64,000 bases of DNA, taken from the NCBI RefSeq assembly GCF_001420005.1, contig NZ_LJAK01000004.1:186001-250000 (forward strand). The letters run 5' to 3'. Position numbers and translations under genes: made by a program. The stretch comes from Loktanella sp. 3ANDIMAR09 (GTDB taxonomy: Bacteria; Pseudomonadota; Alphaproteobacteria; Rhodobacterales; Rhodobacteraceae). This document shows positions 1 to 64,000 of the stretch, one piece after another. The notes beneath the pieces are model-generated. The model ran no database searches and was not told the origin of the DNA. It saw nothing but the letters and a program-made list of their open reading frames with translations. Positions within the stretch are counted from its first letter, which is position 1; each line of letters starts with the position of its first letter.

Positions 1-318
1 GCCAAGATCGATCAGGCCAGCCGCTGGGCCGTGTTCCGCTATATCGAACTGCCCAAGATGGCGGGCGTGCTGATGATCGCGATCCTGTTGCGGTTCATGG
101 ACAGCTTCATGATCTACACCGAACCATTCGTCGTCACCGGTGGCGGTCCGGGCAATGCCACGACCTTCTTGTCGATCGACCTGGTGAAAATGGCGCTGGG
201 TCAATTCGACCTGGGCCCGGCGGCGGCGTTCAGCCTGATGTATTTCCTCGTGATCCTCGCGATTTCATGGGTGTTCTACACCGTCATGACGACCTTAGAT
301 AACCGGGATGGCAAATGA
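1..318 (+). CDS. glpP: Glycerol ABC transporter permease, GlpP-like (3' part only)
   Basis: The reading frame is open from the first base, so this is the C-terminal 105 residues of an inner-membrane permease. The visible part begins inside the EAA loop (AKIDQASRWAVFRYIELPKM), the cytoplasmic segment that docks on the ABC ATPase, and is followed by hydrophobic segments typical of the binding-protein-dependent transport permease (MalF) family. The substrate is inferred from context: the next genes are a second permease, a DUF2160 small membrane protein and a large binding protein, the order known for the rhizobial glpSTPQUV glycerol importer. Its stop overlaps the next start (ATGATG), so the two permeases are translationally coupled. 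Family assignment is firm; glycerol specificity is an inference from the DUF2160 neighbour. Confidence 0.82.
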   Translation, partial: AKIDQASRWAVFRYIELPKMAGVLMIAILLRFMDSFMIYTEPFVVTGGGPGNATTFLSIDLVKMALGQFDLGPAAAFSLMYFLVILAISWVFYTVMTTLDNRDGK

Positions 319-1202
319 TGACCGACACAACCATGCCAAGCGTCGCCCAGACCGATGACGCGATGACCATCGAAAAACCCCGCACCGCGCAGCGCCGGTT
401 CCGCCCGTCGGGCAGTGCGGTGGTGATGGGTCTGTATCTGCTGTTCCTGATGCTGCCGATCTATTGGCTGCTGAACATGAGCCTCAAGACGAACTCTGAA
501 ATCCTCGGCTCGTTCAGCCTGTGGCCGCGTGACCTGACATTCGCCAATTATGCGCTGATCCTGACGGATTCCAGCTGGTACATGGGCTACGTCAATTCGC
601 TGATCTACGTTGTGTTGAATACGGCGATCAGCCTCGCCGTCGCCCTGCCCGCGGCCTATGCCTTCAGCCGCTACAGCTTCATGGGGGACAAGCACCTGTT
701 CTTTTGGTTGCTGACGAACCGCATGGCCCCGCCTGCCGTTTTCGCGCTGCCGTTCTTTCAGCTCTATTCGTCCATCGGACTGTTCGACACACATATCGCC
801 GTGGCGCTGGCGCATTGCCTGTTCAACGTGCCGCTGGCTGTTTGGATCCTTGAGGGATTCATGCGCGGCGTGCCCAAGGAAATCGACGAGACCGCCTATA
901 TCGACGGCTATTCGTTCCCGGCGTTTTTCATCAAGATTTTCACCCCGCTGATCGCCAGCGGCATCGGGGTGGCTGCGTTTTTCTGTTTCATGTTCTCTTG
1001 GGTGGAACTGCTGCTGAGCCGGACACTGACATCCGTGGATGCAAAACCGATCGCCGCCACCATGACCCGCACCGTGGGCGCCGCCGGGGTCGACTGGGGC
1101 GTGCTGGCCGCCGCCGGTGTCCTGACCATCGTGCCCGGTGCCTTGGTCATCTATTTCGTACGCAACTACATCGCCAAGGGCTTTGCCCTGGGGCGGGTGT
1201 GA
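315..1202 (+). CDS. glpQ: Glycerol ABC transporter permease, GlpQ-like
   Basis: A 295-residue inner-membrane permease of the MalG type, the second half of the membrane pore for a sugar or polyol importer. About residues 1-30 are a polar cytoplasmic lead, followed by a first membrane helix near 34-55 and five more hydrophobic segments; the EAA loop lies near residues 190-210 (IDETAYIDGYSFPAFFIKIF). It overlaps the upstream permease by four bases and is followed by the DUF2160 gene and the binding protein, matching the glpPQUV order. Length is normal for the family. The alternative is another polyol or sugar as substrate; the gene order favours glycerol. Confidence 0.85.
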   Translation: MMTDTTMPSVAQTDDAMTIEKPRTAQRRFRPSGSAVVMGLYLLFLMLPIYWLLNMSLKTNSEILGSFSLWPRDLTFANYALILTDSSWYMGYVNSLIYVVLNTAISLAVALPAAYAFSRYSFMGDKHLFFWLLTNRMAPPAVFALPFFQLYSSIGLFDTHIAVALAHCLFNVPLAVWILEGFMRGVPKEIDETAYIDGYSFPAFFIKIFTPLIASGIGVAAFFCFMFSWVELLLSRTLTSVDAKPIAATMTRTVGAAGVDWGVLAAAGVLTIVPGALVIYFVRNYIAKGFALGRV

Positions 1203-1226
1203 TGCGCGCCTTGAGAGGAACCTATC

Positions 1227-1502
1227 ATGCTTGACTGGATGGCATGGACCTGGCCCACGGCCACGTTCTTTATCGTGATCGCAACGCTGCTGGTGACCTT
1301 TACCGTGCTTGCGATCAAATTTCCCGAAACACCCCGCAAGGGTGTGCTACGGATCGAGACCACGCGCGGTGACCGTTTGTTCATCACGCTTCTGGGGTCT
1401 GCATTTCTCAATCTGGCGTGGTTGGGTCTGGGGCTTGGGCCCCAGCCATACGCGCTGATCGTCTGTCTGGTCTTTGCCGCTGCGGTATTCCGCTGGGTCT
1501 AG
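1227..1502 (+). CDS. glpU: DUF2160 small membrane protein, GlpU-like
   Basis: A 91-residue protein with hydrophobic segments near residues 8-30, 50-68 and 70-90 and a charged loop between them (ETPRKGVLRIETTRGDR). It matches my recollection of the DUF2160 family, which is found almost only between the permease and binding-protein genes of glycerol ABC transporters and whose role is unknown. A Shine-Dalgarno-like GAGAGGAA precedes the ATG. Its place between glpQ-like and glpV-like genes supports the glycerol assignment of the operon. A structural or regulatory subunit of the transporter is plausible but not shown by the sequence. Confidence 0.75.
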   Translation: MLDWMAWTWPTATFFIVIATLLVTFTVLAIKFPETPRKGVLRIETTRGDRLFITLLGSAFLNLAWLGLGLGPQPYALIVCLVFAAAVFRWV

Positions 1503-1515
1503 ACCACGTCAAACC

Positions 1516-1537
1516 CCATCCCAGCCGATCGGGATGG
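1516..1537 (+). other. mRNA stem-loop before the binding-protein gene
   Basis: CCATCCC (1516-1522) can pair with GGGATGG (1531-1537) around an 8-nt loop. It lies in the 71-nt gap between the DUF2160 and binding-protein genes and has no T tract, so it is more likely an RNA processing or stability element than a terminator. Confidence 0.4.
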
Positions 1538-1573
1538 ATAACCAACGTTCGAACTTATGGGAGGAAACCTAAA

Positions 1574-3277
1574 ATGAACGTTCTATTGAAATCCTCGACC
1601 GCGCTGGGACTGGCACTTGCCATGACACAGCCGGCATGGGCCGACATGGCGGCTGCCATCGAATTTCTGGATGCGGAAATCGGTGACGTCTCGACCCTGA
1701 CCCGCGCCGAACAAGAGGCGGAAATGCAGTGGTTCGTGGACGCCGCCGCACCGTTCCAGGGCATGTCGATCAACGTCGTGTCCGAAACGATCACGACGCA
1801 TGAATACGAATCCCAGGTGCTGGCACCCGCGTTTTCCGCCATCACCGGCATCAACGTGACCCACGACCTGATCGGCGAAGGCGACGTTGTCGAGAAACTG
1901 CAAACGCAGATGCAGTCGGGCGAAAACATCTATGACGCCTTTGTCAACGATTCCGACCTGATCGGCACCCACTGGCGCTATCAGCAGGTGCGCAACCTGA
2001 CCGACTGGATGGCCGGCGAAGGTGCGGACGTCACATCGCCCACGCTGAACCTGGACGATTTCATCGGTCTGCAGTTCACCACCGCTCCCGATGGCAAACT
2101 GTACCAGCTGCCCGACCAGCAGTTCGCGAACCTTTACTGGTTCCGCTACGATTGGTTCAACGATCCGGAAATCCAGGCCGACTTCCGCGAGACCTACGGC
2201 TATGATCTGGGCGTTCCCGTGAACTGGGCCGCGTATGAGGATATCGCGGAATTCTTTACCGGCCGCGAGATCGACGGCGTCGAGGTCTATGGCAACATGG
2301 ACTACGGCAAGAAAGACCCCAGCCTCGGCTGGCGCTACACCGACGCGTGGATGTCCATGGCCGGGATGGGCGATGTGGGTGAACCCAACGGCCTGCCGGT
2401 CGACGAATGGGGGATCCGCGTCAACGAAAACTCGCAGCCCGTGGGTGCCTGTGTCGAACGCGGTGGTGCAACGAACTCTCCTGCTGCGGTCTACGCCGTG
2501 GACAAGGCGATCAACTGGCTCCAGAACTATTCGCCGCCCTCCGCTGCCGGCATGACCTTCTCCGAGGCCGGTCCGGTCCCCGGTCAGGGTAACATCGCGC
2601 AGCAGATGTTCATGTACACGACCTTTGTCGCGCCGCTGGTGGCATCGGACGCGGTCATGAACGAGGACGGCACGCCGAAATGGCGCCTCGCCCCCAGCCC
2701 GCACGGGGCCTACTGGGAAGAGGGCATGAAGGTCGGTTATCAGGACGTGGGCAGCTGGACGCTGATGCAATCAACCCCGGTGGACCGCGCCAAGGCGGCA
2801 TGGCTCTATGCGCAGTTCGTGACCTCGATGACCGTGGACGTCAAAAAGGCCGACGTCGGCCTGACGTTCATTCGAGAGTCCACGATCAACTCTGACCACT
2901 TCACCGAACGCGCCGACAAGCTGGGCGGTCTGGTGGAATTCTACCGCTCGCCCGCACGGACACAATGGTCGCCCACCGGCACCAACGTGCCCGACTACCC
3001 CAAGCTGGCGCAGCTGTGGTGGCAGAACATCGGTGACGCCATGTCCGGTGCCAAAACCTCGCAAGAGGCGCTGGACCAGCTGTGTGCCGACATGGAAAGC
3101 GTGATGGAACGGATCGAACGGTCCGGCATTCAAGGTGATCTGGGTCCGGTCATGAACGAGCCGCAGGACGCATCCTACTGGCTGGAACAGGCTGGCGCAC
3201 CCAAGCCGAAACTGGAGGTCGAGGACGAAGAACCGCAGACCGTCAGCTATGACGAGCTGATTGCCTCCTGGCAGTAA
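1574..3277 (+). CDS. glpV: Glycerol ABC transporter substrate-binding protein, GlpV-like
   Basis: A 567-residue periplasmic binding protein, longer than common sugar-binding proteins, as is usual for the GlpV group. The start at 1574 is chosen because GGGAGGAAA lies just upstream and the first 24 residues form a classic signal peptide ending AWA-DM; a longer frame upstream would bury it. The mature part has the extracellular solute-binding fold (family 1), with aromatic-rich stretches such as YWFRYDWFND that usually line polyol or sugar sites. It is the last gene of the operon and is followed at once by a strong terminator. Glycerol as ligand is inferred from the operon order. Confidence 0.83.
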   Translation: MNVLLKSSTALGLALAMTQPAWADMAAAIEFLDAEIGDVSTLTRAEQEAEMQWFVDAAAPFQGMSINVVSETITTHEYESQVLAPAFSAITGINVTHDLIGEGDVVEKLQTQMQSGENIYDAFVNDSDLIGTHWRYQQVRNLTDWMAGEGADVTSPTLNLDDFIGLQFTTAPDGKLYQLPDQQFANLYWFRYDWFNDPEIQADFRETYGYDLGVPVNWAAYEDIAEFFTGREIDGVEVYGNMDYGKKDPSLGWRYTDAWMSMAGMGDVGEPNGLPVDEWGIRVNENSQPVGACVERGGATNSPAAVYAVDKAINWLQNYSPPSAAGMTFSEAGPVPGQGNIAQQMFMYTTFVAPLVASDAVMNEDGTPKWRLAPSPHGAYWEEGMKVGYQDVGSWTLMQSTPVDRAKAAWLYAQFVTSMTVDVKKADVGLTFIRESTINSDHFTERADKLGGLVEFYRSPARTQWSPTGTNVPDYPKLAQLWWQNIGDAMSGAKTSQEALDQLCADMESVMERIERSGIQGDLGPVMNEPQDASYWLEQAGAPKPKLEVEDEEPQTVSYDELIASWQ

Positions 3278-3297
3278 GGTCCGGGACAGCAGACAGG

Positions 3298-3331
3298 GGC
3301 CGGGCCGCAGCGATGCGGCCCGGCCTTTTTT
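3298..3331 (+). terminator. Rho-independent terminator of the glycerol operon
   Basis: An 11-bp perfect stem, GGCCGGGCCGC (3298-3308) with GCGGCCCGGCC (3315-3325), has a 6-nt loop and is followed by six T residues (3326-3331). It sits 20 nt after the binding-protein stop and before the convergent kinase gene. Confidence 0.9.
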
Positions 3332-3337
3332 GTGGGC

Positions 3338-5827
3338 TCAGGTCAGCAGGCGGGCAACGGCATCGGTCAGGGCATCGGCCGTGACCGGTTTGGCCAGCAG
3401 CGTCAGACGGTCCCTGTCGGCCCGGGACACGGCAGGGTCCGCAGGCAGACGCGATGACATCAGCACGGCGCGCGCGCGCGGCCCTGCGGCCAGCACCGAC
3501 CGGATCAGGTCCAGGCCCGACTGTCCGTGGTCAAGGTTCAGGTCCGACACCATCAACACCAGATCGGGTCTGTCCGCAATGATGCCTGCCGCCTGCGCAA
3601 ACCGGGTTGCCACCAGGGCCTCGAACCCCAGCCCCTGCAGAACCTGATGCAATGCGCGTGCGGTCTCGGGGGTGTCGTCCACCACAAGCGCGGCCCCGGT
3701 ATGGATCGCCTTGGCCGGTGCCGGCATGTCGTAGGCCAGCGGAAAACGGATGGTGATTTCGGTCCCACGGTCCAGCGCAGAACTGATGTCGAGTGTCCCG
3801 CCCGATTGCGAAACGAACCCATCGACCATCGGCAGACCCAGCCCCGTGCCATCCCCGTCACGCCGCGCGGAAAAGAACGGCTCGACCGCGCGCCTGCGCG
3901 TCTCCTCTGACATGCCATGACCGTCATCGCGCACCGACAGGACCGCCTGACCATTCTGCGCGCGCAGGGTGATCCAGATATGTCCAGCCTCCGGAATGGC
4001 CTGTGCCGCGTTCATGCTGACGTTCAGGACGGCGCTTTCCAATTGGCCGGGATCAAGCATGACGTGCAGCGGATCATCCGCCAGCGACAAATGCAGGTCC
4101 ACGCTGTCGGGCAGCGCGATATCCAGCAGATCGACCATGCCCTCGATCAGTGACCCGATCTCGACCACCTCGGGGGCGAGATGCTGTTTGCGGGCGAAGG
4201 CCACCAGTCGTTCGGTCAGTGACACGCCCAGATCCACGGCGGTCCTGATCCGCCCCAGATGCGCCGGGGCCGTGGCGGGCGTGGTGGTTTCCAACAGATG
4301 CAGGTTGCCCGAAATCGTCGACAGGATGTTGCCGAAATCATGCGCGACTTCGCCCGTGACCTTGCCCAGCGTTTCCACCCGCCGGATTTCCGCCAGCCGT
4401 TCATCGATGCGTTTGCGTTCGGTCGTCTCGGACAGCAGCCAGACCGCGCGGCCATCGGGCAACCGGGACTTGCGCACCTCCAGGACGTCGCCTGCGGGAT
4501 TGGTGTATTCCTCGAACCCGCCCCGGTCGTTGTCGCCGCAGGCCTGGGCAAAGGCCGATGCCGCCAGCCGGTCGGGCATGGTCCGCGCGCACTTGCGCAC
4601 ATCGTCCGGCAGATGCAGCAGCGCGCAGACCTGATCATTCTCGGCCTCGATCACACCGTCGGGCGCAACGATCGCGACACCGTCCTGAATGTTGCGAAAC
4701 ACGCTGGCAAACAGGGTATTCTGCCGGGTGATCTGGGCTGTGCGCCGTTCCAGATTGCGTGCATTGGCCCGAAACACGCCAAAGGCCTGAAACAGCCTGC
4801 CGATTTCGTCCCGCGGCCCGCCCGGATCAGGCAGGGTCGCCGCGTGATCCCCCTGCGCCAGCCTGTGCATGCCGTCTGCGATCGCCCGCAGGTTTCGGGT
4901 GACATAGCGCGACACGAATAGCGCCGAGACCACCGCGACACCCGCACTGAGCAGGGCAAGGATCGCCACGGCCATCTGTGCAACATCGAGGTTCCGCGCG
5001 GTCTGGGCGCGTGCCTGTCGCAGACGATCCTGTGCTGCCTCGACCCGGCCTGCCGCATAGGCATTCACGGTGTCCGACAATTCCCTGATCCGAAACAGGG
5101 CATTTTCCGCATCCAGACCCGCCGTCAGATAGCCGTATTGCAACTGAAACAGGTCGCCAGACGGGCTTTGCAAGGCTGCATCCACTTCGGCCAATCCGCG
5201 GGCCACGATCGCGCCCTGGGGGATATCCGCCCGGTTCTGCCGGAAACGGCGGCTGAATTCACCGACCTCGATGATGTTCTGTGACCGGGCGACCTGGCGC
5301 GCGGTGCCCGTCAACTGACCAAGGGCTGCCCATTCCAACCGATCCGCAGGTGCGAGGTCCGGCGCATTGGCCTGCCGTGTGAAACGGTCCTGCAATTGCG
5401 TCAGCCTTATGTCCACCTGCGCGATATCGGCACGCAACGCGTTTTGCGGTGCCGTCAGCCCCTGCAAACGGTCGATGGCCACCCGCATCCGGGCCAGCGG
5501 CAGAGCGAGGTCAGCCGTATCGGCCGACAGCGCCTCCAGCCGGTCGATCGTCGACACGATCGCCTGCGCGTCCGAGTTGCGTTGAAACGGCATCTGCACC
5601 GTCAACAGAAACGGAGCGGCGGTCGCAAGGTCTGCGGCATTGCGCGAAATGTCCAACGCCTGCGATACCTCGGCCAGCGTGTCGCGGTCGATGGTTTCCA
5701 GCCAGTTTTCCGCGTTGCGCAGCATCAGCAGGCTGATCCCCGAAATGACCAGCGTCACGGCACACAGCGTCAGGATCGCGACCGACAGCCGGAACCGGAC
5801 ACTCAGATTGCGCAACCGCGTCCGCAC
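3338..5827 (-). CDS. Hybrid sensor histidine kinase with C-terminal receiver domain
   Basis: An 829-residue membrane kinase. Visible parts in order: membrane helix about 14-36, a long helix-rich periplasmic domain about 37-285, second membrane helix about 286-306, HAMP about 307-360, PAS-like region about 370-470, HisKA with phospho-accepting His496 (EVAHDFGN), HATPase with N box near 602-606, G1 DDGHGM at 634-639 and G2 GTGLGL at 660-665, and a receiver with Asp762 and Lys813. No Hpt domain is present, so phosphotransfer goes directly or via another protein. The start is GTG, four bases after the stop of the response regulator, so the two genes are coupled. The all-helical periplasmic domain resembles the TorS type, but the ligand is unknown; an adjacent PhnD-like binding protein is a candidate partner (inference). 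Confidence 0.88.
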   Translation of the reverse strand: MRTRLRNLSVRFRLSVAILTLCAVTLVISGISLLMLRNAENWLETIDRDTLAEVSQALDISRNAADLATAAPFLLTVQMPFQRNSDAQAIVSTIDRLEALSADTADLALPLARMRVAIDRLQGLTAPQNALRADIAQVDIRLTQLQDRFTRQANAPDLAPADRLEWAALGQLTGTARQVARSQNIIEVGEFSRRFRQNRADIPQGAIVARGLAEVDAALQSPSGDLFQLQYGYLTAGLDAENALFRIRELSDTVNAYAAGRVEAAQDRLRQARAQTARNLDVAQMAVAILALLSAGVAVVSALFVSRYVTRNLRAIADGMHRLAQGDHAATLPDPGGPRDEIGRLFQAFGVFRANARNLERRTAQITRQNTLFASVFRNIQDGVAIVAPDGVIEAENDQVCALLHLPDDVRKCARTMPDRLAASAFAQACGDNDRGGFEEYTNPAGDVLEVRKSRLPDGRAVWLLSETTERKRIDERLAEIRRVETLGKVTGEVAHDFGNILSTISGNLHLLETTTPATAPAHLGRIRTAVDLGVSLTERLVAFARKQHLAPEVVEIGSLIEGMVDLLDIALPDSVDLHLSLADDPLHVMLDPGQLESAVLNVSMNAAQAIPEAGHIWITLRAQNGQAVLSVRDDGHGMSEETRRRAVEPFFSARRDGDGTGLGLPMVDGFVSQSGGTLDISSALDRGTEITIRFPLAYDMPAPAKAIHTGAALVVDDTPETARALHQVLQGLGFEALVATRFAQAAGIIADRPDLVLMVSDLNLDHGQSGLDLIRSVLAAGPRARAVLMSSRLPADPAVSRADRDRLTLLAKPVTADALTDAVARLLT

Positions 5828-5831
5828 CGCC

Positions 5832-6566
5832 CTAATCCGCGTTCAATTCAAAGAAATAACCCTGCGAACGCCGGGTCTGCAGGTGCCGTGGCTTGGACGG
5901 GGTATCCTCGATCTTGCGGCGCAGGCGCAGGATCAGGACGTCGATGGTCCGGTCCACATAGCGTTCCATGTCCGACCCCAGTTCCGACAGCAATTCAGGC
6001 CGCGAGATGACCCGCGACGGATTCCGCGCGAGATATTCCAGCAGTCGGTATTCGCCATTGGTCAGCGGTATCTCATGCCCGTCACCGTTCAGCAGCACCC
6101 GCGCCTGCGTGTCGATCCGTTTGTTTCCAAAGATGATCGTATGTTCCGGCTGCGTGGTCGCGTGATGGGTTCCATGCCCATAGCGGCGCAACACCGACCT
6201 GATCCGCGCCACCAGTTCACGCGGGTTGAACGGTTTCATCAGGTAATCGTCAGCGCCGTTTTCCAGCCCCATGATCTTGTCGCTTTCGTCGCCGATGCCG
6301 GTCAGCATGACGATGGGGATGTCATAGCGGGCCCCGATCTGGACGGCCAGGTTCAGGCCGGATTCACCGCGCAGGCGCAAATCAATGATCGCAAGGTTGA
6401 CCGGCGGCGGATCGCCCAGGGCAAAGAACGCGGCACTGCCGTCGCAAGGTACCGGTTCAAACCCGCTTTCACCCAAGAGCGCGCACAGGGTCACGCGCAC
6501 CTCGTGGTCGTCATCCACGATGGCGATCACAGGGGGTTTGGGGTCCGGTTGTCGCATCGCCGTCAT
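5832..6566 (-). CDS. OmpR/PhoB-family response regulator
   Basis: A 244-residue regulator with an N-terminal receiver (acidic pocket IVDDDHE near 16-22, phospho-accepting Asp62 in IIDLRL, conserved Lys in LMKPFNP) and a C-terminal winged helix (about 150-240, with the recognition region near RYVDRTIDVLILRLRRKIED). The start at 6566 is chosen over an upstream in-frame codon because AGGAGG lies 9 nt before it. It is the first gene of a two-gene unit with the hybrid kinase. It is divergent from the phnDCEE-type operon, and the shared 244-nt gap holds paired repeats that could be its binding sites, so autoregulation and control of the transporter are plausible. Confidence 0.9.
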   Translation of the reverse strand: MTAMRQPDPKPPVIAIVDDDHEVRVTLCALLGESGFEPVPCDGSAAFFALGDPPPVNLAIIDLRLRGESGLNLAVQIGARYDIPIVMLTGIGDESDKIMGLENGADDYLMKPFNPRELVARIRSVLRRYGHGTHHATTQPEHTIIFGNKRIDTQARVLLNGDGHEIPLTNGEYRLLEYLARNPSRVISRPELLSELGSDMERYVDRTIDVLILRLRRKIEDTPSKPRHLQTRRSQGYFFELNAD

Positions 6567-6655
6567 TGCGTCGATCCTCCTGATGTCGCCGCACGGGGGC
6601 AACCTGTCCCGATTAGGCCCCGAGGTATAGACGACAAAACGACGGCACGCGCCCG

Positions 6656-6703
6656 CTGTAATATTGTTAACGCAAAACGCGGATTCTGTAACGCTGTGTT
6701 AAC
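6656..6703. promoter_or_regulatory. Tandem repeat, candidate response-regulator sites
   Basis: Two similar units lie in the divergent gap: CTGTAATATTGTTAAC (6656-6671) and CTGTAACGCTGTGTTAAC (6686-6703). Both begin CTGTAA and end GTTAAC, with starts 30 bp apart, about three helical turns. OmpR-family regulators bind direct repeats of this sort; which regulator binds here is inferred from position only. Confidence 0.5.
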
Positions 6704-6810
6704 ATACCGCGCATGGTCATTCCGGCTTTGGCACGCGTAGCCTGACCGGGTCGCCGTGGCACCAGGTTGGAGGACCCGCCACGGATCGCGATTGTTCAAG
6801 GGAGAGACAG

Positions 6811-7794
6811 ATGACCTATAAAATCACACAGACCGCCGTGGCGGCTGGCCTTGCCCTGCTGGGTTCAGCCTCGGCTGTCGCAGCGCAGGACTGCCCCGAG
6901 CGTGGCGCGCTGGACGTGCTGTATTGCGACGCCAACGGCGATCTGGTGGCCGATACGCCGACCGATCCCGCGCTGTTGAACGACCCCAACACGCTGGTGT
7001 TCGCCTATACCCCGGTCGAGGACCCGGCGGTCTATGCCGACATCTGGGCACCGTTCATTGCGCATCTCGAGGCAGAAACCGGCAAGGACGTGCAGTTCTT
7101 TGCCGTGCAGTCCAATTCCGCCGAGGTCGAGGCGATGCGTTCGGGCCGTCTGCATATCGCAGGCTTTTCGACCGGACCCACGCCCTTTGCCGTGAACCTC
7201 GCAGGGGCCGTGCCCTTTGCGATCATGGGGGCCGAGGACGGTCAGTTCGGATACAAGTTGCAGGTGTTCACACAGGCCGATTCCGACATTCAGACCGTGG
7301 CCGATCTGGCAGGCAAGCGGGTGGCACATACCTCGCCCACGTCCAACTCTGGCAACCAGGCACCGCGCGCTCTGTTCCCCGGTCTGGGTGTGGTGCCCGA
7401 TCAGGATTACGAGGTGATCTACTCCGGCTCGCACGACCAATCCATGCTGGGCGTGGTTGCAGGCGATTATGACGCCGCCCCCGTCGCATCCGAGGTCGTG
7501 GACCGCATGGCAGAACGCGGTCTGTATGATCCCGCCGAGGTCCGGATGATCTGGGAAAGCGATCCCTTCCCCACGACATCGTTCACGCTGGCGCACGATC
7601 TGGACCCGGCACTGGCCGAAACGATCAAACAGGCGTTTTTCAGCTTTGAATTCGAAGGCACCGCCCTGGGCGACGAATTCGACGGGGTGAGCAAGTTCAT
7701 CCCGATCACCTATCAGGACCAATGGGCCGTGATCCGTGAAATTCAGGCGTCCAACGGTGTGGAATACACGCCGCAGGGTCTGGCTGCCGAATAA
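6811..7794 (+). CDS. phnD: PhnD-like phosphonate/phosphite-type ABC substrate-binding protein
   Basis: A 327-residue periplasmic binding protein with a signal peptide of about 26 residues (cleavage near SAVAAQ-D). The mature chain has the PhnD-type type-II fold, with the family's hallmark regions: FAYTPVEDPAVYADIWAPF near the mature N-terminus, SGRLHIAGFSTGP and the ligand-loop region SPTSNSGNQAP. GGGAGAGA precedes the ATG. It heads an operon with ATPase and two permeases. The substrate may be phosphonate, phosphite, phosphate ester or a similar oxyanion; no C-P lyase or phosphonatase gene lies nearby, so the exact ligand is open. The neighbouring divergent two-component pair could use it as a co-sensor. 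Confidence 0.85.
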   Translation: MTYKITQTAVAAGLALLGSASAVAAQDCPERGALDVLYCDANGDLVADTPTDPALLNDPNTLVFAYTPVEDPAVYADIWAPFIAHLEAETGKDVQFFAVQSNSAEVEAMRSGRLHIAGFSTGPTPFAVNLAGAVPFAIMGAEDGQFGYKLQVFTQADSDIQTVADLAGKRVAHTSPTSNSGNQAPRALFPGLGVVPDQDYEVIYSGSHDQSMLGVVAGDYDAAPVASEVVDRMAERGLYDPAEVRMIWESDPFPTTSFTLAHDLDPALAETIKQAFFSFEFEGTALGDEFDGVSKFIPITYQDQWAVIREIQASNGVEYTPQGLAAE

Positions 7795-7808
7795 ATCCCC
7801 TGCCCGAC

Positions 7809-7832
7809 TGCCCCGGCCATCCCGCCGGGGCA
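7809..7832 (+). other. Stem-loop after the binding-protein gene
   Basis: TGCCCCGGC (7809-7817) pairs perfectly with GCCGGGGCA (7824-7832) around a 6-nt loop, between phnD and phnC and without a T tract. Such structures after binding-protein genes usually protect the upstream mRNA and lower expression of the membrane genes. Confidence 0.65.
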
Positions 7833-7853
7833 GCACCGCGACTGAGAGGCCAT

Positions 7854-8627
7854 ATGCTGGAAATCAACAACCTTGTGAAAAGGTACGGGAAAGGTGCGCC
7901 TGTCCTGAAAGACCTGAACCTGTCGGTACAGGGCGAACAACTGATGTCGATCATCGGATCGTCAGGCGCGGGCAAGAGCACGCTTTTGCGCTGTATCAAC
8001 AGGCTGGTGGAACCCACCTCGGGGACGATCACGCTGAACGGCACCGAGATGACGACACTGGGGCCCAAGGACCTGCGCCGCGCCCGCCGCCGCGTCGGCA
8101 TGGTGTTCCAGAGCTTCAATCTGGTTGACCGGCTGACTGTGATGGAAAACGTCCAGTCGGGGCGGCTGGGCTACATCTCGACATGGGCTGCCGTCACCCG
8201 CCGCTATCCGGCGGCCGATATCGAACGCGCGTTCGAACTGATGGAACGCGTGGGCATCGCACAATACGCAAACAAGCGGGCAGACGAACTGTCGGGCGGC
8301 GAACGCCAGCGCGTCGGCGTGGTGCGGGCACTGATGCAACGCCCCGAAATCCTGCTGGCCGATGAACCGACGGCCTCTCTTGACCCAAAGACATCGGAAC
8401 AGATCATGTCGCTGTTGCGCGATCTGGCCAATGAACTGAACCTGCCCGTCATCATCAACATCCACAACGTGACCGAGGCCAAGGAATTCAGCGACCGTAT
8501 CGTCGGCATGCGCTACGGGCGGATCATCTTTGACGACAAACCCGCCGCACTGGACGCCGCGCAGATGGATGAAATCTATGCGGGCACACCGTCACAGGAT
8601 CGTCAGGACATGGGTGCGGCCGCATGA
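7854..8627 (+). CDS. phnC: PhnC-like ABC transporter ATPase
   Basis: A 257-residue ATP-binding subunit. Walker A is GSSGAGKST near residues 37-45, the signature is LSGGERQRV near 144-152, and Walker B with the catalytic Glu is ILLADEPTASLDP near 164-176; the switch His is in NIHNVTEA. The pattern and the insert after the Q loop (LGYISTWAAVTRRYP) fit the PhnC subfamily. It overlaps the first permease gene by four bases. It powers uptake by the two PhnE-like permeases with the PhnD-like protein. Confidence 0.9.
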   Translation: MLEINNLVKRYGKGAPVLKDLNLSVQGEQLMSIIGSSGAGKSTLLRCINRLVEPTSGTITLNGTEMTTLGPKDLRRARRRVGMVFQSFNLVDRLTVMENVQSGRLGYISTWAAVTRRYPAADIERAFELMERVGIAQYANKRADELSGGERQRVGVVRALMQRPEILLADEPTASLDPKTSEQIMSLLRDLANELNLPVIINIHNVTEAKEFSDRIVGMRYGRIIFDDKPAALDAAQMDEIYAGTPSQDRQDMGAAA

Positions 8628-9415
8628 CCACGCCGACCACATGGCGCAAACCGCCGTTCATCGCCTCGCCCGTCCTGCGCTGGGCCTTCTACATCGCCTT
8701 GGCGGCCTATCTGATTGGCACCATCGCCACATTGCCGATCGACTGGGAACGCGCATCCGAAGGTCTGACCCGTGCGGGCCGGATCTTTAGCGGGGCCTTT
8801 CCGCCCAGTTTCGCCCGGTCCGACCTGATGATCACCGGGTTCATGGAAAGCCTCAAGATCGCCATTCTGGCCACCGTGCTGGGCCTTGTCCTGTCGGTGC
8901 CGCTGGCGTTCATGGCGGCGCGCAACATCGCGCCCAAACCCGTCTATTTCGTGGGGCGCGGCGTGTTCATCCTCGCGCGCAGCTTTCACCCGGTCATCGT
9001 GGCCATCATCTTTGTCAAGGCGGTGGGCTTTGGTCCGCTGGCGGGTGCGCTGACGCTGACCATCTATTCCATCGGCTTTGTCGCAAAACTGCTGGCCGAA
9101 CGGATCGAAGAAATCGATTTCGGCCAGGTCGAGGCGCTGCGGTCCGTGGGGGCCCCCTACCTGGTCACCATGGTCTATGCCATCGTCCCGCAGATCATGC
9201 CGCGTCTCGTGGGGCTTGGCATCTATCAGCTGGACAGCAACCTGCGCGCCTCTGCCGTGGTGGGGATCGTGGGGGCCGGTGGCATCGGATCGACGCTGGC
9301 CAATGCATTCGGACGCTATGACTACGATTTCGCCCTCGCGATCACGATGGTCATCGTGGGTGCGATCCTGATTTCCGAGGCCGTCAGCGGCAAGATCAGA
9401 AAGAACATGACATGA
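8624..9415 (+). CDS. phnE: PhnE-like ABC transporter permease (first)
   Basis: A 263-residue inner-membrane permease of the MetI-like fold. The EAA loop lies near residues 160-185 (EEIDFGQVEALRSVGAPYLV) and the conserved C-terminal pore segment GIVGAGGIGSTLANAF near 215-230, both typical of PhnE. Six hydrophobic segments are visible. It overlaps phnC by four bases and the second permease by four bases, so the whole unit is coupled. Two separate PhnE genes indicate a heterodimeric pore. Confidence 0.88.
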   Translation: MTTPTTWRKPPFIASPVLRWAFYIALAAYLIGTIATLPIDWERASEGLTRAGRIFSGAFPPSFARSDLMITGFMESLKIAILATVLGLVLSVPLAFMAARNIAPKPVYFVGRGVFILARSFHPVIVAIIFVKAVGFGPLAGALTLTIYSIGFVAKLLAERIEEIDFGQVEALRSVGAPYLVTMVYAIVPQIMPRLVGLGIYQLDSNLRASAVVGIVGAGGIGSTLANAFGRYDYDFALAITMVIVGAILISEAVSGKIRKNMT

Positions 9416-10209
9416 CGCAGGACATGACGATGGACTGGGCGCGCTATACGCCCGCACAGCGCATGAAACGCTATGGTGCCTTTTTCGGCGTGGCACTGCT
9501 GGTCACATGGGCGCTGGGCAGCATTGATGTGATCTGGGAATGGGTCTGGGATGCGCCGGTGCAGCTGGCGGACCTGTTCACCCGCATGGTGCCGCCGGAC
9601 CCCACCAATCTGGAATCCATCCTCTGGGCGACATGGGAGACCATCAACATCGCCACCATCGCCACGATGATCGCGGTCGTGCTGTCTTTGCCTGTCGCAT
9701 TGATTTCAGCGCAGAACACCACGCCCAACGTCGTATGCCTGTGGATCGGGCGGTTCATTCTGGTGTCGTCGCGGTCGGTCAACACGATCATCTGGGCGCT
9801 GTTGTTCGTCGCCATCTTTGGCCCTGGCATCATCGCAGGCATCATCGCGATCATGTTCCGGTCCATCGGGTTTCTGGGCAAGCTGCTGGGCGAGGCGATC
9901 GAGGAAATCGACCCTGCCCCGGTCGAGGCGCTTCAGGCCTGCGGCGCATCGCGGTTCCGCGTGGTCCTGTACGGGATCGTGCCACAGGTCATGCCCGCGT
10001 TCTTTGCCATCAGCATCCTGCGCTGGGACATCAACCTGCGCGAATCCACCGTGCTGGGACTGGTGGGTGCCGGTGGCATCGGGATCATCCTGCAAGGCGC
10101 GATCGACACCTTTCAGTGGCAAGAGGTCTCGATGGTGCTGCTGACGATCCTCGCACTGGTCATTGCAGGCGAGGTCATCGCCTCCGCTCTGCGCAAGAAA
10201 CTGCTCTGA
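9412..10209 (+). CDS. phnE: PhnE-like ABC transporter permease (second)
   Basis: A 265-residue paralogue of the preceding permease, with the same architecture: EAA loop EEIDPAPVEALQACGASRFR and pore segment GLVGAGGIGIILQGAI. It closes the operon; a GC-rich stem-loop follows 9 nt after the stop. The pair of permeases forms the membrane channel of the importer. Substrate is undefined beyond the phosphonate/oxyanion class. Confidence 0.88.
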   Translation: MTQDMTMDWARYTPAQRMKRYGAFFGVALLVTWALGSIDVIWEWVWDAPVQLADLFTRMVPPDPTNLESILWATWETINIATIATMIAVVLSLPVALISAQNTTPNVVCLWIGRFILVSSRSVNTIIWALLFVAIFGPGIIAGIIAIMFRSIGFLGKLLGEAIEEIDPAPVEALQACGASRFRVVLYGIVPQVMPAFFAISILRWDINLRESTVLGLVGAGGIGIILQGAIDTFQWQEVSMVLLTILALVIAGEVIASALRKKLL

Positions 10210-10217
10210 TCCTCCCA

Positions 10218-10242
10218 GGGGCCGGCCTCCTCCGCCGGCCCC
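10218..10242. terminator. GC-rich stem-loop between convergent genes
   Basis: GGGGCCGGC (10218-10226) pairs with GCCGGCCCC (10234-10242) around a 7-nt loop. It lies in the 39-nt gap between the convergent phnE and yaeQ stops. No T tract on either strand, so termination efficiency is uncertain. Confidence 0.6.
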
Positions 10243-10248
10243 AAAGGA

Positions 10249-10794
10249 TCACGCCGCGGATTTCCAGTCTTGCGGTGTGACATAGACCACAGCATCGTCG
10301 ATGCTGACCATCACGTCCCCATCCTGCACATTCACCTGCAATCGCATGGCACGGCTGGCCAGCGCGGCCAGGGCTGCGGTGTCGGCCTCTGGCAGATTTA
10401 CGACCGTCAGGTTGTCGAACCGCGTGGTGCTGTTCTGGATCTTTTCCCACCACACCTCTGCCGGGCGACCACCATAGGTATAGATCACGACCTTGCCTGC
10501 CTTGGCGCAGGACTGGCGCACGACCTTGTCGCTGGGCAGGCCGAGGGCCACCCACAGATCCAGCACGCCGCTCAGGCTCTTTTGCCAGATGTCGGGTTCG
10601 TCGTCAGCCGACAGACCCTTGGTCATTTCCAGCTGCTCATGGGCGTTCAGCGCAAAGGCCAGTAGCCGCACCATCATCCTCTCGTCCGTTTCGGACGGGT
10701 GTTTGGCAATCGTCAGCTTGTGGGTTTCGTAATAGTGCCGGTCCATGTCGGAGACCGACAGCTCGACTTTGTAGATGGTTGCGTTCTGCGCCAT
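10249..10794 (-). CDS. yaeQ: YaeQ family protein
   Basis: A 181-residue protein, the same length as E. coli YaeQ. Family hallmarks are easy to see: ATIYKVELSVSDMDRHYYE near the start, HPSETDERMMVRLLAFAL near 33-50, GLSADDEPDIW near 60-70, and the C-terminal RAMRLQVNVQDG. The fold is a restriction-endonuclease-like (PD-(D/E)XK) one, with no established enzymatic activity that I know. The start at 10794 is chosen by homology; a much longer frame running upstream is only the antisense of the fused permease gene. It is the last gene after the second PhnD-type transporter on the same strand, which may be chance. Confidence 0.9.
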   Translation of the reverse strand: MAQNATIYKVELSVSDMDRHYYETHKLTIAKHPSETDERMMVRLLAFALNAHEQLEMTKGLSADDEPDIWQKSLSGVLDLWVALGLPSDKVVRQSCAKAGKVVIYTYGGRPAEVWWEKIQNSTTRFDNLTVVNLPEADTAALAALASRAMRLQVNVQDGDVMVSIDDAVVYVTPQDWKSAA

Positions 10795-10856
10795 GATGGA
10801 CCCCATAGGTTCATGTTGCCGCACGCCTATAGCGTCTGCGGCACGGGCGAAAGCGA

Positions 10857-12320
10857 TTAGACGCGCCGCCCTTCGATCCGCAAGGCCGGACCGTCGCGCA
10901 TTGCACGGCGCAGGCGGCGCGATAGCGTGTCGATCAGCAAGGTCAGCAGGACCGACACCGCCAGCAGCGCCAGCACCCGGTCCATGCGCAGGGTCTGCAC
11001 GTTGGTCTGGATATAAAAACCCAGCGTGCCGATCCCCAGCAGACCCATGATCGCACTGTCCCGCAGGATGATTTCCCATCGGTACAGACACAGCGCCCAG
11101 AATGACGCCGACAGGCGTGGCAGCAGGTCCCAGGCCCACAGGACCAGCCCGCGCGGCGCGTCGGCCCGTTGCGGCAGGCTCTGCGCCTCGCGGCCCAGCA
11201 GATGCGCAATGATGGCCCCGTTGTGCAGGCCCAGCGCCAGGGCGGCAGGCAGCATCGACGGCCCCAGGATCTGCAGCAGGACAAAGGCCAGCATGTAATC
11301 CGGGATCGACCGCAGCACGACCAGCACCGCATGCCCTGCATAGGACCCCGCCCGCCCAACGACCCCCGAAACGATCGCTGGAAAGGCCGCCGCCGCCAGC
11401 AAGGCAGCCGCGGCCAGCGCGATCTGCGACAGCACCAGCGTGGCGATGGCCCCCGGCCAGGCCTGCGCGACGAACACCGTATCCAGCCAAGGCCCCCAAT
11501 CGGCACCCGTGCGCAGCGGTGCTGGCACGATGCCGGTCAGGAACCGCATCAATGCGCCGCTGCCCATGGGCGGCGCGTCCACCCTCATCAACGCGGCACC
11601 CGAGGCGATCAGAAACAGCGGCACCAGCCGCCAGACCATCCAGATGCGCAGCGGCAGGATCAATGCCAGAAACAGCGCCAGAACGGCGACCGCCTCGCCG
11701 TACTGAGCCTGTTTGAACGCCGTTTCCAGCCGGAACCCCAGCGTCGGCAACCCGATGAACCCAAGTACCGCCGAGGACCGCAGCCCGCATTCCATCCGGT
11801 AGAGCGTATAGGTCCGCATTTGTGGCAGGACCTGCGGCAGGCGCACCCACAACAGGCGCGTCAGGACAGGCACGACCTGCGGCACGGGCGCCCTGCCCGG
11901 CGCATCGTCGAGGTATTCCGAAAATACCTTGGCAAAGATGCCCGCGTAAGGAATGCCGATGGCCAGCACGCCTGTCAGCGGCGACAGGCCCGTGACACTG
12001 AACAGCAGCAGCGCCCAGAACAGCTCGTGTACGGCGCGCAGGCTGATGCACAGGCCTCTGACAGGACGCAGCCGGTAGAATGGTGCAAGCAACAGACCCG
12101 ACACCGCCCCCAGTGCGACACCGCAGAATGCAAATGCCACGGTCAGCGCCGTGGCCCAGGCCAGTCCTGCAGGGTCGCTGAAATCGGGGGACAGCAGGCC
12201 GCGCCCGATGGCGGCCAGCGTCAACCACGGATCGGTGCGCGCAGACCGCAGATCAGCCAGCATCAACGCAAGGATCGTCGCGGCAGCAAACCCCGCAAGG
12301 ACGTGCCGCCGCCGGATCAT
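10857..12320 (-). CDS. PhnE-like ABC permease, two permease domains fused
   Basis: A 487-residue membrane protein made of two PhnE-like permease domains, about residues 1-240 and 270-487. Each half carries a recognisable pore segment: SSAVLGFIGLPTLGF in the first and DSAIMGLLGIGTLGF in the second. A stretch with little membrane character (about 245-275) joins them. It overlaps the ATPase gene upstream by four bases. Fusion of both pore halves in one chain contrasts with the two separate PhnE genes of the neighbouring operon. Fused permeases of this type accompany binding proteins annotated as selenate-type, which fits the SBP two genes upstream, but the substrate is not proven. Confidence 0.82.
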   Translation of the reverse strand: MIRRRHVLAGFAAATILALMLADLRSARTDPWLTLAAIGRGLLSPDFSDPAGLAWATALTVAFAFCGVALGAVSGLLLAPFYRLRPVRGLCISLRAVHELFWALLLFSVTGLSPLTGVLAIGIPYAGIFAKVFSEYLDDAPGRAPVPQVVPVLTRLLWVRLPQVLPQMRTYTLYRMECGLRSSAVLGFIGLPTLGFRLETAFKQAQYGEAVAVLALFLALILPLRIWMVWRLVPLFLIASGAALMRVDAPPMGSGALMRFLTGIVPAPLRTGADWGPWLDTVFVAQAWPGAIATLVLSQIALAAAALLAAAAFPAIVSGVVGRAGSYAGHAVLVVLRSIPDYMLAFVLLQILGPSMLPAALALGLHNGAIIAHLLGREAQSLPQRADAPRGLVLWAWDLLPRLSASFWALCLYRWEIILRDSAIMGLLGIGTLGFYIQTNVQTLRMDRVLALLAVSVLLTLLIDTLSRRLRRAMRDGPALRIEGRRV

Positions 12321-12976
12321 CGGTAAAGCGCCAGAAGTTCGGGTTCCGACAGATCATCCGTGGCCGCGTCGATCACGACGGCCCCCTGTCGCAGGCCGAT
12401 GATCCGCGTCGCCACCCGCAACGCCTGATCGACGTCATGCAAGGTCAGGATCATCGTGGCAAATTCCGTCGTCAGCCGTCCCAGCAATGCGGCCCCCTGT
12501 GCGGGGTCCAATGCGGTGACAGGTTCGTCGCCCAGCACCACGTCGCCGCCACGCAGCAACGCCCGCCCCAGCGCCACGCGCTGACGCTGCCCACCCGACA
12601 ATTGCGACACCGGGCGTCGGCCCAGACCCGACAGGCCCACGATATCCAGCACATGTTCGACCCGCGCCCGCTCCGCGCGCATAGGCCAGATCAGGGTGCG
12701 CAGATTCCGGGCCGTGCCGAAATCATCCAGCACACCCATCCAGAGGTTGTGAAAAACGCTCAGACTGCCCACGAGGCCGTGGTCCTGCGGCACCAGCGCC
12801 GCACGTCCCGCAACCCGGTCGTGCAATGCGGCCAGCAAGGTGCTCTTGCCCACACCGCTGCGGCCCAGCAATGCGACCCGCTCGCCCGGTGCGACCTGCA
12901 ACGTGACGCCTGTCAGGACCGGCCGCCCACCCCAGCCCAGGCTATGGTCCGTGAGGGCGACCAGCGGTGCGGTCAT
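12317..12976 (-). CDS. PhnC-like ABC transporter ATPase of the second system
   Basis: A 219-residue ATPase, shorter than the PhnC protein of the adjacent operon. Walker A is GRSGVGKST near 38-46, signature LSGGQRQRV near 126-134, Walker B VVLGDEPVTALDP near 146-158 and switch His in TLHDVDQA. It overlaps the binding-protein stop by one base and the fused permease start by four, so SBP, ATPase and permease are one transcription unit. Confidence 0.87.
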   Translation of the reverse strand: MTAPLVALTDHSLGWGGRPVLTGVTLQVAPGERVALLGRSGVGKSTLLAALHDRVAGRAALVPQDHGLVGSLSVFHNLWMGVLDDFGTARNLRTLIWPMRAERARVEHVLDIVGLSGLGRRPVSQLSGGQRQRVALGRALLRGGDVVLGDEPVTALDPAQGAALLGRLTTEFATMILTLHDVDQALRVATRIIGLRQGAVVIDAATDDLSEPELLALYR

Positions 12977-13824
12977 CAGTCGATCAGATCCAGCGCGCGC
13001 GCGGTATCCGCGATGGGCTGATACAGCGCATCATCCGCCGCGATAAACCGGGTGCGCGGGAACGACGCAAGCAGCGCAGGGTCATCCATGCCGATCAATG
13101 CCGCCTGCACCCGGTCCGCAAAACCATCCCCAAAGCGCGCGTCCACATCGCCGCGGATCGTCCAGTTGTAGTCGGGATAGGGCGGTGTTTCCCAGATGAT
13201 CGTGGTCCGGGCCGCCTCGGGGGCACCTTCGGCCACGGCCGTGTCATAGACGGAATAGTTCAGCGCACCGACCTCATAGGCACCCGACGCCACCAGCCGC
13301 AGCGTCTGACCGTGGTCGCCGGAATAGCCTACGCTGCCGAACAGATCGGCGGGGGCCTGACCGGTTTCCTCGCGGATCCAGAATTCCGGCATCAACCGCC
13401 CCGAGGTCGAGGTTTCGGCCCCAAAGGTGAAACTGCGCCCCGCAAGATCCGGGAAGTCGTCCGTCAGGGTCAGGCCGGTGTCCGTGTTGGCGATAAAGTA
13501 GCTGACGAATGTCTCGTCCTCGTCGCCCTGTGCAATCGCGCGCGAACCCGGCACAGCGATACGGGCCTGCACGCCTGACAGGCCACCGAACCAGCCCAGC
13601 TGGATCTGGTCGTTGGCAAAGGCCGTGACGGCGGCGGCATAGCTCTTGACCGGGATATATTGCACCTCGACATCCAGCGTGTCCGACAGATAGTCGGCTA
13701 CGGCGCTGAACCGTTCCACCAGCCGCGATTCATCATCGTCGGGAATGGCGGAAAAATACAATGTCTCGGCGGTGGCGGCGGGCGCTAGCAGCATCGCCAG
13801 CAAAACGGTTGTGATCTGACGCAT
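12976..13824 (-). CDS. PhnD-like substrate-binding protein, putative selenate type
   Basis: A 282-residue periplasmic protein. The start at 13824 is preceded by AAGAGGAGAGA and gives a clean signal peptide (cleavage near ATA-E). The mature protein begins LYFSAIPDDDES and contains QLGWFGGLSGVQAR, FTFGAETSTSGRLMPEFW and ETPPYPDYNW. From memory these match the group of PhnD-like proteins described as putative selenate ABC binding proteins, which differ from true PhnD. The gene leads an operon with ATPase and fused permease and lies just downstream of a SulP transporter, so an oxyanion such as selenate or sulfite is plausible. Phosphonate or phosphite remains the alternative. Confidence 0.78.
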   Translation of the reverse strand: MRQITTVLLAMLLAPAATAETLYFSAIPDDDESRLVERFSAVADYLSDTLDVEVQYIPVKSYAAAVTAFANDQIQLGWFGGLSGVQARIAVPGSRAIAQGDEDETFVSYFIANTDTGLTLTDDFPDLAGRSFTFGAETSTSGRLMPEFWIREETGQAPADLFGSVGYSGDHGQTLRLVASGAYEVGALNYSVYDTAVAEGAPEAARTTIIWETPPYPDYNWTIRGDVDARFGDGFADRVQAALIGMDDPALLASFPRTRFIAADDALYQPIADTARALDLID

Positions 13825-13923
13825 CGCGGTCTCTCCTCTTGGGTTCGACCTGCATCTAGCCCGCACCGGGACCAATGAAAACGCTCAATCAGACCGCAAG
13901 GCCTGCGTGCCGCGCCCCCGGGG

Positions 13924-15645
13924 TCAGGTCGTCCGGGTCCGAGGCAGCAGGGACTGCCAGGCATCAAACTGGGACAAGAAAACCTCGCCGTTGAGCACGT
14001 CCAGCAGGTGCGACTGCCGCAGCCGGTCCAGAACCGGACCCTTGACCTCTGACAGGTGCAGCCCGACCCCCATGTCCGACAGGCGCAGGTTGATCGCCTC
14101 CAGGCTTTCGAGTGCGGAAAAATCAACCTCGTTCACCGCCGAGAACATCAAGATCACATGTTCGATCTCGCATCCCTCGGTCACGCGGGACTGCACCAGT
14201 TCCTCGAGAAACCGCGCATTGATGAAATACAGGCTTTCGTCGACGCGCAGGGTGACGACCTTTGGATCGGTTTCGACGTTGTGGCGATGGATGTTGCGGA
14301 AATGTTGGGTGCCCGGCACCAGGCCAACCTCTGCCACATGCGGGCGCGAGGTCTTGTACAGATGCAGCAACACCGAAATCACCACGCCAGAGGCCACACC
14401 GATCTCGACTCCCATCAGCAGGGTCAGCAGGATCGTCACCGCCACCGCCACGAAATCGGACGCGGAGTAATCCCAGGTCTTTTTCAGGATCGAGAAATCC
14501 ACAAGGCTGAGAACCGCCACGATGATGGTCGCGGCCAGCGTGGCGTTTGGCAGAAAATAAACCAGCGGTGTCAATGCCATGGCGGCAATCGCCAGACCGA
14601 CGGCCGTATAGGCCCCGGCCGCAGGCGTTTCTGCCCCTGCGTCATAATTCACCACGGACCGCGAAAAACCACCTGTCACGGGATAGCCGCCGGTAAAGGC
14701 CGCACCGATATTGGCAGCACCCAGTCCGATCAATTCCTGATCGGGGTCGATGCGCTGCCGCTTTTTTGCGGCCAGTGTCTGTGCGACTGAAACGGATTCC
14801 ACAAAACCGATGACCGAAATCAGGATCGCGGGGATCAGCAGCGCCTGTATCAGGTCCGGCGACAGCCCCGGCATGGTCAGCGGCGGCAGGCTTTGCGGGA
14901 CGCTGCCCACGATCTTGACGCCGCGTTCATCCAGGCCGAACAGCCAGACCGACAGGGTCGTGGCCACGACCGCGGCCACAGGTCCTGCCTTGGTCGCGAA
15001 ATCCGCGACGGTCGGCGTGGCACCCAGCCTGCGCATCAGCGGTTTCAGCCCCTTGCGCACCCAGAACAGGAAACCCGTCGCCAGCATGCCAAGGACCACG
15101 GTGATCCAGTTGGTCTGCCCCAGATTTTCCCACAGCTGCATCAGGATTTCCGGCAGGGTATGGCCCTGCGCGCTGATCCCGAGGATATGCTTGAGCTGGC
15201 TCGCGGCGATCAGGATGCCAGAGGCGGTGATGAACCCCGCGATCACCGGGTGGCTGAGGAAATTGGCCAGAAAGCCCAGACGCAGCACGCCCAGCAGCAT
15301 CAGGAACCCGCCAGACAGGAACGCCAGTGTCAGCGCGGCAACCGCATAGCCCGCCGTCCCCTGTTCTGCCACCTGACCGATGGCGCTGGCGGTCAGCAAC
15401 GACACCACCGCCACCGGACCCACCGCCAGCGCGCGGCTGGTCCCAAAGATGGCATACAGGATGATTGGCGCAATCGAGGCATAGATGCCCGCCTCTGGCG
15501 GCAATCCTGCCAGCAGGGCATAGGCCAGCGATTGCGGGATCAGCATGATCGTCACGATGACCGCGGCCACCATATCGTTGGAAAATGCCCCGCGATCATA
15601 GGTGAGACCCCAGTCGAGGATGGGCAGGTATCGGCGCAGGTTCAT
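13924..15645 (-). CDS. SulP family inorganic anion transporter with STAS domain
   Basis: A 573-residue protein. The N-terminal three quarters form a SulP transporter with many hydrophobic helices (early signature IPQSLAYALLAGLPPEAGIYAS cut here as IPQSLAYALLAG, and GGYPVTGGFSRSVVN in the middle). The C-terminal part, about 440-560, is a STAS domain with the NEVDFSALESLE region that surrounds the possible phosphorylation site. SulP proteins move sulfate, bicarbonate and related anions. It lies 99 nt upstream of the selenate-type binding protein on the same strand and downstream of the sulfide-oxidation gene, which favours sulfate or sulfite (inference). Confidence 0.88.
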   Translation of the reverse strand: MNLRRYLPILDWGLTYDRGAFSNDMVAAVIVTIMLIPQSLAYALLAGLPPEAGIYASIAPIILYAIFGTSRALAVGPVAVVSLLTASAIGQVAEQGTAGYAVAALTLAFLSGGFLMLLGVLRLGFLANFLSHPVIAGFITASGILIAASQLKHILGISAQGHTLPEILMQLWENLGQTNWITVVLGMLATGFLFWVRKGLKPLMRRLGATPTVADFATKAGPVAAVVATTLSVWLFGLDERGVKIVGSVPQSLPPLTMPGLSPDLIQALLIPAILISVIGFVESVSVAQTLAAKKRQRIDPDQELIGLGAANIGAAFTGGYPVTGGFSRSVVNYDAGAETPAAGAYTAVGLAIAAMALTPLVYFLPNATLAATIIVAVLSLVDFSILKKTWDYSASDFVAVAVTILLTLLMGVEIGVASGVVISVLLHLYKTSRPHVAEVGLVPGTQHFRNIHRHNVETDPKVVTLRVDESLYFINARFLEELVQSRVTEGCEIEHVILMFSAVNEVDFSALESLEAINLRLSDMGVGLHLSEVKGPVLDRLRQSHLLDVLNGEVFLSQFDAWQSLLPRTRTT

Positions 15646-15710
15646 CGGTCAATCAATCAGCTTGGGGTATCGAAAATCGGCCCTGCCCGGCACCTTGCCA
15701 GCAGGACCAG

Positions 15711-15746
15711 AAAAATGCACGGGGCGCGCGCGCGTGGTGCGCCCCG
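15711..15746 (-). terminator. Terminator after the DUF442-SQR fusion gene
   Basis: Read on the minus strand, CGGGGCGC (15746-15739) pairs with GCGCCCCG (15727-15720) around an 11-nt loop, followed after four bases by five T residues (15715-15711). It sits 18 nt after the fusion gene stop and separates it from the SulP gene. Confidence 0.7.
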
Positions 15747-15763
15747 CACAGCGCATGGATGCG

Positions 15764-17443
15764 CTATTTCGCGACGGCGTTCAGCGGTTCAGGCTTTGCC
15801 ATCCATTCCTTGCCGCGCAGCATGCCCTGCCAGTAGATCGGCGGCAGCATCCGTTCCTTGAGGAACCAGGCCGCACGCGTGGGTTTGGTCCCGTCCAGCA
15901 GGACAGATGGAAAACTGGGCTTGAGAACACCGCCATAACCGAATTCCGCAAGCACGATCTTGCCGCGTTCGACGGTCAATGGGCAAGAGCCATAGCCGTC
16001 GTATTGTGCGACAGCGGACCGCCCATGCAGATCGGCGACGATATTTTCGGCGACCGTGGGGGCCTGTTTGCGCGCGGCTGCCGCCGTCTTGGCATTGGGG
16101 GCATTCATCACATCGCCCAGCGCCCAGATGTTGTCGTATTGCTTGTGTCGCAGCGTGGCCTGATCCACGTCCACCCAGCCTGCTGCATCCGCCAGAGGTG
16201 AGACGCGGATGAAATCCGGGGCCACCTGCGGCGGACAGACATGGATCATGTCGAAATCGACCGTCACCTCTGTGGCTTCCGTGTCGGGCTTTGCCACGCG
16301 GAAGGTTGCGGTTTTGGCCGGCCCGTCGATCGCGATCAGGTTGTGAAAGAAATTCAGCGTCGCATCGTATTTATCGACGTATTTCATCAGCGCCGGCACG
16401 TAATCCTTGACCCCGAACAGGACGCCACCCGCGTTCATGAACTGGATGTCGATATTGCCCAGCGTGCCGTTGCGGAACCAGGCGTCGCCCGACAGATACA
16501 TCGCCTTTTGCGGCGCACCTGCACATTTGATGGGCATCGGCGGTTGGGTAAAGATGGCGCGCCCCCGTTTCAGCCCCTGCACCAGCTGCCAGGTATAGGG
16601 GGCCAGATCGTAGCGGTAGTTCGACGTGACGCCGTTGCGCCCCAGCGTATCCTTCAGCCCCGCGACCTGATCCCAGTCCAGTTTCAGCCCGGGACATACC
16701 ACCAGACGGTCATATTTCACGACCCGGCATCCCTCGAGGATGACCGCGTTGCTGGCCGGCTCAAAGGCGGCGACGGCGGATTTGATCCAGGTGACACCAC
16801 GCGGGATCAGCGATCCCATGGTCCTGGCCGTCTGCTGTGCGTCGAATATGCCTCCGCCGACCATGGTCCAGCCGGGCTGGTAGTAATGCACATCCGCGGG
16901 GTCGATCACGGCGATCTGCAAATCGGGTTTGCGCGACTTGAGGCTTGCGGCCACAGAAATACCGCCTGCCCCTGCCCCCACGATCACCACGTCATAGCTG
17001 GCGTCGCCCGTGTCGGTCGGCGTCCGGCCACCGTTCGCGATCCGGCGGGCCACACCGTTCATGTCATAACCTGCCGCTTTGGTCGCGGCCAGAATGTCGG
17101 GCATGGGTCGCGTTCCCGCCTCGTGAAAGGACCACAGGGTCGCGGACCGGGTGCCGGACCGGCAATAGGCCAGCACGGGCCCCGGCAGATCCGCGAGTGC
17201 CGCGCTGAAATCCGCCACATCCGCATCACTGATCTGGCCTGCCGTGACAGGCACATAGCGGGCAACGATGCCTGCGTCACGCGCGGCCTGTTCGATTTCG
17301 GCAAACCCCGGTTGATCGGGTCCCTCGCCATCGGGGCGGTTGCAGATGATCGACCTGAAACCCGCAGCCCTGATCTGGGCCATATCGGTGGGGACGACCT
17401 GCGGACTGGCCGATACTGCGCTATCTAGCTTGTTGATTTCCAT
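15764..17443 (-). CDS. DUF442 sulfurtransferase-like domain fused to sulfide:quinone oxidoreductase
   Basis: A 559-residue fusion. Residues 1-110 are a DUF442 (Blh N-terminal) domain with active loop CRSGTRS, Cys94. Residues about 149-559 are an FAD flavoprotein closest in pattern to the mitochondrial-type SQR: dinucleotide motif VVIVGAGAGGIS, catalytic cysteines Cys307 (PIKCAGAPQK) and Cys487 (GYGSCPL), and DVDQATL/ALGDVMNAP near the FAD site. SQR oxidises sulfide to sulfane sulfur and feeds electrons to quinone; the N-terminal domain may take over the persulfide. The start at 17443 has GGGAGGAGAAA before it. It follows two persulfide-dioxygenase-like genes in the same unit, so sulfide is likely turned into sulfite through persulfide. 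Confidence 0.88.
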   Translation of the reverse strand: MEINKLDSAVSASPQVVPTDMAQIRAAGFRSIICNRPDGEGPDQPGFAEIEQAARDAGIVARYVPVTAGQISDADVADFSAALADLPGPVLAYCRSGTRSATLWSFHEAGTRPMPDILAATKAAGYDMNGVARRIANGGRTPTDTGDASYDVVIVGAGAGGISVAASLKSRKPDLQIAVIDPADVHYYQPGWTMVGGGIFDAQQTARTMGSLIPRGVTWIKSAVAAFEPASNAVILEGCRVVKYDRLVVCPGLKLDWDQVAGLKDTLGRNGVTSNYRYDLAPYTWQLVQGLKRGRAIFTQPPMPIKCAGAPQKAMYLSGDAWFRNGTLGNIDIQFMNAGGVLFGVKDYVPALMKYVDKYDATLNFFHNLIAIDGPAKTATFRVAKPDTEATEVTVDFDMIHVCPPQVAPDFIRVSPLADAAGWVDVDQATLRHKQYDNIWALGDVMNAPNAKTAAAARKQAPTVAENIVADLHGRSAVAQYDGYGSCPLTVERGKIVLAEFGYGGVLKPSFPSVLLDGTKPTRAAWFLKERMLPPIYWQGMLRGKEWMAKPEPLNAVAK

Positions 17444-17461
17444 GATGGTTTCTCCTCCCAT

Positions 17462-18367
17462 TCAGAACTTGTTGACCGGCATTTTCAGATAGCTGTGTCC
17501 GTCCGGTTCCGGGTCGGGCATGCGCCCGTCACGCAGATTGACCTGAAGTGCGGCCAGCATCCGGTTGGGCAGCGCCAGCGTGGCATCGCGCGCCTCGCGC
17601 AGTGCCACGAAATCCGCCTTGGACACGCCCCCGCCAAGGTGGATGTTCTGCGTCTTTTGTTCGCCGACCGTGCTTTCCCAGCTGGGCAGGTCACGGGACT
17701 TGGTGCCGTAGTCGTGGCCGACAAAGATGCGGTGGTCATCCGGGCGGTCGAGGATGCGCATGATGCTGTCATAAATCTCGGACGCCGAACCGCCGGGGAA
17801 ATCGGCCCGCGATGACCCCGCATCCGGCTGCATCAGCGTGTCATGGGCGAATACCGCATCGCCCACGACATAGGTAATCGACCCCAGCGTATGACCCGGT
17901 GACAGCATGACACCGACCTCCAGATCACCGATCCGGAATGTATCGCCCTCGGCAAACAGATGATCGAAATGCGGATCAATCGGGAATCCGTCCGGCAGGT
18001 TGTAGTAGTCCCGCCAGAGAACCGCGATGTCGCGGACCTTTTCACCGATGGCCGTCTGCACACCCGTCTTGTCCTTGAGCCAGGCCGCCGCGATGAAATG
18101 GTCGGCATGCGGATGCGTGTCCAGGATCCATTCCAGCGTCAGCCCGTGGTCCGCGATATAGTCCAGCGCCCACTGGGCGTGATCGAACCGCGTGCCAAAG
18201 GATTTCGGATCGAACTGCTGCACCACATCGATCAGCGCGCATTTGCCTGTCGCGTCGTCGATGCAGATATACTGGCAACTGCCCGTGTCCGGCTCGTGGA
18301 ACCCGACGACCGTCGGACTGCCGGGCCCACGCGATGCAGAGGTCTTGCTGTAGATGTCGGTCGCCAT
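17462..18367 (-). CDS. MBL-fold hydrolase, ETHE1/persulfide dioxygenase-like (second copy)
   Basis: A 301-residue metallo-beta-lactamase-fold protein with the metal motif THPHADH (near 80-86), a GHTLGS region, and HD of the family. ETHE1-like enzymes oxidise glutathione persulfide to sulfite. The start at 18367 has AAGGAGT at the right distance. It lies 28 nt after the paralogue 18396-19280 and just before the DUF442-SQR fusion, one operon. Tandem presence of two related MBL proteins is unusual; one may be a Blh-type hydrolase rather than a dioxygenase. Family is firm, exact reaction inferred. Confidence 0.83.
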   Translation of the reverse strand: MATDIYSKTSASRGPGSPTVVGFHEPDTGSCQYICIDDATGKCALIDVVQQFDPKSFGTRFDHAQWALDYIADHGLTLEWILDTHPHADHFIAAAWLKDKTGVQTAIGEKVRDIAVLWRDYYNLPDGFPIDPHFDHLFAEGDTFRIGDLEVGVMLSPGHTLGSITYVVGDAVFAHDTLMQPDAGSSRADFPGGSASEIYDSIMRILDRPDDHRIFVGHDYGTKSRDLPSWESTVGEQKTQNIHLGGGVSKADFVALREARDATLALPNRMLAALQVNLRDGRMPDPEPDGHSYLKMPVNKF

Positions 18368-18395
18368 TGGTCGGACTCCTTGTAGATCGGATGGG

Positions 18396-19280
18396 TCAAA
18401 GGCCGTTGATCGGCACCTTGAGCATGGGGTTGCCGTCGCTGTCGGTCGGGACCGCACCTGCGCGCATGTTCACCTGCAACGACGGGATGATCAGCCGCGG
18501 CATGTCGAGCTGGGCATCGCGTTCCGTGCGGAATGTGATGAAATCCGCCTTGGTCCGGCCACGCCCGACGTGAATGTTGTGTTCCTTTTCCTCGCCCACG
18601 GTCGTTTCCCACTGGATGTCGCGCCCGTTGGGACCGTAGTCGTGGCACATGAACAGGCGCATGGCGTCAGGCAGGGCCAGCACCTTCATGATGCTGTCAT
18701 ACAGGTCCTCTGCACTGCCGCCGGGGAAGTCACAGCGGGCAGATCCGCCGTCGGGCATGAACAACGTATCCCCGACAAAGGCCGCATTGCCGATAACATG
18801 GACCATGCAGGCGGGTGTATGGCCGGGCGTATAGATGGCAAAGCCCTGCATGTTGCCAATCTGGTAGGTATCGCCATCCTCGAACAGGGCGTCGAACTGG
18901 CTGCCATCGCGCTGGAATGCGGTGCCTTCGTTGAACACCTTGCCAAAGGTATCCTGCACGACCATGATTTTCGATCCGATGCCGATCTTGCCGCCCAGGC
19001 GTTCCTGAATGTAGGGCGCGGCCGACAGGTGGTCGGCATGCACATGGGTTTCGATGATCCATTCCAGACGGCAACCCATCTGCTGCACCCGTGCGATCAT
19101 GGCGTCAGCATGATCGTAGGTGATGCGGCCGGCGGCATAGTCGATATCCATCACGCTATCGATGATCGCACAGGCATCCGAGGTCGGATCCTTGACGATA
19201 TAGCTGATGGTGTTTGTCGCGGGATCAAAGAAAGCCTCGACGACCGGGGTGATGTCCATGTTGACGGGATATTGTGTCAT
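18396..19280 (-). CDS. MBL-fold hydrolase, ETHE1/persulfide dioxygenase-like (first copy)
   Basis: A 294-residue paralogue of the next gene with the motif ETHVHADHLSAA near residues 70-80, PGHTPACMV near 155, GDTLFMPD, and CHDYGPNGRD. It matches the class of MBL proteins with an ETHE1-like core and a C-terminal extension common in alphaproteobacterial sulfur clusters. The start at 19280 follows GGAGAAG; frames upstream lack a signal or homology. It would act in the cytoplasm on persulfides made by SQR. Dioxygenase versus hydrolase activity cannot be decided from sequence alone. Confidence 0.83.
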   Translation of the reverse strand: MTQYPVNMDITPVVEAFFDPATNTISYIVKDPTSDACAIIDSVMDIDYAAGRITYDHADAMIARVQQMGCRLEWIIETHVHADHLSAAPYIQERLGGKIGIGSKIMVVQDTFGKVFNEGTAFQRDGSQFDALFEDGDTYQIGNMQGFAIYTPGHTPACMVHVIGNAAFVGDTLFMPDGGSARCDFPGGSAEDLYDSIMKVLALPDAMRLFMCHDYGPNGRDIQWETTVGEEKEHNIHVGRGRTKADFITFRTERDAQLDMPRLIIPSLQVNMRAGAVPTDSDGNPMLKVPINGL

Positions 19281-19348
19281 CTTCTTCTCCATTTTGGTCC
19301 TGACTTGCGCAGTCGGCAGCAGGTCGTTCTCGGGTCGCGGCCTGGGCG

Positions 19349-19780
19349 TCAGGTCGCGGCCCCTGCGGTTTGCATCGGGGCCAACAGGCGGCGCAGGTAG
19401 AAACCGGCCGTCACGGCGATGAGGAACAACGCGACTTCCCACCGGCCTGTGCCCAGCGCGGGGATCGCAGCACCGGGACAGAACCCGGCGATGCCCCAGC
19501 CAATGCCGAACAGGGCCGAACCGCCAACAAGGTTCTTGTCGATCGCAGTGCCCGTCGGGATCTGGAAACGGGCCTCGAACAACGGGGCGTCCCGCCGCCA
19601 GACCAGCCGGTACCCCACGAATGTCACGATCAGCGCGCCGCCCATGACAAAGGCAAGGCTGGGGTCCCAGGTGCCAGCCAGATCAAAGAAATTCAGGACC
19701 TTGGCCGGGTCCATCATCCCGGAGAGGGAAATGCCGATGCCAAAGACCAGCCCGGTGATCAACGCATAGAATAGTTTCAT
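19349..19780 (-). CDS. DUF6691/YeeE-type membrane protein (sulfur transport half)
   Basis: A 143-residue protein with about four hydrophobic helices and motifs GIGISLSGMMDPAKVLNFFD near the start and GIGWGIAGFCPGAAIPAL near 93-110. The conserved Cys in GFCPG is the mark of the YeeE/YedE superfamily, which moves sulfur-containing anions or sulfur equivalents. It pairs with the next gene, three bases upstream, as the two halves of a split transporter (PmpAB-like). It belongs to the persulfide operon. Confidence 0.82.
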   Translation of the reverse strand: MKLFYALITGLVFGIGISLSGMMDPAKVLNFFDLAGTWDPSLAFVMGGALIVTFVGYRLVWRRDAPLFEARFQIPTGTAIDKNLVGGSALFGIGWGIAGFCPGAAIPALGTGRWEVALFLIAVTAGFYLRRLLAPMQTAGAAT

Positions 19781-19783
19781 GAC

Positions 19784-20215
19784 TCAGGCTCCAAACACGT
19801 GACGGATGATGAAAACGGTGATCGCGGCGGTCACCATGAAGGTCGGCACCGCTACCAGCGACCGGACCGACAGCCGCGACAGGCCGCAGACCCCGTGACC
19901 GGATGTGCAACCCGACCCCAGACTTGCGCCCAGACCGACGATCACGCCGCCGATCACGATCATCACGGGGCTGACGGGCACGTTCACGACAGGCATCTGA
20001 CCTGTCACGAAAAAGAGGGTGACCGGGGCCAGAACCATGCCAGCGATCAACGCCAGCCGCCACGACAGTTCCGCCCGGCTGGTGATGAAAACCGCACCCG
20101 ACATAATACCGGTCGCACCAAAGATGCGCCCCAGGCCCAGCATTAGCAGCACAGCGCCAAGACCGATGGCAAGGCCGCCGCCGAAGGATGTAAATGGTGT
20201 GAACGCCGTTTCCAT
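19784..20215 (-). CDS. YeeE/YedE family protein (other half of the split transporter)
   Basis: A 143-residue membrane protein with GLGASLGSGCTSGHGVCGL near 95-113, the Cys-rich hallmark of YeeE/YedE proteins. It is followed after three bases by its DUF6691 partner and preceded by a DUF2892 gene. The pair probably transports a reduced sulfur species across the inner membrane; the direction is unknown. Confidence 0.85.
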   Translation of the reverse strand: METAFTPFTSFGGGLAIGLGAVLLMLGLGRIFGATGIMSGAVFITSRAELSWRLALIAGMVLAPVTLFFVTGQMPVVNVPVSPVMIVIGGVIVGLGASLGSGCTSGHGVCGLSRLSVRSLVAVPTFMVTAAITVFIIRHVFGA

Positions 20216-20216
20216 C

Positions 20217-20432
20217 TCAGCAGTCCTTGCAGGTCTTGAGGCCCAGCAGCGAATAGAGCGGGCACATTTTCAGGGTGGCGGTCGCCAGCATGATCAGGCC
20301 GATCAGCGCTGCGCCGTATTTGAACAGGACCGCGTCAAACAACGCCAGGCCGCTGAAAAACGCGAGGAACAGCAAAACCACGCCCAGCGCCGCGCGCAGG
20401 GTCCGGTCCAGTTTGCCAACATTGGTCGTCAT
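20217..20432 (-). CDS. DUF2892-type small membrane protein
   Basis: A 71-residue protein with the family start NVGKLDRTLRAALGVVLL, two hydrophobic helices and a C-terminal CPLYSLLGLKTCKDC tail with three cysteines. DUF2892 domains are often attached to rhodaneses (YgaP type) and lie in sulfur clusters. The start at 20432 has GGAGA upstream and agrees with the family; longer frames do not. It is the first gene of the persulfide operon on this strand, one base before the YeeE gene. Confidence 0.82.
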   Translation of the reverse strand: MTTNVGKLDRTLRAALGVVLLFLAFFSGLALFDAVLFKYGAALIGLIMLATATLKMCPLYSLLGLKTCKDC

Positions 20433-20491
20433 GTGATGTCTCCACAGAATCAGGTCTGTGACTTCACTACGCCTGCGGCGGCAATCCTTCA

Positions 20492-20504
20492 GTGATATTG
20501 TCAC
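20492..20504. promoter_or_regulatory. Candidate Crp/Fnr-type dyad GTGA-N5-TCAC
   Basis: GTGATATTGTCAC is an inverted repeat of GTGA/TCAC with a 5-nt spacer. It lies in the 109-nt gap upstream of the DUF2892-led operon and right after the stop of the Crp/Fnr regulator gene. The half-site fits Crp/Fnr recognition, though the spacer is one base shorter than usual. Confidence 0.35.
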
Positions 20505-20541
20505 CCAAACCGAAAAGGTTGTTCCGCGCGGGGTGCCAGCG

Positions 20542-21204
20542 TCAGCTTTGCGCGATGGCGCGCAGGCCCGCACGGTCTGTCAGCGTGACGTGGCCGCGGG
20601 TCTGACTGATCAATCCCCGCTTGGCAAAATCCTGCAACACACGCGACACGACCTCGCGCGCGGTGCCCAACTCGCTGGCCAACTGCTGATGGGTGGTGGC
20701 GATGTCCTGATCGTCGCGCGCAAGGCCCAAGAGCCGTTCCGCCAACCGCACGTCGATCCGGCCAAAGGCCACGTCGTCGACGACGCGCAGCAGATCAATC
20801 AGGCGACGCGAATAGGCGGCAAAGACGAATGACCGGAACGCGGGTTCCTCTGACACCAGCTGATCGAACGATGTGCGCGGCAGAATGATCGCCGTCACGT
20901 CCGTCTCGGCGATGCCTTCGGCGTTATAGGCCTCTTCTGCCAGCATGCAGGCGGTGGTCAGAACGCAGCTTTCGCCGGCTTCGACCCGGTAAAGCACAAT
21001 GTCGCGGCCATTTTCAGAGGTTTGCGAGACGCGGATCGTGCCATCCACGAGAAACATCAGGCTGTCGGGAATATTGCTGGGACCGAAAACGGATTTACCG
21101 GCGGCATAGCGGACGGTCTGGGCACTGCGTTGCAGCCTGTCACGCACGTCACGCGGCAGGGCTGCGGTGCCCTGAAACCGAGCTGTCCAATCCACGAGCG
21201 TCAT
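20542..21204 (-). CDS. Crp/Fnr family transcriptional regulator
   Basis: A 220-residue regulator with a cyclic-nucleotide-binding-like beta-barrel (about 20-120), a dimer helix (about 125-150) and a C-terminal winged helix (THQQLASELGTAREVVSRVLQDF, about 165-190). A single Cys in the barrel region (ESCVLTTACMLAEE holds two) could be redox- or sulfur-sensitive; there is no N-terminal Cys cluster as in true FNR. The start at 21204 is chosen because the barrel begins soon after. It lies between the two sulfur gene units on the same strand and is their likely regulator. Confidence 0.85.
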   Translation of the reverse strand: MTLVDWTARFQGTAALPRDVRDRLQRSAQTVRYAAGKSVFGPSNIPDSLMFLVDGTIRVSQTSENGRDIVLYRVEAGESCVLTTACMLAEEAYNAEGIAETDVTAIILPRTSFDQLVSEEPAFRSFVFAAYSRRLIDLLRVVDDVAFGRIDVRLAERLLGLARDDQDIATTHQQLASELGTAREVVSRVLQDFAKRGLISQTRGHVTLTDRAGLRAIAQS

Positions 21205-21338
21205 CGTGCGCCCCTGACGGCTGGCGCGAGAATGGCATCGCATGCGGAAATGGACATCATGACAGGTCGTTCCTCGGGTCGTGACTACCTGCCACGACAC
21301 CGCCCGCCGGGCAAGTCACCTTGCCGGGACCTGTGCTG

Positions 21339-21515
21339 CTAGTCCGCTGTCGGCAGTGCGGCGCAATGCGCGCCTGCCCCGGCCAGCCCGGATCCTAACG
21401 CCAGCGCAGGGGGGGCCTGAAACGGATCAAGCGGCGCGCTGTTGGCAAGGTCCACACCCAGCAGCCCAAGCAAAAGCGCAAAGACGGTCACCACTGTCAG
21501 TCTGCGTGTCATCAT
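21339..21515 (-). CDS. Small secreted or membrane-anchored peptide in sulfur operon
   Basis: A 58-residue open frame whose ATG overlaps the TGA of the upstream YeeE/YedE gene, so it is translationally coupled. Residues about 5-26 form a signal-like hydrophobic helix (LTVVTVFALLLGLLGVDLA), followed by a short Pro/Ala/Gly-rich tail with one cysteine (GAHCAALPTAD). I do not recognise the family. Coupling and base composition argue for a real gene; a role as periplasmic carrier or transporter accessory is speculation. Confidence 0.55.
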   Translation of the reverse strand: MMTRRLTVVTVFALLLGLLGVDLANSAPLDPFQAPPALALGSGLAGAGAHCAALPTAD

Positions 21516-22633
21516 CACCCGTCCAATCCCAATGCCTTGCGGATGCGGATTCCCTGGAATGCCCCGGCAAAGGCTGCCACGAACCAGACCCAGCCGTGCA
21601 GGCTGCCCGTCGAAATTCCCGAAAAGAACGCGCCGACGTTGCAACCAAAGGCAAGGCGCGACGAATAACCCAGCAGGAACCCGGCAATGATCGTGCCGAT
21701 CCAGGCCCGCAGCGGCAGCTGCGGCAGGCGCGCGGACAGTCCCGACCGCCATGCGGCGATGATGAACGCGCCGCCGATGATGCCGATATTCGTCAGTGAC
21801 GTGACATCTGTCAGCAGGCTTTCTGCGATCCGCGCCTGGTTCGTGGGCAGCGTCCAGAACGCAGACCCCGAAATATCCATGCCCAATGCTGTGACCCCCT
21901 TGGCCGCCCACAGCCCCAGACCATACACGACGCCCCAGGGCTGACCGGCAACCACGAGGTTCGCCAGTGCCAGCACCGCCAGCAAACCCGCCGCGATCCA
22001 CAACCTGCGCGGCAGGCTGCGGGCACCCGGTGCCGCGAGATACAGCGCCAGTCCTGCGACCGCCGCCAGCCCCGCCAGCGTCAGCACCAGACCTGACGTG
22101 CCGGACAACACGACCACGGGGGCGGTGCCCAGATTGGTCCACCACAGCAGGTGGTAGGCCCCGGCAAAGGACCCGATGGCAAAGAACGGCAGCGCCAGCG
22201 CGCTGACCGGGTTGCCGCTGCCCGCGTTGACCAATGTGCCGGACCCGCAGCCCAGCACGATCTGCATGCAGGCCCCGAACACAAAGGCGCCGCCGATCAT
22301 GGCATAGCCCACCGGGGCATGCGCGCCGATCAGTTCTGTCCCGTTATTGGCGATCAGCGGGATCGCCACCAGTGCGACCAGCGCAATCGACAGGAGTTGC
22401 GCAATCAGGCCCGCGGGTTCGCGCCGCAGGATCATGGCGCGCCACGGTCCTGCAAAACCGAACCGGAACCCCTCGAGGATCAGGCCAAACCCCAGGCCCA
22501 CCGCCAGCAAGAGCCCGTAGCGGACCCCCGCTGTGGCAGACAGCCCAAGGATCGCGACCAGCGCGCCGAGGATGAGGCCCGTGCGCGTCAGGGTCGATGA
22601 CCGGGCGGGCGCGATTGCAGCAGCGCTGGTCAT
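21515..22633 (-). CDS. YeeE/YedE family transporter, TsuA-like (thiosulfate)
   Basis: A 372-residue protein with around nine to ten hydrophobic helices. Conserved cysteines sit in the two repeats: GACMQIVLGCGSGTLVNAG in the first half and SSRLAFGCNVGAFFSGIS near the C-terminus. These match the thiosulfate transporter TsuA group of YeeE proteins, which pass thiosulfate along a chain of cysteines. The start at 22633 is four bases after the stop of the rhodanese gene. Thiosulfate uptake together with a periplasmic rhodanese is a sensible pair; exact substrate is inferred. Confidence 0.85.
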   Translation of the reverse strand: MTSAAAIAPARSSTLTRTGLILGALVAILGLSATAGVRYGLLLAVGLGFGLILEGFRFGFAGPWRAMILRREPAGLIAQLLSIALVALVAIPLIANNGTELIGAHAPVGYAMIGGAFVFGACMQIVLGCGSGTLVNAGSGNPVSALALPFFAIGSFAGAYHLLWWTNLGTAPVVVLSGTSGLVLTLAGLAAVAGLALYLAAPGARSLPRRLWIAAGLLAVLALANLVVAGQPWGVVYGLGLWAAKGVTALGMDISGSAFWTLPTNQARIAESLLTDVTSLTNIGIIGGAFIIAAWRSGLSARLPQLPLRAWIGTIIAGFLLGYSSRLAFGCNVGAFFSGISTGSLHGWVWFVAAFAGAFQGIRIRKALGLDG

Positions 22634-22637
22634 CGGA

Positions 22638-23591
22638 TCAGAACACGCTCTTGATCTGGTTCCACATCCGACGGACCGGACCCGGCACATTTGCCATCTC
22701 GTAGCCGGCGTTCGACCAGCCGACCATCGATTCAGGGTAAAGCTTTACGTTTTCCAGGCCGGCCAGCTCGCTCATCGCGAACCAGTTCGTTGCCGCCCAA
22801 TGGCCCGTGTTGCAGAAACTGATGATCGGCGCGCCGTCGTCCAGGTTCCCCTCGCTTGCCAACGCGCGGGCCGCGTCGGCATCGACGATCACGGGACCGT
22901 TGCTGAACCAGTTGGAATGGGTGAAATATTCGGATTGCGGCAGTGTGCCTGGCTTGGCCGCAGCCGGATGCGCCTGCTCGCCTGCCCAAAAGGATTCGGG
23001 GCGTGCGTCAACCAGGGTCGCCTCTGCCTCGCCATTGACGATGGACAGCACCTCTTCGCGGGTCGCAAGCCATTCGTCGGAGTAGGACACCTCGATCATG
23101 CTCGGCTCTGGCGTGACTTCGCCCTCGTCCAGCGACAGTCCGGCTTCGGTCCAGGCGTTCATGCCGCCGTTCAGGATCGCCAACTGGCTGACGCCGCTGG
23201 ATTTCAGCGTCCAATACACACGCGCCGCCGCGCCAAAGTCGGTCACATCGCTGCCCTGATGCACGATCAGCGTGGGGCGGTCGCGGGTGACGCCCAGGTC
23301 GCGCAGCACTTCTTGCAGGCGCTCCGCGGGCACAACCTCGCCGGGGCTCTCTGCGCTGCCACGGAACAACGCGTAGGGTGCGCTGACCGCGCCGGGGATA
23401 TGCCCCGCTGCGTGAACGCTGTTGCCGTCGGCATCGGGCGACCGGATGTCGATCACCAGCGGGCTGACCTCTGACTGCACTTCGGTAAATTCAGCCGGTG
23501 TCAGCAGCGGGCCGAAATCGTTGACCTGGGCGAATGCGGGCAGCGGCAGAGCCAGCGCCCCCGCAAGTGTAATAGCTGTAAAGCGTGTCAT
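22638..23591 (-). CDS. Periplasmic two-domain rhodanese (thiosulfate sulfurtransferase-like)
   Basis: A 317-residue protein with a signal peptide (cleavage near AFA-Q) and two rhodanese domains, about 30-155 and 165-300. The C-terminal domain has the active-site Cys in SFCNTGHWA, while the matching loop of the first domain reads VHQGSDVTD and lacks Cys, the normal division of labour in SseA-type enzymes. It would transfer sulfane sulfur in the periplasm. The start at 23591 has AGAGGA before it. It leads the unit rhodanese, TsuA-like transporter, small peptide. Confidence 0.87.
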   Translation of the reverse strand: MTRFTAITLAGALALPLPAFAQVNDFGPLLTPAEFTEVQSEVSPLVIDIRSPDADGNSVHAAGHIPGAVSAPYALFRGSAESPGEVVPAERLQEVLRDLGVTRDRPTLIVHQGSDVTDFGAAARVYWTLKSSGVSQLAILNGGMNAWTEAGLSLDEGEVTPEPSMIEVSYSDEWLATREEVLSIVNGEAEATLVDARPESFWAGEQAHPAAAKPGTLPQSEYFTHSNWFSNGPVIVDADAARALASEGNLDDGAPIISFCNTGHWAATNWFAMSELAGLENVKLYPESMVGWSNAGYEMANVPGPVRRMWNQIKSVF

Positions 23592-23807
23592 GGCATGTCC
23601 TCTGACAACAAAATTCAGCCCACGAGATACACTGCAAAACAAGGGTTTCAAGGCCGCGGGGCTGCCCGACAGGTGTCCGCAGAAAACAGAACACCGACGC
23701 GATCGCGGTTGCCCGGTCTGTGCGTTCAGGCTGTTGGCAGCAGCAGAAACCTTGTTCCAACGACGCGCCATATTCAGAACATCCGTTCTTTTATGGATTA
23801 CATCAGA

Positions 23808-24446
23808 TCACCACCGCAGGAAAAAATACCCCAGAATGCCGCCGCAGCCTGCCACGGCCAACACCGCAAGACTGTACCAACTGGCGTAGAACAGCGGGGA
23901 ATTCTCGATGCAATAAACCGAATAGACCGCCGCCGCCGTGGCACCCGCACCCAGCCCCGCAACGGCACCGCACAGTGCCGGGTGTTCCGGCGCACCGCGC
24001 CGTAGCGCCGCCAACAGGCCGATGAGGACCGGCACAGACAAAACCGGGATCGATATCAGGCAGGTCACGATGGATTTGCCACGCAAAGCCATGGGCCAGG
24101 CATCGCCCGGTGTCGTGACCAGCGTCATGGCAACCAGCAGGATCAGTGCCAACGGAATACTCCAGATCAGCCGCGCCGCACCGCTGCGCCCCGCCGGGCG
24201 CGCCGTGGCATGCAGCCAGAACAACGCAAGACAGGCCAGCACCAACGGAAGGACCGTTTTCGCAAACAGCGCAAGGTCGCCGAAGATCCCGACCAGGTCC
24301 GACCGCACGCCCCAGAACGCAAAAAACAGCACAGATGTGCCCACCAGCCCCGCCAAAAGGCCCGTCGCGATCTGCCGCGTCAGATATCCGCGTGGCAGCG
24401 GTGTCAGTTCCGATCCCAGCGATTTGATCAGGTCATCGGTATTCAT
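23808..24446 (-). CDS. nrsF: NrsF-type anti-sigma factor (DUF1109)
   Basis: A 212-residue membrane protein: about 20 cytoplasmic residues ([20 protein letters not shown]) followed by six hydrophobic helices. This is the build of DUF1109/NrsF, the membrane anti-sigma factor that holds Caulobacter SigF and releases it on heavy-metal stress. Conserved cysteines occur in helices (TCLISIP, ALCGAV, YCIENS), matching the idea that metal or redox change at cysteines triggers release. It overlaps the sigma gene by four bases. Assignment rests on topology, length and its partner. Confidence 0.85.
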   Translation of the reverse strand: MNTDDLIKSLGSELTPLPRGYLTRQIATGLLAGLVGTSVLFFAFWGVRSDLVGIFGDLALFAKTVLPLVLACLALFWLHATARPAGRSGAARLIWSIPLALILLVAMTLVTTPGDAWPMALRGKSIVTCLISIPVLSVPVLIGLLAALRRGAPEHPALCGAVAGLGAGATAAAVYSVYCIENSPLFYASWYSLAVLAVAGCGGILGYFFLRW

Positions 24447-25012
24447 TCACGTGCCTTTCCGGATTGTTCCGTCTGGTCGGCAACCGCGAGGGCTGACAGC
24501 TTTGCCAAGGCCCGGTGCAATGCGACCCGCACCGCACCGGGCGTCATGCCCAACGTGCGGCCCACCTCTTCGGCGGTGCGACCCTCCAGCCTGATCTGCC
24601 GCACGATCAAGGCCGATGTCGCGTCAAGCTGGCCCAGCAGACGATCCAGATCAGCCGCAGCCGTGGGGTCATGGCTGGCCTCATCTGCGACATTCAGCTC
24701 GCTGCCGTCATACGATACGGTCGGACGACGCATCGACAGCCGCATCGCGTCCACCGTCTTGTAGCGTGCGATTGCATAGGCCCAGGGGCCGACCGGTTCG
24801 CCGTCTCGCCAGGTGTGGCGTTTTTCGTGAATGGCGATCAGCACGTTTTGCAAAATGTCCTCGCAATCCTCTTTGGGGCGGCCGCAGCGTGCGGCGATGA
24901 TGCCCCGTAGAACCGGGGCGATGTCGTTCAGAAACTGAACATAGGACGCACGACCGCCTGCATTGGCGTCGCGCAACAAGCTGGCCCAGCGGTCTTCTCT
25001 TGTGCGTCCCAT
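24443..25012 (-). CDS. sigF: ECF sigma factor, SigF-like
   Basis: A 189-residue ECF sigma factor with region 2 (about 20-85, [34 protein letters not shown]) and region 4 (about 115-170, [29 protein letters not shown]). An ATG at 25033 is also in frame, but it has no Shine-Dalgarno and a promoter-like -10 (25027-25024) falls inside its first codons, so I prefer the ATG at 25012. It overlaps nrsF by four bases. It is divergent from the bufferin operon and both share the same promoter motif, so it probably controls itself and that operon under copper or other metal stress, as Caulobacter SigF does. Confidence 0.88.
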
Positions 25013-25023
25013 ATCATCCAGTT

Positions 25024-25048
25024 CGTCGGTCATGGGGCAGACGTTACA
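25024..25048 (-). promoter_or_regulatory. Candidate SigF promoter of sigF-nrsF
   Basis: On the minus strand TGTAACG (25048-25042) is followed by exactly 16 nt and CGAA (25027-25024). The same motif and spacing occurs facing the bufferin operon. It fits my memory of the Caulobacter SigF consensus (GTAAC-N16-CGAA). The start site would fall only a few bases before the ATG at 25012, giving an almost leaderless mRNA. Confidence 0.65.
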
Positions 25049-25133
25049 CCCATGTCCGCGAAAAAGTCCGCAGTGTTCGATCACGGGCCGCGCCGACCCC
25101 AAGTGTTTCATCCGGTCACGACGACGCGAGGGC

Positions 25134-25160
25134 TGTAACGTCCCCGGGTCCGGCTGCGAA
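25134..25160 (+). promoter_or_regulatory. Candidate SigF promoter of the bufferin operon
   Basis: TGTAACG (25134-25140), 16 nt, CGAA (25157-25160). It is 55 nt upstream of the precursor gene start. Motif and spacing are identical to the oppositely oriented copy at 25048-25024. Confidence 0.72.
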
Positions 25161-25214
25161 TTGCCCTGCATCGGACGCCACAACGGTGCCGACAGATTGA
25201 TGGGAGAACACCAG

Positions 25215-25508
25215 ATGACGACCAAGACAACGACCCTCGCCCTTGCCCTCATCGGCGCTTGCGTTTCCGTGACCGGCGCATCCGCACAGGACATGGAAAA
25301 ATGCTTTGGCATTTCGCTGGCCGGTGAAAACGGCTGCGCCGCTGGCCCCGGCACGACCTGCGCCGGCACCTCGACCATCGACTACCAGGGCAATGCCTGG
25401 GCGCTGGTGCCTGCCGGCACCTGCGAGGACATGGTCATCGACGCCGCCGCTGACGGTGAAAAGCGTATGGGTTCGCTCGAGGCGCTGGAGCGCGACCTGC
25501 CCGCATAA
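25215..25508 (+). CDS. bufA: Bufferin precursor peptide, BufA1-type (DUF2282)
   Basis: A 97-residue peptide with an N-terminal signal sequence (cleavage near ASA-QD, residue 24-25). The mature part holds four cysteines, Cys30, Cys41, Cys49 and Cys70, in the spaced DUF2282 pattern [24 protein letters not shown] and AGTCEDM. DUF2282 proteins are the precursors of bufferins, secreted RiPPs in which an MNIO enzyme converts Cys residues to thiooxazoles that bind copper. GGGAGA lies before the ATG at 25215; a longer frame upstream is not supported. A stem-loop follows the gene, and the MNIO enzyme, its partner and a DoxX protein come next. Confidence 0.88.
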
Positions 25509-25517
25509 CCCCATGGG

Positions 25518-25550
25518 GGCAGCGCGCGGCGGTCCCGGCCACGCGCTGCC
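25518..25550 (+). other. Stem-loop between precursor and MNIO genes
   Basis: GGCAGCGCG (25518-25526) pairs perfectly with CGCGCTGCC (25542-25550) around a 15-nt loop that can itself fold. It has no T tract. Its place after the small precursor suggests it gives more precursor than enzyme, by partial termination or mRNA protection. Confidence 0.55.
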
Positions 25551-25583
25551 CTGCCACCTGCACCCGACCCGGAGGAATTCGTC

Positions 25584-26429
25584 GTGACACAGCTGCCAGA
25601 GGCAACAGGCATCGGTTTCAAACGCACCCATTTCGAGGCCCTGCGCCAGACGCCGAACCAGTTGGGTTTCATCGAGGTGCATGCCGAAAACTACATGGGC
25701 GATGGCGGCCCGACCCATGCACAGCTGACCGCGCTGCGTAAAGACTATGCGCTGTCCGTGCACGGTGTCGGCCTGTCCATCGGCGGGGCAGAGCCGCTGA
25801 ACCGCGACCACCTGAACCGTCTGAAACACCTGTGCGACCGCTATGCGCCCGACAGTTTTTCCGAACATCTGGCATGGTCCAGTCACGGCGGGGATTTTTT
25901 GAATGACCTTTTGCCCCTGCCCTATGACGATGCGACGCTGGATGTCGTCTGCGACCATATCGATCAGGTTCAGGACAGGCTGGGCCGCCGGATGCTGCTG
26001 GAAAACCCTTCTACCTATGTGACCTTCGAGACCTCGACCCTGGCCGAGACCGATTTTTTGTCGCAGATCACGGCCCGCACCGGGTGCGGGCTGTTGCTGG
26101 ACATCAACAATGTCTTTGTCAGCTGCACCAATCACCGCACCGATCCGCGTGCCTATCTGGCTGATTTCCCGCTGCATGCGGTGGGCGAAATCCATCTGGG
26201 CGGACACGACGCCGAGGACCTGCCCTCTGGTCCCTTGCTGATCGACGCGCATGGATCACCCGTCGCGGACCCTGTCTGGACCCTCTATACCGAAACGATC
26301 ATGCGGATCGGGCCGCGGCCGACGCTGATCGAATGGGATACGGATGTGCCTGCCCTGTCGGTGCTGCTGGACGAGGCGGACCGGGCGGACGCAATTCTGA
26401 AAGGCGCGCGCCATGCACGCGCATCTTGA
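25584..26429 (+). CDS. bufB: MNIO-family maturation enzyme BufB (DUF692)
   Basis: A 281-residue TIM-barrel enzyme of the multinuclear non-heme iron oxidase family (DUF692). Likely metal ligands are visible: HAEN (33-36), His60 in SVHGVG, Glu94/His95 in SEHLAW, Glu140-Asn141, Asp173/Asn176 in LLDINNV, His184, His204 and His208 in EIHLGGH, Asp221/His223 and Glu250. It would modify cysteines of the precursor in the cytoplasm before export. The start is GTG at 25584 with GGAGG nine bases before. It overlaps bufC by 17 bases. Confidence 0.9.
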
Positions 26430-27153
26430 AACGCAGACGGCATTTCGCAACGGGTTGAAAACGGGGGCCGTGCCGCCGGGCATCACCGCGGTGGGCGATG
26501 TTGAACGGCGGTTTTCGGTCTATCGCAACACGGTCGCGCATTCGCTGACGGACGCGTTGTGCCAGCGGTTCCCGACCGTGCTCCGGCTCGTGGGGGATGC
26601 GTTCTTCAGGGCGACCGCCGGTGTCTTTGTCGCCGAAAACCCGCCCCAGTCTGCCATCCTGCATGACTATGGCACGGCGTTTCCCGAATTTCTGGCCGGT
26701 TTCCCGCCAGCGGCGACATTGCCCTATCTGCCCGATATCGCCCGGATCGAGGTCCTGCGCGGACAGGCCTATCACGCCGCCGACGCCCTGCCGATGACCG
26801 CGCAATCCATCAGCGACGCCCTTGCCGCAGGGCCAGAGGAACGCGGCCTGACGCTGCACCCTTCGGTGCGGGTCATCACGTCGGACCACCCAGTTGTTGC
26901 GATCTGGGCCATGAACCAGCCCGGTGCGACCCCCCGGCCCGTGCCGCCTGAACCGCAGGCGGCCCTGATGTTCCGGCTGGGGGAAAATATCCCCGTGGTC
27001 GGCGTCACGGCGGATACCGCAGGCATCGTCACACGACTTTTGGCGGGTGAACGGCTGGGAACGGCCTGCGCCGACGTCCCGCCACAGGTCGCAAGTGTGG
27101 CGATCGGACTGCTGATCCAACACGGCCTGATTATCCAAGTGACCCAAACCTGA
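26413..27153 (+). CDS. bufC: DUF2063 MNIO partner protein BufC
   Basis: A 246-residue protein with an N-terminal DUF2063 domain (about 1-95: helix-rich, [21 protein letters not shown]-type region near 35-55) followed by a C-terminal region that probably recognises the precursor leader. Such proteins are obligatory partners of MNIO enzymes. The gene overlaps bufB, which argues for equal amounts. No catalytic motif is visible. Confidence 0.87.
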
Positions 27154-27165
27154 CGGGAGATCCCC

Positions 27166-27642
27166 ATGACTGACCTCACAGCCACGCGCACCACCGCACC
27201 CACGACCGGACCCATCCGAAAGGCCATTCAGGCCGGCAACGCCTTGGCCGGTTGCCTGCCCTGGGCTGTGCCTGCGCTGCTGGCACGGTTGATCCCCGCA
27301 TGGGTTTTCTGGGCCTCGGCCCGCACCAAGGTCGATGGCTTTGCCATTGCCGACAGCACATGGTGGCTGTTTGAGAACGAATACGCCTTGCCACTGATCC
27401 CCGCTGCACTGGCCGCGGTACTGGCAACGGTGGCCGAGCACCTGTTCGCCTTGCTGCTGGCATTGGGATTGGCGACGCGTCTGTCAGCAGCGGCGCTGCT
27501 GGTGATGACGCTGGTCATTCAGGTTTTCGTCTATCCCGGCGCATGGGTCACCCATGGTCTGTGGGCCGTCTGTTTTCTGGTCCTGATTGCACGCGGACCG
27601 GGTGCCCTGTCGCTGGACCGCGCGCTCAGGCTGGATCGCTGA
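27166..27642 (+). CDS. bufD: DoxX family membrane protein BufD
   Basis: A 158-residue protein with about four hydrophobic helices and the DoxX pattern ([20 protein letters not shown] near 38-57). DoxX proteins commonly close bufferin operons; a redox or export-supporting role is suspected but unproven. GGGAGATC lies before its ATG, 12 bases after bufC. Confidence 0.83.
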
Positions 27643-27709
27643 CGCGGCGGCGGACGGAACTGATCCGGCTGTCGGGCGGTTGGTCGCATGAACACCGCAA
27701 GGAGACGTC

Positions 27710-29086
27710 ATGTCCACGATCACCACCACCAACCCCGCAACCGGCGAGACGATCAAGACCTACCCGCTGATGTCCGAACAAGAGGCCACCGCCAAGATCG
27801 AGGCCGCCCATGCTGCATTTCTGGATTGGCGCAGCCTGTCCCATGCAGAACGCGCACCCTATCTGAACGCCATCGCGCAGGAACTGCGCGACAACGCCGA
27901 CGAACTGGCCGCCCTGATGACCCGCGAAACCGGTAAACTGCTCAAGGATGGGCACCGCGAAGTCGAGATCTGCGCTGCCATCTTTGAATATACCGCCGAA
28001 CACGGCCCGGACCTGCTGGCGGACGAGGAACGCACCCACGGCACCAACGGCGCACGCGGCGTCGTCACCTATCAGCCCGTCGGCGTGATCTATTCGATTC
28101 AGCCCTGGAATTTCCCGCTGTACCAGCCCGTGCGCGTGCTGGCGGCCAACCTGATGACAGGCAATGCCTGCGTCCTGAAACATGCCGAAATCTGCACAGG
28201 GTCGGGTTTGCGCCTGCGCGAATTGTGCATCGCTGCAGGCCTGCCCGAAGATCTGTTTCAGGTCATCGTGATCGACCACGACACCAGCGACACGCTGATC
28301 CAGAACCCGCTTGTGCGCGGCGTCACGCTGACGGGCAGTGACGGTGCAGGTCGCCACGTCGGTTCCGTTGCGGCCAAGGCGCTGAAGAAAACCGTGCTGG
28401 AGCTGGGATCGAATGACGCCTACCTCGTGCTCGAGGATGCCGACATCGAGACGGCGGTGAAATATTCTGTCATGGGACGCCTGTATAACAACGGCGAAAC
28501 CTGTGTCGCGGCCAAGCGGTTCGTCGTGACCGATGCGGTCTATGATCAATTTGTGCAGGCCTATGTCGCCCAGATGGAGGGGATCACGATGGGTGATCCG
28601 ACCGATGACGACAGCCAGCTGGGCCCGCTGTCCAGTCAGGAACAGTTCGACACGGTCAAGACCCAGGTCGAAGACAGTGTCGCCAAAGGTGCCAGGATCC
28701 TGTGCGGTGGCAACCCGCCCGACAGCAAGGGTGCCTATTATCCCGCGACTGTGCTGGCCGATGTGGCCCCCGGCATGCCTGCCTATGACGACGAAATCTT
28801 TGGCCCCGTCGCCGCGATCATCCGTGCCAAGGATGATGCGGACGCGATGCGCATCGCCAACGACAGCCGTTACGGGCTGGGCGGAGGTATCTTTAGCCGC
28901 GACGAAGACCGCGCGCTGAAGCTGGCACGCGACCATTTCGATACGGGCATGGTCCGGATCAATTCCTTTGGTGCCGCTGATCCCAATATGCCCTTTGGCG
29001 GGGTCAAGGATTCCGGCTACGGGCGCGAACACGGCGGGTTCGGGATGAAAGAGTTCGTCAACATCAAGGCGATCTTCTTGCCATGA
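27710..29086 (+). CDS. NAD(P)-dependent succinate-semialdehyde dehydrogenase family protein
   Basis: A 458-residue aldehyde dehydrogenase. Catalytic features: the Asn in IQPWNFPLYQP, catalytic Glu in KTVLELGSNDAYLV and nucleophile Cys in NNGETCVAAKRFVV, with the C-terminal MPFGGVKDSGYGREHG. The short N-terminus and overall length fit the YneI/Sad type succinate-semialdehyde dehydrogenases rather than GabD. AAGGAG precedes the ATG. It overlaps the GST gene by four bases. A 67-nt gap separates it from bufD, so it may be read together with the bufferin operon as part of stress handling, but that is inference. Another semialdehyde is possible as substrate. Confidence 0.83.
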   Translation: MSTITTTNPATGETIKTYPLMSEQEATAKIEAAHAAFLDWRSLSHAERAPYLNAIAQELRDNADELAALMTRETGKLLKDGHREVEICAAIFEYTAEHGPDLLADEERTHGTNGARGVVTYQPVGVIYSIQPWNFPLYQPVRVLAANLMTGNACVLKHAEICTGSGLRLRELCIAAGLPEDLFQVIVIDHDTSDTLIQNPLVRGVTLTGSDGAGRHVGSVAAKALKKTVLELGSNDAYLVLEDADIETAVKYSVMGRLYNNGETCVAAKRFVVTDAVYDQFVQAYVAQMEGITMGDPTDDDSQLGPLSSQEQFDTVKTQVEDSVAKGARILCGGNPPDSKGAYYPATVLADVAPGMPAYDDEIFGPVAAIIRAKDDADAMRIANDSRYGLGGGIFSRDEDRALKLARDHFDTGMVRINSFGAADPNMPFGGVKDSGYGREHGGFGMKEFVNIKAIFLP

Positions 29087-29697
29087 TCACGCTGCACGCC
29101 CTGCAATATTCGCGTGCTGTGCGCGTGTTGTGGCTGCTGGCCGATCTGGGCCAGCCGTGCAACCGGGTCGATTATGACCGGACGGCGGATTTTCATGCGC
29201 CCGACAGCCTGTCCAGGGTTCACCCCCTGGGCAAGTCACCGGTCATCGAGGACGAAGGCGAGGTCATCGCGGAATCTGCGACGATCCTGCGCTACCTCGC
29301 CGCCAAATTCGACGACACCACACACAGCCCGCCGCCCGACAGTGCGGACTATTGGCGCCACGCGGCACTGCTTGACTACGTGGAATCCTCTTTGGCAGAG
29401 GTTGCAGCAGGCGGGATCATGCCCGCATTCCGTGGCGATCCCGTGCAGCAGGATGCAAGCGACGCCATCGACCGTCACCTCACCTATCTCGCGCAGGCCC
29501 TGGGTGACGGGCCATTGCTGTTCGGTGATCGCGCGATGCTGGCCGATATCCAGTTTTCCTACATCATCGCCATGCTGGACCGGGTCGGCCTGCTGAAAAA
29601 CCATCCCCGGATCGCGGCCTATTGGGACGCATTGCAACAACAACCCGGCTACATCGCAGCCGTCGACGCGGCAGGGCCCATGGCCCCGCCCGCATAA
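29083..29697 (+). CDS. Glutathione S-transferase family protein
   Basis: A 204-residue GST. The N-terminal thioredoxin-like domain (about 1-80) starts LHALQYSRAVRVLWLL with a Ser/Tyr in the usual active-site region and the GSH-binding VIAESATILRYL; the C-terminal helical domain has the LADIQFSYIIAMLD N-capping region. It overlaps the dehydrogenase stop (ATGA), so the two are coupled. Substrate is unknown; detoxification of an electrophile is the family role. Confidence 0.85.
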   Translation: MITLHALQYSRAVRVLWLLADLGQPCNRVDYDRTADFHAPDSLSRVHPLGKSPVIEDEGEVIAESATILRYLAAKFDDTTHSPPPDSADYWRHAALLDYVESSLAEVAAGGIMPAFRGDPVQQDASDAIDRHLTYLAQALGDGPLLFGDRAMLADIQFSYIIAMLDRVGLLKNHPRIAAYWDALQQQPGYIAAVDAAGPMAPPA

Positions 29698-29719
29698 TCC
29701 AGACACAAGGATCAAACCC

Positions 29720-30322
29720 ATGCCATTGAACATTCTCATCGCCGGCGCCACCGGCAAGACCGGCCTGATACTGACGCAAAACCTGTTGGATCAGGGCCAC
29801 AACGTGATCGCGCTGGTGCGCGAAAGTTCCGACACATCGTCCCTGCCCCAAGGCGCATCGTTGCGCCACGGCGACCTGACCGACCTGCAACCCGGTGTCT
29901 GCGACGGTGCGGATGTCGTTATCTTTGCCGCCGGATCGGGCGGTGCGACGGGCCCGGACATGACCGACAAGGTCGACCGCGACGGCGCGATGCGCCTGAT
30001 TGATCTTGCAAAGGCTGCGAATGTCGACCGCTTTGTCATGCTCAGTTCCATCGGTGCCGACCAATCCGACCCGACGGGCGATCTGGCGCACTACCTCAAG
30101 GCCAAGCATGACGCTGATGAACACCTCAAGGCATCGGGGCTGACATACGCCATTCTGCGTCCGGTCGCATTGACCGATGACGGTCGCAGCGCCGACGTGA
30201 TCCTGGGCGATGACGTCGATCCCCGGGCAGAGGCCAGTCGCGCCGACGTGGCGGCAGTCCTTGCGCAAGCCGCAACCACCGCGACCCACGACGGTCAGAC
30301 CCTGAACATGCAATCCGCCTGA
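29720..30322 (+). CDS. NAD(P)-binding SDR-type oxidoreductase
   Basis: A 200-residue Rossmann protein with the nucleotide motif IAGATGKTG at residues 6-14, typical of atypical short-chain dehydrogenases (NAD(P)H-binding, SDR5-like) related to BVR-B and YwnB. Most members lack a catalytic Tyr-Lys pair and bind flavin or quinone reductase-like substrates. AAGGATC lies before the ATG. Last gene of the dehydrogenase-GST-SDR unit. Confidence 0.8.
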   Translation: MPLNILIAGATGKTGLILTQNLLDQGHNVIALVRESSDTSSLPQGASLRHGDLTDLQPGVCDGADVVIFAAGSGGATGPDMTDKVDRDGAMRLIDLAKAANVDRFVMLSSIGADQSDPTGDLAHYLKAKHDADEHLKASGLTYAILRPVALTDDGRSADVILGDDVDPRAEASRADVAAVLAQAATTATHDGQTLNMQSA

Positions 30323-30332
30323 GGGGGCCAGC

Positions 30333-30357
30333 CCCCGCCGCGTCGGTCGCGGTGGGG
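30333..30357. terminator. Stem-loop between convergent genes
   Basis: CCCCGCCGCG (30333-30342) pairs with CGCGGTGGGG (30348-30357), ten pairs with one G-U, around a 5-nt loop. It lies between the convergent SDR and DUF1348 genes; no T tract is present. Confidence 0.5.
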
Positions 30358-30394
30358 ATGCCGGGACAGCCTGCCCCGGCCCATTGCAACCTGC

Positions 30395-30859
30395 CTATAG
30401 CCCCAGTTCGGACAGGCCGCCGTGATCCGGCGGCCTTGGTCCTTGTGGCCAATGAAACAGCCGGTCCGCCTGCGTGATCGCCACATCATTGATGGATGCG
30501 TGGCGGGCCGACATGTAGCCGCCTGCATTGAATTCCCAGTTTTCATTGCCATGCGCCCGGAACCATTGCCCGTCCGCATCATGATATTCGTAGCAAAAGC
30601 GCACGGCGATCCGGTCATCGCCGTGCGCCCAGATCTCCTTGATCAACCGGTAGCCGCTTTCGACCGACCATTTCCGCACCAGAAAGGCACGCACCGCATC
30701 ACGGCCCTGCAAAAATTCGGATCGGTTGCGCCACGTCGTATCCGGCGTATAGGCCAGTGCCACCCTTTCAGGATCGCGGGAATTCCACGCGTCCTCGGCC
30801 ATGCGCACCTTTTGGATCGCGTCAGCCCGGGAAAAGGGCGGCACCGGCATGCGGGTCAT
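30395..30859 (-). CDS. DUF1348 (SnoaL/NTF2-like) protein
   Basis: A 154-residue NTF2-fold protein with the DUF1348 pattern: [20 protein letters not shown] near 18-37, [11 protein letters not shown], and [18 protein letters not shown] near 92-110. It probably binds or converts a small ligand, but no function is known. The start at 30859 lies eight bases after the cyanase stop with GATGGGG before it, so it is co-transcribed with cynS. Why it accompanies cyanase is unknown. Confidence 0.84.
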
Positions 30860-30866
30860 CGCCCCA

Positions 30867-31334
30867 TCACCAGGCGTTATAGCCAAGGTATTTGCCGGAC
30901 ATCTCGACCTTGACCCGGTCCCCCTTGGGATTTTCGACGCGCGTCACTGTCATGTCGAAATCGATTGCCGACATGATCCCGTCACCGAATTTTTCCTGAA
31001 TCAGCGCCTTGAGCGTGGGACCATAAACACCCACGATTTCATAGAAACGATAGATGCAGGGATCGGTCGGCACCGCCTGTTCCCAGATTTTCGTGGGGCT
31101 TTCGGCCAGAACGCTTTCTGCCTCTTGCGGCAGGCCCATGACGCTGACCATCAGCTTGGCCTTTTCCGGCGGAAAGGCATTCATGCCCATCGCAGCCGAA
31201 TGGGTCCAGACCGGTGACATGCCGATTTTTTCCGCGATCCCTTCCCAGGTCATGCCGGCCTGTTTCTTGGCCGACAGGATCATGGCTGTGACGTCTTCCT
31301 TGGTCATCATCTCGGTCATTTGGAGGTCTTTCAT
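30867..31334 (-). CDS. cynS: Cyanase (cyanate hydratase)
   Basis: A 155-residue cytoplasmic enzyme that turns cyanate and bicarbonate into ammonia and CO2. The catalytic triad known from E. coli is present with identical numbering: Arg96 and Glu99 in [12 protein letters not shown], and Ser122 in [10 protein letters not shown]. The N-terminal part is the helix-turn-helix-like domain of the family. AGGAG precedes the ATG. It follows the ABC transporter genes and should use cyanate brought in by them. Confidence 0.96.
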
Positions 31335-31352
31335 GCTTTTGCTCCTGTGGTG

Positions 31353-32258
31353 TTAGCTGTTGACCGCCTTGAGGGCGGGCCGCGTGTCGGCGGGATCGTC
31401 GTTGGTCTGGGTGGTGTCGATCCGGACGGTTTCGGGGGCATTGGGCTGTCCGGGTGTGGCAAGCTGGCCCGCCAGTTCCTTGGACCGTTTGCCCAGAAAC
31501 TGCACCAGATGGTTGCGGATCGCGTAATAGTTCGGATGTTCGACAATTTCGGTCCGGTTACGCGGACGCGGGATCGTGATTTCGACGCTTTCCGCAACGC
31601 GGGCATGGGGTCCGTTTGTCATCAACAGGATGCGGTCGGCCAACAGGATCGCCTCGTCGATATCGTGGGTGATCATGAACACGGTCTGTTCCATCTGGCC
31701 CCAGATCTTGAGCAGCTCGTCCTGGATCGTCCCGCGTGTCAGCGCATCCAGCGCGCCAAAAGGTTCGTCCAGCAACAACAGCTTGGGGTGATTGGCAAAG
31801 GCCCGTGCGATGGAGACCCGTTGGCGCATCCCACCCGACAGCTGACTGGGTTTGCGGTGAATCACATCGCCTTCCAGACCGACCATCGCCAGAAATTTTG
31901 TCGCGTGTTCGTCGATCTGCGCCCTGGTCCAGTCCGGATGGCGCGCCCTGACGCCAAAGGTGACGTTTTTCAGCGTCGTCAACCAAGGCAGCAGCGAATA
32001 GTTCTGAAACACGACACCGCGGTCCAGACTGGGTCCTTTGACCTCTTGCCCGTCCATGATGACGCTGCCGCTGGTCGGGTCTGCCAGTCCCGCGAGGATG
32101 TTCATGATCGTGGATTTGCCACAGCCCGAATGGCCGAGGATCACCACGAACTCTCCTTTTTCGACACCAAAGGTGGCGTTTTCGAAAACAGTCAGCTGCC
32201 CCCCCGATCCGTCGGGAAATCGTTGGGTCAGCTGTTCGATGCTCAGATACGGCTTCAT
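31353..32258 (-). CDS. Nitrate/cyanate-type ABC transporter ATPase
   Basis: A 301-residue ATPase with Walker A GHSGCGKST near 43-51, signature LSGGMRQRV near 138-146, Walker B LLLLDEPFGALDA near 157-169 and switch His in MITHDIDEA. The pattern fits NrtD/CynD/TauB-like proteins. It has a C-terminal tail of about 50 residues beyond the ATPase core. The start at 32258 has AAAGGAAA before it. It lies between the permease and cyanase genes; cyanate or nitrate is the likely cargo. Confidence 0.88.
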   Translation of the reverse strand: MKPYLSIEQLTQRFPDGSGGQLTVFENATFGVEKGEFVVILGHSGCGKSTIMNILAGLADPTSGSVIMDGQEVKGPSLDRGVVFQNYSLLPWLTTLKNVTFGVRARHPDWTRAQIDEHATKFLAMVGLEGDVIHRKPSQLSGGMRQRVSIARAFANHPKLLLLDEPFGALDALTRGTIQDELLKIWGQMEQTVFMITHDIDEAILLADRILLMTNGPHARVAESVEITIPRPRNRTEIVEHPNYYAIRNHLVQFLGKRSKELAGQLATPGQPNAPETVRIDTTQTNDDPADTRPALKAVNS

Positions 32259-32269
32259 TGGGATTTCCT

Positions 32270-33103
32270 TTATTCGGCGTAGGTGACACGGCGTTGCAGC
32301 AGGCCGAACATGGCATCCAGCAACATGCCCACGACACCGATCATGAGGATGGAAAACACGACCGAGGTCAGGTCGAGGTTGTTCCATTCGTTCCAGACGT
32401 AGTAGCCAATCCCGGTGCCACCCACGAGCATCTCGGCTGCGACGATGACCAGCCAGGCGATACCGATCGAGATCCGCATGCCGGTCACAATGGTGGGTGC
32501 AGCCGCAGGCAGGATGACACTGAATGCCGTCCTGAACGGGCCCAATTCATGCGTGCGGGCCACGTTGATCCAGTCCTCGCGCACCGCTGCCACGCCAAAG
32601 GCCGTGTTGATCAACATGGGCCAGATCGAGCAGATAAAGATCACAAAGATGGCCGACGCTTCGCTGTCGCCGATGATGAACAGCGCAAGCGGCATCCATG
32701 CCAGCGGCGAAATCGGCCGCAGGACCTGGATGAACGGGTTGAAGGCCTTGTAGGCGACCTGGCTCATCCCGATCAGGAAACCAAAGGGAATGGCGATGAG
32801 TGCGGCAAGGAAATATCCCGTCAGAACGCGGTAGATCGAATAGCCGATCTGGATGCCGATCCCCTTGTCGTTGGGGCCTGCGTCGTAGAACGGATCGCTG
32901 AGTTGTTCCCAGGCCTTGGCGATCACCTGGCTGGGCGGCGGCACACCGGCCTTGGGCGCGCCGCCTCCTGTCAGCAGTTCATATTCGGTCAGTTCGCCCG
33001 CCGCCTGCTGGGCCGGGATGGCGGCCTCCCAGATCAGGAGGCCGACGACAAGCATGATGACCGACAGCAGGGCCGCGCGTAGGTTGAGGGACAGTTGATA
33101 CAT
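32270..33103 (-). CDS. Nitrate/cyanate-type ABC transporter permease
   Basis: A 277-residue permease with a membrane anchor near 12-30 and a MetI-like core; the EAA loop lies near 180-205 (INVARTHELGPFRTAFSVIL) and the region PISPLAWMPLALFIIGDSEAS is typical of the NrtB family. It starts at ATG with AAGGG in front, directly after the binding-protein stop (TAAGGGATG), so it is coupled to it. It forms the membrane pore of the cyanate/nitrate importer. Confidence 0.88.
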   Translation of the reverse strand: MYQLSLNLRAALLSVIMLVVGLLIWEAAIPAQQAAGELTEYELLTGGGAPKAGVPPPSQVIAKAWEQLSDPFYDAGPNDKGIGIQIGYSIYRVLTGYFLAALIAIPFGFLIGMSQVAYKAFNPFIQVLRPISPLAWMPLALFIIGDSEASAIFVIFICSIWPMLINTAFGVAAVREDWINVARTHELGPFRTAFSVILPAAAPTIVTGMRISIGIAWLVIVAAEMLVGGTGIGYYVWNEWNNLDLTSVVFSILMIGVVGMLLDAMFGLLQRRVTYAE

Positions 33104-33106
33104 CCC

Positions 33107-34489
33107 TTAACCCTTCTTGATCGCAAAGCTGTCGACATAGGCCTCGGGCGTGGCCGGATCAAAGGTCTTGCCCATGATCATGTGCGATTTGTAGGTGACG
33201 TCAGGGGCTTCATACCCGAGGTCTTCCATCACCTTCTTGCAATCGGCAGCGAGGTAGACCTGTTCTGCAACGCCGCGGTAATCGACATCGCCTTCGATAT
33301 AGCCCCAGCGTTTCATCTGGGTCAGGATCCAGACCCCCATCGAATGCCATGGGAACGGGTCGAAATCGATGCGGTCCGGCACGCGCTGCACATTGCCCAG
33401 GCCGTCGGCGTAGGTTCCGGTCAATACCTGCTCGATCACCGTGACCGGCTGATTGAGATAGTTGGTCGGCGCGATGGCGGCAGAGATTTCCTTGCGGTTT
33501 TCGGGGTTTGACGCGTATTGCGTCGCATCGATAATCGATTTGAGCAGGGCCCCGTAGGTGTTGGGCAGTTCCGTTGCAAAGGACAGCGGTGCCGCAAAGG
33601 CGCAGCAGGGATGACCTTCCCAGATTTCCTTGGTCAGGAGGTGGATGAAACCGATGCCTTCGTAGACGGCCCGCTGATTGAACGGATCGGGCGACAGATA
33701 GCCGTCCAGATTGCCCGCCCGCAGGTTGGCGACCATTTCCGGCGGCGGCACGACGCGGATCTGGATGTCCACATCCGGGTCCAGACCGAATTCCGCCACG
33801 TAGTAACGCAGCAGGAAATTGTGCATGGAATATTCGAACGGCACGCCAAAGGTGAAACCCTTCCACTGGGTCGGATCACGCTTGTCCAGATGTTCGTTCG
33901 ACAACACGATGGCCTGACCGTTGATGTTTTCCACCGCAGGCATGATGTAGGGTTCTGCCACCGACCCCGCGCCCAGCGTCATGGCCAGCGGCATCGGCGT
34001 CAGCATGTGCGATGCGTCGTATTCGCCGTTCAGCGATTTGTCCCGCGCCACGGCCCAGCCTGCGGTCTTGATGACCTGCGCATTCAGACCGTAGCGTTCG
34101 TAAAATCCCAGTGGCTGCGCCATGATGATCGGGGTCGCACAGGTGATCGGCACGAAACCGATGTTCAGGTCGGTTTTTTCAGGCGGCCCGAGGTTGTCGA
34201 GGATTGCAGCCTTTGCTTCGTTCAATGGAAACACGGACGCCAGTGCCGCCGCCATCGTCGAGCCGCCCATCATCCCCATGAACGACCTGCGGCCGATGTC
34301 GCTTTGCCCGAAAACGGACCGGACGATCGCGCTTTCGACCGCGCGTTCCAGCATGCCCTCCGATGTGGACAGATCAATGCTGTCCGCGACCTCTGGTACG
34401 GCGGCCTTGCAGGTGTGGCACCCGCATTCCGCAGCATGGCGAAGATCGGTTTTCGACGAAAATGGATTTCCCAGAGACTTGATAGACAT
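33107..34489 (-). CDS. NrtA/CmpA-like ABC substrate-binding protein, Tat-type
   Basis: A 460-residue binding protein. Residues 1-66 are an unusual cytoplasm-side lead with a Cys/His cluster (CGCHTC, 22-27), then comes a twin-arginine signal RRSFMGMMGG at 67-76 followed by a hydrophobic stretch. The mature part from about 95 has the NrtA/CmpA type fold with LNIGFVPITCATPIIMAQPL near 106-125. Ligands of this family are nitrate, nitrite, cyanate or bicarbonate. The start at 34489 has CAGGAG before it. With cynS in the same operon cyanate is favoured; the Tat route implies folding or metal binding before export. Confidence 0.85.
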   Translation of the reverse strand: MSIKSLGNPFSSKTDLRHAAECGCHTCKAAVPEVADSIDLSTSEGMLERAVESAIVRSVFGQSDIGRRSFMGMMGGSTMAAALASVFPLNEAKAAILDNLGPPEKTDLNIGFVPITCATPIIMAQPLGFYERYGLNAQVIKTAGWAVARDKSLNGEYDASHMLTPMPLAMTLGAGSVAEPYIMPAVENINGQAIVLSNEHLDKRDPTQWKGFTFGVPFEYSMHNFLLRYYVAEFGLDPDVDIQIRVVPPPEMVANLRAGNLDGYLSPDPFNQRAVYEGIGFIHLLTKEIWEGHPCCAFAAPLSFATELPNTYGALLKSIIDATQYASNPENRKEISAAIAPTNYLNQPVTVIEQVLTGTYADGLGNVQRVPDRIDFDPFPWHSMGVWILTQMKRWGYIEGDVDYRGVAEQVYLAADCKKVMEDLGYEAPDVTYKSHMIMGKTFDPATPEAYVDSFAIKKG

Positions 34490-34584
34490 TGTGCGCTCCT
34501 GCTGGTGATTTGCCTCATGGTGACAGCGGGACCGGACCAGTTGAAGCAACGCACAAAATTTAGGTGCACTGATTTTTAAGTTTA

Positions 34585-34603
34585 TTCGTAATGTGTTAAC
34601 GAA
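34585..34603. promoter_or_regulatory. Second dyad in the cyanate-operon gap
   Basis: TTCGT (34585-34589) and ACGAA (34599-34603) form an inverted repeat with a 9-nt spacer. The same half-sites occur, 5 nt apart, in the core of the 31-nt palindrome 20 bp away, so this is a likely weaker binding site of the same regulator. Confidence 0.45.
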
Positions 34604-34622
34604 ATTCACCTGCGGGAATACT

Positions 34623-34653
34623 TACGATATTTCGTAAATTACGAAATATCGTA
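34623..34653. promoter_or_regulatory. Perfect 31-nt palindrome, operator or upstream activator site
   Basis: TACGATATTTCGTAA, one central A, then TTACGAAATATCGTA: 15-bp arms with no mismatch. It lies 35 nt before the regulator start and 134 nt before the start of the divergent binding-protein gene. Position and symmetry suggest a binding site for the Fis-type helix-turn-helix of the adjacent regulator. Confidence 0.75.
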
Positions 34654-34688
34654 TTGCGTTTGATCGCGTTTGTCCCTCGCATGACCGG

Positions 34689-36545
34689 ATGCAGACCACA
34701 GACAGCCCACACGATTCCCTGCTGGCCGGTGCCTTTGGCCCGACGCTTGTGATTGACCTCGCACAGGACCGTATCCTTGCCGCCACCCCCGAAGCGGTCG
34801 CGCTGTTGGGTGACCCCGCGCTGGTGGGGACGCATTTCGCGCGTTTCATCGCGTCAGGTCTGGATACATTTGTCGTCTTTATCGCCGAGGTTCAGCACCG
34901 CCAAACGGCATGGACGCGCCGCGTGTCCCTGCAAAACGCAGGCGGTGATCCACTGCTGTGCGAGGTGACCGGGCGGGCCCTGCGCCACGATGGCAGGGAT
35001 ATGCTGTTGTTGCATGCGCTGGATCTGGGCGCGCTAGACCAACATGCAGCAGAGGTCGCCGCCGGAAATTTCTACCAGGGCGGGCTGATGGAATGGCAGC
35101 GCGCCCAAAGTTTCTTTGCCGATCTGGAACGTGAAAACCAGTTGATCCTGAATGCCGCAGGCGAAGGCATCTACGGCGTCAATGCCGATGGCAAGACGAC
35201 ATTCGTGAACCGCGCAGCCCAGGAAATGCTGGGGTGGACCACCGAAGACCTGCTGGGTCACGACATCCATGCGAAAATCCACCATCACCACCTGAACGGC
35301 GACCGCTATCCGTCCCATGAATGTCCGATCTACCAGTCGTTCCGGTTCGAACAGGTCAACCGTATCGAGGACGAGGTGTTCTGGCGCAAGGACGGCAAGC
35401 CGATCCGCGTCGAATATGTCTCGACCCCGATTTATGACGGCCCGCAGCTGGTCGGGGCGGTCGTGATCTTTCGCGACATCACGGAACGCTGGGAAAACGA
35501 ACGCAAACTGCGCGACGCGATGGAACAGGTCGCGGCCCTGCGCGACCAGCTGGAAGAGGAAAACGCCTACCTGCAAGAGGCGATCAGCATCGAACGCGCG
35601 CACCACGACATCATCGGGCGTTCGGATGCCATTCGCCGGATCATCACGCAGATCGAACTCGTGGCGCCGACCGACACGACAGTCTTCATCCGCGGCGAAA
35701 GCGGCGTGGGCAAATCGCTGGTGGCCTCGGCCATTCACAAGGCCAGCCCGCGCAAACGGCGGCCCATGATCCATTTCAAGGCCGGGGCAATCACGCCCGA
35801 AAAAGTGGAAAGCGAATTGTTCGGCCAGATGCGCGGGGCCTTTGAGGGCGCGCTCAAGGATCGCCCCGGCAAACTGGAACTGGCCCATGGCGGCACATTG
35901 TTCATCGAGGAAATCGCGGACATCCCCGTGGAACTGCAAGGGCATCTGCTGGATGCCCTGCAGAACCGGCAGGTTGTGCGTCTGGGCGATGATCGCACCC
36001 GCAGTCTGGACCTGCGCGTCATCGCATCCACCAACCGCGATGTGGACCGCGAGGTGCAGGCAGGCCGCCTGCGGCAGGACCTGCTGTTGCACCTTGGGGT
36101 CTTTCCCATCCTGTGCCCGCCCCTGCGCGACCGGCCAGAGGACATACCGATCCTGACAGCGCACCTGCTGCGGCTGGTCTGCAAGAGACTGGGCCGCAAG
36201 GTGCCGGTCGTGACCGAAGGTGCCATGCGCAAGCTGCAACACTATCACTGGCCCGGAAATGTCCGTGAACTGGCAAATGTGATCGAACGCGGTGCCATCG
36301 TGTCGCAGGCGGACAAGCTGCAAATCGAAATCCAGAGTCAGATCGCCCCCGGTGCCCTGCCAAGATCCACCTTGCTGACCGAGGCAGAGGTCGAACACCT
36401 GCGCCGGGCCAACATCATCGCCTGCATGAAAGAGGCCGGCGGGCGGGTGTCGGGCGCACAGGGTGCCGCGGCCTTGTTGGGGATCAAGCCCACAACACTG
36501 TATTCACGGCTGAAAAAACTAGGCCTCAAGGAAGATGACTGGTAG
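34689..36545 (+). CDS. PAS-AAA+-Fis regulator of the enhancer-binding family, with altered motifs
   Basis: A 618-residue regulator: N-terminal PAS-like region (about 10-110), second PAS (about 145-265), a coiled coil (about 265-300), AAA+ domain (about 308-540) and a Fis-type helix-turn-helix (about 568-612). Walker A GESGVGKS (336-343) is intact, but the sigma-54 contact loop reads GAFEGA (383-388) instead of GAFTGA, Walker B FIEE (405-408) instead of the usual aliphatic-DE, the Asn of the Glu switch is missing (HFKAGA, near 363), and the second arginine finger position is His (LRQDLLLHLG). It is divergent from the cyanate operon, so it is its likely regulator, but it may not work with sigma-54. 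Confidence 0.88.
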   Translation: MQTTDSPHDSLLAGAFGPTLVIDLAQDRILAATPEAVALLGDPALVGTHFARFIASGLDTFVVFIAEVQHRQTAWTRRVSLQNAGGDPLLCEVTGRALRHDGRDMLLLHALDLGALDQHAAEVAAGNFYQGGLMEWQRAQSFFADLERENQLILNAAGEGIYGVNADGKTTFVNRAAQEMLGWTTEDLLGHDIHAKIHHHHLNGDRYPSHECPIYQSFRFEQVNRIEDEVFWRKDGKPIRVEYVSTPIYDGPQLVGAVVIFRDITERWENERKLRDAMEQVAALRDQLEEENAYLQEAISIERAHHDIIGRSDAIRRIITQIELVAPTDTTVFIRGESGVGKSLVASAIHKASPRKRRPMIHFKAGAITPEKVESELFGQMRGAFEGALKDRPGKLELAHGGTLFIEEIADIPVELQGHLLDALQNRQVVRLGDDRTRSLDLRVIASTNRDVDREVQAGRLRQDLLLHLGVFPILCPPLRDRPEDIPILTAHLLRLVCKRLGRKVPVVTEGAMRKLQHYHWPGNVRELANVIERGAIVSQADKLQIEIQSQIAPGALPRSTLLTEAEVEHLRRANIIACMKEAGGRVSGAQGAAALLGIKPTTLYSRLKKLGLKEDDW

Positions 36546-36710
36546 CGGGTCGGGAAATGTCGGGCCGGTCTGTCCGCAGGTCCTGAAATGACCCTGCATG
36601 CCGATGCGACGTCTGACCGACGACTCAGGGTACGAAATCACGGCAGCAGATAGGCCAGCCCGTGAATTCCGGGCAAAGCCCGCTAGTTCAGCACGTGGTG
36701 CGGGGCGATC

Positions 36711-38192
36711 ATGCCGGTCCGCACGCCAAAGATCGCCAAGGAGACCGCCATCCGCTTTTCAGTCACTATCGCCCTCATCCTGGTCCTGTCCGCGCTGGGA
36801 CTGACCTACGAGATCGCGGCAGGCCGCGTTCTGGCCCCCTATTTCGGCACATCCCTGCTGACCTGGACAACCGTGATCGCGACGGTTCTGGGTGGGTTTT
36901 CGCTGGGTAGCGCCCTTGGCGGGATCGTGGCGGAACGGCCGCGCGACGTCGCCTTGCGCAATGTGCGCGGCGCGCTGGTGGCGACCGCCGTGCTTATGGC
37001 GGCATCGCCGACGCTGCTCTCGATGGTCTATGCCTGGGGTGCGCGCGGCACGGGGGGCATGTTTTTCAGCGTGCTGATCGTGTTCTTTCCAGCCTCGGTT
37101 CTGGTCACACTGACTTCTCCGCTGCTTGCCAAGCTTGCGATGGAAGCGCGGCCGGGCCGAGAGGGATCGTCACTGGGTTTCGTGCTGGCCGCGGGGTCCG
37201 TCGGGGCCATTTTCGGTGCCATCCTCGCCGGTTTCGTCACCTTGCCCCTTATTGGGTCGACGGCGACCTTTGCCGCTTGCGGTGTGATCGCCCTGCTCTG
37301 CCTGCCGTGGGTGCGCGGCGGCGCTGCCGGCGACACGGGTGTCACCCTCGCTGCTGCGGGTTTCGTAGGTTTTGCCGGCCTGGCGGGTTCCCCGGCCTGC
37401 CAGTACGAATCCGGCCTGTCCTGCCTGACCGTCGTCCAGCGCGGTGACGCGGTTCAACTGGTGTCCGACGGCACCATGCAAGCCGCCGAACAACGCACGC
37501 CGGCCCAAGGGTCGGACGGCACTGTCGGGCTTGCGCTGGATTACACCCAATGGCTTTGGGATCGGATGGACCGCGATCTGGGGTCCGATGCATCCGTGCT
37601 GTTTGTCGGTGGCGGTGGCTATACCCTGCCGACCAAACTGCTTGCCACGCGACCGCAATCGCATGCGACAGCCGTCGAAATTGATCCATTGGTCACCGAT
37701 GTCGTGCGACGGCACATGCCCCGTGCCGCCGACATGATCGCGCAGACCGGATATGACGCGTCACAAGACGGTGCCGACGGTCGGCTGGGCATCATTCACG
37801 CCGACGGGCGCATCTACCTGAACGAGACCGATCAGCGCTTTGATGCGGTGGTGATGGATGCGTTTTCGTCCGGTTCGGTTCCCGCGCATCTGGTCACGCG
37901 CGAGGCATTCGCCCGTCTGCGCGACATCGTCGATGGCCCGGTTTACGTCAACCTGCTGGACCGGCCCGACGGTCCGCTTGCTCGCGGTGTCAACGCGATC
38001 CTCAAGGAGATCTACCCTCAGGTTCAGGCCGTACAGGGCGAGGTCTATGCCTCGGGCCGCGCCAACATCCTGTTCGCAGCGTCGCTGCAACCGTTGACAC
38101 CGCTGGACAGCCTGCCGGACGGCTACGGCGCGACCCGCATTTCCGACGCGCGCGCCTTTACCGATGACCGCGGATGGGTCGGACACCGGTAA
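36711..38192 (+). CDS. Fused membrane transporter-like / spermidine synthase-like protein
   Basis: A 493-residue fusion. About residues 10-215 hold several hydrophobic helices (early LGLTYEIAAGRVLAPYFGTS) of the MFS-like membrane half; about 235-493 form a spermidine-synthase-type methyltransferase fold with VGGGGYTLPTKLL, VEIDPLV and MDAFSSGSVPAHLVTREAF. The two halves are a common fused family of unknown substrate. The start at 36711 has GGGGCG before it. A terminator follows. It may transfer an aminopropyl or methyl group at the membrane; no evidence decides. Confidence 0.82.
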   Translation: MPVRTPKIAKETAIRFSVTIALILVLSALGLTYEIAAGRVLAPYFGTSLLTWTTVIATVLGGFSLGSALGGIVAERPRDVALRNVRGALVATAVLMAASPTLLSMVYAWGARGTGGMFFSVLIVFFPASVLVTLTSPLLAKLAMEARPGREGSSLGFVLAAGSVGAIFGAILAGFVTLPLIGSTATFAACGVIALLCLPWVRGGAAGDTGVTLAAAGFVGFAGLAGSPACQYESGLSCLTVVQRGDAVQLVSDGTMQAAEQRTPAQGSDGTVGLALDYTQWLWDRMDRDLGSDASVLFVGGGGYTLPTKLLATRPQSHATAVEIDPLVTDVVRRHMPRAADMIAQTGYDASQDGADGRLGIIHADGRIYLNETDQRFDAVVMDAFSSGSVPAHLVTREAFARLRDIVDGPVYVNLLDRPDGPLARGVNAILKEIYPQVQAVQGEVYASGRANILFAASLQPLTPLDSLPDGYGATRISDARAFTDDRGWVGHR

Positions 38193-38255
38193 GTCGCGCA
38201 ACCGGCACGCCCCTGCAGGCGACGGCCGCCAACTCCGCCAAGTTCCGTATCAACC

Positions 38256-38288
38256 GGGGCAACCCGACCAGCCGGGTCTGCCCCTTTT
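38256..38288 (+). terminator. Terminator after the fused spermidine-synthase-like gene
   Basis: GGGGCA-ACCCG (38256-38266) pairs with CGGGT (38273-38277) and TGCCCC (38279-38284), one bulged C, followed by TTTT (38285-38288). It lies 64 nt after the stop and just before the convergent proB gene. Confidence 0.75.
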
Positions 38289-38301
38289 GAAGGCCGCGTC
38301 C

Positions 38302-39462
38302 CTAGGCTGGAACCACGACCTTTGGGTCCTCTGCCGGCGCGTCCAAGGGCAGGTGATTTTCGGCCAGAACCAGCAGGTTCTCGATCCCGATCACGTCACT
38401 TTGCGTCTTGTAGCCAATCAGATCCTCGACGGCCATGTCGCTGTGCCGGGCCATCAGCATCGTCTCTTCGGACGAAAAGTTGGTCAGCCCGCGCGCGACC
38501 TCTGCCCCGCTTTCGTCATAGACGTGCAGGACGTCACCCTTGGTGAAATCACCCTGAATGGACAGGATGTCATGACGTGACACCCCGCAATCACCCGCGA
38601 CCACGGCCGCCGCGACATTGTCAGGCACCACCAGCGTTCCCGACACCTGCAACCGATTGCTGAGCCAGACCATCAACGGCGATGCCGCCTTGCCAGTCAC
38701 ACGGCAGCGGGTGAAACGCCGCTCGTTCGCCAGGACAGAGGAAATCGGCCGTTCGATGATCCCCTCGGCGATGATCGTCTCAACCCCTGCGTTCTGGGCC
38801 ATGTTCGCCGCCTGCATCTTGGTCAGCATACCACCACTGCCCAGCGCGCTGATCGCGGTCGTTGAATCCAGATGTTCGCTGACATCGTCGATCTCGGCGA
38901 TGAACTGCGCGCCGGGTTCCGCCGGATTACGGTCATACAGGCCGTCCACGCTGGTCAGGATGACCAGCAGATCGGCGTCGACCATCTGGGCCACCTTGGC
39001 TGACAGGCGGTCGTTGTCGCCCACGCGCAGGTCACGGGTGGCCACGGAATCGTTTTCATTGATGATCGGCAGGATGTCGTTTTCGAACAACCGCAGCATC
39101 GTGTTCTTGATGTTCAAAAACCGTCGACGTTCTTCCATGTCGCCGACCGAAACCAGCATTTGCGCGACGTCCATGTTATGTTCTGACGCGATCTGCCGGT
39201 AGGCGTTCATCAGCAGCGGCTGGCCACATGCAGCGGCCGCCTGCTTGTCCAGAATGCCCGCATCCTCGGGCCGTTTGCCCACCATGTTGAGGCCCAGCGC
39301 CACCGATCCTGACGATGTCAGAATGACGTCGTGGCCCTCTTTCTTGAGGCGCGCCAGATCGCTGAGCAGGCCGTTGATGAACGCGTAGCGCAGGGTGAGG
39401 TTTTCGTCATTGGCCAGCAGGCTTGATCCGATCTTGACGACGATTTTCTTGTTCTTCGGCAT
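38302..39462 (-). CDS. proB: Glutamate 5-kinase
   Basis: A 386-residue enzyme for the first step of proline synthesis (glutamate to glutamyl-5-phosphate). The amino-acid kinase domain begins KIGSSLLANDE and includes TSSGSVALG, NENDSVATRDLRVGDND and GSGGMLTKMQAA; the C-terminal PUA domain spans about 275-355. CCGGAGG lies before the ATG. It is divergent from proC-proA with a 273-nt gap, an order different from the usual proBA. Normal length and all motifs indicate a working gene. Confidence 0.94.
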   Translation of the reverse strand: MPKNKKIVVKIGSSLLANDENLTLRYAFINGLLSDLARLKKEGHDVILTSSGSVALGLNMVGKRPEDAGILDKQAAAACGQPLLMNAYRQIASEHNMDVAQMLVSVGDMEERRRFLNIKNTMLRLFENDILPIINENDSVATRDLRVGDNDRLSAKVAQMVDADLLVILTSVDGLYDRNPAEPGAQFIAEIDDVSEHLDSTTAISALGSGGMLTKMQAANMAQNAGVETIIAEGIIERPISSVLANERRFTRCRVTGKAASPLMVWLSNRLQVSGTLVVPDNVAAAVVAGDCGVSRHDILSIQGDFTKGDVLHVYDESGAEVARGLTNFSSEETMLMARHSDMAVEDLIGYKTQSDVIGIENLLVLAENHLPLDAPAEDPKVVVPA

Positions 39463-39735
39463 GGGTGCCTCCGGTAATTTCCTGTTTTGACTGGCAAAAT
39501 ACCGATCGGTTTGCGTCGCGTGACGCAGCCCTGTAGCACTGCCAACTCAATGATTCGCCGACGTGTAACACGGACTGGCCCCCCTAGCGCAAACAGGTTG
39601 CCGGGCGGGGCGGCGGGTTGGCAGGCCAGCGCCACCAGCGCGGCAAGCGCCGATTTCCCGGCGCTGCAAGGCCCGCGATGCTGCATTGCAGCGCCCGCGG
39701 ACCGCGGCCCGAAGGCAAGCATGAGGGAGACGAAG

Positions 39736-40515
39736 ATGAACATACTTTTGATCGGCTGCGGCAAGATGGGCGGCGCCATGCTGCGACAGTGGGTGCGCCA
39801 GGGTGAACACAGCTTTACGGTCGCAGATCCGGCCGCAGACGACCTGCCCGGTGGCGTGCGCCATGTGTCAAAAGCGACAGATTTGCCGTCACAATCCTTT
39901 GACGTCGTGATGATCGCGATCAAGCCGCAGGCCATCGCTGACGTTCTGCCGGATTACGCGCATGCGCTGAGGGAGAACGGCACTTTCGTGTCCATCGCGG
40001 CGGGCACCAGCGTCGCCTCACTACAAAACGTTGTGGGCGATGCGGCCATCGTGCGCGTCATGCCGAATATGGCGGCACTGGTCGGGATGGGCGTGTCGGG
40101 GCTCTATGCCAACGCCCGGTGCACAGCCGAACAGACCCGCCAGATCGTGGCGCTGATCGACCAGACCGGGACCTGCATTCCCGTCGACAGCGAAGACAGG
40201 ATCGACCGTCTGACCGCCGTCAGCGGCAGCGGGCCGGGCTATGTGTTCGAGATCTTGCGCAGCTATGTCGCCGCCGCCGAAGAACTTGGCTTTGACCACG
40301 ACACCGCCCGCACGCTGGTTCTTGACACGCTCTCCGGCACGGTCGAAGCCGCACGCCAGTCGGACCAGACGCTCGCGGCGCTGCGCAATTCTGTCACCAG
40401 CAAGAACGGCACCACGCAGGCCGGTCTGTCTGCACTCATGCGTGACGGTCAGCTGGACGCCCTTTTCCAGGACACACTGCAATCCGCTTATGCGCGGGCC
40501 GTCGAACTCAAGTAA
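39736..40515 (+). CDS. proC: Pyrroline-5-carboxylate reductase
   Basis: A 259-residue NAD(P)H-dependent enzyme for the last step of proline synthesis. The Rossmann motif is LLIGCGKMGGAM at residues 3-14; the substrate-binding region VSGSGPGYVFEIL near 160-172 and the C-terminal SKNGTTQAGL are typical. The start at 39736 has GAGGGAGA before it and fits the family; the longer frame is not needed. It is 36 nt before proA on the same strand. Confidence 0.93.
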   Translation: MNILLIGCGKMGGAMLRQWVRQGEHSFTVADPAADDLPGGVRHVSKATDLPSQSFDVVMIAIKPQAIADVLPDYAHALRENGTFVSIAAGTSVASLQNVVGDAAIVRVMPNMAALVGMGVSGLYANARCTAEQTRQIVALIDQTGTCIPVDSEDRIDRLTAVSGSGPGYVFEILRSYVAAAEELGFDHDTARTLVLDTLSGTVEAARQSDQTLAALRNSVTSKNGTTQAGLSALMRDGQLDALFQDTLQSAYARAVELK

Positions 40516-40551
40516 TTTGAAGCGGTCAGATGACCGCAGAAAGGATGCAAG

Positions 40552-41832
40552 ATGAACACCATGCACCCCGATCCGAAAACCACTAACATCACCGCCGTCA
40601 TCGATGACCTTGGCCGCCGGGCCAAGGCAGCGGCGCGCGACCTGGCAATGGCCAGCACCCAAGACCGCAACCGCGCCTTGACCGAGGCAGCAGCGGCCCT
40701 GCGCGCCGCGACGGACGATATTCTGGCCGCGAATGCCAAGGACCTCGACAGCATCGCAGGCAGCGACAAGGACGCGGCATTCGTCGACCGGCTGACCCTG
40801 ACAGACGACCGCGTCGCGGCAATGGCCGATGCACTGGACGCGATTGCAGCACAGGACGATCCGCTAGGCCGGACGCTGGCCACCTTTGACCGCCCGAACG
40901 GGCTGAAAATCGACCGCGTCAGCGTGCCCATCGGCGTGATCGCGATGATCTATGAATCGCGCCCCAACGTCGGGTCCGACGCCGGTGCGCTTTGCATCAA
41001 GTCGGGCAATGCCGTGATCCTGCGCGGCGGATCGGAAAGCCTGCATTCCTCGCGTGTGATCGTCGATTGTCTGGCCCGCGGACTGGTGGCGGCAGGCCTG
41101 CCGCGGGACGCCGTGCAGCTGGTCGACACGCGCGACCGTGCCGCGGTCAAGGCGCTGCTGCACAGCATCGACACTGTCGATCTTGCCATTCCGCGCGGCG
41201 GCCGTGGCCTTGTGTCGCTGGTCCAGCGCGAGGCGCGCGTGCCGACCCTGCTGCATCTGGACGGCAACAACCACACCTATGTCCATGAAAGTGCCGACCT
41301 CGAAAAGGCGATCGGCCTTGTCCGGAACGCCAAGATGCGCCGCACCGGCATTTGCGGTGCCACGGAATGCGTGGTCGTCGATGCAGCCATCGCAGACACC
41401 TTTTTGCCCAAGCTGGCCGCCGCGATGCCGGACTGCGAACTGCGCGGCGATGATCCTGCACGGCGCATCCTGCCTGACATCACCCCTGCAAGTGATGACG
41501 ACTGGCACACCGAATACCTCAGCAACATCATGTCCGTCAGGGTTGTCGATGACGCGGCAGAGGGGATCGCCTTTGTTCAGGGGCATTCATCGGGGCATAC
41601 GGATGCCATCGTGGCCGAGGACAAGGCGACAGCGCGACGCTTCATGGCGGCAGTCGATTCCGCCGTGGTGATGCACAATGCCTCGACGCAGTTTTCCGAC
41701 GGCGGTGAATTCGGCATGGGTGCCGAAATCGGAATCGCGACGGGCAAAATGCACGCCCGCGGCCCCGTTGGCGCAGAACAGCTGACCAGCTTCAAATACC
41801 TTGTCTTTGGTGATGGTCAGCAGAGGGACTAG
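40552..41832 (+). CDS. proA: Gamma-glutamyl phosphate reductase
   Basis: A 426-residue enzyme for the second step of proline synthesis, glutamyl-5-phosphate to the semialdehyde. It belongs to the aldehyde dehydrogenase superfamily; the active-site Cys is in [16 protein letters not shown] near 270 and the region [20 protein letters not shown] is diagnostic. GAAAGGA precedes the ATG. It follows proC; together with divergent proB all three proline genes are in one place. Confidence 0.95.
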
Positions 41833-41851
41833 AAACCTCTGCCGCCCGGTT

Positions 41852-41878
41852 GCGGTGGCTGTCTATGGTTGCCACCGC
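41852..41878. terminator. Stem-loop after proA
   Basis: GCGGTGGC (41852-41859) pairs perfectly with GCCACCGC (41871-41878) around an 11-nt loop, 20 nt after proA and before the convergent isomerase gene. No T tract. Confidence 0.5.
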
Positions 41879-41955
41879 TGATGATGCGCACCTGCCCTGC
41901 GTCCTGTGTTGGGCCATGCAGGCTTGATCGGGGCGCAGACAGGACTGGACCTGTG

Positions 41956-43008
41956 TTACAGGCCCAGCATCCGCTTGTTCATCGCGTCATCCGTGCCGCC
42001 TGCGGCGAAATCGTCAAAAGCATGCGGCGTGACCCGGATGATATGGTCACGCACGAATTGCGCCCCTTCGCGTGCACCATCCTCGGGATGTTTCAGCGCA
42101 CATTCCCATTCCACCACGGCCCAGCCGTCGAAATCATTGGCCGCCATCTTGGAAAACACGGCCCCGAAATCGACCTGACCGTCGCCCAGTGACCGGAACC
42201 GGCCAGCGCGGTCCACCCAAGACTGGTATCCGCCATAGACGCCCTGCCGACCGGTTGGATTGAATTCTGCGTCCTTGACGTGGAACATGCCGATCACGTC
42301 GCGGTAGATGTCGATGTTGTCCAGATAGTCGAGACACTGAAGGACATAGTGCGACGGGTCATACAGCATCTTGGCCCGCGCGTGGTTTTTCACCCGTTCC
42401 AGAAACATTTCGAACGTCACGCCGTCGTGCAGGTCCTCGCCCGGATGGATTTCATAGCACAGATCGACGCCGCAACCGTCCGCATGATCCAGAATGGGCC
42501 GCCATCGTGCCGCGAGTTCATCGAACGCCGCCTCGACCAGCCCTGCCGGGCGCTGTGGCCAGGGATAGACATAGGGCCAGGCCAGCGCGCCGGAAAAGGT
42601 CGCCTGCGCCGTCAGGCCCAGTCTGGCGGATGCATCCAGCGCCTTTTTCACCTGATCCACCGCCCAGACCTGCCGCGCCTTGGGGTCGCCATGAACGGAC
42701 GGTGTGGCAAAACCGTCAAAGCCCAGATCATAGGCAGGATGGACCGCGACCAGCTGCCCCTGAAGGTGGGTGGACAGTTCCGTGACCGTGATACCGTTGT
42801 CGGCGGCCTGACCTTTCCATTCGTCGCAGTAGGTCTGACTTGTCGCAGCCTTGTCCAGATCAATCAGACGGGTGTCCCAACTGGGGACCTGCACACCGTC
42901 ATAGCCGACCTCCCTGGCCCATTTGGTGATGCTGTCCCAACTGTCGAAGGGGGCTTCGTCACTTGCAAATTGCGCCAGAAACAGCGCCGGTCCCTTGATC
43001 GTTTTCAA
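41956..43008 (-). CDS. Sugar phosphate isomerase/epimerase family protein
   Basis: A 350-residue TIM-barrel protein of the xylose-isomerase-like (AP endonuclease 2) superfamily. Probable metal ligands include Glu in CYEIHPGED, Asp/His in MLYDPSHYVLQ and MFHVKDAEF, and Glu in WAVVEWECAL. The family acts on sugars or inositol derivatives; the exact substrate is unknown. It is the last gene of the glycan operon and overlaps the GH43 stop by four bases. Confidence 0.84.
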   Translation of the reverse strand: MKTIKGPALFLAQFASDEAPFDSWDSITKWAREVGYDGVQVPSWDTRLIDLDKAATSQTYCDEWKGQAADNGITVTELSTHLQGQLVAVHPAYDLGFDGFATPSVHGDPKARQVWAVDQVKKALDASARLGLTAQATFSGALAWPYVYPWPQRPAGLVEAAFDELAARWRPILDHADGCGVDLCYEIHPGEDLHDGVTFEMFLERVKNHARAKMLYDPSHYVLQCLDYLDNIDIYRDVIGMFHVKDAEFNPTGRQGVYGGYQSWVDRAGRFRSLGDGQVDFGAVFSKMAANDFDGWAVVEWECALKHPEDGAREGAQFVRDHIIRVTPHAFDDFAAGGTDDAMNKRMLGL

Positions 43009-44615
43009 CGGTCATCTCCCTTGGTGCGGTCAAACTCTTGGGGCGTGTAGGCGAACCGCGTGAACCGCGCCTCGGCCCCCATGCCGGTGATGTCATAGGC
43101 CATCATGCCGACGAACGCGCCCGTAAATGACGCATGTTCCCCCTGCGCACCTTCGTCCGAGATATGCGAGGCATCGCGCGGTGGGCCCAGCGGTTGCGCA
43201 CCCTCGCCGGTATCAAAGTAAAACTGCTGATGCGCACCCGCGACCTGCACCGACAGCGTGACGGGGCCATCAGGGATCGGCACCGGCGCGATCGGATGAT
43301 CCAACGCGCCCGCAGGCCAGTCCCCGTTGCAAGAGATCAGCGTCAGGCACCGCTGACCGTCCTCGAACGTGATGAAAGCGCCGTGGAATTTGTGCCGGTT
43401 GTAGTAGGTGATCAGGCCCGCGCCCTGCTGATAGGACTGGGGCGTGAAATCAAGCGTGGTTTCCGCCGTATAGGCCGGGTCCTCTTGCCTGCGCGCGACA
43501 AGGGATTGTTCAAACCAGCTTCCGATGCTTTCGCGGCCCGTCAGGACCAGCGCACCATCGGCGATGCGGAACAGACGGTCAGGCCGTGGGGTGCGCAGCC
43601 ATTGGAATTCGGGCGGCAGGCTGTCGAAGCGGTCGTGGACCATCGCCCCGCGCGGATTTTGCGCGACCTCGACCTCCACGGTTTCCGGCGGCAGCAGGCT
43701 CCCGTTTTCCAGATACAGCCAGTCGTCGCGCCAGACGCAGCGGGCAATCCCCGTCTCGCGGCCCGTGGCGCAGAAAGGCTTGCCATCATGCATGACGGGT
43801 CGGCCCATCAGATAGGTATGCCATGCCGTGCCGTCCGGTGCCGCGACATACTGGCCGTGGCCTGCCCGCTGGATCGGATGTTCCGGCACGCCCTTGGTCG
43901 AGATGACGTGTTTGTCCGGGTGATCCTCATACGGGCCGTCGATCTGGCGGGACCGGGACAGGGTGACAGCGTGGTCATATCCCGTGCCGCCCTCTGCCGT
44001 GGTCAGGTAATACCAGCCGTTGCGTTTGAACAGATGCGGTGCCTCTGTCAGGCCACGGTCAGTGCCGTGGTAGATATTCGTCACGGGGCCGAACAGCCCG
44101 CGTGCAGGTGACCATTCCTGCAACAGGATACCATCGAAACGGTCGTTTGCAGGGTTCACGCCTGACCCGGCCTGACGGTGGTTCCACTGCATGTTCACGA
44201 ACCATTTGCGGCCGTCGTCATCGTGGAACAGCGATGGATCGAACCCGCTGGAATTCACATACCAAGGGTCGGACCAGTCGCCGTCGATCGTCCCACAAGT
44301 GGTGATGTAATTGTGGGCGTCCTTCCAGTCGCCCTCCAGCCGTTTGACATCGGTGTAGACCAGCCAGAACCGCTTGTCCGCGTAGGACAGACAAGGGGCC
44401 CAGATACCGCAACTGTCGGGATTGCCGCGCATGTCCAGCAGGGCCGCGCGGTTCAACGGCCGCGCCATCAGCGTCCAGTTCACCAGATCGCGGCTGTGGT
44501 GGATTTGCACGCCGGGATACCATTCGAATGTCGAGGTCGCGATGTAGTAATCATCGCCGACGCGGCAGATCGACGGGTCGGCGTTAAAGCCGGGCAGGAT
44601 CGGATTGCGGATCAT
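43005..44615 (-). CDS. Glycoside hydrolase family 43 (beta-xylosidase type)
   Basis: A 536-residue enzyme without a signal peptide, so probably cytoplasmic. The five-bladed propeller starts NPILPGFNADPS with catalytic base Asp13; Asp126 (SGFDPSLF) and acid Glu191 (GLTEAPHLF) complete the triad. The C-terminal part, about 330-530, is the beta-sandwich found in beta-xylosidases (GH43 subfamily 11 type). It should release xylose or arabinose from short oligosaccharides taken up by the operon's transporter. It overlaps its neighbours by four bases on both sides. Confidence 0.9.
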   Translation of the reverse strand: MIRNPILPGFNADPSICRVGDDYYIATSTFEWYPGVQIHHSRDLVNWTLMARPLNRAALLDMRGNPDSCGIWAPCLSYADKRFWLVYTDVKRLEGDWKDAHNYITTCGTIDGDWSDPWYVNSSGFDPSLFHDDDGRKWFVNMQWNHRQAGSGVNPANDRFDGILLQEWSPARGLFGPVTNIYHGTDRGLTEAPHLFKRNGWYYLTTAEGGTGYDHAVTLSRSRQIDGPYEDHPDKHVISTKGVPEHPIQRAGHGQYVAAPDGTAWHTYLMGRPVMHDGKPFCATGRETGIARCVWRDDWLYLENGSLLPPETVEVEVAQNPRGAMVHDRFDSLPPEFQWLRTPRPDRLFRIADGALVLTGRESIGSWFEQSLVARRQEDPAYTAETTLDFTPQSYQQGAGLITYYNRHKFHGAFITFEDGQRCLTLISCNGDWPAGALDHPIAPVPIPDGPVTLSVQVAGAHQQFYFDTGEGAQPLGPPRDASHISDEGAQGEHASFTGAFVGMMAYDITGMGAEARFTRFAYTPQEFDRTKGDDR

Positions 44616-45751
44616 GGCGCGTCCGCCAGCAATGCGCGTGCGTCGTCGGGGGACAGGGCCGCGGGACGGTCGCAGGTGGTGGCCATGTCGATGAATTTGC
44701 CGGTTTCGCCCGATTTCAGGATGCTGGTCATCACGTCCGTCACATGCACCGCCAGGTCGAGGGCGCAGCGATGCGGGCGGTCCGCCATGATCGCGGCAGC
44801 CATATCAGCCAGACCCGCCGTGCGGTAATTGGCGCGGGGGTCCTTGCCGTCCAACTCCCAGTTCACTTGGCCGAACGGATGATCCCAGACCGGCACTTCG
44901 GTGATCGTGCCGGCGGCGTCGGATTGTTCCAGCGCGCCACCAAAGTGGTTGGGGTCCGGCACGAACAGCGAACCATCAGTGCCGTAAAGCTCCATGTTCG
45001 CATGGCGGTGCGCCTTGACGTCCCAGCTGACGTTCAAAGTGATCGCGGCCCCGTTTTCAAATTCCAGCAACGCATGAATCGTCGTGGGCGTCTGCACCGG
45101 GATGGTTTCACCTGCACGTGGCTGCGACGTGATCGTCCGTTCGGTCTGGGCAGAGGTTGCGAGTGCGCCGACCCTTTTGACCGGGCCGATCAGCTGCACA
45201 AGGTTCGTGATGTAATACGGCCCCATGTCCAGCACCGGACCGCCACCGGGCTTGAAGAAAAAATCAGGGTTGGGATGCCACATTTCCATCCCCGGCCCCA
45301 TGAAGTGGGCTGTGCCGGAAGTGATCCGCCCAATGCCGCCGTCATCGATGATCTGCCGCGCCTGTTGGTGCGCACCGCCAAGAAACGTATCCGGGGCGGA
45401 CCCGATGCGCAGACCCTTGGCCGCTGCCAGATCCGTCAGCGATTTGCCCTGTTTCAGCGTCAGCACCAGCGGCTTTTCGGTATAGGCATGTTTGCCCGCG
45501 TCCAGAATGCGCTTGGTGACGTCATAGTGCGCATCGGGGATTGTCAGGTTGACGATGATGTCGATGTCGTCGGACGCCAGCAGGTCGGTCACGGTCCGCG
45601 CCTTGACCCCGAATTCAGCAGCCCGCGCAAGGGCTACCTCCTCGTTCATGTCGGACACCGCGACAAAGCGGATGTCCTTGAAGGTCGGCGCAAGGCCCAG
45701 GTAGGCGGCAGAGATATTGCCGCAGCCGATCAGACCGATGTTCATGGTCAT
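44612..45751 (-). CDS. Gfo/Idh/MocA family oxidoreductase
   Basis: A 379-residue NAD(P)-dependent dehydrogenase. The Rossmann motif is IGLIGCGNISAAYL near 4-17, the EKPLVLTLKQG region near 92-102 holds the catalytic Lys, and the C-terminal domain carries the family's GGGPVLDMGPYY segment near 167-178. It would oxidise or epimerise a sugar derived from the glycan. Coupled to the GH43 gene downstream and 11 bases after the upstream isomerase. Confidence 0.9.
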   Translation of the reverse strand: MTMNIGLIGCGNISAAYLGLAPTFKDIRFVAVSDMNEEVALARAAEFGVKARTVTDLLASDDIDIIVNLTIPDAHYDVTKRILDAGKHAYTEKPLVLTLKQGKSLTDLAAAKGLRIGSAPDTFLGGAHQQARQIIDDGGIGRITSGTAHFMGPGMEMWHPNPDFFFKPGGGPVLDMGPYYITNLVQLIGPVKRVGALATSAQTERTITSQPRAGETIPVQTPTTIHALLEFENGAAITLNVSWDVKAHRHANMELYGTDGSLFVPDPNHFGGALEQSDAAGTITEVPVWDHPFGQVNWELDGKDPRANYRTAGLADMAAAIMADRPHRCALDLAVHVTDVMTSILKSGETGKFIDMATTCDRPAALSPDDARALLADAP

Positions 45752-45762
45752 GGGAAGTATCC

Positions 45763-46506
45763 TTACAGCGAATTCATGTAGGTCAGCGCGCGTTCGGCGA
45801 ACCGTTGGTCAGAGGATGGCTTGTCGTGTTCCATGATGAACAGATCGCAGCCAGCGGCCTTGAGTGCCGCAAAATGCGCGGGCCAATCCAGCGTGCCGTG
45901 ACCGGCATCCGCCCAACCGTCCTCGTCCGCGTTTTCGCCGGCGGGCGCGCGGTCCTTGACGTGGGCAGAGATCAGCCGGTCGCCGTATTGGTCGATGACG
46001 CTGCCCGGATCGGTGCCTGCAACGGCAGCCCAGGCAACGTCGAATTCAAAACCAACAGCAGGATCGGCCAGTATCAGATCGATGGGGCGTTCGCCTGTGG
46101 GCAGCGCCATGAATTCGAAATCATGGTTGTGCCAGCCAAATTCGAAACCATCGTCCTGCAAGGGTTTGCCCGCCGCGGCCAGACGCTTGCCGAAATCGTC
46201 CCAGCCTGCTGCATCGGTGGGGCGATCGTCGGGCATCAGGAACGGCACGACGATCTTGTTGATCCCCAGACCGCGAGCGATGCGTGTGACCTCTGCGCGG
46301 TTATTTTCGACCAGATCAAAGGCGAAATGGCCCGACGGCATCGTCAGCCCGGTGTCGGCCATCGCCTTGCGGGTGGCGTCGAGGTCCTCATACACGGGGC
46401 CATAGCCTTCGACGTGGGCGTAGCCCAGATCGGCCAGCATTTTCAGCGTATCGGCCAGCGGGCCAAAGTTTCGCGAGCTGTAGAGTTGGTAGGAAAATCC
46501 GGTCAT
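45763..46506 (-). CDS. Sugar phosphate isomerase/epimerase family protein (short)
   Basis: A 247-residue TIM-barrel protein related to the 350-residue isomerase at the operon end. Likely metal and substrate residues are in GWHNHDFEF, FEFDVAWAAVAG, ISAHVKDRAP and LFIMEHDKPSSD. It lies between the beta-mannosidase and the oxidoreductase and probably works with the latter on an oxidised sugar. Substrate unknown. Confidence 0.85.
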   Translation of the reverse strand: MTGFSYQLYSSRNFGPLADTLKMLADLGYAHVEGYGPVYEDLDATRKAMADTGLTMPSGHFAFDLVENNRAEVTRIARGLGINKIVVPFLMPDDRPTDAAGWDDFGKRLAAAGKPLQDDGFEFGWHNHDFEFMALPTGERPIDLILADPAVGFEFDVAWAAVAGTDPGSVIDQYGDRLISAHVKDRAPAGENADEDGWADAGHGTLDWPAHFAALKAAGCDLFIMEHDKPSSDQRFAERALTYMNSL

Positions 46507-46517
46507 GTCGGGGCCTT

Positions 46518-48899
46518 TCAGGAATGATACGTCGCGCTGTGCAGGTCGCGCAGCGTGAATGATGGGGTGATGTCGGGGTTGGCCGGGGTGAACCGCAGGG
46601 TCGCGGTATGGCCGGGGCCAAGGTGAATTGCGTTGCGGTCAAACCGACCGGGGGTATCGGCCTCTGCCGTGACGAAAAATGCCATGGCCTGCGCCGTGAT
46701 GGACAGGACCCAAATGTCGCCGTCGCGGCTGGTCTGACAATTCAGGCGGGCGGGCAGCAGGTCATAGGCCTTGTAGGGTTTCGGGGCAAAGACATCGCCG
46801 CCCTTGCTGCCGTCGCTGGCCGTCCAGCCGAACGACAGCATCTCTTGCGGTTTCAGATCGCTGGCCTTGATGCGCAGCAATTGTGTTGCATGGTCATCGA
46901 CCTGAGCAGCCCCCTGCCCCAGTTCGCGCGCTGTCCCGTCCATCGCGCAGGCATGGGCCGTGATCGACAGGTCCAATGGACTGCCGGTGTCGTTGATCCC
47001 GCGCAGCACGAGGTCGTCACCGTCCGGCATCACGACAACGGTGACGGGGGCGTAGAAATCGCGGCTCAGATGGTGAAGCACCTTCCATCCGCCGCCATAA
47101 TCAAGCGAAGCCCATGAACACACGGGCCATGTGTCATTGAGCTGCCATATCAACGTGCCCATGCAATGTGGTTTCAGCCCGCGCCAGTGGGTGACAGCGG
47201 TCTTGATCGCCAGCGCCTGCTGCACCTGAGAGACATAGACGAAATTCTCGAAATCCACGGGAAAGCGGAAATAGCGGAACATGGTTTCCGCGATGCGCGC
47301 GTTGCCGCCAGCGTTTTTCTGATGCGCCTCCATCACCGGGGCGGCGATGTTGAAATCGGCGGGGTCTGCGAATTGGCGGATCACGTCCATCGACGGATAG
47401 CTTTGGAACCCGAATTCGGAACAGAACCGGGGCGACACGTCGCGGTAGTGGTCGAAATCGCGGCCTTCGTGCCAGACCGACCAGAAATGCATGTCACCGC
47501 TGCTGTCATCGTGCCACGCATCCCCGAACGACAGCGGCCCGGTCGATGGGCTGGATGGCCACCAGTTGGCAGCGGGATCGGTATCGCGCAGCGCGTCCTC
47601 GATACAGCGGTTCAAGCGGTCGTAATTCACCAGATAGCGGTCGCGGTCGTCGATGCTGACGTCATACCAGGTCAGTGCGCCGACCAGTTCATTGTCGCCG
47701 CACCACAGCGCCAGACAGGCGTGATGATGCATCCGCGCGACGTTGTCGTGAACCTCGGCTCGCACCTCGGCCAAATAGGCCGCATCGGATGGATAGAGGT
47801 TGCAGGCGAACATGAAATCCTGCCAGACCAGCAAGCCCATTTCGTCGCAAGCATCATAAAAGCTGTCAGGCTCGTACCGTCCACCGCCCCAGATGCGGAT
47901 CATGTTCATGTTGGCGTCGACTGCGGATTGCAGCAGGTCGCGCGTCTTGGCGTCGGTGATCCGGCCCGGCAGCGCATCGGCGGGGATCCAGTTGGCCCCC
48001 TTGCAAAAGATGCAGCGCCCGTTGACCCGGATCTTGAACCCAAGCCCTGCGGCGTCGGGTTCAGTCACCAACTCCATCCTGCGCAGGCCGATGCGGCGGT
48101 GTGCCGTGGCGGCCCCTGCCGTGACGCACAGATCATAAAGCGGCTGGCCACCCTGCCCGGCAGGCCACCAAAGCTGCGGGTCGTCGATCCGAACCGTTAC
48201 TTCGGCAAAACCATCGTCAGTCTCGGCGGTCAGAACCTGCCCGTCCAGTTCAACCGTGACCGGGCCCGCGTGATTGCTGGTGTGGACGCCCACCGTGACG
48301 GTCACGCCGTCGCCGTGATCCTGCGCGATGGCCAGCCGGTCGATGCGCGGCGCGGCACTGGGTTCCAGCCGCAGCGCGCCATAGACACCAGAGGTCGCCA
48401 GCGCGATGTTCCAGTCCCAGCCGAAATCGCAGGCCGGTTTGCGCAGAAAGTTTCCGTAGGGGATCGGGCAGTTCTTTGACCACGGCACAGCAAAGGGATG
48501 CGCGTCCGATAGGGCCTTGCCCGCCGCGACTGGCGAATGGAAGGTGATCGCGATCTCGTTGGTCCCGACCCGCGCCACATGGCCCAGCGCAACGCGGTAG
48601 CTGCGAAATGCGTTCGCGGCCTCCAGCACCACCGTCCCGTTCACTCGTATCGTTGCCACGGTATCGAGTTCCGAAATCACCAGATCGACATCGGTATCGT
48701 CCAGCGTGAACGCTTTATGGGCCGTCCAGTCCTGTTCGCAAATCCAGCGCAGATCGTATTCGTTCTGACCTGCATAGGGATCGGGGATCGCACCCGCGGT
48801 GTGCAGCGCCGTCACGATGTCACCCGGCAGGGTCATCGGAACGGCATGCCCGCCATCGACGGATTGCAGGGTCCAGCTGCCAGACAGGTCGCGTGGCAT
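46518..48899 (-). CDS. Beta-mannosidase, glycoside hydrolase family 2
   Basis: A 793-residue enzyme without a signal peptide. The GH2 layout is clear: sugar-binding N-terminal domain (about 1-170), immunoglobulin-like domain (about 180-275), TIM barrel (about 280-590) and C-terminal domains. NMIRIWGGGRYEPDSFYDACDEMGLLVWQD (shown by its core RIWGGGRYEPDSFY at 335-348) is typical of beta-mannosidases; acid/base Glu404 is in WCGDNE and the nucleophile Glu495 in FCSEFGFQSYPS. It splits beta-mannosides, so with GH43 it points to a mixed mannose- and xylose-containing glycan. It overlaps the ATPase stop by one base. Confidence 0.92.
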   Translation of the reverse strand: MPRDLSGSWTLQSVDGGHAVPMTLPGDIVTALHTAGAIPDPYAGQNEYDLRWICEQDWTAHKAFTLDDTDVDLVISELDTVATIRVNGTVVLEAANAFRSYRVALGHVARVGTNEIAITFHSPVAAGKALSDAHPFAVPWSKNCPIPYGNFLRKPACDFGWDWNIALATSGVYGALRLEPSAAPRIDRLAIAQDHGDGVTVTVGVHTSNHAGPVTVELDGQVLTAETDDGFAEVTVRIDDPQLWWPAGQGGQPLYDLCVTAGAATAHRRIGLRRMELVTEPDAAGLGFKIRVNGRCIFCKGANWIPADALPGRITDAKTRDLLQSAVDANMNMIRIWGGGRYEPDSFYDACDEMGLLVWQDFMFACNLYPSDAAYLAEVRAEVHDNVARMHHHACLALWCGDNELVGALTWYDVSIDDRDRYLVNYDRLNRCIEDALRDTDPAANWWPSSPSTGPLSFGDAWHDDSSGDMHFWSVWHEGRDFDHYRDVSPRFCSEFGFQSYPSMDVIRQFADPADFNIAAPVMEAHQKNAGGNARIAETMFRYFRFPVDFENFVYVSQVQQALAIKTAVTHWRGLKPHCMGTLIWQLNDTWPVCSWASLDYGGGWKVLHHLSRDFYAPVTVVVMPDGDDLVLRGINDTGSPLDLSITAHACAMDGTARELGQGAAQVDDHATQLLRIKASDLKPQEMLSFGWTASDGSKGGDVFAPKPYKAYDLLPARLNCQTSRDGDIWVLSITAQAMAFFVTAEADTPGRFDRNAIHLGPGHTATLRFTPANPDITPSFTLRDLHSATYHS

Positions 48900-49987
48900 T
48901 ACAGACGCGCCTCTGTTTCCTTGTCAAAGAGTGATGCAGCACCGGGATCGATCCCGATCATCAACCTGTCACCGGCCCTGACCTGTGCCTGGCCGTCCAT
49001 GCGCACCCGCATGGTCTGTCCGCCAAAGGCGCAGTGCACCAGCGTATCGGACCCCATCGGTTCCACCAGATCGGCTATGACCTCTGCCTTGTAGGGCGCG
49101 GAACGCAGGTTGTCGCCCGTCATGACGTGTTCCGGGCGGATGCCGATGATTGCGGGCCGAACGGACGCGGGCCGCTGGGCAAATTCATAGGTGCCGAGTG
49201 GCAAATCGTGATCGGGAATGCGGATCACGTCACCCTCGACCGTGCCGTCAAAGAACGTCATCGATGGCGATCCGATGAAATCCGCCACATACAGGTTCTG
49301 CGGTTTGCCATAGATTTCGGCGGGGGTTCCCAGCTGCATGATCTTGCCGCCTTTCATGATCGCGATGCGATCAGCCAGCGTCATCGCCTCGACCTGATCG
49401 TGGGTAACATAGATCATCGTGTTTTGCAGGTTGTTGTGCAGCCGTTTCAGTTCCACGCGCAGATCGGCGCGCAGTTTTGCATCCAGATTGGACAGCGGTT
49501 CGTCGAACAGGAAAACCTCGACATCGCGCACCAGCGCCCGACCGATGGCGACCCGCTGGCGCTGACCGCCGGACAGCGCACCCGGCTTGCGTTTCAACAA
49601 GGGTTCGATTTGCAGAATTTCGGCCGCACGCGCCACGCGTTTGGCGATCTCGGCCTTGGGCACCCGTGCATTGCGCAGGCCAAACGTCAGGTTCCCCTCG
49701 ACCGTCATCTGCGGATACAGCGCATAACTTTGAAACACCATGCCTATGCCGCGTTCGCTGGGTTCGGCCCAGGTCACGTTGCGGCCCTTGATCCAGATCT
49801 GGCCGTCGGTCGGTTCCAAGAGGCCCGCGATGACATTCAGCAGCGTGGATTTCCCACAGCCGGACGACCCCAGCAGCACCAGAAATTCACCATCACCAAT
49901 ATCGAGGTTCAGGTTTTGCAGCACCTTGACCGCGCCAAACGACAGGTCGAGGTTCTTGATCGAAACAGACGGATTGAGAAGGGTCAC
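48899..49987 (-). CDS. Carbohydrate ABC transporter ATPase, UgpC/MalK type
   Basis: A 362-residue ATPase with Walker A GSSGCGKST near 39-47, signature LSGGQRQRV near 137-145, Walker B VFLFDEPLSNLDA near 156-168 and a C-terminal regulatory TOBE region (IGIRPEHVM near 288). The start used is the GTG at 49987, with AAAGGA before it; another in-frame GTG at 50008 lies inside the preceding permease gene and has a poorer signal. It energises the two permeases upstream. Confidence 0.9.
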   Translation of the reverse strand: MTLLNPSVSIKNLDLSFGAVKVLQNLNLDIGDGEFLVLLGSSGCGKSTLLNVIAGLLEPTDGQIWIKGRNVTWAEPSERGIGMVFQSYALYPQMTVEGNLTFGLRNARVPKAEIAKRVARAAEILQIEPLLKRKPGALSGGQRQRVAIGRALVRDVEVFLFDEPLSNLDAKLRADLRVELKRLHNNLQNTMIYVTHDQVEAMTLADRIAIMKGGKIMQLGTPAEIYGKPQNLYVADFIGSPSMTFFDGTVEGDVIRIPDHDLPLGTYEFAQRPASVRPAIIGIRPEHVMTGDNLRSAPYKAEVIADLVEPMGSDTLVHCAFGGQTMRVRMDGQAQVRAGDRLMIGIDPGAASLFDKETEARL

Positions 49988-49991
49988 CAGA

Positions 49992-50936
49992 TTATCCTTT
50001 GACAGCACCCGCAGCGATGCCGCGCACGAAAAGTTTGCCGGACGCGAAGTAGATCACGAGCGGGACGAGACCGGTCAGCAAGGTCGCTGCCATGTTGACG
50101 TTGTATTCCTTGACCCCCTGAACGGAGTTGACGATGTTGTTCAGCTGCACCGTCATCGGGTAGCGCTCTGGGGACGAGGTGAACGTCACCCCGAACAGGA
50201 AATCGTTCCAGATACCTGTCACCTGAATGATGAGAGCGACCACAAAGATCGGCAGCGACATCGGCAACATGATCCGAAAGAAGATCGCCCAGAACCCGGC
50301 ACCGTCGACACGGGCGGCCTTGAACAACTCCTCCGGGATGGACGCGAAATAATTGCGGAACAGCAGCGTGTTGATCGGCATGCCGAACGCCACGTGCACC
50401 AGAACAAGTCCCGTCAACGACCCATACAGCCCCGCCTCGCGCAGCATGATGACGATGGGGTACAGCATCACCTGATACGGGATGAACGCGCCGATCATCA
50501 GCAGTGTGAAAAACACCTCGGACCCGCGGAATTTCCACATCGACAGCGCGTAGCCGTTCACCGACGCGATGGCGACCGACAGGATCACGGACGGGATCAG
50601 GATCTGAAACGAATTCCAGAACCCACGCGACAGGCCGTCACAGTTGATGCCGGTGCAGGCTTCTTGCCAGGCCTTGACCCAAGGCTGAAACGTCACTTCG
50701 AGCGGTGGGGCAAAGATATTGCCGACACGGATTTCGGGCATCCCCTTCAGAGATGTGACGATCATCACATAAAGCGGCAGCGCATAGTAAAGGGCGACCA
50801 CAAACAGCGTGCCGTAGATGATGATGTTGCTGCGGCTGAACCGCCGGACTGGTTTGGGCCCGCGCGGGCTGTCCAGCAGTGCAGTGACCGGCTGCTCCGC
50901 CGCCTTGGTCGCAGCTAAAATACCAACATCAGCCAT
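49992..50936 (-). CDS. Carbohydrate ABC transporter permease, MalG type
   Basis: A 314-residue permease with a first membrane helix near 36-60, a periplasmic loop containing a Cys (EACTGINCDG) and a standard MetI-like core; the EAA loop lies near 200-225 (EELFKAARVDGAGFWAIFFR). It overlaps the preceding permease by eight bases. It forms half of the glycan-oligosaccharide pore. Confidence 0.9.
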   Translation of the reverse strand: MADVGILAATKAAEQPVTALLDSPRGPKPVRRFSRSNIIIYGTLFVVALYYALPLYVMIVTSLKGMPEIRVGNIFAPPLEVTFQPWVKAWQEACTGINCDGLSRGFWNSFQILIPSVILSVAIASVNGYALSMWKFRGSEVFFTLLMIGAFIPYQVMLYPIVIMLREAGLYGSLTGLVLVHVAFGMPINTLLFRNYFASIPEELFKAARVDGAGFWAIFFRIMLPMSLPIFVVALIIQVTGIWNDFLFGVTFTSSPERYPMTVQLNNIVNSVQGVKEYNVNMAATLLTGLVPLVIYFASGKLFVRGIAAGAVKG

Positions 50937-51858
50937 GCTTTTTGCCCCCGAATTCCAGATAGGCCCACGGGATCAGAATGATCACGACCATCACCAACAT
51001 CATGGTCGAGGCAGCAAAGCCCTGACCCAGATTCTGACCGCCGAACATGGCGGTCATCACGTATTTCGCCGGAACCTCTGAACTGATGCCCGGCCCGCCA
51101 GAGGTCTGCGCCACCACCAGATCATAGAGTTTCACGATCCCCGCACCGATCAGAACCAAAGAGGTGACGAACACCGGCCGCATCATCGGGATGATTACGC
51201 GGATGTAGGTTTTCACGGTGCCGATGCCGTCGACGCGGGCGGCCTTCCAGATGTCCTCGTCGATGCCGCGCAGGCCCGCCAGCATGATGCACATGATCAA
51301 CCCGGTTCCCTGCCACAGACCTGCGATCAGCAGACCGAACATCACGATGTCGGGGTTGTTCAACGGGTCGAAACTGAACCCCGTCCATCCCATCTCCCGC
51401 ACGACGTTCTGCAGGCCCAGTTCAGGGTTCAGGATCCATTGCCACACCAGCCCCGTGACGATGAACGACAGTGCAAAAGGATAGAGGAAAATGGACCGGA
51501 ACACCGCCTCGCCCCGGATCTTGCGATCCAGCAGTGCGGCGAGCGTAAAGCCGATGACAAGCGTCCCGATCAGGCTGAAAAACCCGTAGATCGCGAGGTT
51601 TTCGATCGACACGATCCATTTGCGGCTGGACCACAGGCGTTCGTATTGATCGAGGCCAGCCCACGACAGGCGCGGCAGCAGCCCGGATTTCGTGAACGAG
51701 TAGATCACCGTCCATATCGTTCCGCCCAAAAAGACGACGACGGCCGTAAAAATCAGCGGTAGCATCGCAATCTTTGACGGCAGATTGCGGAAAAGACGCG
51801 ACGGACGGCGCGCTGCGGCGCGATCCCCGGCATCGGGGCGGCTGTCAGAAATGGTCAT
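50929..51858 (-). CDS. Carbohydrate ABC transporter permease, MalF type
   Basis: A 309-residue permease with a polar lead of about 30 residues and six hydrophobic helices. The EAA loop (DEDIWKAARVDGIGTVKTYI) is near 200-220. The start at 51858 is chosen because it agrees with family length; a longer frame only adds the intergenic stem-loop region. Together with the following MalG-type gene it forms the membrane channel. Confidence 0.88.
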   Translation of the reverse strand: MTISDSRPDAGDRAAARRPSRLFRNLPSKIAMLPLIFTAVVVFLGGTIWTVIYSFTKSGLLPRLSWAGLDQYERLWSSRKWIVSIENLAIYGFFSLIGTLVIGFTLAALLDRKIRGEAVFRSIFLYPFALSFIVTGLVWQWILNPELGLQNVVREMGWTGFSFDPLNNPDIVMFGLLIAGLWQGTGLIMCIMLAGLRGIDEDIWKAARVDGIGTVKTYIRVIIPMMRPVFVTSLVLIGAGIVKLYDLVVAQTSGGPGISSEVPAKYVMTAMFGGQNLGQGFAASTMMLVMVVIILIPWAYLEFGGKKHG

Positions 51859-51912
51859 GATGTGCCCCCAGGGGTCGTTGGCATCGCGAAATGGCCGCAT
51901 GGCCGGAAATGC

Positions 51913-51940
51913 GAACGGACGGCACAAGGGCCGTCCGTTC
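51913..51940 (-). other. Stem-loop between binding-protein and permease genes
   Basis: An 11-bp perfect stem, GAACGGACGGC (51913-51923) with GCCGTCCGTTC (51930-51940), has a 6-nt loop. It lies 9 nt after the binding-protein stop on the minus strand, has no T tract, and recalls the malE-malF type element that favours high binding-protein expression. Confidence 0.7.
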
Positions 51941-51949
51941 CACGACGCT

Positions 51950-53179
51950 TTATTCAGCGGATGCGATGATGTCGGAATATTGCTCCTGAACCTCTGCCGG
52001 AGTCATGGCAGGGGTATTCCAGAATTCGGTCATCAGGTCGTTCAGCTGGCTGATCGTGTCGGGCGCAAGAAAGGATTCCCCGTTGGGCACGATGTTGCCA
52101 TTGGCCAGCAGGTCCAGACCCTTTTGCGTGCACTCGTTCACGGATGTCAGATCGACGTCACCACGGACCGGCAGCGATCCCTTGGCAGAGTTGAAGGACA
52201 CCTGAACTTCGGGGCTCAGCAGCATGGCGGCCAGTTCCTTTTGTCCGGCCTCGATTTCGGGGTCATCCTGCTTGGGGAAATAAAACGCATCGCCGCCCGT
52301 ATCCAGGATCGCGACCTCGCCCAGACCCGGCAGGCAGGAATAATCCTCACCTGCTACTTCGCCTGCCATGGCGAATTCACCCTGCGCCCAGTCGCCCATG
52401 ATCTGCGCACCGGCCGTGTCGTTGATCACGGCGGCCGTGGCCTGGTTCCAGTCCTGCACGTTCAGACCGTCGGAAAATACGCGGGCCGCGCCAAATGCCT
52501 CGAACACGCGGGTGTATTCCGGTCCCATGACGGTTTCCGCATTCTTGTCGCGGTTGACCGACAGCCAGGCCTCTTCACCAGCCAGTGCCAGCGCCATGAC
52601 GCCAAAAGCACCGTTTTGCTGCCAGGACTGTCCACCCATCGCCAGCGGCGTCAGACCCGCCTCTTGCAGCGCGGGCGCGCTCTCGGCGAATTCGGTCCAG
52701 GTGGTTGGCACGGCTAAACCGGCGTTTTCATAGGCGGCGTTCGACAGCCACATCCACTGCCAGGAATGGATGTTCACCGGCGCGCAATAAATGCGACCAT
52801 CGACGGTGCAGGCGTCCAGTAGCGACGACGGGTTCACGATGTCGGCCCAACCTTCGGCCTCGGCCACATCGGTGAGGTCGAGCAACAGACCCGCCTCGAT
52901 CAGTTCTTCTGCCTGACGCCCGTGATTGAACTGGAACGCGGCGGGTGGATCGCCGCCGATGATCCGGCTGACCATGACGGGACGCGCGGTGTCGCCGCCA
53001 CCAGCGATAGCACCGTCAACCCATGTGTTGCCGGTCGCCGTCCATGCCTCTGCAAACTTGGCGACAGCATTGGCTTCACCGCCGGATGTCCACCAATGCA
53101 TCACCTCAAGGTCGACTGCGCCAGCGGTGGTTGCCGCGCAAATCGCAGTGGCCGAAAGTAGTTTTATTCTTAGCTTCAC
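51950..53179 (-). CDS. Carbohydrate ABC transporter substrate-binding protein
   Basis: A 409-residue periplasmic protein with a signal peptide of about 21 residues (cleavage near TTAGA-VD). It has the extracellular solute-binding protein family 1 pattern, beginning LEVMHWWTSGGEANAV, with several Trp residues likely for sugar stacking (SWQWMWLSN). GGGAGGAGAAGA lies before the start. It heads the nine-gene operon and is divergent from the LacI-type regulator. The ligand is probably a manno- or xylo-oligosaccharide. Confidence 0.9.
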   Translation of the reverse strand: MKLRIKLLSATAICAATTAGAVDLEVMHWWTSGGEANAVAKFAEAWTATGNTWVDGAIAGGGDTARPVMVSRIIGGDPPAAFQFNHGRQAEELIEAGLLLDLTDVAEAEGWADIVNPSSLLDACTVDGRIYCAPVNIHSWQWMWLSNAAYENAGLAVPTTWTEFAESAPALQEAGLTPLAMGGQSWQQNGAFGVMALALAGEEAWLSVNRDKNAETVMGPEYTRVFEAFGAARVFSDGLNVQDWNQATAAVINDTAGAQIMGDWAQGEFAMAGEVAGEDYSCLPGLGEVAILDTGGDAFYFPKQDDPEIEAGQKELAAMLLSPEVQVSFNSAKGSLPVRGDVDLTSVNECTQKGLDLLANGNIVPNGESFLAPDTISQLNDLMTEFWNTPAMTPAEVQEQYSDIIASAE

Positions 53180-53228
53180 GATCTTCTCCTCCCAGAATCT
53201 AAATCGTTATAGAAAGGCTAACCTGAAG

Positions 53229-53244
53229 TTGTTTGCGCAAACAA
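53229..53244. promoter_or_regulatory. LacI-type operator, perfect 16-nt palindrome
   Basis: TTGTTTGCGCAAACAA is a perfect dyad with a central CG, typical of LacI/GalR-family operators. It lies 50 nt upstream of the binding-protein start in the divergent gap with the LacI-type gene. Confidence 0.8.
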
Positions 53245-53275
53245 GACTATTTTTTTTGGTCAACAAAATTTACAA

Positions 53276-53288
53276 TTTGTCGCACAAA
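53276..53288. promoter_or_regulatory. Possible second operator half-match
   Basis: TTTGT-CGC-ACAAA (53276-53288) repeats the outer halves of the perfect palindrome 47 bp away, with a 3-nt centre. Two sites would let the tetramer or dimer pair control both genes. Confidence 0.45.
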
Positions 53289-53348
53289 CACCTTGCGCCA
53301 GATTGCGTTTTTATTGATCGGCACACAGGGGATCGAAGGGGGATCGAT

Positions 53349-54377
53349 ATGGACGACGCCACGCGACCACGGCAGCGCGCACCGACGCTCAAGACCATTG
53401 CCGGGCTGACCGACCTCGCGGTGCCGACCGTGTCCCGCGCCCTGTCCGGCGCATTGGACATCAGCGAAGAGACCCGCGCGCGCGTCCGCGCAGTTGCCGA
53501 CGAAATCGGTTATGTGCCCAATCGTGCGGGCGTGCGTTTGCGCACCGGACGGACGCATGTGATCTCGCTCGTGATGTCGACGGAACACGACATCATGAAC
53601 CATACAGCCAAGCTGATCTCTTCGGTGTCTGCCGGACTGCGCAACACACCGTTCCACCTGATCATCACGCCTTATTTCCCAGACGAGGACCCGATGAAGC
53701 CGATCCGCTACATCGTGGAAAGCCGGTCAGCCGATGCCGTCATCTTCAATCAGATCCAGCCGCAGGACCCGCGCGTGCGCTACCTGCTGGATCGCAAGTT
53801 TCCCTTTGCCACGCATGGTCGGTCGAACTGGGCCAAGGACCACGCCTGGTTCGATTTCGACAATTTCGCCTATGGTCGGATCGCCGTCGAAACCCTGGCC
53901 ACCCGCGGCAGGCGTCGTCTGATGCTGGTCCCGCCACCTGATGAACAATCCTACGGCCAGGAAATGATCGCGGGGTGCAGCGACACGGCACGCAGGCTGG
54001 GGATCGATTTGCAGATCGTTGTCGGCTTCGACAGCGACTCTGCGATCGAGGATGTCCAGCGCGGCGTGTCAGATTTGCTGAATCGCCAACCTGCACCTGA
54101 CGGCATCATCACCGGATCCACCAATTCCGCGCTCGGTACGGGGGCCGCGCTGCGCAACAACGGTATCGCCATCGGCCGCGACATCGATGTTTTCACCAAG
54201 GAAGCGATGGTATTCCTGCGCCGGGTCTGGCCCGAAATCCTGACAGTGTCGGAAAATGTCGTGGCCGCCGGTGACTTTCTGGCGCATGCGGCCATCGCAC
54301 AGGTCACCCACCCAAAGGGCGACCTGATGCAAAAACTCGACATACCGACCTGGCCGCACGAGAACGAGACAAGCTGA
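53349..54377 (+). CDS. LacI family transcriptional regulator
   Basis: A 342-residue repressor. The DNA-binding helix-turn-helix and hinge lie in residues about 12-65 (LKTIAGLTDLAVPTVSRALS and GYVPNRAGVRLRTGR), followed by a periplasmic-binding-protein-like sugar domain (about 70-335). The start at 53349 has GGGGGAT before it; the much longer frame upstream runs antisense into the binding-protein gene. It is divergent from the glycan operon and likely binds the palindrome at 53229, released by an oligosaccharide breakdown product. Confidence 0.92.
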   Translation: MDDATRPRQRAPTLKTIAGLTDLAVPTVSRALSGALDISEETRARVRAVADEIGYVPNRAGVRLRTGRTHVISLVMSTEHDIMNHTAKLISSVSAGLRNTPFHLIITPYFPDEDPMKPIRYIVESRSADAVIFNQIQPQDPRVRYLLDRKFPFATHGRSNWAKDHAWFDFDNFAYGRIAVETLATRGRRRLMLVPPPDEQSYGQEMIAGCSDTARRLGIDLQIVVGFDSDSAIEDVQRGVSDLLNRQPAPDGIITGSTNSALGTGAALRNNGIAIGRDIDVFTKEAMVFLRRVWPEILTVSENVVAAGDFLAHAAIAQVTHPKGDLMQKLDIPTWPHENETS

Positions 54378-54498
54378 CCTTTGCCCGCGCCAATCGTCTC
54401 GAACAATTCGCGCACCGCCCGGATCGGCAGGTTCCGCTGGCCTGCCCCCATCGAGTGGTCCGGTTTGAATGTTGATGCAGGGTCGGTCTCTGGTCTAT

Positions 54499-54700
54499 TC
54501 AGGCGATGCTTTCGGTTGCCGGTGGACGGTATCCCAGAGCGCTGTGCGATCTGACCGTGTCGTAGCGGCGGTGCCACTTCTCGATCAGGATCTCGGCCTC
54601 GCGCAGCGCGTAGAAGACCTCGGCATTCAGAAAATCGTCTCGGAACCTGGCATCGAGGCATTTACAGCAGCCGTTTTTCCAGGGTGATCGCGTTGCGATG
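54499..54700 (-). pseudogene. IS3-family transposase (OrfB) C-terminal remnant
   Basis: On the minus strand, a frame ending at TGA 54501-54499 encodes SPWKNG, RFRDDFLNAEVFYALRE, AEILIEKWHRRYDTVRSH and SALGYRPPATESIA. This is the end of the IS3/IS150-type integrase (the last conserved Glu of DDE is in the LREAE region). About 65 residues remain; the rest of the transposase upstream is gone. The lower side (about 54430-54470, GGACCACTCGATGGGGGC on the minus strand) resembles an IS3-type end. Confidence 0.8.
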
Positions 54701-54998
54701 AACGCCGCCTTGCCGACCTTAAGATAGAATGACCACGCCGCGGCGCCGTTCCACCAAAGCGGTCATGCGCACGTCGCGCAGCATGGTCCGACGGTAGACG
54801 TCGGCAGGCCTGTTCAACGCTTTTCCGGCATCTGCGGGCTCAAGCCGGACCTTCGCCGCAAGTTTGCAATTTATGCTAAACCTGCGACAGCGCGTGATGG
54901 ACCGGCGGGGTTCGACCGCCTTCGCGGCAAATCCGCAGGATTTGTCGGTTCGGTTTGTGCAAGCTTGATAGGGCAACCCTATGATCGAAGGTGAACTC
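54701..54998. other. Gene-free stretch next to the IS remnant
   Basis: No frame here has family-like sequence; a 98-codon minus frame at 54719-55015 runs into the AraC gene antisense and looks random. The stretch changes to AT-richer sequence near 54860. It carries the upstream region of the AraC-type gene. I see no convincing terminal repeat. Confidence 0.5.
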
Positions 54999-55859
54999 AT
55001 GCCCAAATCTGCCACCCACCAAAGCTATCTTGATCGCTTGAACCGCGTCGATGATTATATCCACGCCCATCTCGAGGATGATCTTTCGGTTGAGAGATTG
55101 GCCGAGGTGGCATGCCTGTCGCCATATCATTGGAGCCGAATTTACGCAGCGATGCGTGGGGAAACTGTTGCCGTGAGAATCCGTCGGCTAAGGCTGCAAC
55201 GCGCAGCGGATCGTCTGGCCAACACCGATATTGCAATGGACAAAATTTCGATGCTGGCGGGATACGGCTCGACGGATACGTTCGGGCGCGCCTTTCGTGA
55301 CGTGCTCGGAGACACCCCCGCGCAGTTCAGAGCAGCCGGGAAGCACGCCGCCTTCAAGAAAGCTGTCAGCACATGTGATGCGCAAGGCTTCCCGGTGTCA
55401 GTCGTCACATTGCCCGAACAACGCTGCGCAAGCATCGACCATGTCGGCTCTTATATGCAGATAGATCATGCGATCGGAAGATTGTTTGCCGAGCTTTCGA
55501 AACAAGGCGGCTTGCCCGAGACCCCGTCAATGATCGGCGTTTTCTTCGACGACCCGGACGCGGGCGAGGAATCAGAGCTTCGGTCAAGGGCCTGTATGCC
55601 TATCGGCAACGATATCGCAATTGGCGAGCCTCTGGGAGAGACAAAACTGAAAGCTGGGCACTATGCCCAGTTAAACTATACCGGCCCCTATGCCGCCATG
55701 CGTGAAGCCTACCGGTGGCTTCTCGGCACATGGCTCCCCGCTTCTGGGTATGAACCCGGCGATGCGCCGATTTTCGAAGCATATCTTAATGACCCGAGTC
55801 AGGTTCCCCAGACTGAATTGCGCACCGATATCCATCTTCCACTGCATGTTCTGAGATGA
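54999..55859 (+). CDS. AraC family regulator with GyrI-like effector domain
   Basis: A 286-residue regulator with an N-terminal AraC/XylS double helix-turn-helix (about 10-110: LSVERLAEVACLSPYHWSRIY and LANTDIAMDKISMLAGYGSTDTFGRAF) and a C-terminal GyrI-like small-molecule-binding domain (about 130-285). This is the Rob/SoxS-plus-GyrI build linked to drug or toxin response. The start at 54999 has GAAGGTGA before it; an ATG at 54981 is an alternative. It overlaps the DUF1801 gene by four bases. Base composition is lower in GC than the surroundings, suggesting acquisition. Confidence 0.87.
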   Translation: MPKSATHQSYLDRLNRVDDYIHAHLEDDLSVERLAEVACLSPYHWSRIYAAMRGETVAVRIRRLRLQRAADRLANTDIAMDKISMLAGYGSTDTFGRAFRDVLGDTPAQFRAAGKHAAFKKAVSTCDAQGFPVSVVTLPEQRCASIDHVGSYMQIDHAIGRLFAELSKQGGLPETPSMIGVFFDDPDAGEESELRSRACMPIGNDIAIGEPLGETKLKAGHYAQLNYTGPYAAMREAYRWLLGTWLPASGYEPGDAPIFEAYLNDPSQVPQTELRTDIHLPLHVLR

Positions 55860-56290
55860 ACATGCCCGACATGCCGCACACTGTGGCGCAAGCGTTCGCA
55901 AAGGTTCCTGACCCCGCAAGGGCACGCCTCCTTCGCATACGATGCTTGATTTTCGAGAACTCGGAAGGAATGGAAACAATTGGCCCGATTACCGAGACCC
56001 TCAAATGGGGAGAGCCCGCCTATCTGACGCAAGTCACCAAGAGCGGCACGACAATTCGACTGGGTCAATCAAGATCAGCACCGAAGGATGCCGCCATCTT
56101 CTTGAACTGCCAGACATCACTCGTAGAAGAGTTTCGCATGCAGTTTGCAAATGTATTTCGTTTTGAAAAAAACCGGGCTGTCATCATTCCCCATGACCGG
56201 CCCCTACCTGAAAACGCCGTGAGCTTCTGTCTTCGCAGGGCTTTGAACTACCATGAAAGCAAGCGTCGTGAGCAATGGAACGGCGGATAA
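55856..56290 (+). CDS. DUF1801 domain protein
   Basis: A 144-residue protein of the DUF1801 (YdhG-like) group, with ARLLRIRCLIFENSE near 23-37, TETLKWGEPAYLT near 46-58 and a KDAAIFLNCQTSLVEEFR centre. The fold is known but the function is not. It is coupled to the AraC/GyrI gene (ATGA overlap) and shares its lower GC. Probably its regulated partner, or both travel as a pair. Confidence 0.83.
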   Translation: MNMPDMPHTVAQAFAKVPDPARARLLRIRCLIFENSEGMETIGPITETLKWGEPAYLTQVTKSGTTIRLGQSRSAPKDAAIFLNCQTSLVEEFRMQFANVFRFEKNRAVIIPHDRPLPENAVSFCLRRALNYHESKRREQWNGG

Positions 56291-56720
56291 GAGACAAACG
56301 TGAAAAGGCTGCCGGGGTATTTATGACCCGACTGGGAAAGCCATGCCGCCGCACAAAGCGAGAGCCAAGCGGCGGCAACAGGACCGCGCCTGAGGATGCC
56401 ACGACACTTCACATGTGAGGTGCCCCTGGTTTCCTAGACACCTGCGGCACGCGGTGTCGCCATTCACCACTGCGATGCGGACCTGCGGCTGCGCGACCTG
56501 TCATTTCAGGATCAAACCAGATCGTCAGCGATCCGCGCCTCCCTGACTTTCATCGTCGGCCGACCAGTTCGTGGTCTTGTACCTCGCAGGGGCCCAACTG
56601 CGCCGGCCATCCTGCCATCACGCTGGATTCATGCCGTGAATCCCTCACCCGATGCGCGCAACACGATCGCCCCAAGCAACTGATTCTATTGCTAGATTAG
56701 TCTACTGCACAAGGTTTGTC
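56291..56720. other. Gene-free stretch before tRNA-Ser
   Basis: 430 nt with no supported gene. A piece at about 56411-56442 (minus strand GGTGTCTAGGAAACCAGG) looks like an insertion-sequence end and again suggests past insertions. An AT-rich tract (about 56680-56705) lies just before the tRNA 3' end. Confidence 0.45.
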
Positions 56721-56810
56721 TGGCGGAGGCTCAGGGATTCGAACCCTGGGAGGACTTTCACCCTCGTCGGTTTTCAAGACCGGTGCATTCGACCACTCTG
56801 CCAAGCCTCC
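56721..56810 (-). tRNA. tRNA-Ser (anticodon TGA)
   Basis: The minus strand reads GGAGGCTTGGCAGAGTGGTC at the 5' end (56810) and AGCCTCCGCCA at the 3' end (56721), forming a 7-bp acceptor stem GGAGGCT/AGCCTCC. The anticodon loop CTTGAAA carries TGA. A long variable arm (GACGAGGGTGAAAGTCCTC region) marks a serine tRNA, and the T loop is GGTTCGAATC. The terminal CCA is encoded. Its 3' end points to the IS-marked patch. Confidence 0.95.
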
Positions 56811-56820
56811 GCGCAGGCAC

Positions 56821-56849
56821 CTCATAATCTGGGCGACGCGTCAGGACAA
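56821..56849 (-). promoter_or_regulatory. Candidate promoter of tRNA-Ser
   Basis: On the minus strand TTGTCC (56849-56844) and TATGAG (56826-56821) are 17 nt apart, with the start expected a few bases before the tRNA 5' end. Each box matches consensus in about four of six positions. Confidence 0.4.
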
Positions 56850-57032
56850 GCCACTTCACACTCTGGGGAATTCCGCCGAGACCGCACCTGCTTTGGCTTT
56901 CTTTCACGGCGCAGTGACGTTAGACTCTGGTCAGGATTTCTGGGGTTACTTCGGTCAGCCCCTAATTAATGACGCATCCGCGCAAGTGCCGTGCAAAACG
57001 GCCACGGTGCGACCTGCAAGAGAGGGCGAGCA

Positions 57033-57866
57033 ATGGCATTTGATTTCCGGCGTGTTTCAAGACCTGCAATCTGGCTGGCGATGACAGTCAGCGCCGTCGC
57101 ACTGTCGGCATGCGAAAACCTGCCCAGCTTTGGTGCCGCAGCGGATGACGGGGCGTCCGCCCCCATCGTGGCGCCAGCGGACGCCGCCAATGCCCGCGAC
57201 ATCGAAGCGCCAGAGGTGTTCAACCTGACCGAGGCCGGATTGTGGGACGGCCGGCCCTCGCTGGGTGGCGTCTGGGTCGCGCATCCGTCGGTGACCGACC
57301 CCGAACGCGTGATCATCCGCAACACGTCCAACGGGCGTTTCGTCATCGGGGCGCTGTTCCGGCGTGAACGCGAAAATCCGGGTCCAGCGCTTCAGGTGTC
57401 GTCGGATGCCGCCGAAGAGCTGGGCATGCTGGCCGGCAGCCCGGCACAGCTGAACGTCGTGGCTCTGCGCCGCGAAGAGGCCCCCGCGCCCACCGAAACC
57501 GCGATCACCGATTTCGACACGCCAGAGGTGATTGCCGCCGAACCACTGGATGACGCCCCCGTCGCGGTCGCAGCAGCGACGTCCGACACCCCGGCCCCTG
57601 CCCCCGTAGCACAACCCGCCGCGACCTCGACACTGGACAAACCGTTCATCCAGATCGGTATTTTCAGCATTGAGGAAAACGCCAACAATACCGCGACCGC
57701 GCTGCGCGGCGACGGGCTGTCGGCAAATGTCATCGCACAGGAAAGCCAGACCAAGACGTTCTACCGTGTCACCGTCGGGCCCGCGCCCACGGCCGCCGAC
57801 CGCAGCGCGGTTCTGGACAAGGTCAGGGCACTGGGCTTCAACGATGCCTATGCCGTGACGAACTGA
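57033..57866 (+). CDS. SPOR-domain lipoprotein
   Basis: A 277-residue envelope protein. The start at 57033 has GAGAGGGCGAG before it and gives a lipoprotein signal with lipobox LSAC (Cys near 27). The middle contains a conserved alphaproteobacterial segment (GVWVAHPSVTDPERVIIRN and FRRERENPGPALQVSSDAAEELG), then an Ala/Pro-rich linker and a SPOR domain (about 200-277, PFIQIGIFSIEENANNTATAL), which binds denuded peptidoglycan at division sites. It lies just upstream of a D-Ala-D-Ala carboxypeptidase, fitting cell-wall work. Confidence 0.86.
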   Translation: MAFDFRRVSRPAIWLAMTVSAVALSACENLPSFGAAADDGASAPIVAPADAANARDIEAPEVFNLTEAGLWDGRPSLGGVWVAHPSVTDPERVIIRNTSNGRFVIGALFRRERENPGPALQVSSDAAEELGMLAGSPAQLNVVALRREEAPAPTETAITDFDTPEVIAAEPLDDAPVAVAAATSDTPAPAPVAQPAATSTLDKPFIQIGIFSIEENANNTATALRGDGLSANVIAQESQTKTFYRVTVGPAPTAADRSAVLDKVRALGFNDAYAVTN

Positions 57867-57884
57867 TACCAAGAGGATTTCATC

Positions 57885-59081
57885 ATGACCCAAGCCCTGC
57901 GTACCGCAGCCCTCGCACTTACGCTGCTGGGCAGCACTGCCATGGCACAGCAGTTCGAGACAAGCGCGGGTTCGGGGTTTGTGATGGACATGACCACCGG
58001 GACCGTGCTGCTTGAGAAAAATGCGGATGCGCCGCTGCCGCCTGCGTCGATGTCGAAACTGATGACGATCTACATGGCATTCGAGGCGGTGGCGGACGGT
58101 CGGTTGCGCATTGACGAAGAACTGCCCGTGTCCGCCCATGCGGCCAGCTATGGCGGGTCGTCCATGTTCCTTGATACGACCGATCGTGTCACGGTCGAGG
58201 ATCTGTTGCGCGGCGTCATCGTGCTGTCCGGCAACGACGCAAGCACCGTGCTGGCCGAGGCACTGTCCCCCGATGGCACCGAGACCGGATTTGCCCGGAT
58301 GATGACGGCACGCGCGCGCGAAATGGGCATGAACAATTCAACCTTTGCCAATTCCAGTGGCTGGCCCGATCCCAGTCACCGCATGTCGATGCGCGATCTG
58401 GGCATTCTGGCAGAGCGTCTGATTGTCGATTTTCCGACGTTCTATCCGATCTTTGCCGAACAGGAATTCCTGTTCGACGGGCGCGTGCCATCCAACAGCC
58501 GCAACCGCAATCCGATCCTGGGGCTGGGGATCGGTGCCGATGGTCTGAAAACGGGTCACACATCCGAGGCGGGTTACGGTCTGGTGGGGTCCGCCAAACA
58601 GGACGGACGGCGGATCATTTTTGTGCTGTCCGGCATGGACACCCCACAGGAACGTGCCGAGGAATCCGAAAAAATCGTGAACTGGGCTTTTCGCCAGTTC
58701 GCACAACGCGAGGTCGCGGCCTCTGGCGTGCGGATCGCGACAGCCGATGTCTGGATGGGCGAGACGCAGCAGATTGGCCTGACCGTGGCCGAAGATCTGC
58801 AGATGCTGGTGCCCACGACCAATGGCGACACGCTGAACGCCAGCGTGTCGTTCGACGGCCCCGTGCAGGCACCGATCACCGCCGGGCAGACGCTGGGCGA
58901 GCTGGTCATCGAATTTGACGGCCTGCCAGACCGCCGCGTCCCGCTGGTCGCCGATGCCGATGTGGCGCGGGGCGGTTTCATGCCGCGCATGCGCACAGCA
59001 GCCCAGGTGCTGTTGGGCAAGGTCACATCCCGCACCGCCAATCCCGCAGCCGCGCCCGCCGACACCGAAGAGGCGACATGA
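57885..59081 (+). CDS. D-alanyl-D-alanine carboxypeptidase (PBP5/6 type)
   Basis: A 398-residue penicillin-binding protein with a signal peptide of about 21 residues. The serine-enzyme motifs are all present: Ser55-x-x-Lys58 (PASMSKLMT), Ser115-Gly-Asn (LSGNDAS) and Lys222-Thr-Gly (LKTGHTSEAG). The C-terminal PBP5-type beta domain follows about 275-370, then a Pro/Ala-rich tail; a membrane-anchoring helix is not obvious. It trims the terminal D-Ala of peptidoglycan. It overlaps tmk by four bases. Confidence 0.94.
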   Translation: MTQALRTAALALTLLGSTAMAQQFETSAGSGFVMDMTTGTVLLEKNADAPLPPASMSKLMTIYMAFEAVADGRLRIDEELPVSAHAASYGGSSMFLDTTDRVTVEDLLRGVIVLSGNDASTVLAEALSPDGTETGFARMMTARAREMGMNNSTFANSSGWPDPSHRMSMRDLGILAERLIVDFPTFYPIFAEQEFLFDGRVPSNSRNRNPILGLGIGADGLKTGHTSEAGYGLVGSAKQDGRRIIFVLSGMDTPQERAEESEKIVNWAFRQFAQREVAASGVRIATADVWMGETQQIGLTVAEDLQMLVPTTNGDTLNASVSFDGPVQAPITAGQTLGELVIEFDGLPDRRVPLVADADVARGGFMPRMRTAAQVLLGKVTSRTANPAAAPADTEEAT

Positions 59082-59701
59082 CTTCAATCGACCCGCACCC
59101 CGGTCGTTTCATCACCTTTGAAGGGATCGACGGGTCGGGCAAGTCGACTCAGGCCAGGTGCCTTGCAGACCATCTGCGGGCGCGTGGTGAACAGGTGGTG
59201 TTGACCCGCGAACCGGGCGGCAGCCCGGGTGCCGAGGAAATCCGCGCCCTTGTTCTCACTGGCGACACCGGCAGGTGGTCTGCCATGACCGAACTGCTGC
59301 TGTTCAACGCCGCCCGGCGGGATCACCTGGAAAAGACGATCCACCCGGCATTGGCCGCAGGACATACGGTGATCTGCGACCGGTTCGCCGACAGTACCCG
59401 CGCCTATCAGGGGGCCACGCGCGGTAACCTGCGCGGCACGGTCGACCAGCTGCATGCGCTGATGATCGGGCTCGAACCCGATCTGACATTCATCATCGAC
59501 ATGGACCCTGCCAAGGCACTGGCCCGTGGTCTGGCCCGCGCAGGTGCGGAACAACGGTTCGAGGATATGGGCCTGCCGTTGCAGCAAAAGGTCCGGTCGG
59601 TCTTTCGCGATCTGGCCCGCGATCATCCCGAACGCTGCGTCTTGATCGACGGCGACCGCGACCCCGACAGCGTGGCCGCCGATATCGCGTCGCGCCTATG
59701 A
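59078..59701 (+). CDS. tmk: Thymidylate kinase
   Basis: A 207-residue enzyme phosphorylating dTMP to dTDP. The P-loop is FEGIDGSGKSTQ near 14-25, the DRFADSTRAYQGA segment (near 102-114) is the conserved DRX motif, and TREPGG is near 46-51. It overlaps both neighbours by four bases in the common order tmk-holB-tatD. Confidence 0.96.
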   Translation: MTSIDPHPGRFITFEGIDGSGKSTQARCLADHLRARGEQVVLTREPGGSPGAEEIRALVLTGDTGRWSAMTELLLFNAARRDHLEKTIHPALAAGHTVICDRFADSTRAYQGATRGNLRGTVDQLHALMIGLEPDLTFIIDMDPAKALARGLARAGAEQRFEDMGLPLQQKVRSVFRDLARDHPERCVLIDGDRDPDSVAADIASRL

Positions 59702-60819
59702 CCGATCTGCCCGAACCAGACCGCATCGCAGGCGCGCCGCATCCGCGTGATACGCCCATCCTGTTCGGACAGGACGCGGCAATCGCTGATTTTCTGGATG
59801 CCTACAACACGGGACGCCTGCATTCGGGCTGGCTGATCACGGGCCCGCGGGGCGTCGGCAAGGCGACGCTGGCGTGGAAAATCGCGACCTTTCTGCTGGC
59901 CCAGCCCGCCAGTCCGGACGCAGGTCTGTTCGGTGATCCGCCACCCGTCACCTCGCTCGCGATCGCGCCGGACCACCCCGATGCGCGGCTGATCGCAGCC
60001 GGCGCGCATCCGCGCCTCTTTGTCGTGCGCCGTCCCGTCGACGACAAGACAGGCACCCTCAAGGCCGATATCACCGTCGATACCATCCGCGGCATGAAAG
60101 GTTTTTTTCAGATGTCATCCGCCGATGGCGGCCGCCGGGTCGTGATCGTGGACGCCGCCGACGAAATGAACCGCGCCGCCGCAAATGCCATCCTCAAGGA
60201 ACTGGAAGAACCGCCCGCACGCACGACGCTTCTTCTCATTGCGCATCAGCCCTCGCGCCTGCTGCCCACGATCCGGTCACGCTGCCGGGTGCTGCGCTGC
60301 GCACCGCTTGGGGCGGATGACCTTGCCGCTGTCCTGGACCAGGCCGGATTGTTGGCCGATCAATCCCAGGCCCTGCAGGCGCTCTCTGGCGGGTCTGCCG
60401 GCGACGCGGTCCGCCTGCTGACCCAGGACGGACTGGCACTTTATGCCCAACTGGTCCAGCTGCTGGACGGGCTGCCCCAGATCGACCGCACCGCGGCGCT
60501 GAAACTGGCCGAAAGCTGCGCAGGCAAGCAGAATGCGAACCGCTTTGCCCTGATGCTGGACCTGCTCGACCTGCTGCTGTCACGCGCGGCCCACGCAGGA
60601 ATCGCGGGCGAGCCGCGCACCCAGGGCGCCCCCGGCGAGGCCCGCCTGCTGACACGGATCAGCCCGCATGACCGCGCGGCCCGCGCCTGGGCGGATCTGA
60701 CGCAGACCGCAGGCGCCCGCGCGCGCCACGGACGGGCGGTGAACCTTGACCCTGCCGCGCTGGTGCTGGATATGATCTTCAGCATAGAGCGTGTGGCCCA
60801 GGCCGACGCCAGCCCCTAA
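59698..60819 (+). CDS. holB: DNA polymerase III subunit delta'
   Basis: A 373-residue clamp-loader subunit. The P-loop-like GPRGVGKATLAW is near 44-55, the Walker-B-like VVIVDAADEMNRAAANAILK region near 150-169 and the KELEEPPA sequence near 169-176 are typical of DnaX/HolB. It helps load the sliding clamp. Start overlaps tmk stop. Confidence 0.94.
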   Translation: MTDLPEPDRIAGAPHPRDTPILFGQDAAIADFLDAYNTGRLHSGWLITGPRGVGKATLAWKIATFLLAQPASPDAGLFGDPPPVTSLAIAPDHPDARLIAAGAHPRLFVVRRPVDDKTGTLKADITVDTIRGMKGFFQMSSADGGRRVVIVDAADEMNRAAANAILKELEEPPARTTLLLIAHQPSRLLPTIRSRCRVLRCAPLGADDLAAVLDQAGLLADQSQALQALSGGSAGDAVRLLTQDGLALYAQLVQLLDGLPQIDRTAALKLAESCAGKQNANRFALMLDLLDLLLSRAAHAGIAGEPRTQGAPGEARLLTRISPHDRAARAWADLTQTAGARARHGRAVNLDPAALVLDMIFSIERVAQADASP

Positions 60820-60831
60820 AAGGCCCCCACC

Positions 60832-61611
60832 ATGTCCCATCTCGTCGACAGTCACTGCCATCTGGATTTTCCCGATTTCGACGACAGCCGCGCCGATGTC
60901 ATCCAGCGTGCGTTGGACGCAGGTGTCATGCGCATGGTCACCATCTGCACGAAACTGGCAAATGCGCCCCGTGTCGCCGCCATCGCGGATCAACATACCT
61001 CCGTCTATTGGGCCGCCGGCACCCACCCGATGAGTGTGGCGGATCAACCCATGGCAACGGTCGACGATCTCGTGGCGCTCGCCCGGCATCCCAAATTCGT
61101 CGGCATCGGTGAAACCGGTCTGGATTATCACTACACCGCCGACAGCAAAGCCGTGCAGCAACAGTCACTGCGCCTGCATATCGAGGCTGCACGCCAGACC
61201 CGGCTACCGCTCATCATCCACGCCCGCGACGCCGACGACGACATGGCGCGCATCCTGACCGAAGAACACGCCGCAGGTGCATTTACCTGCGTCATGCATT
61301 GCTTTTCATCCTCGCGCGCTCTGGCCGAGGCGGCGCTGGCCCTCGGTTTCTACCTGTCGATGTCCGGCATCGCGGCCTTCCCCAAATCCCGCGACCTGCG
61401 TGCCATCTTTGCCGATGCACCGCTGGACAGGATCCTGGTGGAAACCGACAGCCCCTACCTCGCTCCGCCACCACACCGCGGCAAGACGAACGAGCCCGCC
61501 TATACCGCCCATACCGCACGCGTCGGCGCCGAGGTGTTCGGCCTGACACCTGCGGAATTCGCAGCCCGGACCACCGCCAATTTCGACCGCCTGTTCTGGA
61601 AGGCCGCATGA
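60832..61611 (+). CDS. TatD family metal-dependent hydrolase
   Basis: A 259-residue TIM-barrel hydrolase/DNase. Metal-binding residues are in VDSHCHLDF (near 4-12), GIGETGLDYHYT (near 96-107), LIIHARDADDDM (near 130-141), MHCFSSS and VETDSPYLAPP (near 203-213). TatD proteins have 3'-5' exonuclease or related activity. It follows holB and is coupled to the MBL gene downstream. Confidence 0.93.
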   Translation: MSHLVDSHCHLDFPDFDDSRADVIQRALDAGVMRMVTICTKLANAPRVAAIADQHTSVYWAAGTHPMSVADQPMATVDDLVALARHPKFVGIGETGLDYHYTADSKAVQQQSLRLHIEAARQTRLPLIIHARDADDDMARILTEEHAAGAFTCVMHCFSSSRALAEAALALGFYLSMSGIAAFPKSRDLRAIFADAPLDRILVETDSPYLAPPPHRGKTNEPAYTAHTARVGAEVFGLTPAEFAARTTANFDRLFWKAA

Positions 61612-62399
61612 CCCTGCGTTTCACCATTCTGGGCTGCGGGTCATCCGGTGGCGTGCCACGCCTGGGCGGCATCTGGGGCGACTGCGATCCGACCAACCCC
61701 AGAAACCGCCGCAGGCGCTGTTCGCTGCTGGTGCAGCGCGACGGGCCGGACGGCACTACCAGCGTGCTGATCGACACGACGCCGGACATGCGCGAACAGC
61801 TGCTGGACGCAGGCATCGGCCATCTCGACGCAGTCGTCTACACCCATCCTCACGCGGATCATGTCCACGGTATCGACGATCTGCGCATGATCGTGTTCAA
61901 CACCCGCAAGCGGCTGGATGTCTGGGCCGATGGTCCCACGGCGCAAGCGCTGACCGAACGCTTTGGCTATGCCTTCGAGACACCACCGGGGTCGAGCTAT
62001 CCACCCATCCTCGATCTGCGCCATATCCGCGGCGATGTGCATGTGGATGGCGCGGGCGGCAAGATCATCCTGACCCCCTTCACGGTGGAACACGGCAATA
62101 TTCCGGCCCTGGGATTCAGGATCATGGATGTCGCCTACCTGCCCGATGTGTCGGGCATTCCCGAGACCGTCTGGCCGACCCTCCACGGGTTGCACACCTG
62201 GATCGTGGATGCCTTGCGCCGCACGCCTCACCCCAGTCACAGCCACCTCGCACGGACATGCGACTGGATTGCGCGGGCAAAACCGCAGCAGGCGATCCTC
62301 ACCAACATGCATGTGGACCTCGATTACGCCACCTTGCAGGACGAACTGCCCGACAACATCATCCCGGCCCACGACGGCCTGCATATCGTCCGGCCCTAG
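61608..62399 (+). CDS. MBL-fold metallo-hydrolase, PhnP-like
   Basis: A 263-residue metallo-beta-lactamase-fold phosphodiesterase-like protein. It begins FTILGCGSSGGVPRLGGIWGDCDP, has THPHADHVHGIDDLR near 80-94 and ILTNMHVDLDY near 230-240. The family includes PhnP (cyclic phosphodiesterase) and is often placed after tatD. The start at 61608 overlaps the tatD stop. Specific substrate unknown. Confidence 0.88.
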   Translation: MTLRFTILGCGSSGGVPRLGGIWGDCDPTNPRNRRRRCSLLVQRDGPDGTTSVLIDTTPDMREQLLDAGIGHLDAVVYTHPHADHVHGIDDLRMIVFNTRKRLDVWADGPTAQALTERFGYAFETPPGSSYPPILDLRHIRGDVHVDGAGGKIILTPFTVEHGNIPALGFRIMDVAYLPDVSGIPETVWPTLHGLHTWIVDALRRTPHPSHSHLARTCDWIARAKPQQAILTNMHVDLDYATLQDELPDNIIPAHDGLHIVRP

Positions 62400-62465
62400 T
62401 ATCATCTTGCCAAAAATACTCGCCCGCCGCAGGCGTCCGCCGTTCACACCAGAGGGACCTCACCC

Positions 62466-63395
62466 ATGTCAGCGCTGATAGAGGTCATCCTCCCCGTCTT
62501 TCTGGTCATCGGTTTCGGCTATGTCGCCGTCTGGCGCGGCCTGTTCAGCGACGCAAGCGTGGACGGGCTGATGCGCTTTACCCAGACCTTTGCCCTGCCC
62601 TGCCTGTTGTTCAAGGCGATGTCCGATCTGGACCTGAGCCAGAATTTCAGCCTGGCCCTGCTGGGCAGTTTCTACACCGGCGCATTGGCCTGTTTCCTCT
62701 GCGGCACGCTGGGAGGGCGCTACCTGTTCAAACGCGACTGGGAAGACGCAATTGCCATCGGGTTTTGCGCATTGTTCTCCAACACATTGCTGTTGGGCAT
62801 TCCCATCACCGAACGCGCCTACGGCACGGACGCCCTTGCGGGAAATTTCGCGATCATCGCGATGCACGCCCCCTTTGGCTATTTTTTGGGGATCACGGCC
62901 ATGGAAATCGTGCGCAACCAGGGTGGCGCGCGCAGGCAGCTTCCGTGGAAGGTGCTGAACGCCATGTTCCACAACAGCCTGATCATCGGGATCGTGCTGG
63001 GGCTGGCCGTGAACCTGTCGGGTGTGGCGCTGCCGGTCACGGTGACGGATGCCATTGACCTGATGGTGCGGGCGGCCCTGCCGGCGGCCCTGTTCGGTCT
63101 GGGCGGTGTGCTCTACCGTTACCGCCCAGAAGGCGACATGCGCGCGATCCTGTTCGTCTGCGCCATCAGTCTTGGTCTGCATCCCCTGTTCGTCTGGACC
63201 ATGGGACGCGCGACGGGCCTCGATATCGCCGATTTTAGATCCGCAATCCTGACCGCAGCCATGGCCCCGGGCGTGAATGCCTATGTCTTTGCCAACATGT
63301 ATGGCCGGGCACGGCGGGTTGTCGCATCCTCGGTGCTGATTGCAACGGTCGGCAGCGTCCTGACCATCTGGGGCTGGCTTTACATTCTGCCCTGA
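62466..63395 (+). CDS. AEC family transporter
   Basis: A 309-residue membrane protein with about ten helices in two repeats, starting ALIEVILPVFLVIGFGYVAVWRG. The APGVNAYVFANMYG segment near 266-280 is typical of auxin-efflux-carrier-like proteins, which export small organic acids. GAGGGACC lies before the ATG. Substrate unknown. It is followed by the palindrome-flanked terminator. Confidence 0.87.
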   Translation: MSALIEVILPVFLVIGFGYVAVWRGLFSDASVDGLMRFTQTFALPCLLFKAMSDLDLSQNFSLALLGSFYTGALACFLCGTLGGRYLFKRDWEDAIAIGFCALFSNTLLLGIPITERAYGTDALAGNFAIIAMHAPFGYFLGITAMEIVRNQGGARRQLPWKVLNAMFHNSLIIGIVLGLAVNLSGVALPVTVTDAIDLMVRAALPAALFGLGGVLYRYRPEGDMRAILFVCAISLGLHPLFVWTMGRATGLDIADFRSAILTAAMAPGVNAYVFANMYGRARRVVASSVLIATVGSVLTIWGWLYILP

Positions 63396-63400
63396 CCCAA

Positions 63401-63414
63401 TTTTTCGCGAAAAA
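63401..63414. repeat. Palindrome TTTTTCGCGAAAAA (left copy)
   Basis: A perfect 14-nt dyad directly left of the terminator stem. Its core TTTTCGCGAAAA returns on the right side of the stem. Confidence 0.75.
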
Positions 63415-63447
63415 TAGGCCCCCCGTCAGCAACGGGAGGCCGTATTT
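63411..63447. terminator. Bidirectional terminator between convergent genes
   Basis: GGCCCCCCGT (63417-63426) pairs with ACGGGAGGCC (63432-63441), one mismatch, 5-nt loop. It is followed by TATTTT on the plus strand and by TATTTTT on the minus strand, so it can end both the AEC and the permease transcript. Confidence 0.75.
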
Positions 63448-63460
63448 TCGCGAAAATACG
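63441..63460. repeat. Palindrome CGTATTTTCGCGAAAATACG (right copy)
   Basis: A perfect 20-nt dyad directly right of the terminator stem, sharing the core TTTTCGCGAAAA with the left copy. Confidence 0.75.
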
Positions 63461-63465
63461 GGGGA

Positions 63466-64000
63466 TCAGCCCGGTGACATGCCCCGCAGGCGTTCCGACC
63501 GGCGGCGCAAGAGTTCCACCACCGTCAAAAGACAGATGGACACGCAGACCAGCACCGTGGCCACCGCGAGGATCGTCGGCGAGATCTGCTCGCGCAGACC
63601 GGTGAACATCTGCCACGGCAGCGTCTTTTGCGCAGCAGCGCCCACGAACAGCACGACGACCACCTCGTCGAACGACGTGATAAAGGCGAACAGGCCGCCT
63701 GAGATCACGCCGGGCAGAATCAGCGGCATCTGGATCTTGAAGAACGTCTTGGCAGGTCCCGCACCCATGTTGGCCGCGGCCCGTGTCAGCGATTGGTCAA
63801 ATCCCACCAGCGTGGCCGTCACCGTGATGATGACAAAGGGAATGCCCAGTGCCGCATGGGCCAGAACCACCTTGATATAGCCAGTCAGATCCTTGGACAG
63901 GCCCAGATATTCCTCCATCCACAGGCCCATCTGGCTGTAGAAAAAGAACATGCCCGTGGCCGAGATGATCAACGGCACGATCATCGGCGAAATCAGGATC
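63466..64000 (-). CDS. ABC transporter permease, PotC/spermidine-putrescine type (C-terminal part)
   Basis: The frame stays open to the window end, so the N-terminus lies outside. About 177 residues are visible: SPMIVPLIISATGMFFF, then EAA-loop TRAAANMGAGPAKTFFKIQMP and the pore region ISGGLFAFITSFDEVVVVLF, all typical of the PotC family. It would import polyamines or similar compounds; partners must lie beyond the window. Its end meets the AEC gene convergently. Confidence 0.88.
   Translation of the reverse strand, partial: ILISPMIVPLIISATGMFFFYSQMGLWMEEYLGLSKDLTGYIKVVLAHAALGIPFVIITVTATLVGFDQSLTRAAANMGAGPAKTFFKIQMPLILPGVISGGLFAFITSFDEVVVVLFVGAAAQKTLPWQMFTGLREQISPTILAVATVLVCVSICLLTVVELLRRRSERLRGMSPG

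Follow-up and report, generated by a model that had tools for sequence, protein, structure and literature searches.

A bufferin operon with a divergent sigma factor

What does the gene cluster at positions 23808-27642 of the window (the 64,000-nucleotide stretch of Loktanella sp. 3ANDIMAR09 DNA analyzed here) produce, and is the sigma factor encoded beside it the sole input to its expression? Two genes, nrsF and sigF, occupy the minus strand, and bufA, bufB, bufC and bufD run divergently from them on the plus strand (Table 1). All six genes claimed by the first-pass annotation are present. Taking the bufferin and SigF parts jointly, we consider it very probable that the locus is a Buf1 bufferin operon under SigF/NrsF. 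The genome holds one MNIO gene and one DUF2282 gene.

Table 1. Genes, promoters and box element of the bufferin locus (window coordinates)
Feature	Position	Strand	Description	Evidence
nrsF	23808..24446	-	membrane anti-sigma factor (PF06532)	Pfam NrsF 163.5 bits (cut-off 26.8)
sigF	24443..25012	-	ECF sigma factor	Sigma70_r4_2 36.7 bits (cut-off 25.7), Sigma70_r2 29.5 (24)
sigF promoter	25022..25047	-	SigF-type, GTAACG-N16-CGAA	genome-wide pattern search
palindromic box	25116..25130	+	CenR-type, TCACGACGACGCGAG	ends 4 bp before GTAAC of buf promoter
buf promoter	25135..25160	+	SigF-type, GTAACG-N16-CGAA	genome-wide pattern search
bufA	25215..25508	+	bufferin precursor (DUF2282), 97 aa	Pfam 80.1 bits (cut-off 22.4)
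bufB	25584..26429	+	MNIO (DUF692) maturase, GTG start	MNIO_BufB (NCBIfam) 386.6 bits (cut-off 310)
bufC	26413..27153	+	DUF2063 partner protein	Pfam 79.1 bits (cut-off 27.2)
bufD	27166..27642	+	DoxX membrane protein	Pfam 59.1 bits (cut-off 23.6)

The precursor combines the Buf1 features of a DUF2282 match, a predicted signal peptide (a hydrophobic N-terminal segment seen by hydropathy only) and four conserved cysteines. The four mature cysteines proposed earlier, Cys30, Cys41, Cys49 and Cys70, are all conserved in 101 of the 102 BufA sequences that were aligned, and a further cysteine, Cys16, lies in the signal peptide; a search of BufA against NCBIfam gave no match. Two details of the first-pass annotation need correction. 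It expected all four cysteines to be modified, whereas published Buf1 peptides are described with modification confined to the two central cysteines and a disulphide between the outer two (PMC12452194); the central residues become thiooxazoles and the peptides bind copper (PMC12452194, PMC13097082). By analogy, Cys41 and Cys49 are the expected modified pair. It also called the peptide secreted, where exported to the periplasm would be correct, as bufferins act in the periplasm.

The reading of the operon as a bufferin-type MNIO RiPP system holds, since BufB passes the curated bufferin-maturase model, and BufB also matches Pfam MbnB_TglH_ChrH (354.5 bits, cut-off 25). Its ligands are intact, as had been claimed: 13 of the 15 motif residues checked (H60, E94, H95, E140, N141, D173, N175, N176, H204, D221, H223, E250 and D252) are invariant in 115/115 sequences, and the motifs are shared with 3BWW (E 1.8e-42). 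The HvfB site-3 residues N175, D242 and H244, as given in the available part of PMC13419390, correspond to N175, D221 and H223 of BufB when matched by motif rather than by direct alignment. The DUF2063 partner and the DoxX protein, both part of the Buf1 operon type, are also confirmed above their Pfam cut-offs, and their best NCBIfam matches, HvfC for BufC (37 bits, cut-off 142) and HvfX for BufD (55 bits, cut-off 80), fall below the thresholds. The bufC gene overlaps bufB by 17 bp.

SigF, NrsF and their promoters

Pfam sigma regions 2 and 4 and NrsF all score above their cut-offs, in agreement with the proposed ECF sigma factor and anti-sigma gene directly divergent from the operon. Among 25 of 47 NCBIfam families listed for the sigma factor, only the sigma70-ECF superfamily passed (48.7 versus 42.9 bits). 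The sigF open frame includes an earlier ATG at 25031-25033, but the start at 25012 is more likely because the SigF promoter covers the upstream codon. Downstream of sigF lies a PF06532 gene whose product has two conserved cysteines, Cys129 and Cys179, which are invariant in 54/54 sequences and bear the same residue numbers as Cys129/179 of OsrA. The protein scores 86.6 bits against the NCBI equivalog AntiSigF_NrsF, below its cut-off of 300, and is therefore filed under PF06532; for the same reason strict orthology with Caulobacter NrsF is not established. Of the earlier description as a six-helix DUF1109 anti-sigma factor, the family assignment stands by Pfam, whereas the six helices are deduced from a Pfam match over the full length and from the Caulobacter protein; a crude hydropathy scan resolves five separate hydrophobic segments, not six.

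Control by SigF/NrsF is supported by two perfect ECF16-type promoters of the form GTAAC-N17-CGAA, one at sigF and one at the target operon. The pattern TGTAACG-N16-CGAA has two matches in the 3,674,828 bases of the 3.67-Mb genome, both in the sigF/bufA divergent region, and its reversed control likewise has two matches genome-wide. Among 39 family loci, a forward SigF motif (N16-18 spacer, CGAA or CGAT) lies upstream of bufA in 7/8 SigF-linked against 1/31 SigF-less loci; L065, with a DUF2282 gene and no BufB match, was left out of these counts and of the tandem-box and matrix-score counts on the same loci. In the set of the 80 nearest loci, the exact N17 motif precedes bufA in only 22 of 49 SigF-linked loci. 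The classes in that set carry some noise: L146 has no bufA match, L094, L109 and L156 were placed in the SigF-less class although hardly any sequence precedes their bufA genes, and L086, in the same class, shows SigF motifs in both orientations and probably belongs with the SigF-linked loci. A wider SigF regulon was also considered in a search covering GTAAC-N17-CGAA sites, and rejected: by eye, the four other sites fall inside or antisense to open frames.

Operons without a linked SigF

Linkage to SigF/NrsF is a minority state in the family. An NrsF gene lies near DUF2282 in 17 of 140 DUF2282 genomes, by tables read by hand, and broken assemblies may hide some linked genes in this count. The SigF model is thereby limited, as most DUF2282 genomes of the family are without a nearby NrsF gene. 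The SigF-less bufABC operons have the precursor and enzymes of the window, but no linked SigF/NrsF; by eye, many adjoin thrS, and a longer DoxX-like gene often follows bufC. They mostly form a separate BufB lineage in a tree built without L044, L061, L068, L071 and L078 (filtered for stops, short length or identity; L078 is a duplicate, also excluded from the box and residue-conservation counts). A tandem GTGA-N11-GTGA box precedes bufA in 22/31 SigF-less operons of one sample and in 4/30 of another.

A palindromic box at the bufA promoter

The bufA promoter of the window bears a further element, first noticed in a count made without a prior model. Its core, CAC-N6-GNGA, ends 5 bp before GTAAC. 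In 21 of 31 bufA promoters, the window included, a gap of 4-6 bp separates the core from the -35 element downstream of it, and none has the core at any other gap from 0 to 30; the position test was shaped on the same promoters on which it was scored. Judging by record titles, six of the ten bufA promoters without the box come from other orders, where it is missing from 5/6 bufA promoters carrying the SigF motif. A motif-only search of 390 genomes placed 18 of 22 matches at bufA. A few of the box matches elsewhere in the window genome precede genes for proteins with signal-like starts, which offers a lead.

The box resembles published CenR sites in sequence. For these sites, the accessible text of PMC9275681 reports a position directly upstream of the -35 element, the activating position, in 28 of 31 cases; it describes the motif as a TGA-N8-TGA direct repeat, although several sites, such as TGACGCGGGCGTGAA, are palindromic in the form of our box. 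The Rhodobacter sphaeroides cenR site is given there as ACACGAGCGCGTGAG, with a ChIP enrichment at cenR itself of just 1.4-fold in one strain. A half-site is found upstream of the putative cenR gene in 19/20 genomes, against 3.35% of random 220-bp pieces. With a matrix of the published sites, the window box, whose right half is CGCGA and not CGTGA, is a weak match on the plus strand (8.1 bits) and reaches 12.2 on the minus strand; control levels from random, mostly coding pieces are 9.9 (95%) and 12.3 (99%), so the minus-strand score comes near the 99% level. Among SigF-less loci, 25/31 exceed the 95% control but only 10/31 the 99% control, and the opposite strand scores equally high there, so that the palindrome gives no direction.

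The presence of a conserved CenR-type box in the bufA promoter means that SigF may not be the sole input. It is an evenly balanced proposition, drawn from sequence resemblance, that the bufferin operons of Rhodobacterales are also under the CenKR envelope two-component system. We give equal weight for and against to the corresponding arrangement, with tandem putative CenR sites in SigF-less operons and, in SigF-linked ones like that of the window, a composite promoter where the -35 element for SigF directly abuts a CenR-type box. Somewhat more doubtful is a different binder of the box, another OmpR-type regulator or a MarR-type or metal-responsive one with a TCACG-N4-CGTGA operator. The departure of the palindrome from the published direct repeat would fit such a protein, as would the moderate matrix scores and the limited enrichment in the window genome (31 box matches versus 18 for the reversed control); the same palindrome upstream of putative cenR, the palindromic published sites and the activating position next to the -35 element argue for CenR instead.

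Proposed mechanism

The model we propose starts from the gene content, the conserved residues, both promoter motifs and the box, all observed here. As carried over from relatives, NrsF would hold SigF at the membrane until envelope metal or thiol stress altered Cys129/Cys179 and freed SigF, which would then transcribe its own operon and bufABCD. In the cytoplasm, BufB and BufC would turn Cys41 and Cys49 of BufA into 5-thiooxazoles; after export by Sec, the Cys30-Cys70 disulphide would close and copper would be buffered in the periplasm, a chemistry and copper binding likewise borrowed from relatives, with BufD giving support at the membrane. A further regulator would act in Rhodobacterales by binding the box next to the buf -35 element, on its upstream side; CenR is the most likely candidate, at about an even bet.

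The first-pass annotation argued for a copper-stress RiPP. The RiPP operon is upheld, and for copper there is published evidence from Caulobacter; copper induction in this Loktanella, like CenR as the box binder, is what we infer. It is unlikely that copper is incidental and that the main role of the operon is in another stress (gold, silver, cadmium, chromate or oxidants). Caulobacter SigF does respond to chromate and cadmium, and ECF16 relatives answer H2O2 (PMC3420878) or HOCl (PMC8315932), but deleting sigF in Caulobacter leaves resistance to dichromate and cadmium at the parental level (both Caulobacter results from the accessible part of PMC3511200). Copper induces the Caulobacter SigF regulon, the sigF::Tn5 mutant is copper-sensitive and grows poorly with copper (PMC8224329, text available in part), and bufferins sequester copper (PMC12452194). 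Least probable is that the box is simply an UP-like extension of the SigF promoter and involves no extra regulator. Its spacing to the -35 element is indeed fixed, but in 0 of the 24 sigF promoters that share the SigF motif does the core stand at a 4-6 bp gap (4/24 have it at gaps of 21-29), and the tandem box occurs before SigF-less bufA genes.

If the CenR reading is true, a copper-buffering peptide answers both to an anti-sigma thiol sensor and to an envelope-integrity kinase. Bufferin enzymology is being worked out, and we found little on how these operons are regulated beyond Caulobacter and related bacteria; a 2025 survey (PMC12452194) does not mention promoter, CenR or two-component anywhere in its main text. 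The conserved box points to a further regulator acting on copper-peptide production within a large family.

Comparison with related loci

Loktanella salsilacus DSM 16199 and Loktanella sp. SALINAS62 share the organization of the window, with BufB 80-81% identical to it, and both loci have both promoters and the box (L034, with an identical BufB, standing in for the L. salsilacus locus L078). The genes that flank the operon in the window (rhodanese, YeeE-like and aldehyde dehydrogenase) did not turn up next to the operons of L034, L078 or SALINAS62. Neighboring genes were rejected as parts of the system. The sulphur genes at 18396-23591 (MBL enzyme, YeeE/YedE-type, Crp-type regulator and periplasmic rhodanese) have no matches in 40 family loci, and the YeeE query has one match in the nearest-80 set (L139). 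The aldehyde dehydrogenase gene (27710) is matched in 2/40 family loci, on the other strand and at 31-33% identity, and in 3/80 nearest loci (L091, L104 and L123; 28-29%) before the operon and not after it; the GST gene is matched in no family locus.

Two DUF692 genes are SigF-dependent in Caulobacter, against the single MNIO gene of the window genome, where by eye no GTAAC-N17-CGAA site outside sigF/bufA precedes a gene. The -35 element reads GTAACG in the window and GTAACC in Caulobacter. The genes, their order and the SigF motif are those of Caulobacter crescentus/vibrioides CC3252-CC3257 (nrsF, sigF, DUF2282, DUF692, DUF2063 and DoxX), as far as the available part of PMC3511200 describes that locus and its regulon, and the Loktanella locus is a further member of this known type.

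The bufferin operon and its conserved residues

The genome (3.67 Mb in 34 contigs) contains one MNIO match and one DUF2282 match. All six genes proposed by the first-pass annotation lie where it had placed them, and Pfam confirms their families; bufB, taken there for the bufferin MNIO enzyme, also matches the NCBI equivalog model MNIO_BufB. There is a 17-bp overlap between bufB and bufC and a 12-bp gap between bufC and bufD, an operon-like arrangement. With its enzymes and the SigF/NrsF pair, this is a complete, ordinary bufferin operon.

Among 115 aligned BufB sequences, 13 of the 15 motif residues checked are invariant, the exceptions being H208 (kept in 110) and D254 (104). The invariant residues include N175, D221 and H223, which by motif match N175, D242 and H244 of HvfB, residues whose replacement abolishes activity (PMC13419390). 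All four cysteines of mature BufA are kept in 101 of 102 sequences, and Cys129 and Cys179 of NrsF are conserved in 54 of 54. Modification in Buf1 affects the central cysteines, and a disulphide joins the outer pair (PMC12452194). By analogy, Cys41 and Cys49 are the predicted modified residues here, rather than all four (30, 41, 49 and 70) as first proposed. The annotation had also suggested a secreted copper-binding peptide: sequestration of copper agrees with the description of bufferins, while secretion does not, since they act, and sequester the metal, in the periplasm (PMC12452194). Copper induction and the copper phenotype of the Caulobacter SigF regulon are from PMC8224329; the topic of the 2012 SigF paper is chromium and cadmium (PMC3511200).

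A sulphur-handling gene cluster adjoins the operon, with an MBL-fold enzyme, YeeE/YedE-type proteins, a Crp-type regulator and a periplasmic rhodanese (partly named by eye). No such cluster was found beside the bufferin operon in 40 Rhodobacteraceae loci.

Features and their coordinates (window positions unless a locus or contig is named)
Feature	Position	Remarks
Box upstream of bufA, TCACGACGACGCGAG	25116-25130	
Composite SigF/box promoter before small protein with a YHS match under the Pfam cut-off	L213 (1501-2089) and L214, fetched loci	two genomes, one genus
Sulphur-handling gene cluster	18396-23591	minus strand
Example CenR-type box match in the window's genome	G000:C14:60480-60493	

SigF promoters and SigF linkage

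The genome has two copies of the motif TGTAACG-N16-CGAA, one upstream of each divergent operon. Its reversed control also yields two matches, so the number alone is unremarkable; the weight of the evidence is that both real matches fall inside the single 0.2-kb region where they are expected. Their position between sigF and bufA supports the proposed SigF control of the operon. Because the ATG at 25033 lies within the sigF promoter, the later ATG at 25012 is the more likely translation start.

DUF2282 is present in 140 of 198 Rhodobacteraceae genomes and NrsF in 30 (29 above cut-off); a comparison of the two tables by hand puts a DUF2282 and an NrsF gene on the same contig, no more than about 5 kb apart, in 17 of those 140. 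In a set of 39 BufB-bearing loci from 40 fetched genomes, 7 of 8 SigF-linked loci, those with an adjoining sigF-nrsF pair, carry a SigF motif (N16-18, CGAA or CGAT) before bufA, versus 1 of 31 SigF-less loci. Among the 80 named loci nearest the window's BufB, one without a bufA match, the exact N17 motif precedes bufA in 22 of the 49 linked loci and in none of the 30 unlinked ones. The BufB tree of 115 rows, built by a quick method without a mixture model, places 57 rows on the window's side (53 SigF-linked) and 58 on the other (3 linked), and the linkage label requires 8 changes versus a shuffled mean of 38.6. The two-way split has an SH-aLRT of 93% (unstarred), and a 34-row subset holding the window (31 SigF-linked) has 99% (starred).

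A conserved box at SigF-linked bufA promoters

We scored bufA upstream regions with a matrix built from 31 published sites of CenR, the response regulator of the CenKR envelope two-component system. Among SigF-less regions, 25 of 31 exceed the 95% control level and 10 the 99% level; among SigF-linked regions, 4 and 1 of 8 do so. The matches in the SigF-linked operons form a palindrome that immediately precedes the SigF -35 element. The pattern CAC-N6-GNGA lies 4-6 bp from the -35 in 21 of 31 bufA promoters (18 at 5 bp), with no other gap within 0-30, and in sigF promoters it is found at 4-6 bp in 0 of 24 and at 21-29 bp in 4 of 24, counts that are not independent events because the pattern was derived from the promoters on which it was tested and the genomes are related. 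For the window box the matrix gives 8.1 bits when read on the plus strand; the minus-strand score is 12.2 (99% control level, 12.3). The box is a conserved feature; judged from sequence, there is about an even chance that CenR binds it. Among open-licence papers, the matches listed for CenR with bufferin, DUF692 or DUF2282 included none treating both, and a search joining CenR to SigF, copper and promoters found none that covers both subjects.

A motif-only search of 390 Rhodobacterales genomes for the composite SigF/box site returned 22 sites in 20 genomes, and 6 for the reversed control (hand count). Directly downstream of 18 sites is bufA: six were previously known (the window and genomes G006, G010, G016, G026 and G192), and 12 are in newly sampled genomes, some of which may belong to species represented in the named loci. 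Two of the remaining four precede small secreted-looking proteins, one precedes a sigF-nrsF pair and one lies within an aldehyde dehydrogenase gene. Both small proteins have a YHS match under the Pfam cut-off and are possible further SigF targets. Of six bufA promoters from other orders that have a SigF motif, one carries the box, as a weak match.

The window's genome has 31 matches to the CenR-type box pattern, compared with 18 for the reversed control. A few of the 31 lie upstream of genes for proteins with signal-like starts. These matches may represent a CenR regulon.

A tandem element upstream of SigF-less bufA

A model-free count of four-letter dyads over the 31 SigF-less upstream regions revealed GTGA-N11-GTGA in 22, the best dyad in shuffled sequence reaching 6; it occurs in 0 of 8 SigF-linked regions. 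There are 41 occurrences in 1.28 Mb (both strands), including the 22 upstream of bufA. Just 4 of 30 SigF-less loci of the nearest-80 set carry the dyad, which is thus common in part of the SigF-less lineage without being universal. Across 26 whole genomes, the fuller tandem form GTGANNCACRNNNNYGTGA has 26 matches, in 20 genomes, and the reversed pattern has none. By position, 16 matches lie at bufA, in 16 of 20 SigF-less and 0 of 6 SigF-linked genomes; of the 10 others, three fall in one conserved gene and one precedes an OmpR-type response regulator gene. Upstream of many SigF-less bufA genes the element reads roughly TGACG-N4-CGTGA-NN-CACG-N4-CGTGA. It possibly represents paired CenR sites.

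A putative CenR and the half-site upstream of its gene

The OmpR-type response regulator whose gene follows one of these tandem matches is present in all 20 genomes tested. A single copy of CACG-N4-CGTGA, or near, lies upstream of it in 19 of 20, mostly 82-89 bp from the start; 3.35% of random 220-bp pieces contain such a half-site. We identify the regulator as a putative CenR from the published own site of R. sphaeroides CenR (RSP_0847), ACACGAGCGCGTGAG (PMC9275681), and from matching aspartates: the published D11-D13, D51 and D56 coincide with aspartates in the regulator of locus L178. The upstream half-site suggests conserved autoregulation.

Comparison with known systems

The paired cysteines of the window's NrsF have the same numbers, 129 and 179, as those of Bradyrhizobium OsrA, where both matter (PMC3420878); the pair in Caulobacter NrsF is 131/181 (PMC3511200). 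A later start was argued likewise for Bradyrhizobium ecfF (PMC3420878). The sites from which CenR is reported to activate lie immediately before the -35 element (PMC9275681), the position that the window box occupies.
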